Shown here: in pieces, positions 1 to 64,000 of the stretch
Position numbering within the stretch: the first letter of the stretch is position 1
How the letters are laid out: every line of letters begins with the position of its first letter
NCBI RefSeq assembly: GCF_011745365.1
Contig: NW_024468917.1
Location: forward strand, 2,413,501 to 2,477,500
Reading direction: 5' to 3'
Source of the DNA: Cryphonectria parasitica EP155
Lineage: Eukaryota > Ascomycota > Sordariomycetes > Diaporthales > Cryphonectriaceae
DNA: 64,000 nucleotides
The notes under the pieces: generated by a model
The model's input: the letters and a program-made list of their open reading frames with translations, nothing else
The model's database searches: none
What the model was told of the DNA's origin: nothing
Made by a program: the position numbers and the translations under genes

Positions 1-2795
1 TGCATGACGGATGTGGACGCGGTCGAACGGGTACCAGTGCTGCTGTCCGCCTTATTGTCAGCCCTCAACTGGCGGCCTGTTGCGTTCTGCATCGCGGCGC
101 CTGAAGATGCATCACTCTTGTTCCTGCCATGCTGGTGGTGTTGTATCCCAGAAGTCATGCCGTTCAGACTTGCACTAGAAGCCTTCCGCCGTGCGACATC
201 GAGTTGGGGTCCCCTGGAACTTGTCGAGATGCTCGGGCTGCCAGTCTTTGCAGCCATCGAATTCCCAGTAGTAGCGGAGATCGGGATGCGCGGTGGCGGC
301 ATCGCGTCGTGTTTCGTGTTGGCGTGGTCGGCATGTTTCTCTGTTTTGGAGCTGCTCCGTTTCCAGGACAGAGACAATTTCCTCCGCAGGGTAGTCATAG
401 ATGAGGGCGTCTGCGGCTCATCGGGACTGGATTGCTGAACCGGCGGGGACTTGGTGCCCGGCTTCGTCGACACCTTGGGCACCGATCTGGACGGCTGTCT
501 CTGCGCACGGGGACCCGACGGTTTTGACTGTGCCGGGGTGGTACTGTTGTTGTTGTTATTGTTATTGTTATTGTTGCCGCTATTGACAGGCTCGTCAGCT
601 GCGCGCACATCACTGCCAGTCTGCGACCTCTTGAAGTAAGGCTGATGATCAAATCCTCCCTCCTTAGGGACGGAGGAGGAGAGGTATGGCGAGACTGACG
701 GTATCACGACGTTGGCGCTGACGGACTCTGTGCTGCTTGTATCGGCAAGCGGACTTTCCAGCCGGTTCGGCTGGTGTACGGAGCTGCTGCTGCGGTAATG
801 AGAAGCAGGAACCTCTTTTCTCTTGGGAAAAAAGGTGCTCCGGGAAGCCGTCATCGGGGTCGATGGTGTCTTGGCGGTCTGCCGCGCTGGTGGCGAGCCT
901 GCCTTGCGCTCGGAATGGACTGGGCTCTGCTGGAGCCTGGCGATCTTGTTGACCGTCGGGGTGCTGAGTGGACCCACCGTGAGTGGTGGGAGGTTCATGG
1001 ACTTGAGATTCCTCCTAGGCTGTGTGACCGGCTGCGTCTTCTCGGGCTGGGCTTTCTTCTCCGGTTCAGTGGCTGTATTCTGCGGTACGGGCTTGCGCGC
1101 GCTCGGTTTGCGTTGCACCCTTGCTTTTTCTTGCGCGCCAGGCCCCGACAGGCTGCCTGTCGAGGTGCTGCTGCGAAGACTGCTCGAGTCGAGCCCGAAA
1201 TTCGACTTCCTCTTGTCGAGAAAGGTCAGCTCAGCCGGCGAGTCCTTGGGTGACTCGTACGCTTTCGGAATGGCAGGCACAGGAGGCACATCCTCCTCGT
1301 CGTCGTTGTTGGACACCGGGAGGTTGTTCATCGACTTGGGCGCGGGCAGCCGAGAGTTGCCGGCCGTCTGCTGAGCGCGCGGCTGTAATGATCCAGTGGA
1401 TGTCCGGACGGTGTTATTGCTGGTGACGGAGGCAACAGAGATGGAGCTGTAGGACTTCCGGTTAGGATCCGGCGTGGTCCTCTGAGAGGATGGCGTGGAG
1501 GTCTTCCGCGGTAGCATCGAGGGCGAGCGCGACGAAGGCCGGTCCAGGGGTGGCGGCGGGGGCTGCAGGACCATCGAGTTGGTCAGAGGCTCGGTATGCT
1601 GAGAATCAGCAGGAGGCATGAACGACCGCCGCTTCAGCCTCTGCGTATCCGTGGGGCTGATTGTCCTTGCCCCCAGGCCAGACACGTGGTGAGCAGCAGG
1701 GTGGCCAGGCACCACCGACATCCGCCTCGCGGAGGCAGGCGTGGTTGCACCTGTCTTCCCAGCCCGCGGTGAGCGCGGGGGAACACCTGCCGCCGATGAT
1801 GTCGTGTTTTGATCGACCGATAGAGTGCTGTCTGCAGATGCACTGGTCTGGTTGACCCGGGGCGGCAGAGGCTGCGACAGCGTCTTGAGCTTAGCGGCCC
1901 GAGACGCGGTCATGTTGCGCGACGTGTCAGAATAACGGGCTCCGCTGTCGATGGAAGAGCGTGTAGAATCGACCCCAGACTGGTCCGCAGTCGTAGTCAG
2001 GCTCGGGCGCCGGCGCACTCCCAGGCCATTGACCGGTTCCGTGGTAGACTCGAGGAAACTCGGGCCCAGCGACTTCCTCGGCTGCTGCTGCTGCTTCCCG
2101 ATGAGAGTACTGTTCGAGATAGGGGGGTGCTGGTTCTGACGGCGAGGACGTATCGTTCCTTGGTCGCGGGTGGTGTCGCTCGTCCGGGACACCGTAGAGG
2201 TCGTCGATGAGATGCTAGTCTGTCTGTTGGACACGCTGGGTCTCCTGAAGACCGGGCCAACCCGTGTCCGCACTGGCTGCTGCTGCTGCTGCTGCTGTTG
2301 CAGCGGCGGCGCCTGCTGTTCCCGCTGGTGGCCCTGGTGCGAGATTGGGGCTCGCGTGGCCATGGTCGCACCACGGAAGGTGTTTGGTCTCTCGACCATC
2401 TTGCTGCTGCTGTCTCCTCCCAGCAGGCCCTGCGCCTCGAGGATGCTGCCTTCGCCGGTCGGGGAGGGGAACTGTGTCAACTCGAGCTCGCCGGACGCAG
2501 ATTCTATGCTGGTCTGGAAATCATCGAAGCTGACCTCGGGGAGAAAGGCGTAGTGGGTGGAGTCGTCCTGTTCTATCGCATGGGGATTGGAGACGGCACC
2601 GGTGGCAGAACCATTGTGGCCAAACGAAAAGAGCGAGTGGTTGTTGGAGGGGGAAGCAGAGAGCATGGGGGGACTCTCGATCACTGAGGAACGCTTTGTG
2701 TGGAGGAGGTGGTGGTGCTGCTTGGTGGGACTGGAGATTTCTCTGCTTCTGTTCCTGAAACGAGAGAGCCCAAGCTTGTCAGCGACAGGCGCCAT
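1..2795 (-). CDS. N-terminal part of a long disordered protein, probable Pom1/DYRK-type protein kinase (partial)
   Basis: An uninterrupted minus-strand frame runs from the ATG at 2795-2793 off the left edge, giving about 931 codons without a stop. It begins MAPVADKLGLSRF. The visible part is low-complexity and rich in Ser, Pro, Thr and basic residues, with a Gln run near residue 165 (CAG repeat, 2278-2299) and a nine-Asn run (about 545-575). Recognisable blocks are LRRKLSLSWKRSSSK, LPPLTVGPLSTPTVNKIA and LDKRKSNFGLDSSS. From memory these resemble the N-terminal extension of filamentous-fungal Pom1/DYRK-type dual-specificity kinases, which act in cell polarity and cell-cycle control. The kinase domain would lie to the left and is not in this window, so the family call is inference. 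Many S/T-P sites suggest phospho-regulation. An unrelated disordered protein remains possible. The frame itself is secure because of its length and its G/C-ending codons. Confidence 0.6.
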   Translation of the reverse strand, partial: MAPVADKLGLSRFRNRSREISSPTKQHHHLLHTKRSSVIESPPMLSASPSNNHSLFSFGHNGSATGAVSNPHAIEQDDSTHYAFLPEVSFDDFQTSIESASGELELTQFPSPTGEGSILEAQGLLGGDSSSKMVERPNTFRGATMATRAPISHQGHQREQQAPPLQQQQQQQQPVRTRVGPVFRRPSVSNRQTSISSTTSTVSRTSDTTRDQGTIRPRRQNQHPPISNSTLIGKQQQQPRKSLGPSFLESTTEPVNGLGVRRRPSLTTTADQSGVDSTRSSIDSGARYSDTSRNMTASRAAKLKTLSQPLPPRVNQTSASADSTLSVDQNTTSSAAGVPPRSPRAGKTGATTPASARRMSVVPGHPAAHHVSGLGARTISPTDTQRLKRRSFMPPADSQHTEPLTNSMVLQPPPPPLDRPSSRSPSMLPRKTSTPSSQRTTPDPNRKSYSSISVASVTSNNTVRTSTGSLQPRAQQTAGNSRLPAPKSMNNLPVSNNDDEEDVPPVPAIPKAYESPKDSPAELTFLDKRKSNFGLDSSSLRSSTSTGSLSGPGAQEKARVQRKPSARKPVPQNTATEPEKKAQPEKTQPVTQPRRNLKSMNLPPLTVGPLSTPTVNKIARLQQSPVHSERKAGSPPARQTAKTPSTPMTASRSTFFPKRKEVPASHYRSSSSVHQPNRLESPLADTSSTESVSANVVIPSVSPYLSSSVPKEGGFDHQPYFKRSQTGSDVRAADEPVNSGNNNNNNNNNNSTTPAQSKPSGPRAQRQPSRSVPKVSTKPGTKSPPVQQSSPDEPQTPSSMTTLRRKLSLSWKRSSSKTEKHADHANTKHDAMPPPRIPISATTGNSMAAKTGSPSISTSSRGPQLDVARRKASSASLNGMTSGIQHHQHGRNKSDASSGAAMQNATGRQLRADNKADSSTGTRSTASTSVM

Positions 2796-4425
2796 GGGAG
2801 GCAAGAGACAGAGAGGGGAAGGGGGGGGGGGGACAAGACGACGGGACAACACGAGTACAGCACACAGACAGTGAGCGATAGCGGTCAGGATTCACTGGGG
2901 AAGTCGTGCAGGGCTGTCGCCAAACCCATTTGCCGCGGTGCGCTGGCAAGGATCCTCCTGCAAGTGCTGGCTCGATATGGGGACAAGAACATGTGTCTGG
3001 ACGGACATACCGCGTGGGGGAGTAGTTGGCTGGTCGCGGGCCAGCAGGAACCCTATGGTCCCTGATCATGGGGAATAGAATGAGTGGTCGAAACGAGTCG
3101 ACTCGGCTGTCAGAGAGGCGGTCGCGTTTCTCGATCTGGGCCGGGTTCGAGGGTTGAGGTGAAGGGGGAAGGGGTGGGTTGGTGCCCTTTGTCCACAGGC
3201 CGCTGGAGGCCGGGTTGCAGAAAGAGAGGACGAGAGGTTTCGCGGCGGTCAATTGAAGCGACTGGCAACCCCAGCAGGAGGAGGTGGCACCGTTAATGCG
3301 GGTGAGAGCTCCGCTCTTCCCACTGGTGCAGGACCGGGCAGTGGTCCGGTCGACAAGGAACTTGTGGGCTTTTGGTTATTGGGGGGGGGGGGGGGGAGGA
3401 GGAATAAATTCTTTTGATCCCCTTCTCTCGTCTCTGTCTCTTTCTTTTCTTCTTTCCCTCTCCCCAGCGCAACTCGCAAGGCCCCAACACCTAGAACGCA
3501 GGGATCGCAGGACGCGGACTCAGTCCGATGAGGATCTGAGTGAGTCTGCAAGGCTACCACATCCCGTTTGATTGAGAGGGGGAGAGTCTGGGGCCAGGTC
3601 GTGGTCGTCCTCGGTCGTCGTCGTGGTCGTGACGTCGTTGCAGCAGCTGTTGTGTTGGTAGCTACGTGACCTGCGAAGAAAGAGGAGAAGAAGTGGGCGA
3701 AAAGAGCGATTTGTGGAATGTCGAGGTTGGCGGTTGTTGTTGTCTGACCTCGATGGCAGGGCGACTGAAGGGAAAGAAGGAGAAAGGCCGGTGGTAGTGC
3801 AGGCCAGGGTAGGTGATGAGTGAGCCTTGGAAATGAATGGAGTTGAACCAGCGCCACGGCCAGGGTGGTAGAAGAAGACGCTATCTACTCTAGTTGGGGG
3901 TGACGGCAGGTGAGTAAGTGCTAACGGTATAACGCCGTCCCTCCTGGTGTGTGGTGCGAGCGTGTGGATGGGCGGGTGTGCGCGTGTGTGGTACCTGCAC
4001 GTTAGAAGTCTCGTGCAGTGCGATGCAGAGTGCAGAGTGCAGGAGGGACCCCGTCTGTATTTTCTTTGGCTGCGAACGGCAGGGGACTGGACTGGGCTGA
4101 TAGGTAGTGATGTGCCCGTTGACGCAATCCAGACACTAACAACTCCTCACACTCACACACACACACATACACACACGGTCGCTGCAGACGGCCACTGACC
4201 CCACCGCCCCAACCCACAAATTCTGTACAACCCTTGTGTTGACTGCAGCAGATGCAGCCTGATCTCCTCCCCGTTTGCCATGCCCATCTCATCTGGTACC
4301 CAATCCTTTTGTTCCATTATCATCTTGTTATTGATGAATATTGACGGGGATATTTCGCATCTCACTGGGCAACCTGCCTCAGCTCTGCCAATCACTGTCT
4401 ATCAACTCTCGGCCAGAAGCCCACT

Positions 4426-4456
<31 letters not shown>

Positions 4457-6251
4457 CCTCCCACCCTTTCCCCCCCTCCCCTGTCCTCCTTTCCAGATAA
4501 AATTGAAGAAGTAAAAATCATCTGCAGATGAGAACATGTTCCTGCATATTATGATGAAGAAAAGCTGCTTTTACTATGACCAACCCCCAGCGTTGGCCCA
4601 GCACTGGCCCTGTTCTAGGCCTATACTATAAATCCAGGGTCCAGCAGTGCATGACCGCTGTGTGGTCAGTGGGCTAGTGGCGCATAACAAGCTTCCCATC
4701 AGGCCCTACAGGTCATACCATAGGACCTCATACCTGCCATTATTGTACAAGTGCTTCAAAACTTGCTAGCTCGTTACTACTTGGTGTGTGCGCTGGGCAA
4801 CACCATCAATCAACCACCATGACCCCAATGTGGTGCATCTGTTTGCTGGTAGAGAAAATGGGATACAACAAGATTCTGCAGCAATCTGGTTACGGCTCAA
4901 GTATGACATGCAATTTCCACAACAGTGACCAGGGCGTTGATGTTGTTCATGATGTTGTTGTTGATTTTGGTTGTTTTTGCCCCCACTTCTCATTTTATGG
5001 GGCTGGAGATTAATACCCAAGTCCCGGAGACCTGCCCCATTATGGATGATGCCCAATTCTCCGACCAAAGGGGGGCCCCCCCCTCTTCTCTTTCTCAAGG
5101 ACGACATCCTTCCTACAAATAGTATCGGACAACCTCAAGAAATGAGTACGGCAGTACAGCATTGCTGCTTTTTCTTATTGTCTCTATTCACTTTCTCGTC
5201 CTTCTCGACAGAAGCAGGCAGGCTGGTTTCCAAAACAGCCATTTCACATAGCATTGCTGTCACTGCATCTGATCCCAAGACAGCAGCTTATAATATAGAT
5301 AAACATGTGTCAATCAAAGTTGCCAGAGCTTGGGGCATATTCTGAACAGCGCAGGTGGGCATCATGCACACAAACAGTAGTCGAATCCGTCTGTTCCCCC
5401 AATCCAATTCATCCACTCTGGCCAGTGTTTTGTGTCCAAGCGATCTTCCAAAGGAAAAAAGACCCTTTGTTTCCAACCGAGGTCCCCCGAAACCCAGATC
5501 TTCATCCTGCTGCTCCTCAGCACTTATCTGCCCGCATGTCTCAGCCAAAAGTTGCAACACTGCTCCAGAGGCAAACGAAACACGAGGCACAGACACAAAC
5601 ACACGTGTCATGATATGTCATCACACGACATTGTCAAGGCTTCTGAGCTTGGCACAGAGGATGGATACACTGCAACTTTGATTTATCCATCCACACCAGC
5701 CAGTGCTAACCAGTGTCAGGCCCTGCGAGGACCCCCAGTGTAGAACTTCCAAGCTGCTTGTGATGCAGATTGTTCTTTTGTCTTTCTTTTTTCCTTCTTT
5801 TTCTATTCCTTTTCTTATGTGCAGGGGAATATTACCATGGATACCCGCCCGTCAACAATGTGACCAGGCTGCTGGCTGCTTGGACAGGTGAGAAGTAGTC
5901 CCCCATGTTGAAATTGGCAATCTGCTAATGCATAAAAGCCCGTGTCTTGTCCCTCTCTCCCTGCCTCCCAAAATTTTAGGTGACATTGCAGATTCAGCAC
6001 AACGGGATCCCGGGGTGTGCTGGTGCTATAATGCCACAAAGCTAAGCTTGGCCTCCACTCCACTGCTATTAGGCTTTTCTTTGACATGACCCTGAATCAT
6101 GCATAGTAGCAAAAGGTGAAGAAAGGCAAAAAGAAGAGATTGACGAAAATGGAAGAGAAAAGAAAATCAAATCAATCTCCACCAAATGAACTTGGACCCT
6201 GACACCTTCTCACATGATGAGCATCATGAATCAAGAGAGTATAGTCACTCT

Positions 6252-6290
<39 letters not shown>

Positions 6291-6775
6291 GAGAGAGAGA
6301 GAGAGGGCATTGCACAAGATAGATAGACTTGTCGCATTCAAAAACACGTACACAGTCTACTGGTTGGTAGCTGCAGCTTTGGCCCGCCTTGGGGGTCCTG
6401 CGTTGGCCCGATGGTTGGCTCAAACGGCTGCAAGAACGTTCTGACGCTGTGTGGCATGGGGGCGGCCTCTCCCGCACCTCCCCGCGTCAGCTCAGCCGCG
6501 CCGGCCTTGACATGTGACGCAACACGTCAGTCAGTCCTCCTGCTCCTCCATTCTTGGACCTGGACCCTGACTAAATTCAAACATCGTCGAGGAAGCTGTC
6601 TCATCTTCCTAACCCCCCCTTTCTACATTCTGAATTGGAGCCATCAAAGAGGAACGCCCCCTCTCATCCTTGGCTTGTTTGATGACAATGTGGCACCGTC
6701 AGTAGCAAGAGACGACAAACCTTGCCATCAAGTACAGTCGAGCACGAGAGGGTTTGCCCTACAGGAGTCGTCAAG
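2796..6775. other. Divergent intergenic region between the Pom1-like gene and the peroxin gene
   Basis: About 4 kb separates two divergently transcribed genes, so it probably holds both promoters and long 5' leaders. It contains G runs (about 2820-2831 and 3380-3396), CA-rich microsatellites (about 4148-4176, 4428-4456 and 6255-6288) and a GA tract directly after the last one. A minus-strand frame at 3249-3857 is open for 202 codons but is low-complexity with no coding-like codon use. No gene was recognised. Confidence 0.6.
6255..6306. repeat. (AC)n microsatellite followed by (GA)n
   Basis: About 17 AC dinucleotides are followed directly by about eight GA dinucleotides, roughly 470 bp upstream of the peroxin start codon. 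This is a compound microsatellite in the promoter region and is likely to be length-polymorphic. Confidence 0.9.
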
Positions 6776-8392
6776 ATGGACGACGCAACGTCCGACATCC
6801 TCAACGCAGTGGACGAGTCCACTCTCCAGGATGGTGATGTGCTACAGAGTCCCGAGAAGGATGACGGAAAGGACAAGAGCAAGAGCAGATGGCGTGGTCT
6901 CTCTGCGCTCAAGGCCCAGGCGAGCATGCAGGACAAGCTGCTGGAGAAGTCAGTCCTCTTCCCTTCCCTTTGTCTTGGATTTCGAGGACGCCTTCTTACT
7001 AACCACCACCACCATCACAGACTTCTGCATCAGGTGATCCCCACCGAAGATCTCGCGCCCGGCGGCCACGTCCAGGACACACCGGTGCCGGCCGACAGCT
7101 TCCCTTCCTACGAGAGCACTCGACCTCCCTTTGCCATGGCGACCATGGCGACCAATTTTACGCGCTTCAACGCCCGCATCGGCGTCGTCTTCAAGTTCCA
7201 GTCCCGCGCTATCCGCCTCCTCTCCTGGCGCCAGCCCTCACAAACCCTCTCCTTCCTGGCCGTCTACACCCTCGTCTGCCTCGACCCATACCTCCTCACC
7301 GTGCTGCCCCTCGCCGCCGCCCTCGTGGGTGTCTTCATCCCCTCCTTCATGGCCCGCCACCCCTCCGATTCCCGTGAGCTGGCTTACAGCCCCCGCGGCC
7401 CGCCGCGTGCCCCCGCCCGGACGGTCAAACCTGCCCGGCAGATGAGCAGCCACTTCATGCGCAACATGCGCGACCTGCAGAACTGTATGGAGGACTTCAG
7501 CCGGGGTCACGACCAGGTGGTGACCGTGGTCGTGCCCAAGACCAACTTCAGCGACGAGGCGCTCAGCTCAGGCCTCTTCGTGGCGCTATTCGGCCTGACG
7601 CTATTCATGACCATCGCCGCGCACCTTCTGCCGTGGCGGGCCATCACCCTGTGTGGCGGTTGGGCGGCGGTCGTGAGCGGGCACCCGACCGTGGCGAGCA
7701 TGATGCGTGAGACCCAGGCAGCCTACTTTCCACCAGCTCAGGGAGCGAGGACAAAGAAGAACAAGAAGAAGGGCAGCACTTCCACCACTAATGACCCCTC
7801 GGAGGAGGGAGAGGCGGAGGGAGAGGGAAGGGGCCAACAGCAGCCGCAGCAGCAGGCCAAGAGCCTCCTGGACTCGTGGATCGCCGAGGACATCATCCTC
7901 GACTCGGCGCCCGAGACGCGCGAGGTCGAGATCTTTGAGCTTCAGCACCGGGATGCCTCGAACGGGGAGTGGGAGCCGTGGGTATTCAGCCCGTCGCCCT
8001 ACGATCCGCTGTCGCAGGCGCGCATCACAGGGGACCGGCCCAGGGGCACGCGGTTCTTCGAGGATGTGCTTGCGCCCGAGGGCTGGGAGTGGAGCGAGAA
8101 GAAGTGGGCCTTGGATCTATGGAGCCGCGAGTGGGTGGAGGAGAGGATCATCACGGGCGTCGAGGTCGAAACCGAGGGCGAGAGGTGGGTGTATGACATG
8201 TTCAACGAGAACGAGGGCGCCTCGGGTGTCAGGGAGCATGTGGACGTCGTCGAGGCCGGCAGCGCGGCGGCCAAGAGGCGGCTTCACCTGAGCTGGGAGG
8301 AGGGCGAAGAGGGCGAGGGCCGCAGGGGGGAATGGAGGAGACGGAGGTGGGTGAGGCTGGTGAAGAGGAGGATGACAAAAGAGGCGATCTAG
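6776..8392 (+). CDS. Integral peroxisomal membrane peroxin (Pex24p family, dysferlin domain; Pex23/Pex30-like)
   Basis: The gene has two exons, 6776-6948 and 7021-8392, coding for 514 residues. The 72-nt intron has donor GTCAGT, branch TACTAAC and acceptor CACAG. Splicing gives ...MQDKLLEKLLHQVIPTEDL, the conserved opening of the family. Near residue 120 follows a membrane-associated segment (SQTLSFLAVYTLVCLDPYLL), with more hydrophobic stretches at VLPLAAALVGVFIPSF and GLFVALFGLTLFMTIAAHLL. After a charged, Gln-rich linker comes a C-terminal dysferlin-type region with the tryptophan pattern GWEWSEKKWALD and the partner NGEWEPWVFSP. Pex23/Pex30-type proteins sit in the ER or peroxisomal membrane and control peroxisome number and size and ER-peroxisome contacts. 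The ATG at 6776 starts just before the conserved acidic N-terminus; no better upstream ATG lies in frame. The intron is a multiple of three and lacks a stop, so unspliced mRNA would also be translatable. Confidence 0.88.
   Translation: MDDATSDILNAVDESTLQDGDVLQSPEKDDGKDKSKSRWRGLSALKAQASMQDKLLEKSVLFPSLCLGFRGRLLTNHHHHHRLLHQVIPTEDLAPGGHVQDTPVPADSFPSYESTRPPFAMATMATNFTRFNARIGVVFKFQSRAIRLLSWRQPSQTLSFLAVYTLVCLDPYLLTVLPLAAALVGVFIPSFMARHPSDSRELAYSPRGPPRAPARTVKPARQMSSHFMRNMRDLQNCMEDFSRGHDQVVTVVVPKTNFSDEALSSGLFVALFGLTLFMTIAAHLLPWRAITLCGGWAAVVSGHPTVASMMRETQAAYFPPAQGARTKKNKKKGSTSTTNDPSEEGEAEGEGRGQQQPQQQAKSLLDSWIAEDIILDSAPETREVEIFELQHRDASNGEWEPWVFSPSPYDPLSQARITGDRPRGTRFFEDVLAPEGWEWSEKKWALDLWSREWVEERIITGVEVETEGERWVYDMFNENEGASGVREHVDVVEAGSAAAKRRLHLSWEEGEEGEGRRGEWRRRRWVRLVKRRMTKEAI
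6949..7020 (+). other. Intron of the peroxin gene, in frame and stop-free
   Basis: Donor GTCAGT begins at 6949, the CTAAC branch lies near 6998-7003, and acceptor CACAG ends at 7020. The length is 72 nt. Retention would insert 24 residues, including five consecutive His, without a frameshift. Confidence 0.85.
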
Positions 8393-8524
8393 CTGCTTTG
8401 TCGATCTGCAGTAGCACACAACAACAAGAAGAAGAAGTCAACTTCACAGCGTCTGGGCGTGCTTGAGAAATGGTGTTTTGAGAATGGTGTGATGTTGATG
8501 CATACGCTGACGGGCTTTCATTGC

Positions 8525-9652
8525 TCACGCCGCCTTCCTCAATGAATTGTAGTGCTCCCCCAAGCCATATCCATGTCGATAGTAAGCAAGCCATATCCTC
8601 TTCCTCTCAGCCTCCCCCTCCTCCTGCTGCGCCGGCCGTATCACCTCCGTGTCCCGGTCCTGCACCACATGAATCTCCACCCCATACACGCTCGCCAGCG
8701 CCAACAGCTCCAGCTGCCCGCCCCACTCGGCCGTATCCCTCATCTTGGCCACATACCTGCCCAGGTCCTCCTCCAGGAACCCAGCATACTCGTCTCCATG
8801 CTGCTCGATATACCCAGCCGCCCTCCGCCGCACAATCTTGTACCCAGGCTCCCCCACCGTCCCCTCTCTCTTCTTCTTCTTCTTCTTCTTCTTCTCCTCC
8901 CCTTCTTCTTCTTCTTCTTCTTCTTCTTCTTCTCCTCCTCCCCCAGCGCCACCGCCGAGCGGCACCCCGATCTGCCCGAGCTGGTCCGCCACCGCAGAGA
9001 ACAGACAGTGCCCGTCGGGTCTGATCTCGTGCTCGGCGAGGCCGTGCTTCTTGAAGGCCGCGAGCATGGTCGTCTTCTCGACGGCGCGGTGGTCTGGCAT
9101 GCGGGCGGCTTCCTGCTCGGCGGCCAGGGCGGCGGCTTCTTGTTCGGCGGCGCGGCGGGCTAGACGCTCCTTTTGGCGGTTGCGTTTCTTGGCTGGGCCG
9201 TTGCCTGTTTCTGCTGCTGCTGCGCCTGCTTCTTCTTCTTCTTCTTGTGTTTCTTTTTGTGTGGGTGCTGGTGGCGGCGGTGGTGGTTGTTTTTGTTGGG
9301 CGGATGGGGGTACTTTTACGGCCTTGTCTAGTAGGCTTACGTCGCCCAGCTTGTCTGCAACCACGTCTGCTCCCTCACCCTCGCCATCCACTCCTCCTCC
9401 GTCTTGTTCCTCCTCTTCCCCGTCCTCCGCCCCGCCGTTCACCTTCCGTATCTCTTCCGCCTGCCGCTCCTTCATCTGCCTCTCCATCTCGGCACACTCA
9501 TCATTGACTCCCTTGCGCGTCTTCTTGGTCGCGTTCTTCTTCTTGCTGGTGATGCGGCCCTGGAGGTCCTTGGCCTCTTTGCGGTGCCGGGCTTGGATCT
9601 GCTCGAGGGTTTCGGGTGCTGGTGGTAAGGTGGTTTGTGCGTCGGACGCCAT
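8525..9652 (-). CDS. OTU-family cysteine protease (Otu2/OTUD6-like deubiquitinase)
   Basis: A single-exon gene codes for 375 residues. The N-terminal half is charged and coiled-coil-like (ETLEQIQARHRKEAKDLQGRI), as in yeast Otu2 and human OTUD6B. The OTU domain starts near residue 205 with the catalytic motif RPDGHCLFSAVADQLG (Asp213, Cys216) and ends with the catalytic histidine block YGLGEHYNS (His367). WGGQLELLALASVYGVEIHV lies between them. OTU enzymes cleave ubiquitin from substrates; Otu2 relatives act on ribosome-associated ubiquitin, which is family knowledge rather than something seen here. Unusually, the domain is interrupted at about residues 231-263 by a Gly-Glu10-Lys9 insert encoded by CTT repeats at about 8870-8940. 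The protein also has poly-Pro and poly-Glu runs at about 123-141. The gene converges with the peroxin gene, whose stop is only 132 bp away. Confidence 0.9.
   Translation of the reverse strand: MASDAQTTLPPAPETLEQIQARHRKEAKDLQGRITSKKKNATKKTRKGVNDECAEMERQMKERQAEEIRKVNGGAEDGEEEEQDGGGVDGEGEGADVVADKLGDVSLLDKAVKVPPSAQQKQPPPPPPAPTQKETQEEEEEAGAAAAETGNGPAKKRNRQKERLARRAAEQEAAALAAEQEAARMPDHRAVEKTTMLAAFKKHGLAEHEIRPDGHCLFSAVADQLGQIGVPLGGGAGGGGEEEEEEEEEEGEEKKKKKKKKREGTVGEPGYKIVRRRAAGYIEQHGDEYAGFLEEDLGRYVAKMRDTAEWGGQLELLALASVYGVEIHVVQDRDTEVIRPAQQEEGEAERKRIWLAYYRHGYGLGEHYNSLRKAA
8868..8940 (-). repeat. (CTT)n/(AAG, GAG)n trinucleotide tract within the OTU domain
   Basis: Two CTT-rich runs on the plus strand encode consecutive Glu and Lys tracts (about residues 241-262) inside the OTU catalytic domain, a few residues after the active-site cysteine. 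Trinucleotide slippage would change the loop length without breaking the frame. Confidence 0.85.
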
Positions 9653-11081
9653 TGTCTGTTACTTTGTCTTCTCTTCTGTCCCTTTTTTTTCTTTCTCTCT
9701 CTTCTTGTCTTGGATAGATAGGTAGGATGTATGGAGGGGCGGGGGTCGGGGGGGGAACAGGAGTTGGAGCGACCTCTCTCCTCTGGACTCGAAGCCAGGT
9801 CGTTACAACAAGATCGAGCAGGTCGACAACGATTGTATGCTGCGTAGCCAAGAGAAGTGGTATGGGCTAGAGTCAGTGTGAATTAGAAAGAGAGAATGAA
9901 AAGCAAGCAACTCCAACACTTTTTTTCATTTTGAGTAGTGGGTAAAATGAGGGTCGACGTCAGTGCTGTACAGTACACTCATTCATAGTGGGGCAGAGGT
10001 CTTTTTTCCTGTTGCTTCCTGCATTACTGGTAGGCGGGGTTGACCTGCGGAACGCGCCGCGGTAGGCAAGACAGACACCACTAGGCAACACCCCTGTCCA
10101 GTACAGCGTTGGGCCCTTCACACTTTTGTACTTCGACTACCATACGTACGATTACAGGGTACGTGTGGTGGTATACACTATCCAGTAGGGCAGAGACGCT
10201 TTAATAGGCTCCATTCTAGCATAAACGTTCACCAGGAAAATACGACCAACAGACACGACACACGATCATAATGAATAGTCCGTCATGGCTTTTTGGTTAT
10301 TGTCCCAGGCGTACTGAGAACAGCTATACAGCTATAGTGGACACACAAACCCTCTGTCTCTATCTCTCTCTCGCCCACACGTTCTCCTGTTCCATTCTCT
10401 GGGTAGTCCAAGAGGTACGTTGACCCAAGAAGATATGTTCATTCCATCTTTTGAGAGGGACAGAGACATTCCCTTTTCCTTCTCTCGCCTAGAATCCTCT
10501 CATCCCTACTTAATTCTCCTTACTAATCCAGCCAACCAAGGCCTTCCCCCCCCCCCCCCTTCCCCACCAAGATACCGTCCCAATACGGCCTTTGACCATC
10601 CAGAATAATTACCCAGAATCAAGGGTCTTAATGCAGATCAGAAGGGTATATAATATATCCGAGATGGAAGAAGAAGAAGAAAATCAAAAGATTGACCAAA
10701 TATAAAAGACACAAGAGGAAATTCCGACAAAGCAGAAAAGTGACCGGGGGTATCCCGCGACAGCTGTGGTTCATGGCCATGAGCCCACGCTCAATGTAAG
10801 AAAAGAGGCCGTAATAGAATCAAAGAGATATGAGAAAGAAAGAAAAGAAATAACTCCCCAAAGTTATTTTCTGTGCTGTTCCTTTTTCCCAGCCATCATA
10901 CAGACTATGGCCAGACACGAGCCAAAAAGAAAAGAAGAGACCAAAAAAACAAAACAAAAAAAAAAAAAAAGAGAGAGAGAGAAGAGAAGAGAGCGCTCTA
11001 GTTTGGGGGTAAGGAAAGCCGGCAGCCTCACCAAGATGGGGGCCAGGGAAAGAGGAGGGAAGCAAAGCAGAGCAAAGAGGC
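9653..11081. other. Intergenic region upstream of the OTU gene
   Basis: This 1.4 kb lies between the 3' end of the Num1-like gene and the 5' end of the OTU gene, both on the minus strand. It holds a C run (about 10548-10558), A-rich and GA-rich stretches (about 10940-10990) and no recognisable gene. It probably contains the OTU promoter and the 3' UTR of the Num1-like gene. Confidence 0.6.
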
Positions 11082-14000
11082 TCAGAAACCCTCAAAGGGG
11101 TTGCCCCTTCCGCTCCCGCTCACGCTGCTCTCCTCACCCACCGTCCTGTGCCTGCTGTAGCCCCAATACTCGTCCTTCCACCCACCGACGCCTCCGCGGG
11201 CAAAAGTCTCCCTGTTACGGCTCCTGCTCCTCGATCGGCTTTTCTGTCGCCTTATCTCCTTGGTCCTCTTACGCGCCCGCATCCTGCTGTCCTCGAGCGG
11301 GTCGGGGTAGTCCAGCTGGCCGTCGCTCTCGTATCGGCTGTATGCGAGCGGGCTGATGAAGGCCTCCATGCGCACCGTGCCGATGGCCTCGAAGAGGTTG
11401 CCGCCTCCGCCGCCACCCGCCACAGAGTCTCGCCACGAGGATGCCTCGCTGTTGCGACCGCTCCACTCGCCGGCCATCTCGGCCGACCTCGGCCCGTTGC
11501 CGCCGTAATACACGTCGCTCGAGCCTGTGTTGGTCGACTGGCTGTTGTTGTTGGGGTTGTGCGCGTACGTCGGGCTACCTCCGAAGCCGCGGAAAGACAG
11601 CGGAGGTGGTACGCGTCCGCCCGTGTTGCTGCGCTTCCGGCCGTGGAACCCAGTTTGCAGGGGCGGGACCTGGTCCCTTCCGAATCGAGGGATCGCTGGC
11701 GGTATGGCGGCGTCTCCAGAACAGTCGCGCTCGTGCTGCAGTGCCACGTTGTTGTTGTTGTTGTTGCTATAGCTGCTAGTTTCGGGGATCGAAGGGTGCG
11801 AGTAGCTTGACCGCGACTCGCTTGCCGGCGCCGAAGGCACAGAGCGGTAGGCGCTCGGGGCGAGACTGGGCGGGACATCAGGGATGCTGGGCATGGGCGA
11901 GATGGTGCGATCGCTGAAGGCGCCCCTCGGTGCCGCCCCCTGCGACGACATGGTCGAGCTCACCCCGCCAGAGGACCGAGAAGGTGCGTTTTTGTGGCCC
12001 AGTATAGGGTTCTGGCTCTTGGCCAGGCGGATCGAGTCGCGGATCCGTGGCCGTCGTACCTTGTTCTGCTCAGGAGGCAGCTCGTACTCGGGGGCATGCT
12101 TCGGCACCGTTGTGGGTATCTCAGGTACGTCCTGCTGCGAGTGTGCCAGGAACGAGAGTGCTGTCAGCCAGAGGTAGTGCCTCTCGGCATTGACTGCGGT
12201 GAACTTGAGAGCCCTCTGCGGCGTGAGGATGAGGATAGACCGGTTGAAGACAGCAAGTTGACCCTTGGGCGCAGGGTTGTCATCTTTGACATCAAGTACG
12301 GATTGGATGGTGACTTATGTATGTAGCACCTGGTCAGCAGAGTTCATGATGCACCAAAAAGGAGGGGACACCACTTTGTTGCGGCAGAGAGAGAGAGAGA
12401 GTTTACTTACGCTTCCGACCAGACTTGCCCAGCAGTGCACTTCCGCTAGAAGGCTGCTTGCTGCTCCACAGGATCGCTCTCTCATACGGTGCCAACCAGA
12501 CCCAGCGCCTGTGCCGGTCGTTGCTGGAGTCGTCCTTGCTGCTGGTGTCGGCCGACATACCAAACGACTTCCTCCGCCGGACATACTTGAACATCCACTC
12601 GCCCACCATGGTCTGGGCAATCGCATCCACCACACCATTTGCGGCCTGTGACCCTTCGTTGGACCGGAAGCCAGTCGCCTCGGTGGTCGCTGTGGTGCCC
12701 GAGTTCTGGTGACGATGTCCTCTTCCCTGAGGGCGCTCATTCCTAGGTGTGACGAGTTCATGGGTGTTTTGTGTCACAGAAGGGACTGTGGGCGTCTGGG
12801 GCACAGTCGGAGAGAACGAGGGCGACCTGCTGTTCTTCCTCCTACTTCTGCCCTGACCAGCCACTGCCGATCTGCTCTTCCGGACACTGTTTGTACGGTA
12901 GTGCGTCGTCCGTGTGCCCTTTCTGTGCCACGGATCTCTCCTCGTCGGGCTGCGGTCATCAGCACTGCGCCCACCTGCGCTGAACACAGGCTGTCGGGAA
13001 CTGGCCCTCGTGGGGATGGGAAAGGGCGGGTCTGCTGCATCCTCCTGGTGGGTGTTGATGCCATTTTGTATCATGGCAGCCTTCCTCATGCCTCCAGACT
13101 TCATACTGCTCGCCATGGAAGAGGCCCGAAGGCTGACCTTCGTAGAGGACTCGCGCTGAGGCATGGCAACGCCCTGGTTACCGGACAGCTTGTAGCGAGT
13201 GAAGGCACTGGTGGGTTCAAGTGGCTCCACAGGACTTCTCGAGCCCGACACAGGCCTTGCGACGCTCTCCTCAGGAGAGGTCGGTGCCGAGACTGGTGTC
13301 GCCCGGCCAGGTTCAGGGGACTTGACAGCACGTGGAGCCGACAGAGCTGTTCTGAACTCGGAATCACTCAGGCCAAAATCGTCCATCTCGTCAGCTGAGC
13401 TGGCATCGATGTGGTCGGCAAACATATTGCTGATACGATGCGTCTTCCGCGAGGTGGACTTGTGCGGATGAGAGAGGGTGCTGGTAGTAGGACTCTTGGC
13501 CTCCTGGTCCAGTGAGTCTCGAGGCGAGGGAGCTGAGTCGCCGAAGCTTCTCTGGGTAGTGAGCCTCCGGGGATTACGTGGTGGAACGTTCCCAGGGACA
13601 GGAGTAAACTGTGCCTCCGCGTGGACAGTAGAAGCCTGTGATTCGGCAGCGGGAGATGTAGGTCTCGAGGTGATTGCAGAGGGGTGTAGATGGGGTGGTA
13701 GCCTGTCCAGTCGCTGGTCGATCCGGATCTCTTCCGTTTGGATACCGATCGAGGTCATAGGAACATCCCAGAGCGAGACCTGGCACGCAAAGTCTCTCGA
13801 GAGCTGAGGCAGTCGAGACTGCTTGGGCGAGCTGGGTCGGCTTGTCGGAGGGTGTATGGCGATACTCGGGATGGCCAGAGAAGGCGTCGGCGGTGTTGCA
13901 GGCCGTGGAGGCACGGGAGCGTCTGTCTGCGTTCCGGCAGAAACCATGACAGCTGCCTCTTTTGAGCTCAGCTTCGGCTGTTGCTCCTGGGTTGGGGATT

Positions 14001-15429
14001 TCGGTGTCTTTGGTGGGGTCAACGGAACATCTGATGTCTGTGCCGCGGCAGACACCATCAGCTTCTGGGGAGCCGGTGGCTGGATGGCCAGGGGCTTCGC
14101 GATACTGGTCCTCTTCCTCCTCTGGTTTGCCTCGTTGTTGCCCTCCTCATAGTGCTTCTCCCATTTTGCCGCCAAGGCCTGTACCATCGGCTCTTGGGCA
14201 GGAGGAGTGGGAGCTTTGACGGGAGAAATCTTGGGCGACGGTGAAGGGGAGTACTGGATTCCTGTATCCGTGTAGCTGACCTTGGGGGTTACGGGTCTCT
14301 GCACCTCGTCGTCCTCCTGAATCACATCATTTGTTAGATCATCTAACTGCGATTGCGGCTGGAAACGAACGCGCGCAACGCTGCCTGACCTGACCAGGCT
14401 GTCGTTGCTGTTGTGGCGGTGATGGGATCTGGACAGAACGCTGGCACGGGAGCCACTGCGGGCATGTCTATAGTTCGACATGACGCTGTCTCGGCCGTTC
14501 GCATCCGTCTGGTAATCCGAGTCGTCGTCAAAGTCGAGTTCGTCCGCAAGGGAGTGCCCATTGGCCTTCTGCAGCAGAGAAAACCGCAGGCTCTCCCTGA
14601 CGTTCATGGAGCGGATGCTGCCGGCATCACTGTCTCTAGCTCTGTCCTCAGCGTCCTCTTCCGGCACCGCCTGGTCGTTCAAGGCAGCCGCCTGGTACTC
14701 TGCCATCTCTTCCAGCACCATCTTGAGTCGGGTCTCAAGGACGTGGATCTTGCGATCCGTCTTCCGTCTATCTTCTTCCCACGCATCTTTGTCCTTGGCC
14801 CACAGGTCGTTCGTTCTTTCTGAGTCGTCTTCTTGCGCCTTTAATTTCTTCTGTGCCGTCTCAAGCCTTCTTCTGGTCTCGGCGGCAGCGTCGACGGCTT
14901 CGTCTCGCTCACGGGCCAACTCTCCGAGGGCGGATGAAGTGCCTCCCTCCAGCAGGGCCAACTGCCGTTTGAGGGACCTGTTCTCCTTGGACGTGTTGAG
15001 GAGGCTTGTCTCGAGGTTGTCTCCTTCATCCCGCGCCGACTGCAGCGTAGCTTCCAGACCCTCTATCACCTTCAATTTCTCATCCTGGTCGCGCTTCAGG
15101 GACAGGATCTCGGCGACCAGATTAGCATGTAGGGTAGGCGTAAACCGGCGTGGGTCCAGGATACTGATCTTCTCGTCAGTCGCAAGGTCTCTGACGACTC
15201 TGTCGCTCTTGTCTGTCTTATCGCTGCCGGGCATCGGCGGTGGTGACTTGGTGATCCTCCCAGGCGGGGTCACCGAGCGCCTAGAGCGCCTTGAGCTCCG
15301 AGAAGACGGCCTCGAGCCCCTTGACGGTGGTTTGGCTTCCATGGGTGTCGTGAGGGTTGCTGACGAGGTGGGCACGCTCATCTCGTCCTCGGTCTCCCAG
15401 GCTGCCGTGGTGGCATGTGTTGATTCCAT
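11082..15429 (-). CDS. ApsA/Num1-like cortical nuclear-migration protein with C-terminal PH domain
   Basis: There are two exons, 15429-12411 and 12313-11082, coding for 1416 residues. The 97-nt intron has donor GTAAGT, a CTGAC branch and acceptor ATAAG; phase 1 is consistent on both sides. Order: Ser/Arg-rich head; coiled coil (about 100-250, starting LHANLVAEILSLKRDQDEK); long disordered middle with repeated GIQ/TQT-type motifs; then an Mcp5/Num1-type PH domain from about residue 932 (VDAIAQTMVGEWMFKYVRRR) through RWVWLAPYERAILWSSK and, in exon 2, IQSVLDVKDDNPAPKG and HYLWLTALSFLAHSQQD. A Ser-rich tail ends in RGNPFEGF. In Aspergillus and yeast this protein is held at the plasma membrane by its PH domain and anchors dynein, pulling nuclei and mitochondria. 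The coiled-coil plus PH arrangement makes the call firm. The mitotic kinase and polarity network is a likely regulator, but no site was proven here. Confidence 0.9.
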
Positions 15430-18400
15430 GCCGAGATTCCTCGAGATAGGTTGTTCAGGCTCCTATAAGGAAGAGGTAGCATATCAAGCCAGCGGAAATG
15501 AATCCCCTCCTGTCCCTCTTGTATCGCTGTCGCAGGTAGTCTTCCGAACAGAGCCTGGAGGAACAAAACTCCTGCCGTACTGTCACGACTGCCGTGGTAG
15601 ACGACTACTAGTAGGCAAGATCCTCAATAAATGAAGGTGGCCTTAGGACGAAACCTCAAGCCACGCTGGAAATCATGCGAGACCTGGTCAGCAAGGGCAG
15701 CGACGAATCCAAAATATTGGTACACCTCCCAGGAGACGGGGGAAGGAAACGTGAAGGAGAAAGGTCGAAGATCACGTACTGAACAGCGCAAAGGGACGAG
15801 CCCCCACAAGAGCCGAAGACCGATGATTGCGACCTGCAGCTTCCGCAGAGGGTTATCCAGAGAAAGAGACTACAAGACGTTAGCCAGGGTTGCATTCCGT
15901 AACGTCTGGCACGTTGATGTGTCTGAAGTATGATATAGCGCAGCATAAGAGCCCGGCTTGACCCCTGGAGTCCCCTGGAGTCCCCTGGTCATAACAAGCG
16001 ATGCTATGAGAGGGTCCCCGGGCATATAGGCCCAAGAATACCATACGTACCGTTCTTTGCTCAGATCTGGTCTTGTGTGGAGCCGTGCAATGCGAATTGC
16101 TCCCAGTCACAACTGATTCGAAGACGTTTTCAATAGGAGGCATGAACCGATGGCAGAGGCCGGCCCGGGAGGTCTGGCAGCATTGCTGTCGAGCAAAGAG
16201 ATAGTGATGATAATAATTCGCCACAGGGTTCCAATGTTCCAGGATTGTGAGGCCTCTTTTTCGCTGACAGAGTTGGCAAGGCGTTGACGGATGAACGGGG
16301 TAAACGCGAGGAGAAATGAAGATGCAAAGTTGATTGGTTTTCGAGATGGAAACCCTTTATATCAGCGTCGTTCCCAGGTAAGATCTTGCAGGCCAGTGAT
16401 CGAACATCTGCTGGTGAAGAATCAGCACGAGGGAGTCAGATAGGCTGTGTATGATACTTGTACGAGTCGAGAAAAAAGGTGGATGGCCATTCGTGCAAGC
16501 CTGGCTGCGTATTCCGGCTGGTGGCCTTGCTATCACAAGGGGCAATACAGGCAGGGCAAGGCACGAGGAGTGAGACCACAGGCTTGTTGGGAACTCACCA
16601 ATTTTGGACGGGCTGTTTGTTGGACCAGCGACGAGAAGGCGAGCAAAGGTGAGGCCGGATCACATGTGAGACAAGAACAGAAACACAGCAGGACTGGCCT
16701 GTTGGACAGATGCAGGGCAAGATCAGGTCTCAGTCATACGCCGAGATGACCGTCCAGTCACTGCATGGATGGCGGCGACCTGGCTGGTAATAAATTCTGA
16801 GGGCGTAAAAGAAGAGGAAAGGAGAGAGTGAGAAGGAAGAAGCAGAAGTAAAACAAAAGGCAAAGTAGAAGACAAAAAGAAGCAGCTAAGAACAGTGAAT
16901 AGATCTCCCCGGGTATCGTGAGCCGATCGTGACGTGTATCCACAGCGTCGGGCACACGGGCGGTGATATTGTGCTTGTCGTAACGACAATCGTGATCTGT
17001 TGTAGTCTCCTGTCGTAGTGTCCAACAATAGTGAGAAAGAGATAGGTTCTAATTAGAAAAAGAGGCGGGCAAGAAGATTGAATATGGAGTGGAGGGTAGG
17101 GAAAGGAGGGGCCAAAGAGCACACAGAGTGACACCTAAACGCCAGGGATGGACAGAGATTATTGAGAATTACAAAAAACACGGTACATCCAGACGTGGCG
17201 TGAGTTGTAAAGGTATCAGGGTATTGAAAAAAAAAAATAAGATTATCAGAGTGGGTTCCAATGAAGAGATTCAATTATATGACAAGCAGAGGCAAGTTGC
17301 AGTGGAGCCCATCCGGGGCCCAGGGTCACAAATAACACTGTTACGATGGTTCTATCGTCGCAGCCAGGCAAGGGTCGCACAGGCCTCGACGTGGCGAGGG
17401 CCTGTCGACTTCATTTCGAACCCGATCAAGGCGTCGAGATCGTTTTCTGTTCGCTCGTGAGGAATCGCGTGGGGCCAACCAGTCTCCCGCCCTGTTTGGG
17501 AATTATGAGCAAGGCGTCACCATGAGTAGTCTCATTGGCAGCAGACGGATTAGGCGGAGGAGGAGGAGGGGAAGAAGCCGCTCGCCTGCAGAAGAACATC
17601 TCGAGACCTAATAGGGCGAGGGAGAGCGAGGAGAAAAGAGGAGAGAAAGAGCAGGGGGTCCTGGGGGGAGGGGGGGCATGATTAAGATTCGTCCCTGCAT
17701 TGGTGCATGTCCACCAAAATACAGAGAGTTATAACGTAGATGGGACAGGGAATGTAACCTGGGGAGAAGCACAGGGTCTCCGCTCACGACCCTCCCTCTA
17801 CTACTGTACTACCAAAGAGAGAGAAGCCTCGGTCAGGATTTACAGAAAGGAAACTGAAAGGAGACTTGGCTTTGACTGGTGGCGGAAGGGGCGCGAGGGG
17901 CCAAGCTGGTGAGATGAAGATCCATTCGATTCTGGGAAGCCGCGATGGGGTAAAATAACCAAAATTTATGAGAGTCGTCAAGCCACGAAACCCCCCAACT
18001 ACTTGATAGTGCAGAACTGTGCTATACCAACTGACCCTGTTGGTCCGGGGAAGCTCCTGGCACGTTAGGGGCCCCCTGTGGTCTACCCCGGCTGGTCCCG
18101 TATGGCAGGTACTACTAGTCGTACTATGGTACTATGGTGGCTCTCGTAACTCCTCCCAGGGACCAGCAACCTGAGTTGAGGGCCGCTCGGGCCATGCCTT
18201 GTCCGTGAAGGGATTAGCTCTAGTTCTTGAATCCAGCTGGGCAATGTTCGCACAAATACAACTAGAAAATACGGGCCGTTCCTGTGCGTGTGCCTGAATG
18301 ATATCGAGACCGGTTCGTCTATGATCAAGTTTTGTCCGTTGACAAAAAGCTGGTTGAACGAAAGGAGGGGGGGTATGGGTGGGAGCAAAGACATGGTAAT

Positions 18401-18941
18401 TCTGGCATGAGGAACCGCCGATCTCCTTTTCCTGGAAGCATCTCACCGAGGTGGTGCAGGATGGACAGGACAGAGAGGTCTAGCCCTCAGTCCAGCATAC
18501 CACATGCTACGTTATGCAGCAAAGCATCTGCGTACGATGTAGTGTGCTATGACATGTTGATACATCACATACTATGAACACATTGGTGTTGGCGGGATTA
18601 CGGTAATTCTACTATGGCATGGTCGTAGTATTATGCGTGGCCCCCAGTCGGCCTACCTGCTATGAGCTACATACCATGTACTGCAATACCATAGTAGTGT
18701 GTCATAGGGTACCATAGCACATTGGCAGGAGGTGGGTCGGATTGCACTGCACCTGCATTAGCTGGCTGCAGGTGGTGTTGTTGCCAGGAACCGCTGGAGG
18801 GTGCGCTGTGACGGCTGTCATTCGCTCCGGAAGAAACAACATTCCGGGAGGCCCGTTCCTCTCCATCGGGGAAAGAGCCACGCGGCAGAGCCCCGTTGAG
18901 GAACCCTTCCAGAGGGAGGCCCCCAGTGAGAAGGAAGGCTC

Positions 18942-18994
18942 CAGTGAGGGACCCAGTGAGGGACCCAGTGAAGGACCCAGTGAGGGACCCCAGT
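18942..18994. repeat. 12-bp minisatellite, about four copies
   Basis: The unit CCCAGTGAGGGA is repeated about four times with one substitution. In a minus-strand frame it encodes Gly-Ser-Leu-Thr repeats, but the surrounding frame shows no other sign of being a gene. Confidence 0.85.
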
Positions 18995-21556
18995 AAAAGG
19001 AAGTCCTGGGCGGTCTTTTTCTCCTCTTCTAGAGTCTCCCCCACCATCCCCACCTCTTCTTTCCCTTCTCGAACTCTGAAGGCATTGCTGGTGTGTGTGA
19101 AGGCGTCTCTTGTCCTCATCCACGACTCAGCACGAGGGCAGGCATAGCATGGTAGCAATCGCACCCCGTCGCCATCCGATTTCGCTTGTGAACTCACAGG
19201 CCGTACTACTGCATGGCCTATTGGCCTCTCCTTCTTTTCTAGTCTCGGGTTTACTCGGTAACACAACCTACGCTCTGCAGAGTTCAACACCGAACTCTAG
19301 AGCTGGCGAGGCGAGATGACTGCTGCATGGCAACAAGCAAGCCAAGCAGGGTACGATTTCGAGAAGCAGTACAACATACCTAGACTGAGATGAGGAAGGA
19401 AAGCCGCCCGTTCCAGGGCTCTCTATGGCGTGTGGTTGTTGAGCTGTGCCGCATCGTTACAGCCCCGGATGTGATATCCCCACCAACCTTGCACCTTTGC
19501 GTGCCCTGTCACACTTCAAGATTGCTTTTCCTGCTGATTGATCTCCGTCCTCATTTCTCCAACGGACCATTTCCAGCGAGCTCAATTGGACCTTTGACCG
19601 AATCCAAACGGCTGGCAGGCAGTAGTGGCCGCCATCCCCCGTGACAATGCCCCAGATCACACATGATCACAAGCCCATTCGGCCTTGTCTTCCAACCAGC
19701 ACAGTCCTCGACCCTCCCCTCTGTGCCGTCCTCCGGATATTGGCTGAGCATGATTGTTGTCCCCGTCTCTCTCTGTGGTTTGTTTTTCTTTTTCTTTATT
19801 TGGCGATGCTCAGATAACCGTTTTACTCCACCAGACTGGAACATGGTTAACGCCCCCCGTTCAAGGACTGGGTCAAGGATCAACGTTGCTGCACGCGAGT
19901 GACCGCTCAAGCAGACCCTCGAGAAGTGCACCAGCAGTTTTGTGCCAAGGTGCACCTTGCTCGTGTTTGCTTGCATGGGCTTCAAGATTGAGTACTAGAA
20001 ACAGCGGGGCCACGCCACGTTCGGATCTAAGCCAAGGCAGCAAACAAGACTTGTAGCTGCTAACTGCTTCGCGGAAGCTCGAGAGAAGATCAACGGCTCT
20101 AGCATTGATACCCAACTGCACATCACCTTCGAGGAGATTATATACGGACAACACACAACAGTGAACCGTGTTCGCACACGTGTACCCGCCAGCAGGCCCT
20201 GTCTCTGCGGCGAGAGATGAGACGGGCTCTTGGCCTTCAACCAAAAGGTCTGTAGTGCCATCCCCAGTATCGTAGTGTCTCGCGTGCACGTGCTCTCGCG
20301 CTAACACGACCAAGCTGCGCCCCCAATCATGTCCCATAGCAGAGAGGGATGATCTGGTGTCTCAACAACGCCTTGAAAGCCACGGGGGGGCCGTCCCACA
20401 TCGCAAGAGCCTGCGGTTTTTTTCTTCTTGTCTTCTTTCTCCACAAAGCGTTGTACATCTTTCTTACGCTGATACTGAACTACACAAGGTATGCAAGCCA
20501 CAGAAAACCCTCGCAATCTTACTTCAGGTGTCTGAGTTTCCTTGCTCTCCCCCTTCTCTCTGTCACATGTTGGGATGGTGTGCATGTTCTCAGAAATTTG
20601 GTTTCTGCTCATTACACTCACTTACTATACTGCACAGTGGTCTGCCTAATACAGCATGTTCCCCAGTGGATCACCCACGTCGGGCCCCTCCTTCGAAAGA
20701 GGATCCTCAACCCGAACCATCGGGTCGCAGCCGCATGTACTATGCACGATCGAACCGAAGGATCCGTGGAGCTATCTGGGGCGTCGGTCCTCCGCAGGCC
20801 CTCGTCCCAGCTTCTAGATGCAACCCGAGCAGCGAGCCTTTCTGCGTCAAAGCTCCTCTGATTCTCCCTCCTGACGCCAGCGAGCAGCTGGGATTTGACG
20901 CCTAGCCCCACTGCCCTCTAGCAACTGGGGCGTGCAGAGCCATTATTACCTGACCTAGCCACCGGCGGCCCGGTCTCCGCGCATCCTTCTCTAGGCGAAC
21001 CATGGCTGAGAATATTGGCTGCTTGCACACACGGCCAGGCCTATCTGGCACGCTGCTCATGCTTCATAACTATCAATACTCGCCTATCTGCCACGCGAGC
21101 TCATTGACCTAAGCGATGATGGCGACATGCCTGCGCCCGAACCTTGGGACCCCATTCCCACAACCAGGATCAGACGCCAAGGTTCTCACAAAGTCAAGGA
21201 TGCAATTACGAGCGTCGTGAAATGATCGGCTAATCTCGTTCTACCACTCCGCCAGGACCATGGTGACCTCCTTGCGGTAAAAGCTCAGTTGGTGGCGGCG
21301 GTCAGCTAGCTGGCTGGGCATGGTAAGTATTAATCGATCTGGGATCAAATTCCCCGTGCGCATTTGGGTTCCATCAGCACTTTACATCTCTAGACAAGAC
21401 TACAAGATCCTTTACTTTATCCAAAACGTTCCCCACGGGAGATCTCAGTCTGCGCACTGACTTGGGGCCCTGGCTGCACAGTCACAGATTGACTTTTCTC
21501 TCTCGAAATTTGGTCCAAGCTCACCGGCAGCTAGACCCTGTCAAGACTTTGACGTC

Positions 21557-21589
21557 GGTGCACACCGGGCGGTGCACACCGGGCGGTGC
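21557..21589. repeat. 14-bp direct repeat
   Basis: The unit GGTGCACACCGGGC occurs twice in tandem, plus five bases of a third copy. Each unit contains the palindrome GGTGCACC with one extra base. Confidence 0.85.
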
Positions 21590-22524
21590 TACCTTTGCAA
21601 TGTCGGATATCGCCTGGGACACCAAATGGTACGCAGTACGGCGGTCACCGTTCAAGTCTGGACACCCTGCCAGAGGACTGCCTTGCCCAGGACAGCTGTC
21701 TTGAGAGCTTTTTCCGCATCTGGATCGACGACATCGTGGGCTGGTTACATCTGCGTTGTGGCCACTGCGGCAGAGGAGATCCTTAGGATGAAAGATCGGC
21801 ACGTTAGCCGTTGGCGCACCTCGTTGGCTCTCTTCAGCCGACCCAATCTGTCACGATACTAGACCAGAACCAGATCTCCTCACCAGCAGATATACCGGAT
21901 GAACATTGAATATATGCCAGGTGTACTGGACACGATGCAACAGCCGGAGCATTGGTCTTTTATTTTGTGCCTCGTGGAACACAGATTGGATCTCCACTGT
22001 GATGTAACGAGAAATGCTCATGCACTGCTATGTCGACTATCACATCGGGGTCCCGAACGATGGTAGGGTTTCTTCGCAAGCCCTCCTCTTCTTAGGTCAT
22101 GACGCCTCTGGACCATTTTTCATACATGCGCCGGAAATCAAGTGATCTCGCTGAGACGCCCTCGCTTCTAGGAACCGTCCAGGGCCCCAGAATACCCAAG
22201 CACTATGATACACACCCTCTGCATAAAACACTGTGTCTCTAGCACAGGCTTCTTCGCGATAGGATCCACCACTTGCCTATTAAGCTTTCGGCTGTCTTCC
22301 AATTTTTTTTCCCCCTGCATCCGAGATAGCTGCATATATACACTACGTGCGATTTCGCACTGGTTCCCTAACCAGCCTGACTCGACATAGACTTTCCCAA
22401 GGCATTCTTCGTCTTCTTGCCATTGCGGATCACTTTACTATGTACATAGTAGTGTCATGAAATAGTGGGTGATTAGGTTTTCGGGTGTTTAATTCGTTTT
22501 CTGGTTTTTTCGTTTTCTAGAACA

Positions 22525-24476
22525 TCATACCTGAGCCTCTGCCTTCTCGGAAAGCTGCTCTGAGGTGGTGGCGGATAGTATGTTCTTGTCGACGATGATG
22601 GGGTATTTGTCCAGGGACTCGTACCACTGGACAACGGAGCCAATCTGCCCAAGTCATTGATCATCAGTCTTCATTTCTTGCCAAAACCTCATTTCCCTGC
22701 GGGTTAGAAGCACGTCTCGTGTTAAGTTGTGTCGTTGTTCTCTTCTTCCCTTGCCCCAAGCACTCGAAGGGGTTTCAAGACCATCTCGGTCTCCGAGTTC
22801 AACAGCCCTTGGAGCAGGGACGTGTTCAGCTCAGCCACCACAGACGTACCCACAGCTGAAAGGATATAAGATGTTTGATCTGGACACTATAATTGTGCCA
22901 TTTGGGGCTCCCCCTTTCCCTCGCAAAAAGGAAAATGTCATGAACAAAATGAAGAAAGGTACTGTGCTTACCAAAAATGCCCACGAGCCGATAAACGTGG
23001 ACCAGATGCCAGCCAGCTCACAAGCCTCATTGCTGGACGCGAAGCCGAAGGCACCACAGAGGGTGAAGCCTATGGCGCCAATGAGGTTCCAGAAGCCAAT
23101 GTGCCAGCCTAGGACATTGGGGGCGGGGATGTACCACTTCTTTTGCGTCTCGAGCATGAATAGCCAGCTGGAGACGATGAAACCCGTGCCGCCGACTACC
23201 TGTAGTTGAGAGGGAGGCCAAAGTGTCAGCAGAATTTCTTCTCTTCTTTCTCTTCTCAAACAATCTTCTAGCTAGATGTGATGAGTTGTAGAGTGAATTC
23301 TGTAAATTGGACTTACCTGAGGTAACCAGTAGATCCCATTCGTAGCAGGCAGGGAGAGCACGTCCAGAATTTGAGGAAGGCCCGTGAATCCCGAGATCCA
23401 GAAGACGGTGGCCCCAATCATCTGCGACAGGCAGGCGAGAAAACCAATATCGCGGAAGTAGTGCGTCCGCAGCTCGTACCACGACGGCCACCAGGTCCAC
23501 ATCCTCCTCCCCTGGTCGGGTGCCGCGTCCCCATCAGCCTGGCTATCATCACCACCACCACCGTCGTTCCCGCTCCCATTTCCCAACCACCGGGTTTTCT
23601 GCGCATGATGATGCCGACACCCGTCCTTGTCGCGCGTCAGGGTCAGCTTGAGGTCCTCGGCGCTGTGCTCGAGGGCCCAGCCGAAGCACTCGGAGCGGTT
23701 CTCGTTGACGGCCTCAAGCATGAGGAGGATGCTCCCGACTTCGAAGATGGTGGCGCCCACGACGGCGGAGATGCCGCCGCCCCAGGTGGACTCCCCTGCG
23801 AAGGTGGTAGGGAGGAGGACGAAAAAGCCGTTGATGACCCAGACGATCTGTAGAAAGAGGATTTAGTTAATATGTTCTTGGTTGGTTTTTTTTTTTTGGT
23901 TTTTTTTTGAAGGGGGGGGGGGGGTGGGTTCTTGTTTCCTCCCCTTCCAACTTCAACAGGGGAACTTACTGATCCAAGAGTGAAGATAGTAGCGACATCA
24001 TACGAAACATCCCACACCGGATACCGCAAAGCCATCCGCCCGATCCCAGCCATCGTTGCAGACCATGTGTTTGTGAACTTAGTGCCCTCACCGGCGAGAA
24101 CACCCCTGGCGTCGGCCGAGGGCGTCAGGGCGAGAGCGTGTCTGCCCTTGCGGTTGTCACGGCTGCGCCAAACATTGTAGATGCCCTGCGTATGGGGGGC
24201 AGTCTGCTTGCTCTTGGTGATGTCTGGCTCCGGGGAGGACGTGTCTCCGTCTCTTTCTCCACCTCCTCGTTCTTCTTCCGCTCGACCCACGCCATTGCCG
24301 TCCGACTTGTCTGCTGCAGTCTGGCTCGTAGCGGCTGCCGGTGCCGGTGGGCCTCCTGTCTTGGGCCTCTCGAGGGCGAGCAGGCGGGTCGTTGGGTTCA
24401 GGAAGGACAGTGGGCCAGCGACGTGGTCTGCATCGTAGTGGCGCCCGCTCCAGTGCTCAGTGCTACGGTCGGTCAT
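22525..24476 (-). CDS. Fungal integral membrane protein with about six transmembrane helices
   Basis: Four exons (24476-23970, 23847-23317, 23199-22972, 22644-22525), all joined in phase 0, code for 461 residues. Donors are GTAAGT, GTAAGT and GTAAGC; acceptors are ACAG, ACAG and GCAG. Hydrophobic segments: YDVATIFTLGSIVWVINGFF, ISAVVGATIFEVGSILLMLE, FLACLSQMIGATVFWISGF, VGGTGFIVSSWLFMLE, IGFWNLIGAIGFTLCGAFGF and GIWSTFIGSWAFLIGSVVQW. A polar loop rich in His, Gly and Asp lies between helices 2 and 3, and the N-terminal 130 residues are polar. The motif pattern resembles uncharacterised ascomycete membrane proteins, possibly with YrhK-like repeats of two helices; that family name is a guess. 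No catalytic or transport signature was seen, and no signal peptide, so the membrane is unknown. The start ATG lies 95 bp downstream of a TATATAA box. Confidence 0.8.
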
Positions 24477-25705
24477 GGCGCCGACCGGCCGTGCGTGCTG
24501 TTACGTACGAGAAGAGGGGGAGCAAATAAAGAAAAAAGGGTCCGGCGGCGGAAACTGTTCCCCGTAGGAATTATATAAGAAGGCACGAGGTGGACCACAC
24601 TCAGATCGGACGGAGTCTTGGCGTGGAGGGGGGGTCCGGGCTGGCTTGGTATTGTAGCCACGGCGGCGACGGTGGTGGGCCGAACACGAGGGGAAAGGGG
24701 TGTGGAGGATGAAAGGGCGATCCGGATGGTCGAATGTTGGCACTCCTTTTGGCAGGAAACAAGAACAATGGCTCAATTGAGAACTGGAATTGTACAATGC
24801 GAAGAAACATAAAAGTTTCGAAATATCCTTTGCAAAGAAAAGAGAGAAGGAGTGGAGTTGTTGGATGAGGGAAAGGAGAGGAGCAACAACGATGACCAAG
24901 AACTAACGAAGACGACACGTCGATGACAATGGTGAGATGGCAGCCGCGTTTCTTGGTTTTGCGTGACGCCTCTCTTTTTATTTTTTCGTCTCTCGTCCTG
25001 CCTTGGTCCTTTCTTTTGTCCCTGTCTCTCTCTCTCCCCCCCCCCCTCCCTCTCTTTTTCTTCCTTTTCTACTCTCTTCCCCTCTCCTTCTTTCAGCCGC
25101 GGATTTTTATTTTATTTTTGGGGGCCCCAAGCATGGCTGGCTGTGCTGGCCGAAGAAAAATTCGAAAATCTGACAACACCAAATTTCAGGGGTTTTCGGG
25201 ATGCGCGTCCAGTAAGGGACCATGAACCGAACATCCAACTTCCCCTGGCCTGACGTCAATTTTACCACTACCATTAGTAGTAGCCGCAGGGGGCTCTTGG
25301 TTGTTCCAAGGTTTTTTTTGGTAGGCACTTTTTTTTTTCTGTTCTTATTTTGCTTCGTGGGCTGCTGCCGTATTGCCGGCGCCAACGCAGAAGTGGTCAT
25401 AGTCCAGAAGCCGAAGATTCCCGGAGGAGGGGGGAGGGGGGGCGGGTATAGAGGATGGATTGAATGGACGGTTGGTTGAGTGGGGTCCCGATTCCTTTAA
25501 CATCTTGATTTCTCTCTTTTGGTTGGTCGTGCTGTTGTGGATATTTTGTGTATAAGTTCCTCTTGGACGATATATGCCAAAATCCCAATCCCCGACAATT
25601 GAAGTTGGTGTGCTGTGATCGTTTCGGTAGATACTTATCCAAGACGGGAAAAAGAACGGGAAAAAAGAAGACAAGCCTCGGTCTTGTTATCTGAAAACCC
25701 ACACC
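24477..25705. other. Divergent intergenic region between membrane-protein and HAD genes
   Basis: About 1.2 kb separates two divergent starts and should hold both promoters. It is rich in pyrimidine tracts on the plus strand (about 24965-25110, including CTCTCTCTCTC followed by a run of about ten C). No gene was recognised. Confidence 0.6.
24568..24580 (-). promoter_or_regulatory. Candidate TATA box of the membrane-protein gene
   Basis: CTTATATAAT occurs on the minus strand about 95 bp upstream of the ATG at 24476. Spacing and sequence fit a TATA element with a leader of about 60 nt. No transcript evidence is available. Confidence 0.4.
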
Positions 25706-26542
25706 ATGACGACCTCTCTAGAAGCCCTCAAGAACATCAAGGCCCTCACCTTCGACACCTTCGGAACCGTAGTCGACTGGCGATCCTCAGTAGAAGAGGG
25801 CCTCAAGGCCGCCCTCAAAACCAAGATAGACTCACCCTTGTTCCACTCCCTCCCGCCAGGCCTGCAACAGCGTGCCCAGGAGCTGACAGACGCCGACTGG
25901 GCCACCTTTGCCCAGCAGTGGCGCAATACCTACTCCGCCTTCACCCTGGGCTTCAGGGCGGGCGAGACCCCCTGGAAGGACATCGACACCCACCACCACG
26001 ACAGCCTCGTCGAGCTGCTCGCAAGATGGGAGCTCGACGGCCTGTACACGCCCGAGGAGATCAGAGACCTGAGCCTGGTCTGGCACCGGCTGCGGCCCTG
26101 GCCTGACTCCGCAGAGGGCATCCACGCGCTGGGCGACGACGGGCTGGGTCTGGTGACGGCCACGCTGTCCAACGGGAACAAGTCCCTGCTGGCCGACCTG
26201 AACACCTTTGGCGGCCTGGGGTTCCGGGTCCTGATCTCGGCTGAGGACTTCCGGGCCTACAAGCCGGACCCGAAAACCTACCTCGGCGCGGCCGAGAGGC
26301 TCGGGGTGGCGCCGGAGGAGGTGGCCATGGTGGCTGCGCACCTGGGTGACCTGGAGGCGGCGAGGCGGCTGGGCCTCAGGACCATCTATGTCGAGAGGGC
26401 GAGGGAGGAGGCTTGGGCAGCTGGCGAGGAGACGTATCGGAGTGCGAGGGAGTGGGTGGATCTTTGGGTCGGGGAGCGGGAAGGAGGGTTTGTTGAGGTT
26501 GCAAGGAGGCTTGGGGAGTGTGGCTTGAAAGGAGGATCTTGA
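25706..26542 (+). CDS. HAD-superfamily hydrolase, type II haloacid dehalogenase-like
   Basis: A single-exon gene codes for 278 residues. All four HAD motifs are present: motif I TFDTFGTVVDW with the nucleophile Asp17; motif II TATLSNGN with Ser155-Asn156; motif III Lys186 in YKPDPKTY; and motif IV AAHLGDLEAARRLG with Asp215. Length and the alpha-helical cap between residues 25 and 135 fit the type II (L-2-haloacid dehalogenase-like) group, which hydrolyses C-halogen bonds through an aspartyl-ester intermediate; many fungal members act on unknown substrates. Bacterial dehalogenases usually have a bulky residue before the motif IV Asp (HLWD), whereas Gly is here (HLGD). Dehalogenase activity is therefore not assured. 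No signal peptide is seen, so the protein is probably cytosolic. Codon use is strongly G/C-ending. Neighbours give no pathway clue. Confidence 0.85.
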   Translation: MTTSLEALKNIKALTFDTFGTVVDWRSSVEEGLKAALKTKIDSPLFHSLPPGLQQRAQELTDADWATFAQQWRNTYSAFTLGFRAGETPWKDIDTHHHDSLVELLARWELDGLYTPEEIRDLSLVWHRLRPWPDSAEGIHALGDDGLGLVTATLSNGNKSLLADLNTFGGLGFRVLISAEDFRAYKPDPKTYLGAAERLGVAPEEVAMVAAHLGDLEAARRLGLRTIYVERAREEAWAAGEETYRSAREWVDLWVGEREGGFVEVARRLGECGLKGGS

Positions 26543-27039
26543 AAAACATGAGAAAGATAAGAGAGAACTGTATACGTGACCGTCATCAAGGTCGGTTTCT
26601 GCTTCCGGAAGCGCACACAAACTTTAGACGCTGGCACAACAGGCAGTCATCACGTCATGGAGAACCAACACGAAGGTAGACCAAAGGGGAAAAAAAGTTA
26701 GTTCCAGGTCTCATGCCGTCGATAAGACTAAAAAAGCTCGCTCGACTCCTGCTAGCAGAGCTGGAAATCTCCTCTCTATAAAGAATGTTGGTCATCAGTC
26801 TAATCCTTGGTGCTTATTCCAAGAGCACCAAACTCTCTATTGCTGAAGAAGGAAAAGGAGACTAAGAAAAAAATCCCGACTTCTTGCATGGACGTCTCGA
26901 ACGCATGTCTCAGTCACCCACCCACCCATCTGAACCAGAAATCCGAGGTCGTGACCGAACAAGCCTCGTTCAAGAGGAAGAGGCTTAGGTGCGCCGCGCA
27001 GGCTACAATACGTATACTTACACAACCTCCACTCTGCAC

Positions 27040-27075
27040 CTGCTCGTGAGACAGCAACTGCTCGTGAGACAGCAA
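27040..27075. repeat. 18-bp direct tandem repeat
   Basis: CTGCTCGTGAGACAGCAA occurs twice in perfect tandem (27040-27057 and 27058-27075) in non-coding DNA. No further copies were noticed nearby. Confidence 0.85.
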
Positions 27076-30000
27076 CCGCATCCTGTTCCTGTCTGGCAAA
27101 CCCACACAGCACTTCCAATGACTCCCCCTCGCCCTCCTCCTTCTTGCCAAGCAGGCAGCCAGTCACCCCAAAGACAAATCATCCTCCGCCGAGATAAAAG
27201 TAGGTTGCAAACCTTTGTCTAATGGATACATTAAAGTGAGCATCACGGAAGAGTCCGGTCCGTTACATGTCCACATAGCATAGACATGACCAAGACCCAG
27301 AGCCCTCCCTTCTTTACCACTGAGCAAAGCTCTGGCTTGTATCATCTTAAGTTTTCTTTCGTTTCGACGGCAGCATACAGCCCAGAAGAACCACCACGCG
27401 GAACCGCCCCCCCCCCCCCTTGGACAGTCGGCAGTCGAACAGGACCACACTGTCTCGTCACCCACACAGCATCCCTCGGCACTCGTGTCAGCGCTGGCCT
27501 CCCCCGGCTCACACATGTGAGACCTACCCCGGGTGCCCGCATCGGCAGTGGCAAAGACAAGGAGAGGGGAGTGGGAGGGGTGCCGGGAGGAGATTCTCCG
27601 TTGGCCATGCGCGCCAACAGATGAGGAGGAGGAAGAGGAGGAGGAGGGCAAAATGGTCCAAGCCGTCGTGTGCCACTCTGGAGGGAACTCCTATGTGTTG
27701 ATGTTCCTTCTAAATTGCCAGCCTGCTGGGATTGTCGAGGTAATGCAGGCGGGGTAGTGAGCGGCATATCAAAACGGTTGACAAGCTCAACGATGGATGT
27801 CACAAGCAAATAGGCGAACAGCAGGACAGACGAAGAGAGGACGGAGGGTGGCTGCATGCTTGTCCTGTAGTATAAGACAATAATTGTCACGTCACATTCA
27901 GGCAGGGTAGTTTTCTGGGATAGAAGAAGTACTCTACCATAAAAGAGGCAGAGGCCTTGGCGGCTCGAGGTCGAAGGATGGGACAATGTGCAACACGCAC
28001 GTAGCCGCCATGTTAAGTGATCCCCCACTTCCCTTCTCATCACGGCCAGCCCTGTCAATGATCCAGACCGTGAGCTCTCGCTTTGTTATGTGTGTGTAAC
28101 TGACTTAGGCTGGCAACCCCACCCCTGCTGCTCTTTGACCCTCTGGAGGGGAGGGGAGGCAGGAAGAAGACCAGGAGGAAGAAAAACTACTGTACGTGGT
28201 AATCAGGTGACGTGTGCTGTGTGAGACATGGCGGTCTCGTCGGCCTGAAAGAGGCAATCCTGAGGTAGTAAAGTGGTGCCCAACTCTGCTCATCGCACTC
28301 AGACTGTAATACTGCTTAGCTGGGCTCAGCTTGTGGTGGCAGTGACTTGAAGATCGGAGGGAGAACGATCCTGGGCTGGGGCAACGGCGCCGACGTCACT
28401 GCCCAACGGTGTGGACCAACAGCGCTCAACTTGAAAGGTTGAATCGCGATAGACAACAAGACAAGGAGCATGGAGCCAGGTCCGTGTTGCTCCGAAGGCT
28501 ATGCCCGTTCATTCACCGAGTCCCTACAGGGCTTGACAAGGGTAATAAATAGAAGACCCAAAAAGAAAAAAGAAGAAAGACATCCATGGTACGAGGCTAA
28601 GAGGGGGGAGGAGGGGAAGGAGGAGATGGACGTGGACTACGCAGGAACGATTAACATCTGGTCCCACCCCCTTCGCTCCTTCCCAGCTTCTAAGCAAGTT
28701 ACAATTCCGTTCTACTTCCGGAACAAGTAATGTTCCAGGCCACATCGAACCGGACCTCAAGGTGAGGCCGAGGTCCACTCTCGCGGATTTCGAGAAGAAA
28801 CAAGAAACTAGAAAAAGCCCCAGGCAAGAGGTAAGGCTTATTGGATGGGGACCCGACAGTACGGCACGCGGGGGAGGTTCAAGCGAGGAAAAGCCAAACA
28901 ATGAACGTGTGGCCGACACGGCAGGGTTCCTGCTGTGTCTCGTCTGGTCGACAGGGATGATGTCTGCGTACCGAGATTGTGAAGCTCTTGAGTGATATGG
29001 GAGAAGCACATGATGAAATGATCAGATGATTTTTTTTGTCCCCTTTCTGTTTGTTTTCTTCCGTTTCTCTGTGTTTCACTAGAAGGGCAGGATAAGGAGG
29101 AGGAGAGGAGGATGGCTCGTAAACAGGTCCCTCTATACGGGAGGAAAGAGGTCAGTGCTAAAAATTAGTGTAACGATAGATACTCATCGAGACACAGAAA
29201 GAGAGAAATTGATATTACCTTGCACTTTGCGAGCGAGCAAAGAATTCTTACGAGCACGAGCTCATCTTCGAATAAGAGCCTCATCCGGTGCGGTGTACAC
29301 AAGCTTCTTGTGATCAACTATGACAGTACTTGTCTCAGTGCCACAGTACCTATGTAATTTGCAGCCATCAAAAGTATTCCGAGGCCTGAATTCGACGTCA
29401 TACAACCCATACAGAGTACGAGCCCACACAAGACGTGCGAGCTAGCCTTGTCAAAAGAGAACAGAAGAGAGAAAAGACCCTGAATGGTGCAGGGGGACTG
29501 GTGAAACCACAAGTCTGATATCACTTCTTCCCTACCCTCCTCCTCTTCTCAGGGTCAAGGAAAGAGGGAAAAAAGGAAGAACAAAAAAGCAAATGAACCA
29601 AAACAACGAGCGGACAGAACCAGGTCGATGAGTGGTCTGCAGAGGGACGGTGTTACATAGTAAATCTCACATCTGCAGTATGGTGGAGACTTGCTGAGAA
29701 AGGTCCCCCCCTCGTTCTCTCGTCAAGCTGTCGCAGTGGATAGCTTCGGACGCACCAAAAGAAGAGAGCCCAACAGCACACATCCGGATCGGGCCATTAA
29801 TCGTTCTCCAAGGTTGCCCCCTCCTAAGAAGGGACGAATTGGGTAGCCCATTCGTAGACAACCAAAAAAACCAAAGCGTCTCGAGGTTTTGATCTTCATA
29901 TTTCTGCAGGAAACGGGGTGTGGAGTGAGTGGTTAATGTAACCGGCGGCCAAGCGCAAGGGTGATCCAAGCAGGGCGTCGTCGTTAGTCGTCAAGGGAGG

Positions 30001-31718
30001 AGAAGGATGGGCCCCTTCCTCGCTCTCGGCGGCATCTTCAGGGTGCGCCATCTCTTGATGAGAATGGGATGGATGTGCTCCTCTAGCTATAGTACAGTAC
30101 TATGGCAACATACTTTACCAGAGAAAACTCATGGTGGTATCTGGGCTGCCAAGAGGGGGGTCCCTCCTGCTGATAACGCTGGCCGTGCCGGTTGCTCGCT
30201 GTTCTCGCCGGTGCAACGCTAAGATGGGCCATTTCCCATTCGCTTTCAAATTACAATTGCCCGTCGGGACAAGTTGGGCAGCTGTGGGCGGATTGAACAT
30301 GATGTTTTCGTCTGGTAGCGGACGTCCGTGTTGCGCCTTCACCCCTCCTTTGCCCCAAGAAAGTCAGCACACGACCCGCTCTCTTCTTCTTCTTCTTCTT
30401 CTTCTTCTTCCTCCTCCTCCTCCTTTATTTGTCTCCTGGTGGTTTCCTTCTTCTTGTTCTGCTGCTGCTGCTGCTGCTCTTCCTCGGCTGGACTGATGCT
30501 CGCTCTGCCGTAGAGATGCGCGCAGGATTTTGGCTGATGATTCCTCAGCATGTCGCTTGGCTGGCCGAGAGCCACCCTGCCACGTGGGAGAAACATGGGA
30601 GAGAAATGACAAGACCCTGCTCCAGTAGTTGGGCCTGGTCCATGCACACAAACACACACATATTCCGAGGGATGACGGAACGGTTGAAGGCTTCCCGGCG
30701 TACTGTGTCTTCTGTCACGGCAAAATGCTGTCCCTGGCCAGGGAGACACTCGGCTGCTGCTGCTACGGCCATGGGTAGTTGGCGCTCCCGGTGCCGACAG
30801 CCAGGTCTTCAATATTACCATCTAGTGTACATGCAATAAATCATACATACCACCCTTCCTTCTCCTCTGTCTCCCTCTCTTCTCTCTTTCCTCTGATAAT
30901 TCATCCCTCCTCTTCCCATTGTGTCCATGTCGGGATTTTTGAGCTGATATTTGTCAGGAGGGCTTCAGCACGGGATTCTGTATGAATCAAGTACCTGAGA
31001 TCGTATATTGCACGGGGAAAAAATTAAGATAAGCCTCAACCCGCTTGAGAAATTCAGGCCTAGGTTCGGCTACAAGAACATTGCTAGCACGCCCCCTCCC
31101 CCTTCCAAACCATGCCATGTGCTACCCAGGACCCAGGCTCCCGGTTTGCCTTCCCCGCTATCAAAGGTGGCTCCTACGACGCGGGCACTCGGGAGGAGGG
31201 TTCAGGCATGGAAAAGAAAGAATTTAAATAAATAAAAAACCACCAAAAAAACCCAGTATTTTGTGTGCTATAGAGAAAATCAGGAAGAAGAGAGAGTGTG
31301 TGTGGATGTGTGCACCCCTCCCTCTTCAGGTACCATAGTAGGTACTTTCTCAAACCCACAGCATACAATTCGCATTCGTGACTCGCACCATGAGAAGTGG
31401 AGGATGAGGTGGGCACGCACCACTATGCGCCCACCTCGACGGGAGCCCCCTTTTCAGAGAGCGGGGAGCTTCGACTCGGCTCCTCCTGTTCGCATACACA
31501 CTACTATTGTACGTGGTTAGTACCGTAGTACGTACTATGTTGGTGTGTGTGTGTGTATGTGTGTGTGTAGTTACTGATGGTGGTGATGCTTCTACTACTT
31601 AGGTAGATGCTCTCAGAGGTCCCCATTGTTATTGATATCCCGCCTGACTGGATAATCCCGGCTGAAGCATTCAAACTCGGCTTATCCACCTCGAATGCCA
31701 TCAAATCGCCTTACTTAT

Positions 31719-31720
<2 letters not shown>

Positions 31721-31750
<30 letters not shown>
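31721..31750. repeat. (CT)15 microsatellite
   Basis: Fifteen perfect CT dinucleotides lie in intergenic DNA, 30 bp before an exact TACCATAGTA decamer. Confidence 0.9.
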
Positions 31751-31756
<6 letters not shown>

Positions 31757-33309
31757 TCCCAAGCTAGGAAGCCTTGTTATACCATAGTAAATACCATCTT
31801 GCAGCCTTGGCGTCTTCAACATCCAGCATAGTGACTAAGTTGATGTTGCAACGAGGCTGACTGTCATAGGAGAAAGCGGCAGGACCACAAACAGGGCCAG
31901 GGCAATCTTGTGACAGCTTAGCATCTCCGACTGAGGGGAGGGGAGGGAAGGCGCAGAACCTTAAGCCAGACCACTTGGAAACTCCAAATGTCATGTCTGG
32001 TATTACTTTGTACCATGGTATTTGAAAAGCACCAACACCAGCAAGCTGGGGGGGTGGGAAACAGAGACGACAGGTAGATCCCTGTGACAAAGCGTTGTCG
32101 GGGGTTACAAGCAATAACTTACCATGTACATACATACGTGCCTGGTCCTCCTCCCGTGGGCCCGTCAATAACGGAACAGCTCGCCTAAGGCAAAAAAAGC
32201 GGCTCGCCCGGTCTGCGCGTGGGTCGGCCCTTCGCCTCCCAACGGCTCTCCCCCCCTCAAACATACTGTGGTACAATACGGTGCGGTGCCCATTTGTTGT
32301 GCACGATAGAAAGTTTGAGAGAGGAAAGAGAGAGAAGGGAAAGGGGGGGGGAGAGGGAAAGCAGCAGATCCTGTCATTTGAATTGCCGGGTTCTTTTTCA
32401 AGCTGGGCCCGGTAAGAGTGGATCTCGCCTGGACTTCCCCGTCGACAGGGCCAACGAGAGGAGTGATATCATTTATGATCGATGATTTTGAGTAACCGGC
32501 CGTTTTTAGCGATGCTGAGAGAGAAGAACCCTTGCCCAAAAGATGATTTACATCTTGAGGAGAAAGAGTACTTGAGAAATACTTGAAACGATCATATAAC
32601 ATACTTTGAGGAGTAAAATGAGTAGTGAGGATTGGCAAGCGCCACCAAGATCGAAGTAGGTATTGATCGATGCGAGAAGATACTATATGGCAGTTTGACG
32701 TTACGAGAGAAGGGGGAGAGAGCAAATGAGACATGGCTATTGGTGTGGTGCGGCGTTTGCAAGCTCTTTTTGTGTGTATCATGGTACCTTTATCCCTCTT
32801 GGCCCTCTTCGCGCCTCTCCCTCTCTCTCAGCCCGTTTCATAATAATAGATCATAGAATACAGGAGAGTTAGTGTCATGAAGGGTTGTGAGAGGGGGAAG
32901 AACTGTTAGGGATTATCTCAGATTATGGATTATCTTTGTGCGTGCGGGTGGGTGTGTTGTCTTCATGTACTTCTTATTGCCCAAGATAGGCTACACAGCG
33001 CGGTACATTGTACTGTTATATGGAGTTGTGGTAGGTGGTCAGATCAGATAGCTCCTGCGGTGATTTGTGTTTGCATTAGCACCTCCACTGCACATTGGAG
33101 AAGAGGGCCCCATCCGCCCTCCAAATGCTTTGTAGCATGGGTCTGGTAGTTTTTCTTTATCCTTCCCCGACCCCACCTACTGCTGCAACTCGTCTCCTCC
33201 AGCAGCCACAGCCAGCACCAGCCAGCAGCAGGCCTCTCTGTGTCTAAGCCTCTGCCTCTGCATCTAACTCCTGCTCCATCTAATTACTGTCTTGTGAACT
33301 GTAAATGAA

Positions 33310-33336
33310 TGACTGACTGACTGACTGACTGACTGA
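33310..33336. repeat. (TGAC)n tetranucleotide array
   Basis: About seven GACT/TGAC units lie about 1.1 kb upstream of the Ras start codon. A simple tandem array with no coding signal. Confidence 0.85.
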
Positions 33337-33779
33337 TTGACCAATCCAAGCCTTGTCCTGACTTCCTGTTGTCTCTCACCACCTCCATCCCTGAACTTGG
33401 CTTCTCCCCCCCCGCCCCCAAGAAACTGCTTCACCATTGTTGCTCCCATCTGTCTGGTCTACTACCACTAGCTCTCTGACCCTGACAGCATCGACATCCC
33501 TCCTGTCATGAATCCCCTGTAACCTGGTTTCGTCAGTACTGTGGGGCCCACTGAGGGACCAGGGCTGGGATTGGGGACCTGGCCCTGGAACCCGGGCCTG
33601 GGCCTGGGGGGGAGGGGGGGCACCCACTCACCATGGCTACTCTGCTGCTGCCACTACTGCTGCAAGCTGCCCTGCTGCTACTACTGCACTGCACCAATGC
33701 AATGCTGCACTTGCTTCTGCACTGCATACTAGCTAGCACCGAAATCGCACTGTCCTGTCCTGTCCTGACCCTGCCCTTG

Positions 33780-34474
33780 TGGTGCTTGCCCTGTCCTGTC
33801 TCTGCCCGGTGCCCAACCCTGCCTTTGCATTTTCCTCAATCAAAATCAAGCCCAAGAGAGGTCAAGCCTGGCCCGTTGCCCACCTTGATCATCTCCCTGC
33901 CATACCATACTCATACTTTATCCACCCACCAACTCCCCTACCTACCTACCTGCCTACATACCCGACTACCTCATCCTCAACCTCGCTACCACCTACATAC
34001 ACCACCTTTCTACCTACAACTCAACTTGACCTCACGTCACCCTCCCAAACCAGTCGACAGACCTACCTCCCCAGGGTTCATTCACCCCTGACTATACTGA
34101 AGATCCAGTACCTCGTCCAAGAACCCTCTTCTTTTGTTTCCTATCATACCCCCGGCTGTGCGACACAGAGCTTCAAACCAAACACAACTGGCCACTGCCG
34201 TTCGCACCCACAGCAACAAGCCCGTTTCCCTCGCCAACCCGATTGCAACAGAGACCTTCCCTCCCCTTCCAACTGCTCTCTACTGCCTCTCGGCTCTCGA
34301 TCCTCCCTTCATACAATTCCCAGGACAACTTGACGCACCCTTCCTCTTCTGCTAGTCTGATTATTTCCGTTGTCATTGATCTGCCGAGTCGTCGCTACGA
34401 TCGTACCCCTCAAGGCCGGCCTGGGCCTGCGACACCACCCCCCCCCCCTTCCACCTTTATCTTCAGTCCACAAC
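33780..34474 (+). promoter_or_regulatory. Pyrimidine-rich leader/promoter of the Ras gene
   Basis: The 700 bp before the Ras ATG is strongly C-rich on the sense strand, with CCTGTCCTGTCCTG and CCTACCTACCTACC repeats and a CCCCCCCC run about 40 bp before the start. This fits a TATA-less fungal promoter and leader. Several upstream ATGs occur, so a spliced or translationally controlled leader is possible. Confidence 0.35.
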
Positions 34475-35445
34475 ATGGCGTCAAGGTTTACCACGCCACA
34501 CAAGATTGTGGTATTAGGTGATGGTGGTGTTGGCAAGACGGCCCTCACCATTCAGTTGTGTCTACAACACTTCATAGAGACCGTGGGTCCCCCTCTCCCA
34601 CCCCCCTAGCTGCCCTGCCCCTCCACCGATCATAGCTTTCTTTTTGGCGCTCCACTCCTCGTCGACAGCATCCTTTCCCCCTGATTAGATGGCCTGGTCA
34701 GTCTATTGCTCAGGGGCATCCTGCTACAGGAATGCTTGCATCCTCGGCGAGTTCGCTCGCTTGTGGGTGGAGAGGACCATTTCTCGCTCTTCTTTGCATG
34801 TCTTGGCCTCGCTTTCTGTTTACCCGGCTCTGGCTAATCCCGTCTCTGCGTTTCTAGTACGACCCAACCATCGAGGATTCATACCGCAAACAAGTCGTCA
34901 TCGACGGTCAGGCATGCATGCTTGAGGTTCTCGACACTGCTGGACAGGAAGAATATACTGCGCTGCGGGACCAATGGATCCGGGACGGCGAGGGCTTCGT
35001 GCTGGTGTACAGCATCTCCTCCCGGTCCTCCTTCTCGCGCATCAAGAGGTTTCACCACCAGATTCAGAGGGTTAAGGAGTCCACCGGCGGTTCTCCCTCT
35101 TACCCTGGCTCGCCGATCGCCCAGGTCGCCGGCCAGGTCAACGTACCCATCATGCTTGTCGGTAACAAGAGCGATCGGGTGACGGAGCGCGAGGTGTCCA
35201 CGCAGGAGGGCCATGCCCTGGCACGTGAGCTTGGCTGCGAGTTTGTCGAGGCATCGGCCAAGAATTGCATCAACGTCGAGAAGGCCTTTTTCGACGTCGT
35301 CAGGATAATAAGACGACAGAACGCCGGCTCATACGGCTCAGGTCCCTCGAGGTCAGCCAACGGCGCCACGCCGGGACGCCGCGACACTCTGGCCGACAAT
35401 GGCCGGTACAGAAGGAAGGGCGACAAGAAGTGTGTGATATTATGA
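34475..35445 (+). CDS. ras-2: Ras GTPase, Ras2/RasB type
   Basis: Two exons, 34475-34582 and 34858-35445, code for 231 residues. The 275-nt intron (donor GTGGGT, acceptor TTTCTAG, phase 0) falls right before the effector loop. All GTPase motifs are present: P-loop GDGGVGKT (15-22), switch I YDPTIEDSYRK (37-47), DTAGQEEYTALRDQ (62-75), NKSD (139-142) and SAK (169-171). The C-terminal CAAX box is CVIL (228-231), behind a basic stretch (RYRRKGDKK). Leu at the last position predicts geranylgeranylation and plasma-membrane targeting. Gln at the switch II position and VVIDGQACMLEVLDTAG match filamentous-fungal Ras2/RasB rather than Rap/Krev-1. An insert of about 20 residues (STGGSPSYPGSPIAQVAGQV) before NKSD is larger than in animal Ras. 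In Neurospora and Aspergillus this Ras controls hyphal growth, polarity and conidiation through MAPK or cAMP signalling. Confidence 0.93.
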
Positions 35446-38400
35446 GCAGCCTTTTTTGCCAGCTCAGCCATCAGCACGTTTTCTTCTTGTTTTGTTTTTC
35501 TCTTTCGGTCTTTTACTATCCACATCCCGTGCTCGGCTTTTGGGGCCTTTCCTTGATATACAAACACACACACGCACTTGCACACACATTTTCTACACGC
35601 CTTCCACGATGAGGCGATGTGCGACGGGTACGGAAGAGGCGCAGTCAGTCACACATCAAGATACCACAGCTGCGACAGCACCCATCTTCCCGAGAGAATA
35701 AAAAGAAAACAAGCAAAAGAAGAGAGAAAGAAAAGAGGGGGAAAGGACCCCATGCTGATCTCGAGATGATCTGGCTTAGCACCCAAAACGTGGGGTTCCC
35801 ACTCCCGCCTGGCATCTATTATTGTTTCCCGGGAAATACACGTTATATTCGGTGCCATGACTTCCTCGACCAGGCGAACGGCGTGTGAGTATAAAAAAGA
35901 AAAACAAATGGTTTGGGTCATTGACAGGGCGTCTGGTTGGGGTCCGGTCGCTACTCAGCCCAGGAAAGATGATGGATTATACCAAGGTATCTACATGGAA
36001 ATCTGGAAAAGGGAAGGGCTTATTATGTTTAACGGAGTACTGTGGTTGTGAGAACTTCATCGCACTCGGTGTTGTTACTGTTGATGGTGTTGCACGTCCA
36101 GAGAGCGAGGTGTGGCTTATCGCCGGGGATGGAGGTCCGGGCACGGGTCGTGTGTGGCGGTTTGGGATGGCCTCGAATGATCATCGGGCTTTCCTGAGGA
36201 GCAGGCAGCCCTCGTGGCAGCTGAGGCGCTATCACGGGGCTCGTCTGCAGAGACCGGCGTCGACTGGTTCACTTTCCACCACACCAGAGAGATTGGCTCA
36301 ATGGTTTACCGCCCAGCAAAGGGGCGGGATGAGGGGTGGGTTGTGCCGCGCGGAACTCGCCCTGGCCGGATTAGATGTAGGAGGCCCGGCATAGTGTGTG
36401 TCATGGGGCTGCCGTCATTTTTTTGGTTGCTTGTTCTGGAGCATCTCGGCTATTTTTGTTATTTTATTTTTCCTCGCGGCGATACTCATTAGATGGTTCC
36501 ACCAAAAAATTCCAGTATTCATGGTTCTCTTCCCGTTAGACCAATCGCATTCTGGTAGAAGCCCCCCCCCCCCCGGGAGAAAAAGAAAAGAAGAAAAAAA
36601 GAGCAATATTTCTGTTTATCATCGTCATCTCGGGCTTCCTGCGACTGCTTTTTCCAAACTGTCTTGGTCTGTGTATGCCGGGCCCCTTGAGGGAGGAGGG
36701 GGGGGGGGGGGGTGACACAGCATTACGTCTTTACTATATACCAAATTACTGCGTAACCCTGCTTGCCCTGGTGTGACGGACAGGGACTGCAGCGTCGTCT
36801 TGGGTGTGGCAGTGGCTCACACTACCAATATCAGACAGAAAGCAGTTTCGTGCTGTTACCATGTGTACTATGTAACATACCGAGCCTGGACGGAGGGAAG
36901 GGCAGTCAACTTAGTCCCCATCGTCCCAGATGCTGCAGCAGCAGCACAAATTCAAGGACTCGGTACTGAATAATCCCAAAGGGAAAAGAAGTTCATTACC
37001 CCCAACTTCCAACCCAACCCGACCTATAGCAGATTTTCTCGGTCCCGAGATTGAGATACTCTTGACTATGCACATCCTCTCTTCTACCTCTTCCCCTTCC
37101 CCCTTTCGTCCTATTTTCTACCTGCTACTTTTAGGTATGGGCCGGGGGGTTGGAGATTACAACCCTTGATGCGATCTTGTGCCTTAGTACTTGGCCCCGG
37201 CCCCCCCAAACCCCAAAGATGGGATGGATGGTTCTCAAACGGTTTGTTTACCCTTTTCCTTGTTTCTTTTCTTCCTTCCTTTCTCCTCCTTTTCAGTCTT
37301 GAAGTTGTATTGTGATCTGTCACATGACATGGTGTGTAGACTTTGGAAAAAGGGCAAGGGTCAGTGAGAGTTGAATTCGAGGATCACTGCTGATTGTCAT
37401 GACCAAAGCTTATATGTTGACGCGTTCAACGGGGGATGAGTTGGCGGTGAAGGATTGGATCTTTTGTTTGTAAGCAATCTACATATCCTTTATTCCCCAC
37501 CAACTCAGAATGTGTCTTTACGATTGTACAAGACAGTCAGTGACGTTGCGCAGAAAGGTGTTCTGTCCGGTTCCCCCCCTTTGCATTTCCAGATCCTTCC
37601 TGGGCTCCGTCTTCTCGGAAAGGAAAATTATGTCGCTCGCAGTTCATCATCGCATTCCCTCCAAGCTTGTCCTTTTCTCTTTCCTACATTCTCTCCCCTC
37701 TCCCATCTTCTTTCCCCTCCATCACCAAACCCACTGTCAGTCAAATTAAGTGTCGACATCATTCTGACCATGGGTACTTGCTACGTCAGACGGCCCCGCG
37801 ACACACAGACTCCACCCAGCTTAGTCAAATGTCCCACCCCCCCTTTCTGACCCAGTCTGGGCCATCCACACCCGTCCACCCAACGCACCCATGTGAATCA
37901 TACAGTTAAAAGTTCTTAAGTGTGCATGAGCACTAAACAACTTCAAGAAAGAAAAAGAATATAAAAGAAGAAGGAAACGGGATTACTTTTACTGTTACTT
38001 ATTGGGTCGTATTCTGGCCAGTTGGTGAAGCTCGCTTTTGGGCTTGGCGGGCCTTTCGCATAATTGAGTGTCCTTCTTCGCCCTGCCTTGGCGGGGCATT
38101 TCAAGATGTGTACCATGTTTGCACTTGATTAGTTTGGTAGTACCTCTATTTGAAGAGGAAAACATGCCTTGGATGCTTCACTTTTTGGCGGTTTTTTTTT
38201 TTCTTTCGTCTTTCCTCATCCCTTTCTTCTGGCTTCTTCCTTATTCCTTACTTGACCCCTCCCTCTCTCTTTCGTCTCGTATTAACCCGAGACTGAATAT
38301 TTTGCCGATGATACCTCCTGCATGGAACATTTCCCAGAGCCCTCCTCCAAGTGGCCTGAGAAGAGCCAGACACACACGCACGCACACACACAGTAGATAC

Positions 38401-39358
38401 GGCTAGTGGGAGAAGGCGGCGGTCTTAGGCCTTCTCACCATCGATCAGTCCATCGGCTCGCGCAGTTTGTGGGCCTTGGCCTTTTTACCTTTACCGTGAC
38501 GGACATACTTCCCATACTGAGCCTGGTCAGCCCGCGTCGACTGACGCCATTCCCATACCGCCGGGTCCCGGGAGTCTGGACCTTGAGGCCAGGGGGGCCG
38601 GGGGGGGGCAGGGCGGGCGGGCGTGCCTTGATGTCATTTTCCGGGGTATGCACGATGCATACACCTTTTTTTTGTTGGTGGTGCCCGTCGACCATTGCCC
38701 GCCAAGGGGTCCAATGCCATCCATAATTTTACAGCTCTCCTCCCCCTCCCCCCTTCTGCAAAGACTAGGTTATATCGTAATCTCGAGTTACAGTCTTTTT
38801 TTTTCTTTTCTTCTTCTTCTTTTTCTACCCTAAATTCCCAGCAGACAAGGGAAGGCCATGGTTCCTTCCCTCTTCCCCGTCGGAGCCGAGTCGGAGACAA
38901 GGGCCCAGCCAGCTCAGCCCCACGTGGGTTGTCTGCCGTCTGGGGTGCAGTTTTGTGTTCGCCCACACCCCCCCCCCCCTCCTTCGTGTGATGTGTGGGT
39001 GAGGGAAGGGTGCAAAGTGGTGCTCTTGGCGTGGGGTGGTCGCAATGTCTTCTTTATGTTGTGCTGTATACTGTAGAGCTTCTTAGCATTTCTTCATCTT
39101 TCCCTTTATATTGGTTGTAACGTTCAACGAAATACATCTGAAAGGCGAAACGCCTGTCCCCTCTCTAAATTTACTACCTTGGTCAATCTTTTTTCTTCAC
39201 TTGTCCCCAACCCTCGGGAATCCCCCCACGCTGAATATGATGAACGGACCCATCCATCCTTTTATGGGCGTCTCGGTGAGGACAAGGGAGGGGGGAGGGG
39301 ACAGGATGCGCCGATGTGCGCCCAGTAAGTGACTGCATCAGAGGAAGGGTAAAAAAAA
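35446..39358. other. Intergenic region downstream of the Ras gene
   Basis: No gene was recognised in about 3.9 kb. It contains the Ras 3' UTR, CA-rich stretches, and several long single-base runs: C at about 36564-36576, G at about 36700-36713, G at about 38590-38597 and C at about 38972-38981. Confidence 0.5.
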
Positions 39359-39801
39359 ATGGTGTCAGACCTGTGTGAACGATTCATGGTTCGCCTCCGC
39401 CTGCTTGTCCTCCTCCTCCTCCTGCTCCTGCTGCTCCTCCACACCAGTTCTGTCTCTCTCCCTTAGCCTTTCAGTCTGTCCAGCGGTGAAGAGGACCTTT
39501 CCACCGGCCCCGGTCGCCTTCATTCCCTTGTTCGTAGCCTTCGGCGCCGACGCTGCTGTCCTTGGTTCGGACCCGGTTTCTGGGCCTGGGAAGAGGGAGG
39601 GCAAATAGAGGAAACAGGAGGAAGCTCTTGCATTTGCTAGATTGAGATATTGGACTGGGATAAGGGCCAAACGTGCTCGACATGTTCCCCCTGATTGGGA
39701 GTGACAGAGAACACCATAGTACTTACAATTGTGACGGCGCCGTGCAGACGAGGGACCGAGGGATCGATGAGGAAGGTGTCCAATTCCATCTTGTCCATCA
39801 A
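39359..39801 (-). CDS. Possible small spliced gene, acidic C-terminus, function unknown
   Basis: Two stretches have coding-like composition. The first runs from an ATG near 39801 and begins MDKMELDTFLIDPSVPRL, ending HGAVTI directly at a strong GTAAGT donor (39726). The second, about 39590-39359, reads ETGSEPRTAASAPKATNKG, then GAGGKVLFTAGQTERLRERD, then a Glu/Gln-rich tail ending ESFTQV. Both have mostly G/C-ending codons. A CCCAG acceptor sits between them, but its phase does not match the donor, so a missing middle exon, another acceptor or sequence decay must be assumed. No family was recognised. This could be a real small conserved protein or a chance arrangement. Confidence 0.35.
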
Positions 39802-40613
39802 ATTTTTTTTTATAAATTTTTTTTTTTTTTGGCTCCTCTCTTGTCCTTTCCATTCTTCTTACCGACATTCCCAACAATGTCTAGATAGCAGCATATAGAG
39901 TATCCTCAAGAGACATAGAAACCCTGGAACGTGGGGTTGACAGAAATTCGCATGATCCCGCGCGGGATGAGGTTGTGTCGTGCCCGGGAGACCTTGTCCG
40001 TTCCCCAGGCCATTCGTTGTTGACGGTACAGTAGCTTGCAATGTGGGACAAATCATGATGTCTATACCACCCACCTACTCACCCACGAACACACATACAC
40101 ACGCACACACATATGCATACCACGATACTTGGGATGCGGCGGCAACCATTAAGATGAGTGGGGGTCTGCATTATATATGGGCCCCTTTCTTGTTGTCTGA
40201 AACGCGATCTTCGCCCCCCACACCAGCCTCCTCCTGTATGCCATTTTCCCCGGTGCGCGCGCCCCGGTCGTTGCGCAGCCCTCAAGTGGCACGAGATTGT
40301 AGAAATGGCGGGCCCGATGCTGTAGGCCGCTTGGGGGTAAAAGGGGGGGGGGGGTTGACAGACGGCAATGCTCAACTCAGATTTTTTTTTGGTGTTCGGC
40401 ACAAAGTTGTAGCCGTAATGGGGTATAACTGAATAAGTAAGTAGATAGATAAGCAAGGGATAACGCAAGCCGAGTGACTACACGACCACCTTGTTTCAAG
40501 ATCATCAAGCGGTGTGATGGAGAGGGAAGAATAAAATAAAATAAAAAAAGGAAGCGGAAGAAGAAGAAAAAGTATCCGGCCTATGGTAAAATGGAAAAAA
40601 GAGCAAAACGTAA

Positions 40614-40705
40614 AGGTCGTGCGCGGACTCGAACCGCGGTTGCCGGAAAGTTCTAACCGTCGTACGAGTCAAAATCCGGAGTGATAACCTCTACACTACA
40701 CAACC
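40614..40705 (-). tRNA. tRNA-Gln (anticodon TTG) with a 20-nt intron
   Basis: The cloverleaf folds fully on the minus strand: acceptor GGTTGTG/CACGACC, D-arm TAGTGTAGAGGTTATCAC, anticodon stem CCGGA/TCCGG with loop TTTTGA-T and anticodon TTG at 34-36. The T-arm is CGCGG-TTCGAGT-CCGCG and the discriminator base is T. A 20-nt intron sits after position 37. The mature length of 72 nt plus 20 equals the 92 nt span. The CCA end is not encoded. Downstream on the minus strand come runs of T (two clusters within 25 bp), fitting RNA polymerase III termination. The A and B boxes are intact, so the gene looks functional. Confidence 0.93.
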
Positions 40706-40739
40706 GTAATCCGCGTGTTTTTTCCCTCTTTATGAAGGT

Positions 40740-41610
40740 TTCTCACCAGCACGGCGCCAACGAGCCCACCATCGTCTAGCGGTGCGGTCCTCCACTGTTT
40801 CGGTTCAGCAATCGCTTTCTTCGTTGTTCCATTCAAACTTGGTGCAAGTCTCGTTGAATGTCCTCAGAGACCTGTAGGGACGTCCTTTATTTCCAATCGT
40901 TTCCTCATTTCTCTTTTATGACAACTACTCAATTCACAATCAGAACAGGCTGGCTCCAAGCGACTAGTCACACTTATGCAGGTGAACTTATTTTGATGGC
41001 GACCTATTCGAACAACCTTTGGGTGATAAACATGTGGCCGTGCCCATCGGCTTTGATTTCCCATATAATGATGGTGTCATTTACATCATCAAGAATTTTG
41101 ATACAGCTAATTTTATATATATTCAGGTTTGCTATCATGCCAATATACCGAGCATTATGACTTGGTTCCAAAGCAAGAAGCTTGTAGACCTTCTACGCCA
41201 GCTGGCTAAGATGACACAGACAACTTATCAAAATCGCCTTCGACTTACGGTTCCTTCATGTCCTTCAAGACTGCCCATTGACGGGTCTTCATATCGTTCC
41301 GACCATTCAGCATCACTTGAAAGCCAAAGCGTTGTGGAGAGCAAAGTGGTTAGAGGAGATCCAAATCGTGGACAGTGTATTCGATCTAAAAAAGAGTGAC
41401 ACTCGCTTGCAGACCATCCAGAATAGAAGGCGACAAGGAGGAAGTACGAATCTAGATACCCTGGTCCGAGGAGGGCCTGCTCCTCTCATCGGCACCAAGT
41501 CAGAGTCTCCTGATCATCATCGCCCAGCACTACCCAACACCCTTCGCGCCTTCCCAATGCCCTCAGATGCAGTACCGGTTGTTCCTTCCCCGTCTAGTCC
41601 TTGTTAAACA
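40740..41610 (+). pseudogene. Unidentified degenerate coding-like segment beside the tRNA
   Basis: Stretches of coding-like sequence lie in changing frames on the plus strand. A 45-codon piece (about 40743-40874) ends in a stop. A second piece (about 40970-41399), with GDKHVAVPIGFDFPYNDG and SKKLVDLLRQLAKMTQTTYQ, is preceded by several stops. A third (about 41290-41604) contains KAKALWRAKWLEEIQIVDSV. The region is more A/T-rich than its surroundings. This suggests a decayed gene or mobile-element relic inserted next to the tRNA. No family was recognised and no terminal repeats were found. Confidence 0.35.
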
Positions 41611-41786
41611 TTCGTAAGGAAACTATCATTAATTCATGTCGTCTCAACATTTTGCCCCTCCAACCAACTCCATGGTATGAACTTGTCGTCTCTTTCTCTT
41701 CCTTCCTTCCTTTTTTTTTTCGTTTTGGTTTCTTTTGTATTTAGCTTTGTTGTTGTTGAGCGGCGAGTAAGAAAGCATCAATCGAT

Positions 41787-42263
41787 CTACTCATCCTCAA
41801 ACAGACCACCGAGGACCTTCAGGGCAGTGCCGCCGACGGTCTCAATGTCGTGCAGGACCTCGGAGGAGCGCTGGGCGAGAGGAGCATCGCGGGTCTCGCT
41901 GCGCTTCAGGTCCTCGAGGGCACTCGCCGCCCAGGAGGCAACCTTGGGCAGAGCATTCTCGGCAACACCCTCAATATCGCTGACGATACCAGAGCGGGCA
42001 GCCAGAGGAGCATCCACGGTCTCGCTGCGCTTCAGGTCCTCAAAGGCATCCAGGGCCCAGGGCAGGACCTTGCCGGCAACACCCTCAATATCGCTGACGA
42101 TACCAGAGCGGGCAGCCAGAGGAGCATCCACGGTCTCGCTGCGCTTGAGGTCCTCAAAGGCATCCAGGGCCCATGGCAGGACCTTGCCGGCAACACCCTC
42201 AACCTCGCTGACAATGCCAGAGCGGGCGGCGAGGGGCGCATCGACGGTCTCGGTGCTGCGCTT
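41787..42263 (-). repeat. Family C repeat: four units of 114-126 bp
   Basis: Units begin at each KR from residue 437 onward. The two central units are almost identical (114 bp apart). The last two diverge, and the final unit ends with the protein. Confidence 0.85.
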
Positions 42264-43571
42264 CTCGGCGGCGTCGAGGGCATCAAGGCCCCAGGAGGCG
42301 ACCTTGGGGAGCACACTCTCGCCGACGCTCTCGACGTCGGACCAGAAGCCGGTGCGCTTAGCCACAGGGGCGTCGTAGGTCTCGGTCACATCGCGCAGGT
42401 CGATGCCAGCACCGCTGGCGGCACTCTTGACATCATCCCAGACACCAGAGAGGGCGTCCTCGCCGACGGTCTTGGCAGCACCACCAGCAAGGGACTTGGC
42501 AGCATCGCCCAGCAGAGAGCCGACACTACGGACGTAATGAGAGGGCTGGTCGTCACGCTTCAGGCCAATGTCGCTGGCGATGGCAGAGAGGCCATCCTCG
42601 CCAGCAGTCTTGGCCGCACCGCCAGCCAGGGCCTTGGCAGCATCACCCAGAAGGGAGCCGATGCCACGGACATAGTGCGAAGGCTGATCGTCGCGCTTCA
42701 GGCCAATATCGCTAGCGATGGCAGAGAGACCATCCTCACCAGCAGTCTTGGCCGCACCGCCAGCCAGAGCCTTGGCGGCGTCGCCCAGGAGAGAGCCGAG
42801 GCTGCGGACGTGCTGGGAGGGCTGGCCATCGCGCTTGGAGGTGACGTCGCTGTACAGGGTCTCGGCACCGTCAACGATGCCCGTGCCGATCTCGCTGCCG
42901 ATGCTGCCAGCCGCGCCGGTGAGGGCAGACTCGCCAGCCTTGAGCAGAGAGCTGCTCACCGACCTCTCCTCAGGGGTGGTGAAGAGGTCGCTCACACCGC
43001 GAACGTGGTAGGCAGGCTGATCCTCGCGCTTCAGGCCGATTTTGCTTGCGAGGCTCTTAACACCGTCGACAACCTCAGTGCCGATACCGCTGCCGGCACT
43101 GCTGGCAGCACCAGTCACGCCGGCACCGATGGCCTTGTCGAGGAGCGACTCGCCCTCCTTGGCGGCGTCCTCAGCAACGGTACCAACCACGGACCGCTCC
43201 TGCGGCATGGTGAAGAGATCGCTCACGCCACGGACGTGATAGGCAGGCTGGTCCTCGCGCTTCAGGCCGATCTTGCTGGCGAGGCTCTTGACGCCGTCGA
43301 CAACCTCAGTGCCGATACCACTGCCGGCACTGCTGGCAGCACCAGTCACGCCGGCACCGATGGCCTTGTCGAGAAGGGACTCACCCTCCTTGGCAGCATC
43401 CTCAGCGACGGTGGTGACGACTGATCGCTCTTGGTTGATGTCGAAAATGGGGAGGCTAAGGTCCAACTTGCCGTCGACGGGGCTGCTGAGAGACTGAACG
43501 GGAGCCGTCTGGGCAGTCTCCAGGTAAGCGATGGTGGCCAGGATGGCGGCGAGGATCTCGTTGGAACGCAT
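41787..43571 (-). CDS. Secreted tandem-repeat protein with ten Lys-Arg sites; putative Kex2-processed multi-peptide precursor
   Basis: A single exon codes for 594 residues. The N-terminus (MRSNEILAAILATIAYLETA) looks like a signal peptide, cleaved near Thr-Ala-Pro (22-24). The rest is three families of tandem repeats. Family A is two near-identical 77-residue units (47-123, 124-200) plus a degenerate third. Family B is two 46-residue units (256-301, 302-347) plus a degenerate third. Family C is four related units of about 38-42 residues (from about 437 to the end), each carrying VDAPLAAR followed by an amphipathic helix. Ten dibasic KR pairs occur (104/105, 181/182, 246/247, 292/293, 338/339, 405/406, 437/438, 476/477, 514/515, 556/557), one per unit, usually followed by Asp, Glu or Ser. 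This is the layout of Kex2-processed repeat proteins such as fungal repellents, dikaritin RiPP precursors and Ece1. No Cys is present, so it is not a hydrophobin. No UstY-like or other tailoring gene was seen nearby. Function is unknown. Confidence 0.85.
   Translation of the reverse strand: MRSNEILAAILATIAYLETAQTAPVQSLSSPVDGKLDLSLPIFDINQERSVVTTVAEDAAKEGESLLDKAIGAGVTGAASSAGSGIGTEVVDGVKSLASKIGLKREDQPAYHVRGVSDLFTMPQERSVVGTVAEDAAKEGESLLDKAIGAGVTGAASSAGSGIGTEVVDGVKSLASKIGLKREDQPAYHVRGVSDLFTTPEERSVSSSLLKAGESALTGAAGSIGSEIGTGIVDGAETLYSDVTSKRDGQPSQHVRSLGSLLGDAAKALAGGAAKTAGEDGLSAIASDIGLKRDDQPSHYVRGIGSLLGDAAKALAGGAAKTAGEDGLSAIASDIGLKRDDQPSHYVRSVGSLLGDAAKSLAGGAAKTVGEDALSGVWDDVKSAASGAGIDLRDVTETYDAPVAKRTGFWSDVESVGESVLPKVASWGLDALDAAEKRSTETVDAPLAARSGIVSEVEGVAGKVLPWALDAFEDLKRSETVDAPLAARSGIVSDIEGVAGKVLPWALDAFEDLKRSETVDAPLAARSGIVSDIEGVAENALPKVASWAASALEDLKRSETRDAPLAQRSSEVLHDIETVGGTALKVLGGLFEDE
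42531..42806 (-). repeat. Family B repeat: two 138-bp tandem units
   Basis: Units at 42806-42669 and 42668-42531 each encode a 46-residue block: SLLGDAAKALAGGAAKTAGE, then a short linker, then KRDDQPSHYVR. A third copy is degenerate. Confidence 0.88.
42972..43433 (-). repeat. Family A repeat: two 231-bp tandem units
   Basis: Unit 1 (43433-43203) and unit 2 (43202-42972) are nearly identical in DNA and protein, differing at only a few codons. A third, degenerate copy follows. The near-identity points to recent duplication or gene conversion. Confidence 0.88.
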
Positions 43572-43623
43572 ATTGAATGATTGGGTGGTGAGAGGAGATA
43601 GAAGAGACCGGCTCTAAACAATT

Positions 43624-43642
43624 ATGTATATAAAAATAAGGA
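43624..43642 (-). promoter_or_regulatory. Candidate TATA box of the repeat-protein gene
   Basis: On the minus strand the sequence TTATTTTTATATACAT lies about 55-70 bp upstream of the ATG at 43571. A close TATA and a short leader are typical of strongly induced fungal genes. Confidence 0.5.
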
Positions 43643-46600
43643 GGAGGGGAAAGGACAGTGGATGGAGTTGGAGGGTCTGTTGAGATTGAGGATTGTGTTG
43701 TCCAAAAAGAGTGAACGAGCAATTATTAGGTATTACCGAACGAATGGTGTTGTTGAATTATTACTGCAAGGAAAGACAGAGGAAAAAGTGCCACTACCAG
43801 AGTAGACACTATGAGAGAAGTGAAAGACTGAAAGGAGAGGGAATGATTGATGATGATGATGAGGAAAGGAGAAGACTAAGCACAACAGAAGGCAGGAGGA
43901 GTCGTGACATATATACACTTTTTTCTTCTTTCGACTCTGCTAAAGCCCATCGCAGCCAGTATGGTCAGTGTCTACTCTACCATTGCGGGATGCCTGGACG
44001 ATCGAGGTCAGGTTGTCGTAGTCAGCCTCATACTGGTCACGGGCGTGTGTGTACTGTGCACGCGCGTTCCTGCATGCTGCAACGCTTTGTTCGTCCACCG
44101 AGTGAATGCCACAGGATTCGGGCTTGGAGGCCGGGCCGGGGCCGCAGGGCTTGGCTTGGCTTTGCATGGCAATGGCAATGGCATCGAAACTTGACCCTGA
44201 TGCCTGTAGATCTTGCTTGCATGTGCGGGTGTGGTGTGTGGTCCCCGATCCAGGCTGGTTGCCTGATCCTGCCCTGCTTACTACTCCGGTTCCACCAAAC
44301 CGGATCGAGAAGGCGCCGCCCAAAAGATATTTTAGTGTTAAGGATACTAGAGAGTATGTATGAGTCAGCTGGCCTGGAACGGGAGACCGGCCTTAACCAC
44401 GCAATCATTACCCTTTCATCATACATGCCCCTTTTGTCAGATGTCCTGCCTGCTTTTGACCTTGCGTCCTGCTTCTTACTCTCCAAGTGCTACGGATGAG
44501 ACGTGAGAGATGCTGGAGAAGGGGTTGTGTGTGTGACAGATCTTTGTGGTGGAATCTGATCTGGAACCAAAAAGTCCTCCAGGCATGTCACAAGCCACCA
44601 ATGGTGGTTCCTTTGGCCGTGTGATTCTTGCCCCCCCCCCCCTTCTCACCCTCCTCTCTCCGCAAGATTATTCTACGTACACATTCCCTACTGCAAGCAC
44701 TGCATATTACATGTAAGATAAGCGAAAGGTCTTAGGAACCCAGTAAGCAAGAGGCCCCCTGTGGATGTGTTGACGCGTATCTGTTGGCTGGCGGGAGGAA
44801 TGACTTGCATGATTACGGCTAACCCGATTTCTTCGGGGCACGTTCCTGGCCGAAATCTCGCTTCACCAGCCTACAGCTCCATTTTCTAAGTATAATGAGG
44901 CTAAAAGTTACTAATGCGCTGTTCGTGCTCCTACTGTCAAGATTAGACATCTGGGTTACAATTGGCTTGAATCCCATCCAAAAGAAGACAGGACGAAGGA
45001 GGAAGAAGAAGAAGGAAACCCCTGCAGAGCATACTATACTGTGGTGATAGACAAGCAGCAGCCTTGCATGTTTTGATTTCAATTCCCACCCGCTGATTCC
45101 AGCCCTGGGCCTCAAACCAAAGGACCGGTGCCGGCCTTCCTTGATGCAAGACAATACGAACCTGCGCCGATTGGGCCCAGTGCCGGGGCCCTTCGGCCTT
45201 TGGCCTTTGGGGCTTAGACTTTTTGCTTGCTTGCTGCACGATTGGAAGCACGTGTTGATGCACGTCAGGCAGACATCCCCATCGAGGGCCGTGGCCTTTC
45301 TCCATGGAACTGGTTCGTGCATCAGGGCTGGGTTACATGGCCTGGGGAAGGCATACTAATTGCCCTCGTTGCTGAACTGCACCTCCTACTCTCTTCTTTG
45401 AGAACGGAAAGTGGGCAGGGTGTTTGGAGGTTTTGCTCAAACTGAGTGTTGTGTTTGGTTAATATTCAGTTGAGGAGCTGAAGTACATTGAGGGACTATG
45501 GTGTCTAATTACTCGATAGTAATTCCGAGCCATGGATTTACTTGAGTATATAGACTGACTTCGTAATGAAACCAAGCAGCAATGCATGATCAGATGTCGG
45601 AATCAAGGTCGACTAATCAGGTATCTTTTGGCTATCTAGATACTCAATGTCAACTTCCAGAGTCTGTCATGATCCACAGAGTGACAATTCGCTAGTGTTC
45701 ATGTGCCAAAGGACTGCCCTTTGTAAACACGTTCTTGAAACTCACCACCCTCATCTTCCCCCTCTCAAATAAATATTGTTTACCTAAAAGTACAAACAAA
45801 GGGCGAGATACGCTTTCCGCGGTTTGATTACATTGCATGGTATGTAATGCAAACAATTCAACCGGCAAGACATACCGAGCTGACCTTAATTAATAAGCAG
45901 CCGTATTAGATCATCTCGAGACTTTTCCTGTCAGCAGGCAGGGAACACGTCCAACATCTCAACCCCCTTTCAACACCTAGGGGAAGACATCAGAACAAGA
46001 GGCTGACAGTGCTGAGTAAAGTGTCACAAAGCTTGTCCACAAAGCTTGTCCACCAAGCCCGCCCGGCCTGCCCGGCCGTTCCAAGTGTGCTGCAACGCCC
46101 TGCCAAAGTGATATTGCAAAGGACAAAAATCCCATGAGAGGGATTCAACTGTGGAGAATCACTAAGCCCCCGGACGCAAGCGACGCAGGATTGCCGGCCA
46201 GGTGGAGAAGGGAGACAGAACAGGATCATCAGTTGATGGACTAGGCCATAGTGAGGAATACTCTAGGCCTGAGAAGGCTTCTAATTCTACTTATTTTGTA
46301 TGTAAATTACTACAGGATCTGGGTGCATGGATCCCTTCCTTTTCCCCGATTTATTCTTGGCAATGCTTGTATCACTGCGCTGGGATTTATGCGAGCTTTC
46401 CTCGGCTGTACATTACAGTAGTTCATTAAACAAATTCCAGAAGAGGGCAGAATTAGCAACTACTTAATCTCTGCGCTTTACATACAGGATATTCGTCGGG
46501 GAAGAAACATTGTAACCGAGTTTAGCCTCAACTGACTCAACTGTCGTTATGCAGGTCAGTGTAGCAGCCTGTTTGGTGAGTATGTTGCAAGCCAATGGCT

Positions 46601-47399
46601 TGGTCATAGGGGTAAGCCCGAGTGATATGATGTCTTCTCATTCTTTAGAACGGTAAATACGACATATGCATCGAATGGCCGTGTGTTCTGCTGCTAGATA
46701 GCCTTCACAACTATAGACAAACTGGCCTCATTACACCTCTGTATTATTGGACCTCTGTACTGAACCTCAAGGTATGGAAATTATCTTCATCTTCATCTAT
46801 AGCTCCAAGGTAGCCAGTATTTTTGCTCCTTGTCCTGGTAGCACTGCAAAAAATTGCTCGGTCGCTTAAACCAGTTCCGTTGCGAACTAGTATCGCACAC
46901 CTGTCTTCGCATCAGAAAGTCCTCAGGTTAAGGCATCGTGTCCCAGATAGCCGTTGTTATAAATACCCTTTGACTTTCCCAGGATATCGAAATGTTCCAA
47001 GCGATTCCTCTCATGCACATCATCCAGTTGGTAACTAGTGACCAGGCATTCTTGTACTGTGAGATATTCCAGTACGGCACTGTGAATGCTGCGAGACGCC
47101 ACTTCCTGCAGGAATTGCAGCAGATTTGGATCCTGACAAGTATACACTGTGCAAGCCAAAGTCTCCGAGCCGCGTTGTTCCAGATTTGGAGCTGGTGCGA
47201 GCTGCTCTGTTGTGCAGCTTGTGATGAATATCCTCGGGGGCCTCGTGATTGAAAACCAAAGCTGGCGAGGTCGGAATTGGGGTGGTGTAATCTTTGGTCA
47301 CCCTGATATCTTTGGGAAAGATGATAGCCTTGCTAGCCTTGAAGTTCTTCTTCGAGCGGTGATGATGATGAACGTCCGTCGTTGGCCGGAGGGATGAAA
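43643..47399. other. Gene-poor region upstream of the repeat-protein gene
   Basis: About 3.8 kb without a recognisable gene. It includes a run of about 12 C (44631-44642), a 14-bp direct repeat around 46021-46049 (ACAAAGCTTGTCC twice), and A/T-richer sequence from about 45450 to 47050. Confidence 0.5.
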
Positions 47400-48227
47400 A
47401 TGGATGCGTATTACCTGATATTGTACCAGTGCAGCTGGGGCGCATGCAGATTTAGCATCAAATGCGACAACTGCAGAAGTTCACTCGTCACATGGCGGCA
47501 CCATTGGATTTGAATCCGCTCTTGCGGCCACCATCCCGACATCCTATCCGCAGAGCCGGGGCCCCCTCGTACTTGACACTGACAGCCCCAGCGACAGCTC
47601 CTTAAGTGGATTCCAGGACATTGTTTGATTTCAGGCCGCGGACGGTGGCCAGAAAGACATCGCACGCAAGACTATAAGCCTTGGGCTTGCTGAGAAAGAT
47701 GGAGATTCTCATGTAAGGATAGCTCAACCTCGTCCAGCACTGTCATTGCCATGCTGAAGCTGTACGCCGCGTCATCCCAGACAGCTTTCCAGGAGCGGTG
47801 ACTTGTGCTAGGTTGAGCGAGCGCCAGGACCTCCTTATCGTCCTGGAAACTTGCATCAATATCAAGGTGTAGTGAGGAGTTCCGCCACTCTCGGAGTGTT
47901 GCTTGATGTCTCGAAAAGCCACGGCCAAGAGAAGGAGGGCCTTGGGATCTGCTGCGATGCCCATCCCAGTAGTACGATGCCTATGATGGTGCAGTCTTGC
48001 AAGAGACACCCTAGGTAGCTTTGGCCTGTGAGACCCACCAGCTTTCAGAGTGCTGTCATTGTCAGTTGGATGTTCTTGCATTTGGAGAAGGTGGTGTAGG
48101 AGCCACAGGAAGCTTTGCGCTCTACAGCCCGGCAGGTTAGACGGAGGGAAGCGATATCGCTTGGGCCCAGAGCTGTAACTTTGCACTCAACCAGCTCGGT
48201 CGGCAGATCTTCGACGACTGTTGCCAT
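47400..48227 (-). pseudogene. Decayed F-box protein gene
   Basis: A minus-strand ATG at 48227 opens a clear F-box-like start: MATVVEDLPTELVECKVTAL followed by GPSDIASLRLTCRAVERKAS. The frame stops at 48045 after 60 residues. Family-like sequence then continues in other frames: AVAFRDIKQHSE (about 47910), RSWKAVWDDAAYSFSMAMTV (about 47770) and SLACDVFLATVRGLKSNNVL (about 47660), followed by further stops. From memory these blocks match the order in a large ascomycete family of F-box genes with a helical C-terminal region. At least two frame changes and two stops break it. F-box proteins recruit substrates to SCF ubiquitin ligases; this copy should not make a complete protein. An intron-rich functional gene is less likely, because the breaks lack splice signals. 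Confidence 0.65.
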
Positions 48228-48889
48228 CTTGTGGGTCTCTGCTTGGTATATATTTTGCAGTAAATATGAGCTTGAGAAGGGACCGGAAGAAGTCCGTCCT
48301 GAGGTAACAACAGGGAGCAAGACAGCTCTCGTTTGTATATGCGTGTAAGCTGGATTACATAACAAAAGCTGGACCTGGACGGGCGAGCGCTGATGATGTG
48401 ACTTGCAAAAAGAAGATGTGGAAGAAGTTTTAAGTTATTTCTAAGTGTCTAAATTATGCATAGCATGTGCAGCCCCAAATACAGGATGTCTTCCCATAGT
48501 GAACAAGCCATTCCCTATTAAATGCTGTCGATATTTCAAACTCGGTTTATACCAGTATACATACTATGGCACAAGAGCTGCTATCAAACCCCTGCAGCGG
48601 GCCCGGTGCGGGCGAATCAAAATGCGGCCACCCAGGACCGCATTATACCCGTTACAAGGGGCTCTGCTGTACAATACAATGGGGAAAGAGCCTCGGCTCA
48701 TCTGCTTGGTCCGGGCGGACGCTGTAATAACGGTGTACTGCGTGTACAGAAACCCTCCCACTGTACAGTGAACCTCTTTGTCCTTGCTTGTTCTTCTTCT
48801 TTCCTTCCCTTTTGACTGCTTTGGATAGAATAAATAATTTCATTCTTCCTCATCTCAGATCCCAACTGAATTTCCTCATTCGGACCAAC
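48228..48889. other. Promoter region of the SDR gene
   Basis: About 660 bp between the decayed F-box gene and the divergent SDR gene. A pyrimidine-rich leader (TTCTTCTTTCCTTCC) ends about 80 bp before the SDR ATG. No gene was recognised. Confidence 0.5.
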
Positions 48890-50255
48890 ATGGATGTCAA
48901 CTCCCTTTTCAACGTCAAAGTGAGTGAATTCCACAGAGAGAGCGCGACGGAGAAGAAAACCAAGAAACCACTCCTCCGTTACACTTCTCTTATTCGTATT
49001 CTATTTCCTCCCTTTCTTTTTTTGGCTGAGAGAGACTTTGCTAAAGCCACAACACAATCAGGGCAAGGTGGTGCTCGTCACGGGCGGGGCAAAGGGCATC
49101 GGTCGTATGATCTCGGAGGGTTTTGTGGCGAATGGTGCAAAGGTGTACATCTCGTCGAGAGACGGCAAGGCCTGTGAGAAGGCCGCGGCGGAACTCACCG
49201 CTCTCGGTACGTATCACTGCATGGTGACAAGGCCGAGAGGGTCTTTTTTCTTCTCTCTATTCGTTGCGTATTTGTTTCCTCAGCTAGGTTGTTCCTGATG
49301 AGGTAGAGCAGCCTCGTCAAGCTGTGAGAAACAGACCCTTGCTCGACCTCTTGTGTTGAACCCCCCTTATCTCCTCCGCAAGCAGCAGAGACAGCCTCTC
49401 ATAGCATCTTTTGCCACTATCTTCTAAGCAGAAGACTTGAGATTGCAGCCTTACAAGCAGTCCAACTACCAAGTAAAAGAGCCCCCAGGCTGATCTTCTC
49501 CAGGACAACAATCCGGCGGCAGCGCCATCGCCCTCCCAGCCGACCTCCAGTCCCTAGAAGCCTGCAAATCCCTCGCCGCCGAGCTCACCCGCCGCGAGGG
49601 CGACCGTGAAGGCCTGCACATCCTCATCAACAACTCGGGCGCCGCATGGGGCGACTCCTTCGACACCCACCCAGACCACGCCTGGACCAAGCTTCTCACC
49701 CTGAACCTGCAGCGCGTCTTCACGCTGACGCAGCTCCTGGCCCCTCTCCTGGAGAAAGCAAGCAAGCGCGGCGGCGGCGGTGGTGACGACGACCCTGCGC
49801 GCGTAATCAACATCGGCAGCATTGACGCCATCCGCGTCCCGACCATCGAGAACTATGCCTACAGCGCGAGCAAAGCGGGCCTGCACCAGCTGACACGCAC
49901 CTCGGCGGTGGCGCTGGGCCCGAGGGGGATCACGGTGAATACGCTTGCCTGCGGGCCGTTCCCTAGCAAGATGATGAAGGCGGTGCTGGATAGTGCGGGG
50001 AAGGAGCTGGCGGAGGCGAACCCCTTGGGCCGCATCGGGACCCCTGAGGATGCTGCGGGTGCTTGTCTTTTCCTGTCTGGGCGGGCAGGGTGAGTCTTGT
50101 TTTCCTTCTTTCTCATTCTTCCTTCCCTTCTTTCTCTTGTCGGGGAGTGATAGGACAGCAATGGGGTGTGCAATATGCTGACATGCCACAGTGCTTTCGT
50201 GAACGGTGCGACGCTCACCCTGGACGGCGGTATACACCTGCTCTCTAGACTGTAA
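48890..50255 (+). CDS. Short-chain dehydrogenase/reductase (classical SDR, RhlG/FabG-like)
   Basis: Four exons (48890-48919, 49062-49206, 49504-50089, 50192-50255) code for 274 residues. The phases (0, 1, 2) agree at every junction, with donors GTGAGT, GTACGT and GTGAGT, and a TGCTGAC branch in the last intron. Seen: the NAD(P)-binding Rossmann motif VLVTGGAKGIG (17-24), NNSG (101-104, a variant of NNAG), catalytic Ser164 in INIGSIDAI, and Tyr178 and Lys182 in YAYSASKAG. After that come GPRGITVNTLACGPF and the C-terminal VNGATLTLDGG. These are standard for NAD(P)H-dependent keto-reductases. The subfamily resembles fungal proteins annotated as 3-oxoacyl-ACP or RhlG-like reductases, but the substrate is unknown. 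A low-complexity Gly/Asp loop (148-156) precedes the catalytic serine. The first exon codes for only ten residues. Probably cytosolic. Confidence 0.9.
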
Positions 50256-51853
50256 ATAATACAAAGAAGCTCGACTGGGTAGGCGGTTCTTGACTCAATG
50301 AAGACTTGGGCCACGAGTGGATTCTACTGTATGAGGATCACTTTATTCCCCAGCTTGCATGCTGCTGGGCTGGGATCCTCGCTCTGCCTTGTGGTGTGCC
50401 TGTGTCTTCCGCCTTTCTGGATGAAGCGATGGAGTTACGAGCTGGGTGAGAGAAGCCTCATGAGACAGAGGGTACGGACTGTACAGCATCATGGAGGGGA
50501 GAAAGAAAAAAAGAAAAAAAAAAAGGGGGGGGGGGAAGGGGTGTCAGGTCACAGCCAACCATACCATGCGAGTGAGGCGCACAATGAGAAAATATGTAGA
50601 ATCAGGCCCACCTCAATAGAAAGGGCTTCTAGTCATCTCTCATAAATTTGTAACACACTAGACTTGGTCCTATTAGAAAACTCCGCGCTCCCCCTTAATC
50701 TAGTACCTGCCTCCCGCCTCTCTGTCTCCCAGTCTGACCTTTGTGGGGGGTTTTTGTATCTTTAAAATCCATTGCCCATGACCTCTCTGATGCCATGCCC
50801 CTGTCTGACCATGATGAAATAATTCTATGAAGCCACTGAGGGAAGGAGGCTTGGAAAGGTTCTGTACCGATCTCTAGTCTGTAAGCCCAGGAACAAGCCG
50901 ACCGGCCCGTCCATCCAGCTCTTTGATCACCCAGGTCGATATGAATAGCCTCTCTCTTGATACAAGCAAGACTAAGAAAGAAATGTACCATGAACATGCA
51001 AGAGGAAACAAGAAAGAGGGAAATATATGAGAATAATTCAGGCATGCAGGATTTAAAAGAGAAGAGGAAATAAAAGAGAAACAAAGAAAAAAGAGGCCGA
51101 AAAAGGGATATCATTGAAGCACCCTGTGCCAACTCCATGCGCCTGCCTGCCTGCCTAAACCGGCCTTTCCGTCCTAGGTATGCTGTTATTTCCCGACCGT
51201 GCGCTTCGTATTTTTTTTATTTATAATTGTTTTGTTGCTCTTTGCTTATTCTGGGCCCGCATGCTGGATGAGCTCGGTGGCATCGTCCTAGTGGATCGTC
51301 CCATGCATCGTGTTCTTGGTGTTCCGATACCAACAAGATCGAGTCGACAGTTGTGGTTTGGGGCCGAGAGAGGAGGGGAGGGGGGTGGGGGGGAGAAGGA
51401 GTGAATACAGAAGCGCTCTCCTCCATGGCTTCGACATGTCGACGGGACGACTCAGAGACTCTCCTTGTTGGGTGACAGGAGCGTCTGAATCGGTAACAAC
51501 CCTTGCGACTTGTGGGAGCTCATGTTCGTGGGTGCAAAGAGGGAAAGAAACACCCCTCTTGGAATTGGCCGCGTCCCATCCCAGGATTGTGCGAGGCGGG
51601 GTGCTGCACAGCATGAACCTGTGCCCTTGGGGCAAGGAGCCCAAGTCGTGCACGACACAGACCGCAAACAGCACCACCAGGCCGACCACCAGTTCAGAAG
51701 TCCACTTGCCCCCCCCCCCCCCTTTCCCATCCAAACATTGTGGAATACGAGAGGGTGGATGTTCTTCTGGTCTCTCCATCCCAAGGCTAAGTCGTGTCCC
51801 CCCTTCCATCCAACCCAACACCACACCTGAGGTCTCTCTTGTCTGCCTCTCAT
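50256..51853. other. Intergenic region after the SDR gene
   Basis: No gene was recognised in 1.6 kb. It contains a poly-A/poly-G tract (about 50508-50536) and a run of about 14 C (51709-51722). SDR transcription and that of the small minus-strand gene converge here. Confidence 0.5.
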
Positions 51854-52096
51854 TTATGACAGCCCAACGTTCTCGAGATCCCTGATCATGACAGCCACCT
51901 GCGCGCGCTTGGCAGCCTCAGCAACCAGCGTGAAGTCCTTGAGGAACGTGTCGGTCGAGGGATTCTTCATTGGTACGTCCCTGGGGGCGGGGGGCGGGGG
52001 AATGGCGCCGAAGCTCCCCTTGGCCGCCTGCGTCTGCGGCCAGTTGGTCGGGGGTTGGGCTTGCTGGTGAGTGGGCGACGAGAGCGGGGCGTCCAT
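51854..52096 (-). CDS. Small conserved-looking protein of 80 residues, function unknown
   Basis: A single exon encodes 80 residues with no signal peptide or membrane helix. The first half is Pro/Gln-rich (MDAPLSSPTHQQ, PPPPAPRDVP); the second is a predicted amphipathic helix, TFLKDFTLVAEAAKRAQVAV followed by MIRDLENVGLS. Nearly every codon in the second half ends in G or C (for example ACG TTC CTC AAG GAC TTC), strong evidence of real coding in this genome. A pyrimidine/purine-rich leader of several hundred bases precedes it. No family was recognised. The helix suggests a binding partner, but nothing more can be said. Confidence 0.68.
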   Translation of the reverse strand: MDAPLSSPTHQQAQPPTNWPQTQAAKGSFGAIPPPPAPRDVPMKNPSTDTFLKDFTLVAEAAKRAQVAVMIRDLENVGLS

Positions 52097-55000
52097 GATT
52101 ATTTTCTTCTTTGGTTTGGTTGAGTGTGTATGAGAGAAAGAAGATGATTGAAGGGTGGGGTTGGTGGTGGGAGAAGCTCCACGACTATGGTTCGAGATGC
52201 GGCGGCAGTAGTTGGTCGCTCCTTCTTGTATGTGTAGAGGGACTGGTGATAAAAGAGAGGCAACGGGCTAGGGTTCAGCTCGGGTCTTTCCTTCCTCTTC
52301 CTCGTGGGAAGTTGCGGTGGAGGCAGCTCGTGTACTTTGGTAGGATGTTCAGGTGGGCGAAAAATCGAGGGGTGTGGGACCAAGATCTGCTGAAACGGCG
52401 AGGCGGATGACGATGGTGGTGAGGATGACGATAGGACGGCGGATGAGATAAGAGGAGTCAGGAGAGAGTCAAAGGTGGAGGTATGTATGGCGAGGCGAGG
52501 TCAGGCGAGATGAACGAGGTGGGAGATGTGGAGTAGTGCGAGGCGAGAACAAGAAAGAAAGCACGCGAGGTCTCCGACGGAAGGGAGGGAGCGTATTATT
52601 GAGTGGTGGTAGGAGTAATCATATGTTACTACGCAAGGCAGACGCTGTGTGTTCCTTTTTCTGGACTGGTTCGTCCTGAGCTGAACTGGACCGGACAATG
52701 AGCTGGATTGGAGTGGATGAGATCAGATCCAGATAAGGTTTGGGTTTGAAATGGTGTAGTTTTGGCACATGAGATACGTCTTGGTCTGTCTTTAGTTGGT
52801 TGTTGTAGGAGAGGAGAAGACGGGGGAGAGAATAGACCGAGGATAGAGAGAGAGAAAAAGGGTGTGTGTATATGAGTCTTTGCTCTTCCTTTTTCAAGAT
52901 TTCACAGTCAAGCCCCCAAGAAGATCGGTACTCTGCCGAGCCGAAGTGTGTGGGGTAAAACTCTTTTGTTCATGTATAACCCAGTCCCCTGTCGGCAGAG
53001 CGATAGGAGGGATAGGAAGAAGAAGGGCAGAAAAGGGAGAAACCTTGAAGATGAAATCCAGCCTGGGGCGATACAAGCAGAAAGCGAGGCCGCGAGAGAG
53101 GCAGAGACGACAAGAATGCGAAAAGAGAAAAGAAAACGAAGTGGATACCGCCCCAAGCTGCTGTGGATATTTCAAGGCTGCGCGCGCACTGGGTCGGCAG
53201 AACGGGCCTGGCTGAGTGTGTGAGAGTGCGTGGTGACGATGATGGGGGGGAAGGACAAGGACCTCCCCTCTCTTCTCGACCTCGAGTCAGACCTTGTCTT
53301 CTACTACTATCAATAATGCTTCTTTGTTTCCTCTCTGGCGGAGATTATCTTTTCCGTATTTGCTACGTTGTCCGTACATCGAGAACACGTGCTGCAGGGC
53401 AGATTTGTTTGCTTTCTGATTTCCTCCCTCCTCACCTCAAAGAGAAAGAGATAGAGAAATATAGAACTTTAGTTTGTCCCACCAGAGATACTTCATTGTC
53501 AAATGCAGGACCCCGCGTGCCCGCCGAGGCAGGGCCAAGGCACAGCAGCCAGGGCGACAACTCTATGCAGGAGATCGTACGGAGGAGTGGAACGAGTTAG
53601 TGTGGTCGAGGATCCTGCACTTAACAGGGGGTACATTGGCTTGACAGGACTAGCACCTCCCTTCAGGCGTGCAACAGCCGAGGGATCTGCGTGTGGGGCC
53701 CCGCGTTGGGTGTACCTTTTGTTTGGACGGATCTGCACAAAAGGGGCATGATCTCCTGTACGTTGTATCTTGTGCATGCCATTTACTACAGGGAATACTT
53801 TAAAGAAAAAACGCGGTAGTACTCTAGGCAGCGCCAAGTGCGGTACCGCACTGCATCGCATCATTCGAGGATGGAGGCCTGATCAAGACCTTTTTTCCTC
53901 CTTCTTTCCAGATGGGGACGGCTACGAAAATGCATCACATCAGCCCATGTTACCTCGCCCCTTCTGTTTTCTTCATCTTCTCTTATGCAATGCAGCAAGG
54001 GAGAAAAGAAACAGAGATGCTCATATCTCTACATCATCATCATTTTTCCGAGGGCCTAAACCCTGAGAGCAAGATAAGAATATGCCACCTGAGCCATTCA
54101 TCTGCCCATGACACAACCAAGTAGCCTCCTCGTCTCAGTCTCTCTCTCTGTGTCCCCCCTGGCTACTCCAACTAGCTAGGACGCGAAGTGCCTTGGAAAG
54201 AGGGCCGCTTCCGGACTTGTTCTCCCCCCCCCCCTGCTTCGATTCATCACGATCTCTCTCCCTTTCTTTCTCTCTTTCTCTCTCTCGTCATTCCCTTCGT
54301 TAAATTGCTTGTTCTTGGGAAAACAAGGCATCGGAGGCTATTAAAAGCGAGCGGGCGACAAGGCAAGGGAGCACTGAGATGATGGGCTAGATAGGGCCGA
54401 GATAGTAAGTACATGGTACCGGCGATACGACGGCTGGATTCCTGTCATACTACAGTACGATGTATACCGCCAGGCGGGAAATTCCGGGTGGGATAGAGAG
54501 AAAGAAGGAAGAGAGAGAAAACGGCCCATGTCATGCAGTGGGCTGCGCTAGAGAAACTCGCTACCCCGTCGTTGTACCTCGGTGGATTTCGGCCATCTTG
54601 CGTCCTCACTCGCCTCATACAATCATCACCGCCTCGACAGAGCGAGGAAGTTTTTATCCCTTTCTTTCCGAGAGGTGATCAGGGGGAGCAGTTGATCGAG
54701 GGTCAGGGATATTTCGCCGAGTTGCAGGGCCACAAATCGAGGACTCCTATGGAGGACTACTATGTACTTGTATCGAGTCGTGCGTGTTGGACCCTGAATT
54801 TTGAGTTTTGCGTCAAGAGCAGACTTTTTTTTTTCTCTTTCTTTTTTGGACCCATGCCCCTCCCTTACTCTTCTACTAGTCCATAGTAACCTTTTCCTTT
54901 CTCTTTATTGTTTACTTAAATTCAGTCCGTTTATCATCTCCTCTAGCGCTGAGGGTCGCAGACAAGGCAGGCAGGGCCTCGAACGTGTAAGCCATCTCTG

Positions 55001-55826
55001 TAGCGCGAGAATAACCGCTACCGTATACACGATACAACATAGTATAAACTATCTGTAGACACCCTGCAGATCTATGTACGTATCGTGATACTCATGGAAA
55101 TTTACATGATCTATGCTTGACAAGAAGGGTCATGTATACTCCCTGTTCAGGACCAGGCACAGTACTGTTCTGTCAATCCAATTACAACAACACGATATCG
55201 TATTTGCTCTGGAAAGGAAGAGCATCAATTAGGAAGAACAGGGGAAGGGGAGGTGTAGAGAGAAGATGCAGCACGCAGGCACAGGATGCAGACCAAATGC
55301 AGGTCCCAATCGAATAGATGCAGTGGAGACCCGGGTAAACTCTCGCCGCATGCCTCGGGCCGGCCTTCCCAAGCACCGACACGCGCTATCGTACCTCTTC
55401 CCTGACCGCTGTTGCAGCCTCGCACGACGTCAGTCCAGCCACTCTCAGCCTCGCCTTGCAATTTTTTTTTCCCCTTCTCTTATACTTTTTTCTTCTATTC
55501 TCTATCTCATCCTTGCTCCATACCCACACCACCCACCCAAAAAGTTTCGTACACCCCATTAAGGCGAAACTGTATTCTTATACGTCATCCTGTATAACAA
55601 CTGAGAAGGGCCTGCTTTCGTTCTAGAACCACACCCCTCACCCCGCCCCGGCCTTAACACCCCTTGCTCGCCAAGGCGGCTCGAATCCAACCCACACAAA
55701 CAACCCAGGTCAAAGCTTCTAGAAGACGCCAACCGGGGTTGTGTCTCCCCACGAGCAAGCAACAAGCTGCCGCCACCACATCACCTGACAAACGAAGAGA
55801 ATACGCGACCCTTACAAGGCGATGCG
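52097..55826. other. Intergenic region between the 80-residue gene and the Sam35-like gene
   Basis: About 3.7 kb between divergent genes. The left 800 bp is GA-rich on the plus strand and likely the leader of the minus-strand gene. Further right, a C run (about 54223-54233), CT-rich stretches (54130-54165, 54250-54290) and T runs occur. No gene was recognised. Confidence 0.5.
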
Positions 55827-55830
55827 ATGA
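55822..55830 (+). promoter_or_regulatory. Minimal uORF (Met-Arg-stop) overlapping the Sam35-like start codon
   Basis: ATG CGA TGA begins at 55822. Its stop codon TGA (55828-55830) overlaps the main ATG (55827-55829) by two bases, in the arrangement ATGA. Ribosomes initiating on the uORF would end right on the main start, which could couple termination to re-initiation. Confidence 0.6.
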
Positions 55831-57198
55831 CATCTGCCCACCAGCCCGGCACCAGGGACTCCTCAAGGAGCTGGATCCCGTCCATCCCCTCTCCCCTCCA
55901 GCGCCTGTTCGCCGCCGTGCCCCTCGTCGCCTACCCTCCCAACGAGCTCCCGCGCCGGTCACCCACATCAAGTGACCTTCCTACTCTCCATGTCTTCATC
56001 TCCGAGGAGGACGCCGCGAGGGGACGGCCGAGCTTCAACCCCTCGTGTCTGAAGTGGCAGGTCAGTTCCTTCTCCTTCTCCCTGTCCTTCTGTGCCCTCC
56101 TCTTCCTCCCTTCTGCTGCAAAGATTCACCCAACAAACTGACATCTTTGCATACATACACATACACCAGACCTACCTCCGCCTCGCCTCCATCGAACACA
56201 ACCTCCAACCCTCCACCAACCACGCCTCCCCGACGGGCTCTCTCCCTTTTCTTCAGGCCGCCCTCCCATCGACCCCAGAGCACCGCCTCGACGCCCGTCA
56301 CCTCCTCCCTATTCCCTCCTCCCGCCTAGACTCGTACGCCAGACAGCACGGCTCGCTCCCCCCTTCTTCTTCTTCCTCCTCCTCCTCCTCCTCCTCCTCC
56401 TCCCAGCAGCAGCAACAGCAACAGCCGGTCTCATCCGCCGCAACAACCCCCGACGCCCGCTACCATCGGCAACAGGTCTACCAGTCCCTCCTCGATACCG
56501 CCATCCGCAGCGCCTGGCTCTACACCCTCTACCTCTCCCCTCCCAACGAGCCTGTCCTGCGCAGTCTCTACGTCGACCCAACCTCCCGCTCCCCCCTCGT
56601 CCGCCGTGCCCTGCTCACCCAGCTCCGCACTGCCGCCCGCGCCGAGATTGTCCGCGCCTCTGGGGGCGGTGCGACGACGACAACGAGTGCCGCCGAAGGA
56701 GCAGCAGCAGCAGCAGCAGGAGGAGGAGGAGGAGGCTGGTCGCTGTCACTGGGGAGCTTGGGCGGCGGGGACCTGCTCACATGGGTCTTGGGAGGCAGGC
56801 CGGCGGTCGACCCGGCCAAGGTCTACGAGGATGCGCGAAGAGCGTTCACGGCGCTGGAAGCAGTTCTGTCTGCGGCCGGGGCTGAGGCTGTAGCTGGTAC
56901 TAGTCCGAGCCCAGAAGAAGAAGAAGAGCTAGAACATGAAGAAAGAGGACAAGAAGCAGCAGCAACAGGTGGTGCTGCTGCTGGAGGCCCATGGTTCTTC
57001 GGCAGCCCCAACCCGACCCTCTTCGACGCCGCCGTCTTCAGCTACACCTACCTCATCCTGCACGACGACTACACCCCCGCCGGCACCACCTGGGGGGACG
57101 ACACGCTGCGGCACATTGTGCGAGACGACTGCCCGCGTCTGGTGGCACATGTCGAGAGGATCTTGGAGCTGGGCTGGGGCTCGCAGGGGAGGGTGTGA
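55827..57198 (+). CDS. Sam35/metaxin-like subunit of the mitochondrial sorting and assembly machinery
   Basis: Two exons (55827-56060, 56170-57198) code for 420 residues. The 109-nt intron has donor GTCAGT, a CTGAC branch and acceptor ACCAG, phase 0. The N-terminal part (LQRLFAAVPLVAYPPNELP, then LHVFISEEDAARGRPSFNPS) and STNHASPTGSLPFL after the junction match my recollection of fungal Sam35/metaxin-like proteins. The C-terminal part has a GST-like helical end (FGSPNPTLFDAAVFSYTYLI). Sam35 lies on the cytosolic face of the mitochondrial outer membrane and binds the beta-signal of barrel precursors. Low-complexity inserts (Ser run then Gln run at about 167-185; Ala and Gly runs at about 275-290; Glu run near 340) make it longer than yeast Sam35 (about 330 residues). 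A Sam37 or generic GST-fold assignment is the main alternative. The start is chosen because an upstream ATG is out of frame and ends at once. Confidence 0.75.
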
Positions 57199-58920
57199 GA
57201 GGGGGCGATGGAAGGAGAGACAAAACTAAAACAAAACTGGAAGGGGAAAAAATCGGCAGATAGCCGATTCGTCATAGCTTCCACTCGGCGCCACGAATGT
57301 TTCCCCTCTTTCCCTTTGCAGGTGAGCCGGGAAAGATCTATACAATGGTTTCTTATTTATCATCAAGATCTCAGGACCAATTACCTTCTCCGCGAGAAAG
57401 ATCAAGGGCCGGGGGTTTGGGGAAGAGGGGGGGAGGGGGGGAGGGAGGCTGGCCACTTTGCTCCCCTCTGTTACACATATACCTACCCATCTATCAAGTT
57501 CAGACACAAGGGAAGAGATTCAGCAGCTAATCCCATCCATCTCCATAGAGAGGAGAACGATTTGGCATCAAGTCCTGCCGAGAGTCCTATAGGAAAGAAA
57601 GCAGGACTTGCAGAAGGTGTACAAAGCCTAGATATGTGTATATTCCACAAAAGGATACTCTTAAAATGACGACTGCGAAGAGACTGCCTACCTCGTCGTC
57701 TTCATCAATATTCTCTGAGCCACCCATCCCCGTACACTTATCTATCACTGGATCTCGATCCTTGATCCAGCTTGCCCCTGGACTAAAAGTCACTGCCCAG
57801 GAGAACATCAGATTGAAGATACGTCAATCTCGGTATTTCCATTTCGCTAATTGAGCACGTGGGTAGTAGTACTGCTCCCGCTACCATCTCTATGTGACAT
57901 GCCTGCGCATTATCATGCCTGTGCATTGACCGCTGCTTATTCCTGTCCGACACATGCTTGGCCATTTTGAATGAGCACGTTCCCATATGCTACGCATGCT
58001 CACTATCGGTGATCCTGACCTATCTGACGATGTCCGCCCGTCCAGCCCACTGGCAGTCAAACCCATCTGCCTTCCTTCGAAATCAGTCAGTACTGGTCCT
58101 CCTAACACGGCAGTGTCTATCTATCCCAATGGGCATTCCCAAGTCGTGAGTCCGTCAGGCCCTTCCATGCGTGAGTGGGGTGAAGGCGAATCCGAGAACA
58201 AAAAGACAAAAAAAGGGAGAGGAAAAAAGAATGATAACGGGTGAGCACAACGCCAGCTTCCATCCCTTCCTTCCGTAACCGTATTACTCCTGAATCGAAA
58301 TCAACGAATCGGTCCATCCCAACCGGAAAATGCTGGCGAATTGTTCTCGCAGAAGTGGAAAAGAACACAAGAAAAAGGAAAAGTTGAGGAGAGAGTTGCC
58401 ACTGGTTATGTGCATAAGAAGTGAAGAGGCACGCCACAGGACCCGTATGCCAGCACATGTCTCTTGAAAAGTCGACCACCGAGCCATCACGGGAAAATTA
58501 CTGGCTGCACACGAGGACGAGGCTGTTCCGAGAAAACGCTTCCACGGACACCTGCTCGGGAGTGGTCCGTACTATATCCATTATGCGCTGCTGCCGTACA
58601 CGGATGGCTGATTTTCTCCGGATAATGAGTCTATCGTAACCACAGCAGGGCCGCCCAAGCTGAAAAAAAGTGGAAGATGTAACGGTACGTAGATGAGAAT
58701 TGCAGGCTCTTTGCATAGAGGCATAGTGAGGGGAAGGCTTGTGTTGTGAAAACGCCGGTGCAGCAATACCGACTTAGGGCTCATATCTGTTCGGCGACGG
58801 CCTGTCAGGCCTCAGGACAAACGTGTGTCGTCTAAGCCTTCTCGCCTCCTGGTCGTAATCGCTTCTCAATCTGTCGGCGGCGATGACCCGAGTGCGATGC
58901 ACATACGAGTCCACAATGCC
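57199..58920. other. Intergenic region between convergent Sam35-like and Vid30-like genes
   Basis: About 1.7 kb between two convergent 3' ends. It should hold both 3' UTRs. GA-rich and G-rich stretches occur at about 57405-57450. No gene was recognised. Confidence 0.55.
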
Positions 58921-61911
58921 CTAAAAGTCAGACTTGCTGGGCTCGACCTCGTCAATGATGCTCTTCATGGTGACGAAGGCACCGGGGCCACCATTCTCTG
59001 CTAGGTCATCGAGGAGCACGCTTGTCTGCGCGTAGACATTCTCGATGGCCGCACGTGAGGACTTGCCCAGGGATTCTGCACCACCAAGTTAGTCCAACAA
59101 CCTCAACGTCACACTGTAGATGCTTGCAAGAGAGAGAGCGTGTCAAAACCCACGTAATATCACAGAGTTCAGTTCCTCCGCAACTGCCACACGACCCTTA
59201 CGGTCCAGCAGATGCGCAACCTTGGATTCCTTCAGAGGGTTTGGATATGCCATCAAGCTGAAGATGTCCTCCAGAGCCTGCTGCACCTCCTTCCGCTTAT
59301 CGCCGGCGTACTCAGCCTGGAGGGACTGGCCGTACAGCAGAGCAACCTGCGTAAGGTCGCCGGCGCCGTCGGAACCCCTTTGGCCGCTAGAGTCTCTCAC
59401 GTCATTGTCGTCGTCGTCCAGCTCCATCTCCTCGCCTTGTGGCGGGTGGTTGTGTCCATTTTGGCTGCGCCTTTCGCCGCCGACCAGATTCATCTCAGCC
59501 TCTCGCCGGATCATCTCGATGAACTTTCGGCACCGGAGACGAAAGTAAACTTGTTCATTTTCCTGTAGCACTTGGGGATAATATGCGTTGGTGTGCTTAA
59601 GCGCCTTGTCAATATCGCCCTCTAGAATCGCCCGCCGGATCCCTGCACGTTGTGAGTGAGTAGGAAGACTACTACGTCTGATTTTTGAACCGAGGTCAGA
59701 CTTACTTTGCCGGTTGTTGGCATCCTCATCATCTTTGATATCGATGCCGGGCACCTGAACGTTGGGGTCTAAACACAGTGACTGCTTCTCGGTTTGTATT
59801 TCTTGGGCGAAAGCTCTCGCCGTCTCGACGTAGCCGTCATGTTGCAAAAATTGAAGAACCTGAGCGGCCGTCAGCTTCAGTCATCAACAAGGTCCGGGCC
59901 TTAGAACAACCCACCAGCTGCTGGATCAGATCCGTCTCGTTGAGTGGCGGCGCAAGTTTGCTAGTGTCCGCTTTGGAGATCTCCGCCTCGAGATGGTGAA
60001 TCTCCTTCTGCACAGTCGGTCAGCACATGATTCTTGCAATTTTGAAATTCGAGGGCAGACCCAGCCCCGCTCCGTCCAGTATGAATCAGACATCTTCTCA
60101 ATGAACTCATCCAGTGTCCAAACCTGGTGATCGTCGGGCGTCTGAGGCGTTGCTGGAGACGCTGGTCTCTGCAGTGGCTGGCTCTGGACTGTCCGATCGG
60201 TACACCACGGAGACCTTGAGGGCGTTGGAGTTCTTGCCCTCCGCTGCTGGTCGAAGCTGAAGAGGACGGCTCTGTCTGACGACAGCGGGGCACTCTGCCT
60301 CCGCGATCCCGGCTGCTGCTGCCAGATGGGGTCGTCGAAGACTTCGTGTATCCACAGGGGAAAGACATGCCCGAGAGAACTGTTCATGACGGTGTGTATA
60401 AGGGAGAGGGAAGAATGAAAGAAAAGGAAAGTCAAATGCTAAAAGAGTGTAGGGATGTTACATGCCTTCATGTGGGAATCGATATCAAAAACAAACCGTG
60501 TTTGTCCAAAGTTGACACGGACGTGTTCGCCCGTCTTTTTCAGTCCAACCGAGGGATACAGCTTCCCCTTGACTTCCTTGAAAGCAGGGCCTAGAACATC
60601 GAGGGTACGTCAGCACATGGCAGTCGCAGGGCACCAGATCAACCCCCCCTCCCCCCAGTCCTGTCCCGATCGCCCTAGACATACCTATCAAATGACCGTT
60701 CTTGGTGAAGAAGGCCGAATTTGTCCTGAAGTTGACACCACAGCCTATCGTGTCGCCGCCCGAGAATAACGGACCATAGTTCCTGCCCACATTCTGTGAG
60801 GCAAAGACGTGGCCATCGTCACCATGGTAGCCCCACGACTCGGACTCCCAGCCGGGAGCTCGGTTCAGCGAGACGGACTTGCTGGAAAAGCCGATGGCAA
60901 TGGTGGTGCTGCGGCGGTAGATATCATAAATCAGTCAGAGAAGCACTCTTTCCCGCCAACTCAAAGAAGATGAAGAGGAAAAAGTAAAGAAACAAGGAGG
61001 TATGGGGAAAAAACCTACTCGGTGTGTTTTCTAGACAATATCGTGACCTCGAAGTAATACAGTCCACACTGCACGGGCATGGGGTGATCGGCGCGGACAG
61101 CATAGGCCTCGTGCTCCCTCTCGTTGGGGTTCCTCGCGGTGCACTTGACCTCCAGGTCGTCCGACAGCAACTCCAGGCCCGATGCCTTTTCCTCCTTACT
61201 TGTGCCCCACTTTGTGGGCAGCGGGCCTATCGCGTCCTCCTCTTGCTCGTGTGCGGGTGTACGCTCCACCACGTCCCTGGCAATGCCCATGTGGTACGAC
61301 TGCGACGCTGAATTCTTGCCGGCCCCGTTGGCCGCCTGTGAGCCGTTGGGCTCCCTGCTATGCAGAAGTGCCTTTTGCCGGGCCTGTTGCTCGAGCCTCG
61401 CCAGGTAGCTGGAGCCCTCGAGGTAGGAGGGTCTGGGGAAGTTGTTGTATGATGTGGTGGTGCCGGAGCCGCCGGCCGCCGTGTGGATTGGGTCTGTCCG
61501 CCCCGCGAGGACGGCCTCCACGCCCGGGAGTGTCTCGAAGCTGGATCGATTCATGAACAGCTCGAAGGCCCTCGAGGACTCTGGAAGCTGCTGGCTGGGT
61601 GCTGCGTAGAAGCTGCTCGCCCCAGCGGCACCGTCCAGATTGCCGCCGTTCTGCGTCATGATTCCTGCTGGCTCCCAGTCTCGTGCCGAGCCAGAGATAT
61701 TGTGATTTCGGTGTGCTGCAGGGCTCCAGTCGGCGTCGGAGGGATTGAGAATGTTGCTGAAGGAGGTCGGGCCCGTCCTGCTGGTGCTGCCCGTCCTCTC
61801 TCGCGATTCGGACGCTGCTGCTACTCGTGCATACGTGATATGGGGTTGGGCCGGATCGTAGATGTTGTCGTGTCTTTGCGTATTTTGGGAATGCTGAAAA
61901 GGACTGCTCAT
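58921..61911 (-). CDS. Vid30/Gid1 (RanBPM-type) subunit of the GID/CTLH ubiquitin ligase
   Basis: Eight exons are proposed: 61911-61019, 60908-60685, 60590-60466, 60379-60061, 60007-59915, 59859-59706, 59642-59154 and 59075-58921 (about 815 residues). Domains in order: disordered N-terminus (1-235); SPRY (about 240-410: [64 protein letters not shown]); LisH ([20 protein letters not shown]); CTLH ([20 protein letters not shown]); and CRA ([20 protein letters not shown] to [11 protein letters not shown]). This order is diagnostic of Vid30/RanBPM, the scaffold of the GID E3 ligase that degrades gluconeogenic enzymes in yeast. All junctions agree in phase except exons 3-4: the only plausible donor after FDIDSHMK is AAG|GCATGT (a GC donor, phase 0), while exon 4 needs phase 2. 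A sequence error, an unseen exon or a frameshift could explain this. Confidence 0.85.
60061..60466 (-). other. Unresolved splice/frame segment in the Vid30-like gene
   Basis: Codon composition points to one frame at 60370-60250 ([20 protein letters not shown]), to the next frame at about 60235-60135 ([20 protein letters not shown]), and back to the first at 60120-60061 ([15 protein letters not shown]). The first frame stays open throughout. Entry from exon 3 does not match in phase. Confidence 0.55.
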
Positions 61912-63772
61912 AGTTGTCTGGGTTATTCAGCAGACTTGGGCGGAGGACAGGAAGAAGAGGTAGAAGACAGGTGAGGTAGAGACTAAGGGTCCAAGACGTG
62001 AATGGCTGGGCTGGGTTGGTTCCGGAACGAATGGCTTCGATGCTTTGAGGGGAGGGGCTGTCAGGCAGCTGCAGCAGAATCAGAAGCTTCCTCAGCTGCC
62101 TATCAATACCACTTTCACGAGACAGATGTCCAGACAGATAGAATATTGCATACCTCTCTTTCTGCTTCCTTCTTAGGTTGGCTGGCTGGCTCGCTTTGGG
62201 GCCGGCCGTGGTGGGATGAGGTGCACCTTGGGTGGAGGCACGTCACTTGTTCCCGCTGCTTAGTCTACCTAAGCTGAGCTCAATCGGGACATAAAGAGAA
62301 CACAAGGCACACGAGACTGGAGGCCGAGACAAGCCGCTTTCTGGCAATGAACCCTTTTCAGAAAAGCAATGCACATGAAAACAACAGCTTTTCCTCCTCA
62401 GAGAAGGACAAATCCAGTTGGAGAGGAAGAGTGGGGGAAGGGGGGAAACGGAAGGAGAGGAAAGACGTTGAGAGAGTCGGGGTAGTTAGTGAGTGGTGGA
62501 GTTGTCGCTATCAATACGTTATCATGTAGAGTCAGGAGGTAGGTGGTGCTAAAAGTCATAGCAGGAGGGAGTTTATCAAAGAATGTGCATGTGCCCTCTT
62601 TACAAAAGCACACCCTGGAAGGGGGGGGGGGGCGCAATGATGCATTGATCCAATGTTCTCCACTGGCGACAAGTCCAAACGCAGCCAGCACGGTGGGTTT
62701 CGTCTTCTACAGAGTGCCAAGCTGTAGTTTGCCTTTCGTTTACCCCTGGCAGGTTAGGCCACACCACAGCACTGCACTGCATTGCCCTGCACATTGAGCT
62801 AGTGGCTAAAGAGGACTCAGTCAATACTCCTTCAGAAGCAGACACACCCTGTCTCAATGCAATGAAAGCCCAACACGTAGCTGCTCGTTGCGTTTGGGAA
62901 TCTGAACCAGCATTTTATTGGCAGATATTTCTTGAAGAAAAAAAATCTATGTCCGAAAGGAGGAGGAAAAGGAACAAATACTGTATACTTTGTGCTGTTG
63001 AACCATGGTAGAGTTGGCCCTTGCTCCTAAGTCGCCGGAAACGCCCTACTCTAGGAGCAGCAGGCAAGCTCAAGGGCATACATTCCAGACAAGATCAAGT
63101 TCGCAAGGAGAGCTTAGCAGCTACGTTTTCGAGCATGCCGACTAAATCATATGAATGATGGCGAGAATTTTTGTAATGAACCAACCTTATTAGATAGCAC
63201 AGGAGGATAGTTGGTTCTTTCCTATTACAAATCCAAAACTCCGTACCCATTTCACTGAGGCCACACAGCAAAGCACTGGTAGGAGACGTAAACACACCAC
63301 CATGGAAGGTCATGTCTCCAGAAACATCCACCACGAAGTAGATGTACTGAAATGAAATATATGGCACATTCAATTTCATGTCAATAGTGTGTGAGGACAG
63401 TGTCTCATATAATCAACGCATACAGCTACTGGCAGATTTCTATGCATAACCGGACAACCCCCAACGCCCTTCCGACATGGCAGTGGTCAGGCCGTCAAAC
63501 CACCTGTAAACGCCATCTGTGCCTGGTACCTTTTTATTCCGTCCTTTCAGCTTCCAGGACGAATGACAGAGGAAGTGGATGTCAGCCATGGGCAAGAACC
63601 TTGCCCTAGAATAGTGCCACATCCTTTGCTGGAATTGTTTTCCCCCCGCAAACCTTGAACGCCAGTGTATTACATGCCCCTAACCAGGAAACCGAGAATG
63701 AAAGACGAGAGAAAAAAATGTTCGTGTCCCCGTGAAAAAGAGAGAATCGTCGTTTGCCCACGGCTGCCGCAC
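61912..63772. other. Promoter region of the Vid30-like gene and 3' flank of the terminal gene
   Basis: About 1.9 kb without a recognisable gene. Contains a G run (about 62619-62630) and GA-rich sequence (62400-62470). The left part probably includes the Vid30-like promoter and leader. Confidence 0.5.
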
Positions 63773-64000
63773 TTAAGCACCAGCGGCAATAGCCATAGGG
63801 GCAGGCGAGGAGGCTTGAACGCTAGGAAGACTCTGCATCTCGACGTCGCCACCGGAATTGCTGTTGTCGGACTTGGTCGGCTGCTCGACGTTCTCCTTGT
63901 TCTCCTTGCTGCTGTCTGCGTTGGAGGCGGCGGCGGAGGCGGGCACTTCCTCAGGTGTAGCCTCGACGGGCTCCGGCTTGGGAGGGGCAGTCCAGCGATG
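63773..64000 (-). CDS. C-terminus of an unidentified protein (partial)
   Basis: The last 75 codons plus a TAA stop of a minus-strand gene that extends beyond the right edge. The visible tail begins HRWTAPPKPEPVEATPEE and is rich in Pro, Ala, Ser, Asn, Glu and Lys, ending PMAIAAGA. Codons are strongly G/C-ending (GCC TCC GCC GCC), so coding is likely. The tail is disordered and carries no domain; the family cannot be told from this part. Confidence 0.75.
   Translation of the reverse strand, partial: HRWTAPPKPEPVEATPEEVPASAAASNADSSKENKENVEQPTKSDNSNSGGDVEMQSLPSVQASSPAPMAIAAGA

What the first reader, a model, noticed from the sequence alone, without database searches (positions are those of the whole stretch)
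41787..43571. Secreted three-family tandem-repeat protein with ten Kex2-type Lys-Arg sites
The sequence shows a signal peptide, no cysteine, and three repeat families (77, 46 and about 38 residues), each unit carrying one KR. Regularly spaced KR in a secreted fungal repeat protein is the known layout of Kex2-processed precursors (Ustilago Rep1 repellent, dikaritin and epichloecyclin RiPPs, Candida Ece1). Three different repeat families in one precursor is unusual and could release at least three kinds of peptide. That it is processed, and what the peptides do, is inference.
Basis: partly seen in the sequence, partly recalled or inferred. Interest (0 to 1): 0.78.

Follow-up and report, generated by a model that had tools for sequence, protein, structure and literature searches.

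The report
Fungal precursor of many helical peptides
A fungal gene encodes a secreted-looking repeat protein that seems built to be cut into about eleven small helix-forming peptides of three kinds, a new example of a known type of fungal precursor whose peptides' job is untested.

Summary
Minus-strand ORF 41787-43571 encodes 594 aa with a signal-peptide-like start, no Cys, three repeat families and ten Lys-Arg (KR) sites; no other dibasic pair occurs. Repeat copies differ mostly at silent sites (dN/dS 0.05-0.14 in 7 of 8 partly overlapping comparisons), so selection has kept the peptide sequences. It fits the countable published criteria for a KEX2-processed repeat protein (KEP), and the genome holds a Kex2-like gene. 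Only one homologue was found (P0001, metagenomic). Cut after every Arg, both proteins fall into short spacers and long cores, and several core starts have Arg in both proteins although the preceding residue changes (HYVR here, SKR there). So single-Arg sites may be cut as well as KR. This is suggestive only: over whole sequences Arg is not clearly better conserved than other residues. Best reading: a KEP releasing about 11 anionic amphipathic helical peptides, perhaps forming a Rep1/Hum3-like surface coat. Secretion, processing and function are inferred. A dikaritin-type RiPP locus is disfavoured: none of 36 UstYa matches lies on this contig. More than one repeat type per KEP is published as common; three types were rare in one survey (2 of 1193). 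New member of a known kind.

The parts
41787..43571 (-). Coding sequence of the 594-aa precursor, including stop TAG; no intron needed
   Evidence: codon-position bias of changes between repeat copies supports this frame
43500..43571 (-). Signal-peptide-like N-terminus, residues 1-24 (cut site not determined)
   Evidence: hydrophobic 12-mer mean 2.5; 14 of the first 18 residues identical in P0001; SignalP not run
43425..43499 (-). Leader segment, residues 25-49, ends NQER
43194..43424 (-). Family 1 unit 1 (77 aa, residues 50-126): core 54 aa, KR, spacers EDQPAYHVR + GVSDLFTMPQER
42963..43193 (-). Family 1 unit 2 (77 aa, residues 127-203)
   Evidence: dN 0.026, dS 0.585 against unit 1
42831..42962 (-). 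Diverged shorter family 1 core, residues 204-247, ends TSKR
42693..42830 (-). Family 2 unit 1 (46 aa, residues 248-293): spacer DGQPSQHVR, core 35 aa, KR
42555..42692 (-). Family 2 unit 2 (46 aa, residues 294-339): spacer DDQPSHYVR, core 35 aa, KR
   Evidence: dN 0.051, dS 0.696 against unit 1
42393..42554 (-). Family 2 unit 3 with diverged C-terminal half, ends IDLR without KR (residues 340-393)
42258..42392 (-). Bridge spacer DVTETYDAPVAKR (394-406) and first family 3 core with KR (407-438); this spacer ends in KR where later copies have AAR
42141..42257 (-). Family 3 unit 1 (residues 439-477): spacer STETVDAPLAAR, core 25 aa, KR
42027..42140 (-). Family 3 unit 2 (residues 478-515)
   Evidence: dN 0.025, dS 0.398 against unit 1
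41901..42026 (-). Family 3 unit 3 (residues 516-557), core 29 aa, KR
41790..41900 (-). C-terminal family 3 relative (residues 558-594), ends FEDE without KR

Best explanation
A secreted KEX2-processed repeat protein (KEP). The precursor enters the secretory pathway. Golgi Kex2 cuts after each KR and, possibly and less efficiently, after the single Arg that closes each spacer; a Kex1-type carboxypeptidase would then trim C-terminal basic residues. Products: about 11 amphipathic, anionic, mostly Gly/Ala-rich helical peptides of three kinds (about 54, 35 and 25-30 aa), with spacers attached or freed depending on the single-Arg cuts. My best guess at function is that the peptides are surface-active and coat hyphae or an interface, working like Ustilago Rep1/Hum3 peptides without being shown to be related to them (about 0.35 for that guess). 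Shown: ORF, repeats, sites, purifying selection between copies, helical periodicity, a Kex2-like gene in the genome. Inferred: secretion, cutting, trimming, the coat function.
For: 10 KR against 1.35 expected. dN/dS 0.05-0.14 in 7 of 8 copy-to-copy comparisons with dS 0.4-1.0 (some comparisons overlap, the eighth has too few changes). Fragments between KR fit the KEP counts. Splitting after every Arg gives alternating spacers and cores in both proteins. Several core starts coincide: NQER/PQER|SVV with ARR|SIG, HYVR|GIG with SKR|GWG, LAAR|SGI with LAAR|SSI. A review states that Kex2 takes P1 Arg with variable P2 and aliphatic P4 (PMC8528282, part 1 of 3 read); KEPs expressed in P. pastoris gave several products that appear to be cut after single Arg (PMC9769878, section read). 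Helical periodicity P<0.05 (uncorrected) in 7 of 8 non-redundant window cores and 7 of 7 of P0001; strand periodicity in 0 of 15. A kexin-like gene matches PDB kexin at E 3e-160; S10 carboxypeptidase matches exist. Rep1: peptides of 35-53 aa; Hum3: repeats of 31-36 aa, both amphipathic (PMC4617103 passages).
Against: Nothing shows that the gene is expressed or the protein secreted or cut. In the global alignment 7 of 15 Arg that face a residue are kept (47%), against 10 of 22 Lys and 163 of 429 positions overall (38%), so Arg is not clearly favoured. In a register test with 15-residue segments, Arg is found in front of the best match in 7 of 14 cases from P0001 to the window (Lys 4 of 22) but 8 of 24 the other way (Lys 4 of 21, Ser 28 of 63), so the signal is one-sided. 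Five of the 14 mature-region single Arg (YHVR, QHVR, HYVR) have neither an aliphatic P4 nor a listed preferred P2 (contexts). Family 2's KR after the core has no partner in P0001. Family 3 spacers are more alike between the two proteins (9 of 12, 7 of 12) than the cores (10 of 30, 9 of 25), which does not single out cores as the product. A Rep1-type coat is amyloid-like, whereas these cores show no strand periodicity. A stricter helix test reached P<0.05 in only 4 of 11 window and 4 of 8 P0001 cores. One homologue only.
Confidence: 0.7

Rival explanations
1. A membrane-active peptide precursor, working like Ece1/candidalysin: one or more helical cores permeabilise membranes of competitors or a host. 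(A rival to the coat function, not to the KEP processing.)
For: Similar layout of signal peptide plus KR-bounded peptides; Ece1 needs cuts on both sides of the active peptide and Kex1 trimming (PMC5784256 passages). Cores are amphipathic.
Against: All 11 window cores are net negative, -2 to -5 without the terminal KR. PDB sequence searches with two cores found no membrane peptide. [quoted passage not shown]
Confidence: 0.15
2. A signalling or pheromone-like precursor in which spacers or cores are ligands. (Also compatible with KEP processing.)
For: KEPs include alpha-type pheromones. An EDQPAYHVR/DGQPSQHVR/DDQPSHYVR spacer recurs five times, and family 3 spacers are alike in P0001 (9 of 12 and 7 of 12 aligned positions).
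Against: The family 2 spacer is poorly matched in P0001 (4 of 11). No Ste13 XA/XP signature follows the ten KR. Cores of 25-54 aa exceed the 9-24 aa pheromone class.
Confidence: 0.12
3. An intact secreted helical repeat protein of the cell surface in which the basic pairs are incidental linkers.
For: Cores resemble LEA- or apolipoprotein-type amphipathic helices (recalled, not tested). KR is kept as a pair at only 2 of 7 shared Arg columns, and Arg is not clearly better conserved than other residues.
Against: KR excess, KR recurring in different contexts at segment ends, and a Kex2-like gene in the genome.
Confidence: 0.18
4. Precursor of a dikaritin-type cyclic RiPP.
For: KEP layout; UstYa matches exist elsewhere in the genome.
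Against: 0 of 36 UstYa matches on contig C9. Only one of 11 cores (204-245) contains Tyr (sequence). The 7 of 13 tested neighbouring ORFs with Pfam matches over cut-off are ordinary cellular types.
Confidence: 0.03

Closest known systems
Rep1 (repellent) and Hum3 of Ustilago maydis
   Same: Secreted precursors with amphipathic imperfect repeats of 31-55 aa separated by Kex2 sites; Rep1 yields small amphipathic peptides (PMC4617103 passages)
   Different: No sequence relation tested or claimed; here three repeat families, single Arg before most cores, helical rather than strand periodicity; Hum3 also has a hydrophobin domain, and no Pfam family passed its cut-off here
Ece1 / candidalysin precursor of Candida albicans
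   Same: Signal peptide and KR-separated peptides; both boundaries of the active peptide are needed (PMC5784256 passages)
   Different: Ece1 has seven KR and 271 aa; the present cores are anionic and repeated
KEPs as surveyed by Le Marquer 2019 and Umemura 2020
   Same: Signal-peptide-like start, at least three similar repeats between Kex2 sites, repeats under 100 aa
   Different: Three repeat families (three types in 2 of 1193 KEPs of one survey); single-Arg boundaries, which those surveys' cutting rules do not use
Kex2-processed pro-domain effectors (LxxR sites)
   Same: LAAR, LAQR and IDLR boundaries fit the expanded aliphatic-P4 motif (PMC8528282, part 1 of 3 read)
   Different: There one pro-domain is removed; here candidate sites recur along the whole protein

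Membership tests
KEX2-processed repeat protein (KEP) | Signal peptide by SignalP | not testable with these tools
   SignalP not available; hydrophobic N-terminus shared with P0001
KEX2-processed repeat protein (KEP) | At least 3 similar repeats of 8 aa or more between Kex2 sites, none over 100 aa | tested here: met
   Family 3 fragments of 39, 38 and 42 aa are 69-92% identical; the 11 fragments are 32-81 aa. Local alignment was used; the surveys' own pipelines were not rerun
KEX2-processed repeat protein (KEP) | Repeated motifs cover at least 15% of the protein | tested here: met
   3 x 38 of 594 is 19% for family 3 alone, hand count
KEX2-processed repeat protein (KEP) | Peptides actually released | not testable with these tools
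   needs mass spectrometry
Dikaritin-type RiPP precursor | UstYa (DUF3328) gene nearby | tested here: not met
   36 matches listed in the genome (39 candidates scored), 0 on contig C9
Rep1-type repellent | Homology to Rep1 | not tested
   Rep1 sequence was not fetched; no Pfam family over its cut-off
Rep1-type repellent | Surface-active amyloid-like fibrils | not testable with these tools
   helical but no strand periodicity speaks mildly against
Ascomycete alpha-pheromone precursor | Ste13 XA/XP signature after KR and 9-24 aa peptides | tested here: not met
   residues after the ten KR are ED, DG, DD, TG, ST or SE; cores 25-54 aa

The most novel reading that the evidence does not exclude
A two-grade precursor: fast dibasic KR cuts release spacer-plus-core units, slower single-Arg cuts then free three kinds of helical peptide in fixed proportions that co-assemble into one surface material, with Arg reserved for cut sites while Lys is used inside the peptides.
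Probability: 0.12. Interest if true: 0.75.

Novelty: new member of a known kind. Interest (0 to 1): 0.4.

Why it matters
The functions of KEP peptides are described as largely unknown (PMC9769878 abstract), and the two surveys cut in silico only at basic pairs. If single-Arg boundaries like those here are real cut sites, such surveys mispredict peptide ends, and peptidomics searches with the wrong ends can miss them. The silent-site bias between repeat copies is a simple sequence test of which precursor peptides are under selection.

Tried and rejected
Homologue searches: three protein searches, with the whole protein, residues 385-594 (no hit at E 0.01) and the two-sequence alignment. Each scored only about 8,000 candidates, presumably because Ala/Gly-rich words are common; only P0001 was found, so relatives may be missed. 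Own-genome paralogues: none listed besides this gene. Pfam and PDB matches of the precursor were below cut-off or above E 0.7 and were set aside; for P0001 the best PDB match was E 0.0053 over 34 residues of CpcN and was set aside as a short low-scoring stretch.

A resemblance of the P0001 core beginning GWGS to a fish antimicrobial peptide was recalled; PDB searches with that core and with a window core found no such peptide, so the lead was dropped.

An earlier form of this report claimed that P1 Arg is the conserved element. Searches, made on checking, show that the support is weaker than that: hand-chosen unit pairs show it, whole-sequence counts barely do. The claim was toned down; the best explanation went from 0.75 to 0.70, the intact-protein rival from 0.13 to 0.18 and the novel case from 0.15 to 0.12.

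The 524-aa antisense ORF (41850-43424 plus) was rejected as a codon-bias shadow: changes between family 1 copies fall 3, 2 and 23 times at positions 1, 2 and 3 of the minus-strand frame.

Species identification failed: the rRNA search did not complete. Calling it a filamentous ascomycete is inference (UstYa genes, a 43.8 Mb genome).

Full report
What is there. The window lies on contig C9 of a 43.8 Mb, 17-contig genome. The minus-strand ORF 41787-43571 reads 594 aa from ATG to TAG. Residues 25-594 hold 32 Lys and 24 Arg; ten pairs are KR and none is KK, RR or RK. Ten thousand residue shuffles gave a mean of 1.35 KR and never ten. Because repeats copy their sites, this overstates independence, but KR occurs in different contexts (GLKR, TSKR, VAKR, AEKR and DLKR). 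There is no Cys, no glycosylation sequon and no hydrophobic stretch after the start likely to be an anchor. Of the first 18 residues, 14 are identical in the homologue.

Selection. Changes between repeat copies are mostly silent: family 1 copies have dS 0.585 and dN 0.026; family 2 copies 1/2 have 0.696 and 0.051; family 3 copies 1/2 have 0.398 and 0.025. Seven of eight comparisons give a ratio of 0.05 to 0.14; two pairs of comparisons overlap, and the eighth (family 3 units 2 and 3) has almost no changes and says nothing. The copies are therefore old and their amino-acid sequence has been held. In family 2, pair 1/2, three of nine spacer residues but two of 37 core residues differ; in pair 2/3 the spacer is unchanged and four of the first 23 core residues differ. 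Copy comparisons do not settle whether core or spacer is more constrained.

Unit plan. Cutting after every Arg gives short spacers (mostly 9 to 13 residues; family 1 has 9 and 12 in a row, and the last spacer is split 4 and 7) alternating with long cores. That no Arg lies inside a piece follows from the cutting; that the pieces alternate in this way does not. The 22 Lys that are not in KR lie within pieces. The only homologue, P0001 (475 aa, one contig of 2903 bases, E 6.5e-33), falls into similar pieces, including some with no counterpart here. In the global alignment seven mature-region Arg columns are shared (126, 256, 302, 406, 438, 450 and 477), and Lys precedes Arg in both proteins only at 438 and 477. 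Where the window has PQER, QHVR and HYVR, P0001 has ARR, SKR and SKR, though the P0001 segment after the last of these is not an evident core; where the window has VAKR, P0001 has VAR.

How strong is that? Not very. Of 24 window Arg, 7 face Arg, 9 a gap and 8 another residue; 7 of 15 aligned is 47%, against 10 of 22 for Lys and 163 of 429 overall. A register test, in which the 15 residues after each Arg seek their best ungapped match in the other protein, finds Arg in front in 7 of 14 cases from P0001 to the window (Lys 4 of 22) but in 8 of 24 the other way (Lys 4 of 21, Ser 28 of 63); segments of 12 and 20 residues give 8 and 7 of 14, and 8 and 9 of 24. Off-by-one matches count as failures there. 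So Arg in front of family 1, 2 and 3 cores is shared, but a general preference for keeping Arg is not established by one pair of proteins.

Could single Arg be cut? [quoted passage not shown] By hand count on the contexts, nine of 14 mature-region single Arg meet the P4 or P2 preference and the five HVR/YVR ones meet neither. In Coprinopsis KEPs expressed in Pichia several products appear to come from cuts after single Arg (PMC9769878, section read).

Cores. Helical (90-105 degree) periodicity exceeds shuffles at P<0.05, uncorrected, in 7 of 8 window cores after leaving out three near-duplicates of 11, and in 7 of 7 P0001 cores after leaving out one of 8; the miss is residues 407-436 (P 0.108). 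Strand periodicity does so in 0 of 15. The harsher best-18-residue test reached P<0.05 in 4 of 11 and 4 of 8. All 11 window and 8 P0001 cores are net negative without KR. Between the two proteins, cores match at 30 of 62, 14 of 39, 16 of 56, 10 of 30 and 9 of 25 aligned positions; spacers at 9 of 16, 9 of 12, 7 of 12 and 4 of 11 (pairs chosen by hand). Spacers are thus not less conserved than cores.

Machinery and surroundings. The genome gives one proprotein-convertase P-domain match. The ORF there carries subtilase and P domains and matches PDB kexin at E 3e-160; an ORF just downstream holds a hydrophobic segment and a tail. A DPPIV-type match and 27 S10 carboxypeptidase matches (exon pieces) exist; which, if any, is Ste13 or Kex1 was not tested. 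UstYa gives 36 matches, none on C9. Thirteen of the 34 other ORFs listed went to Pfam: seven have matches over cut-off (Pex24p, Mcp5_PH, HAD, Ras, two SDR pieces, GST), six do not.

What it is. It fits the countable KEP criteria of the two surveys (PMC7329392 and PMC6339444, methods sections read; fragment identities); SignalP is untested and their pipelines were not rerun. [quoted passage not shown] the other found two types in 77 and three in 2 of 1193. By its rule of three similar fragments per motif only family 3 here clearly counts, so this protein might be scored there as having one or two types.

How it works, most likely. Secretion, Kex2 cutting at KR and perhaps at spacer-end Arg, trimming, and release of about 11 helical amphipathic peptides of three kinds. 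I give 0.70 to this processing model and about 0.35 to the further guess of a hyphal or interface coat like that of Rep1/Hum3, whose peptides or repeats are of similar size and amphipathic (PMC4617103 passages). Against the coat: Rep1 forms amyloid-like fibrils and these cores show no strand periodicity. A membrane-active role is possible, but the negative charge speaks against it. The functional rivals are compatible with the processing model.

Limits. One homologue, no expression or peptide data, an unidentified species and no structure model.

Noticed in passing
window 41850-43424, + strand: A 524-aa ORF lies antisense to the precursor; it appears to be a shadow of codon bias, since fourfold-degenerate codons of the precursor almost never end in A (0.01 against 0.06-0.21 in six compared ORFs).
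   Followed up: yes
window 40614-40705, - strand: tRNA-Lys (anticodon TTT), 92 bases, about 1.1 kb downstream of the gene.
   Followed up: no
window 43622-43640: A TATA-like AT-rich stretch lies about 60 bases upstream of the start codon (by eye).
   Followed up: no
P0001 residues 25-67: The homologue's leader before its first KR holds its only two Cys; the window protein has none.
   Followed up: no
P0001 residues 256-298: A Lys/His-rich, strongly positive segment (net +8) sits between anionic cores in the homologue; no counterpart was seen in the window protein.
   Followed up: no
G000 contigs C1-C4, C6-C8, C11: 36 UstYa matches (exon pieces), several clustered, for example C4:107844-114432 and C7:2271991-2278233, suggest RiPP-type clusters elsewhere in this genome.
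   Followed up: no
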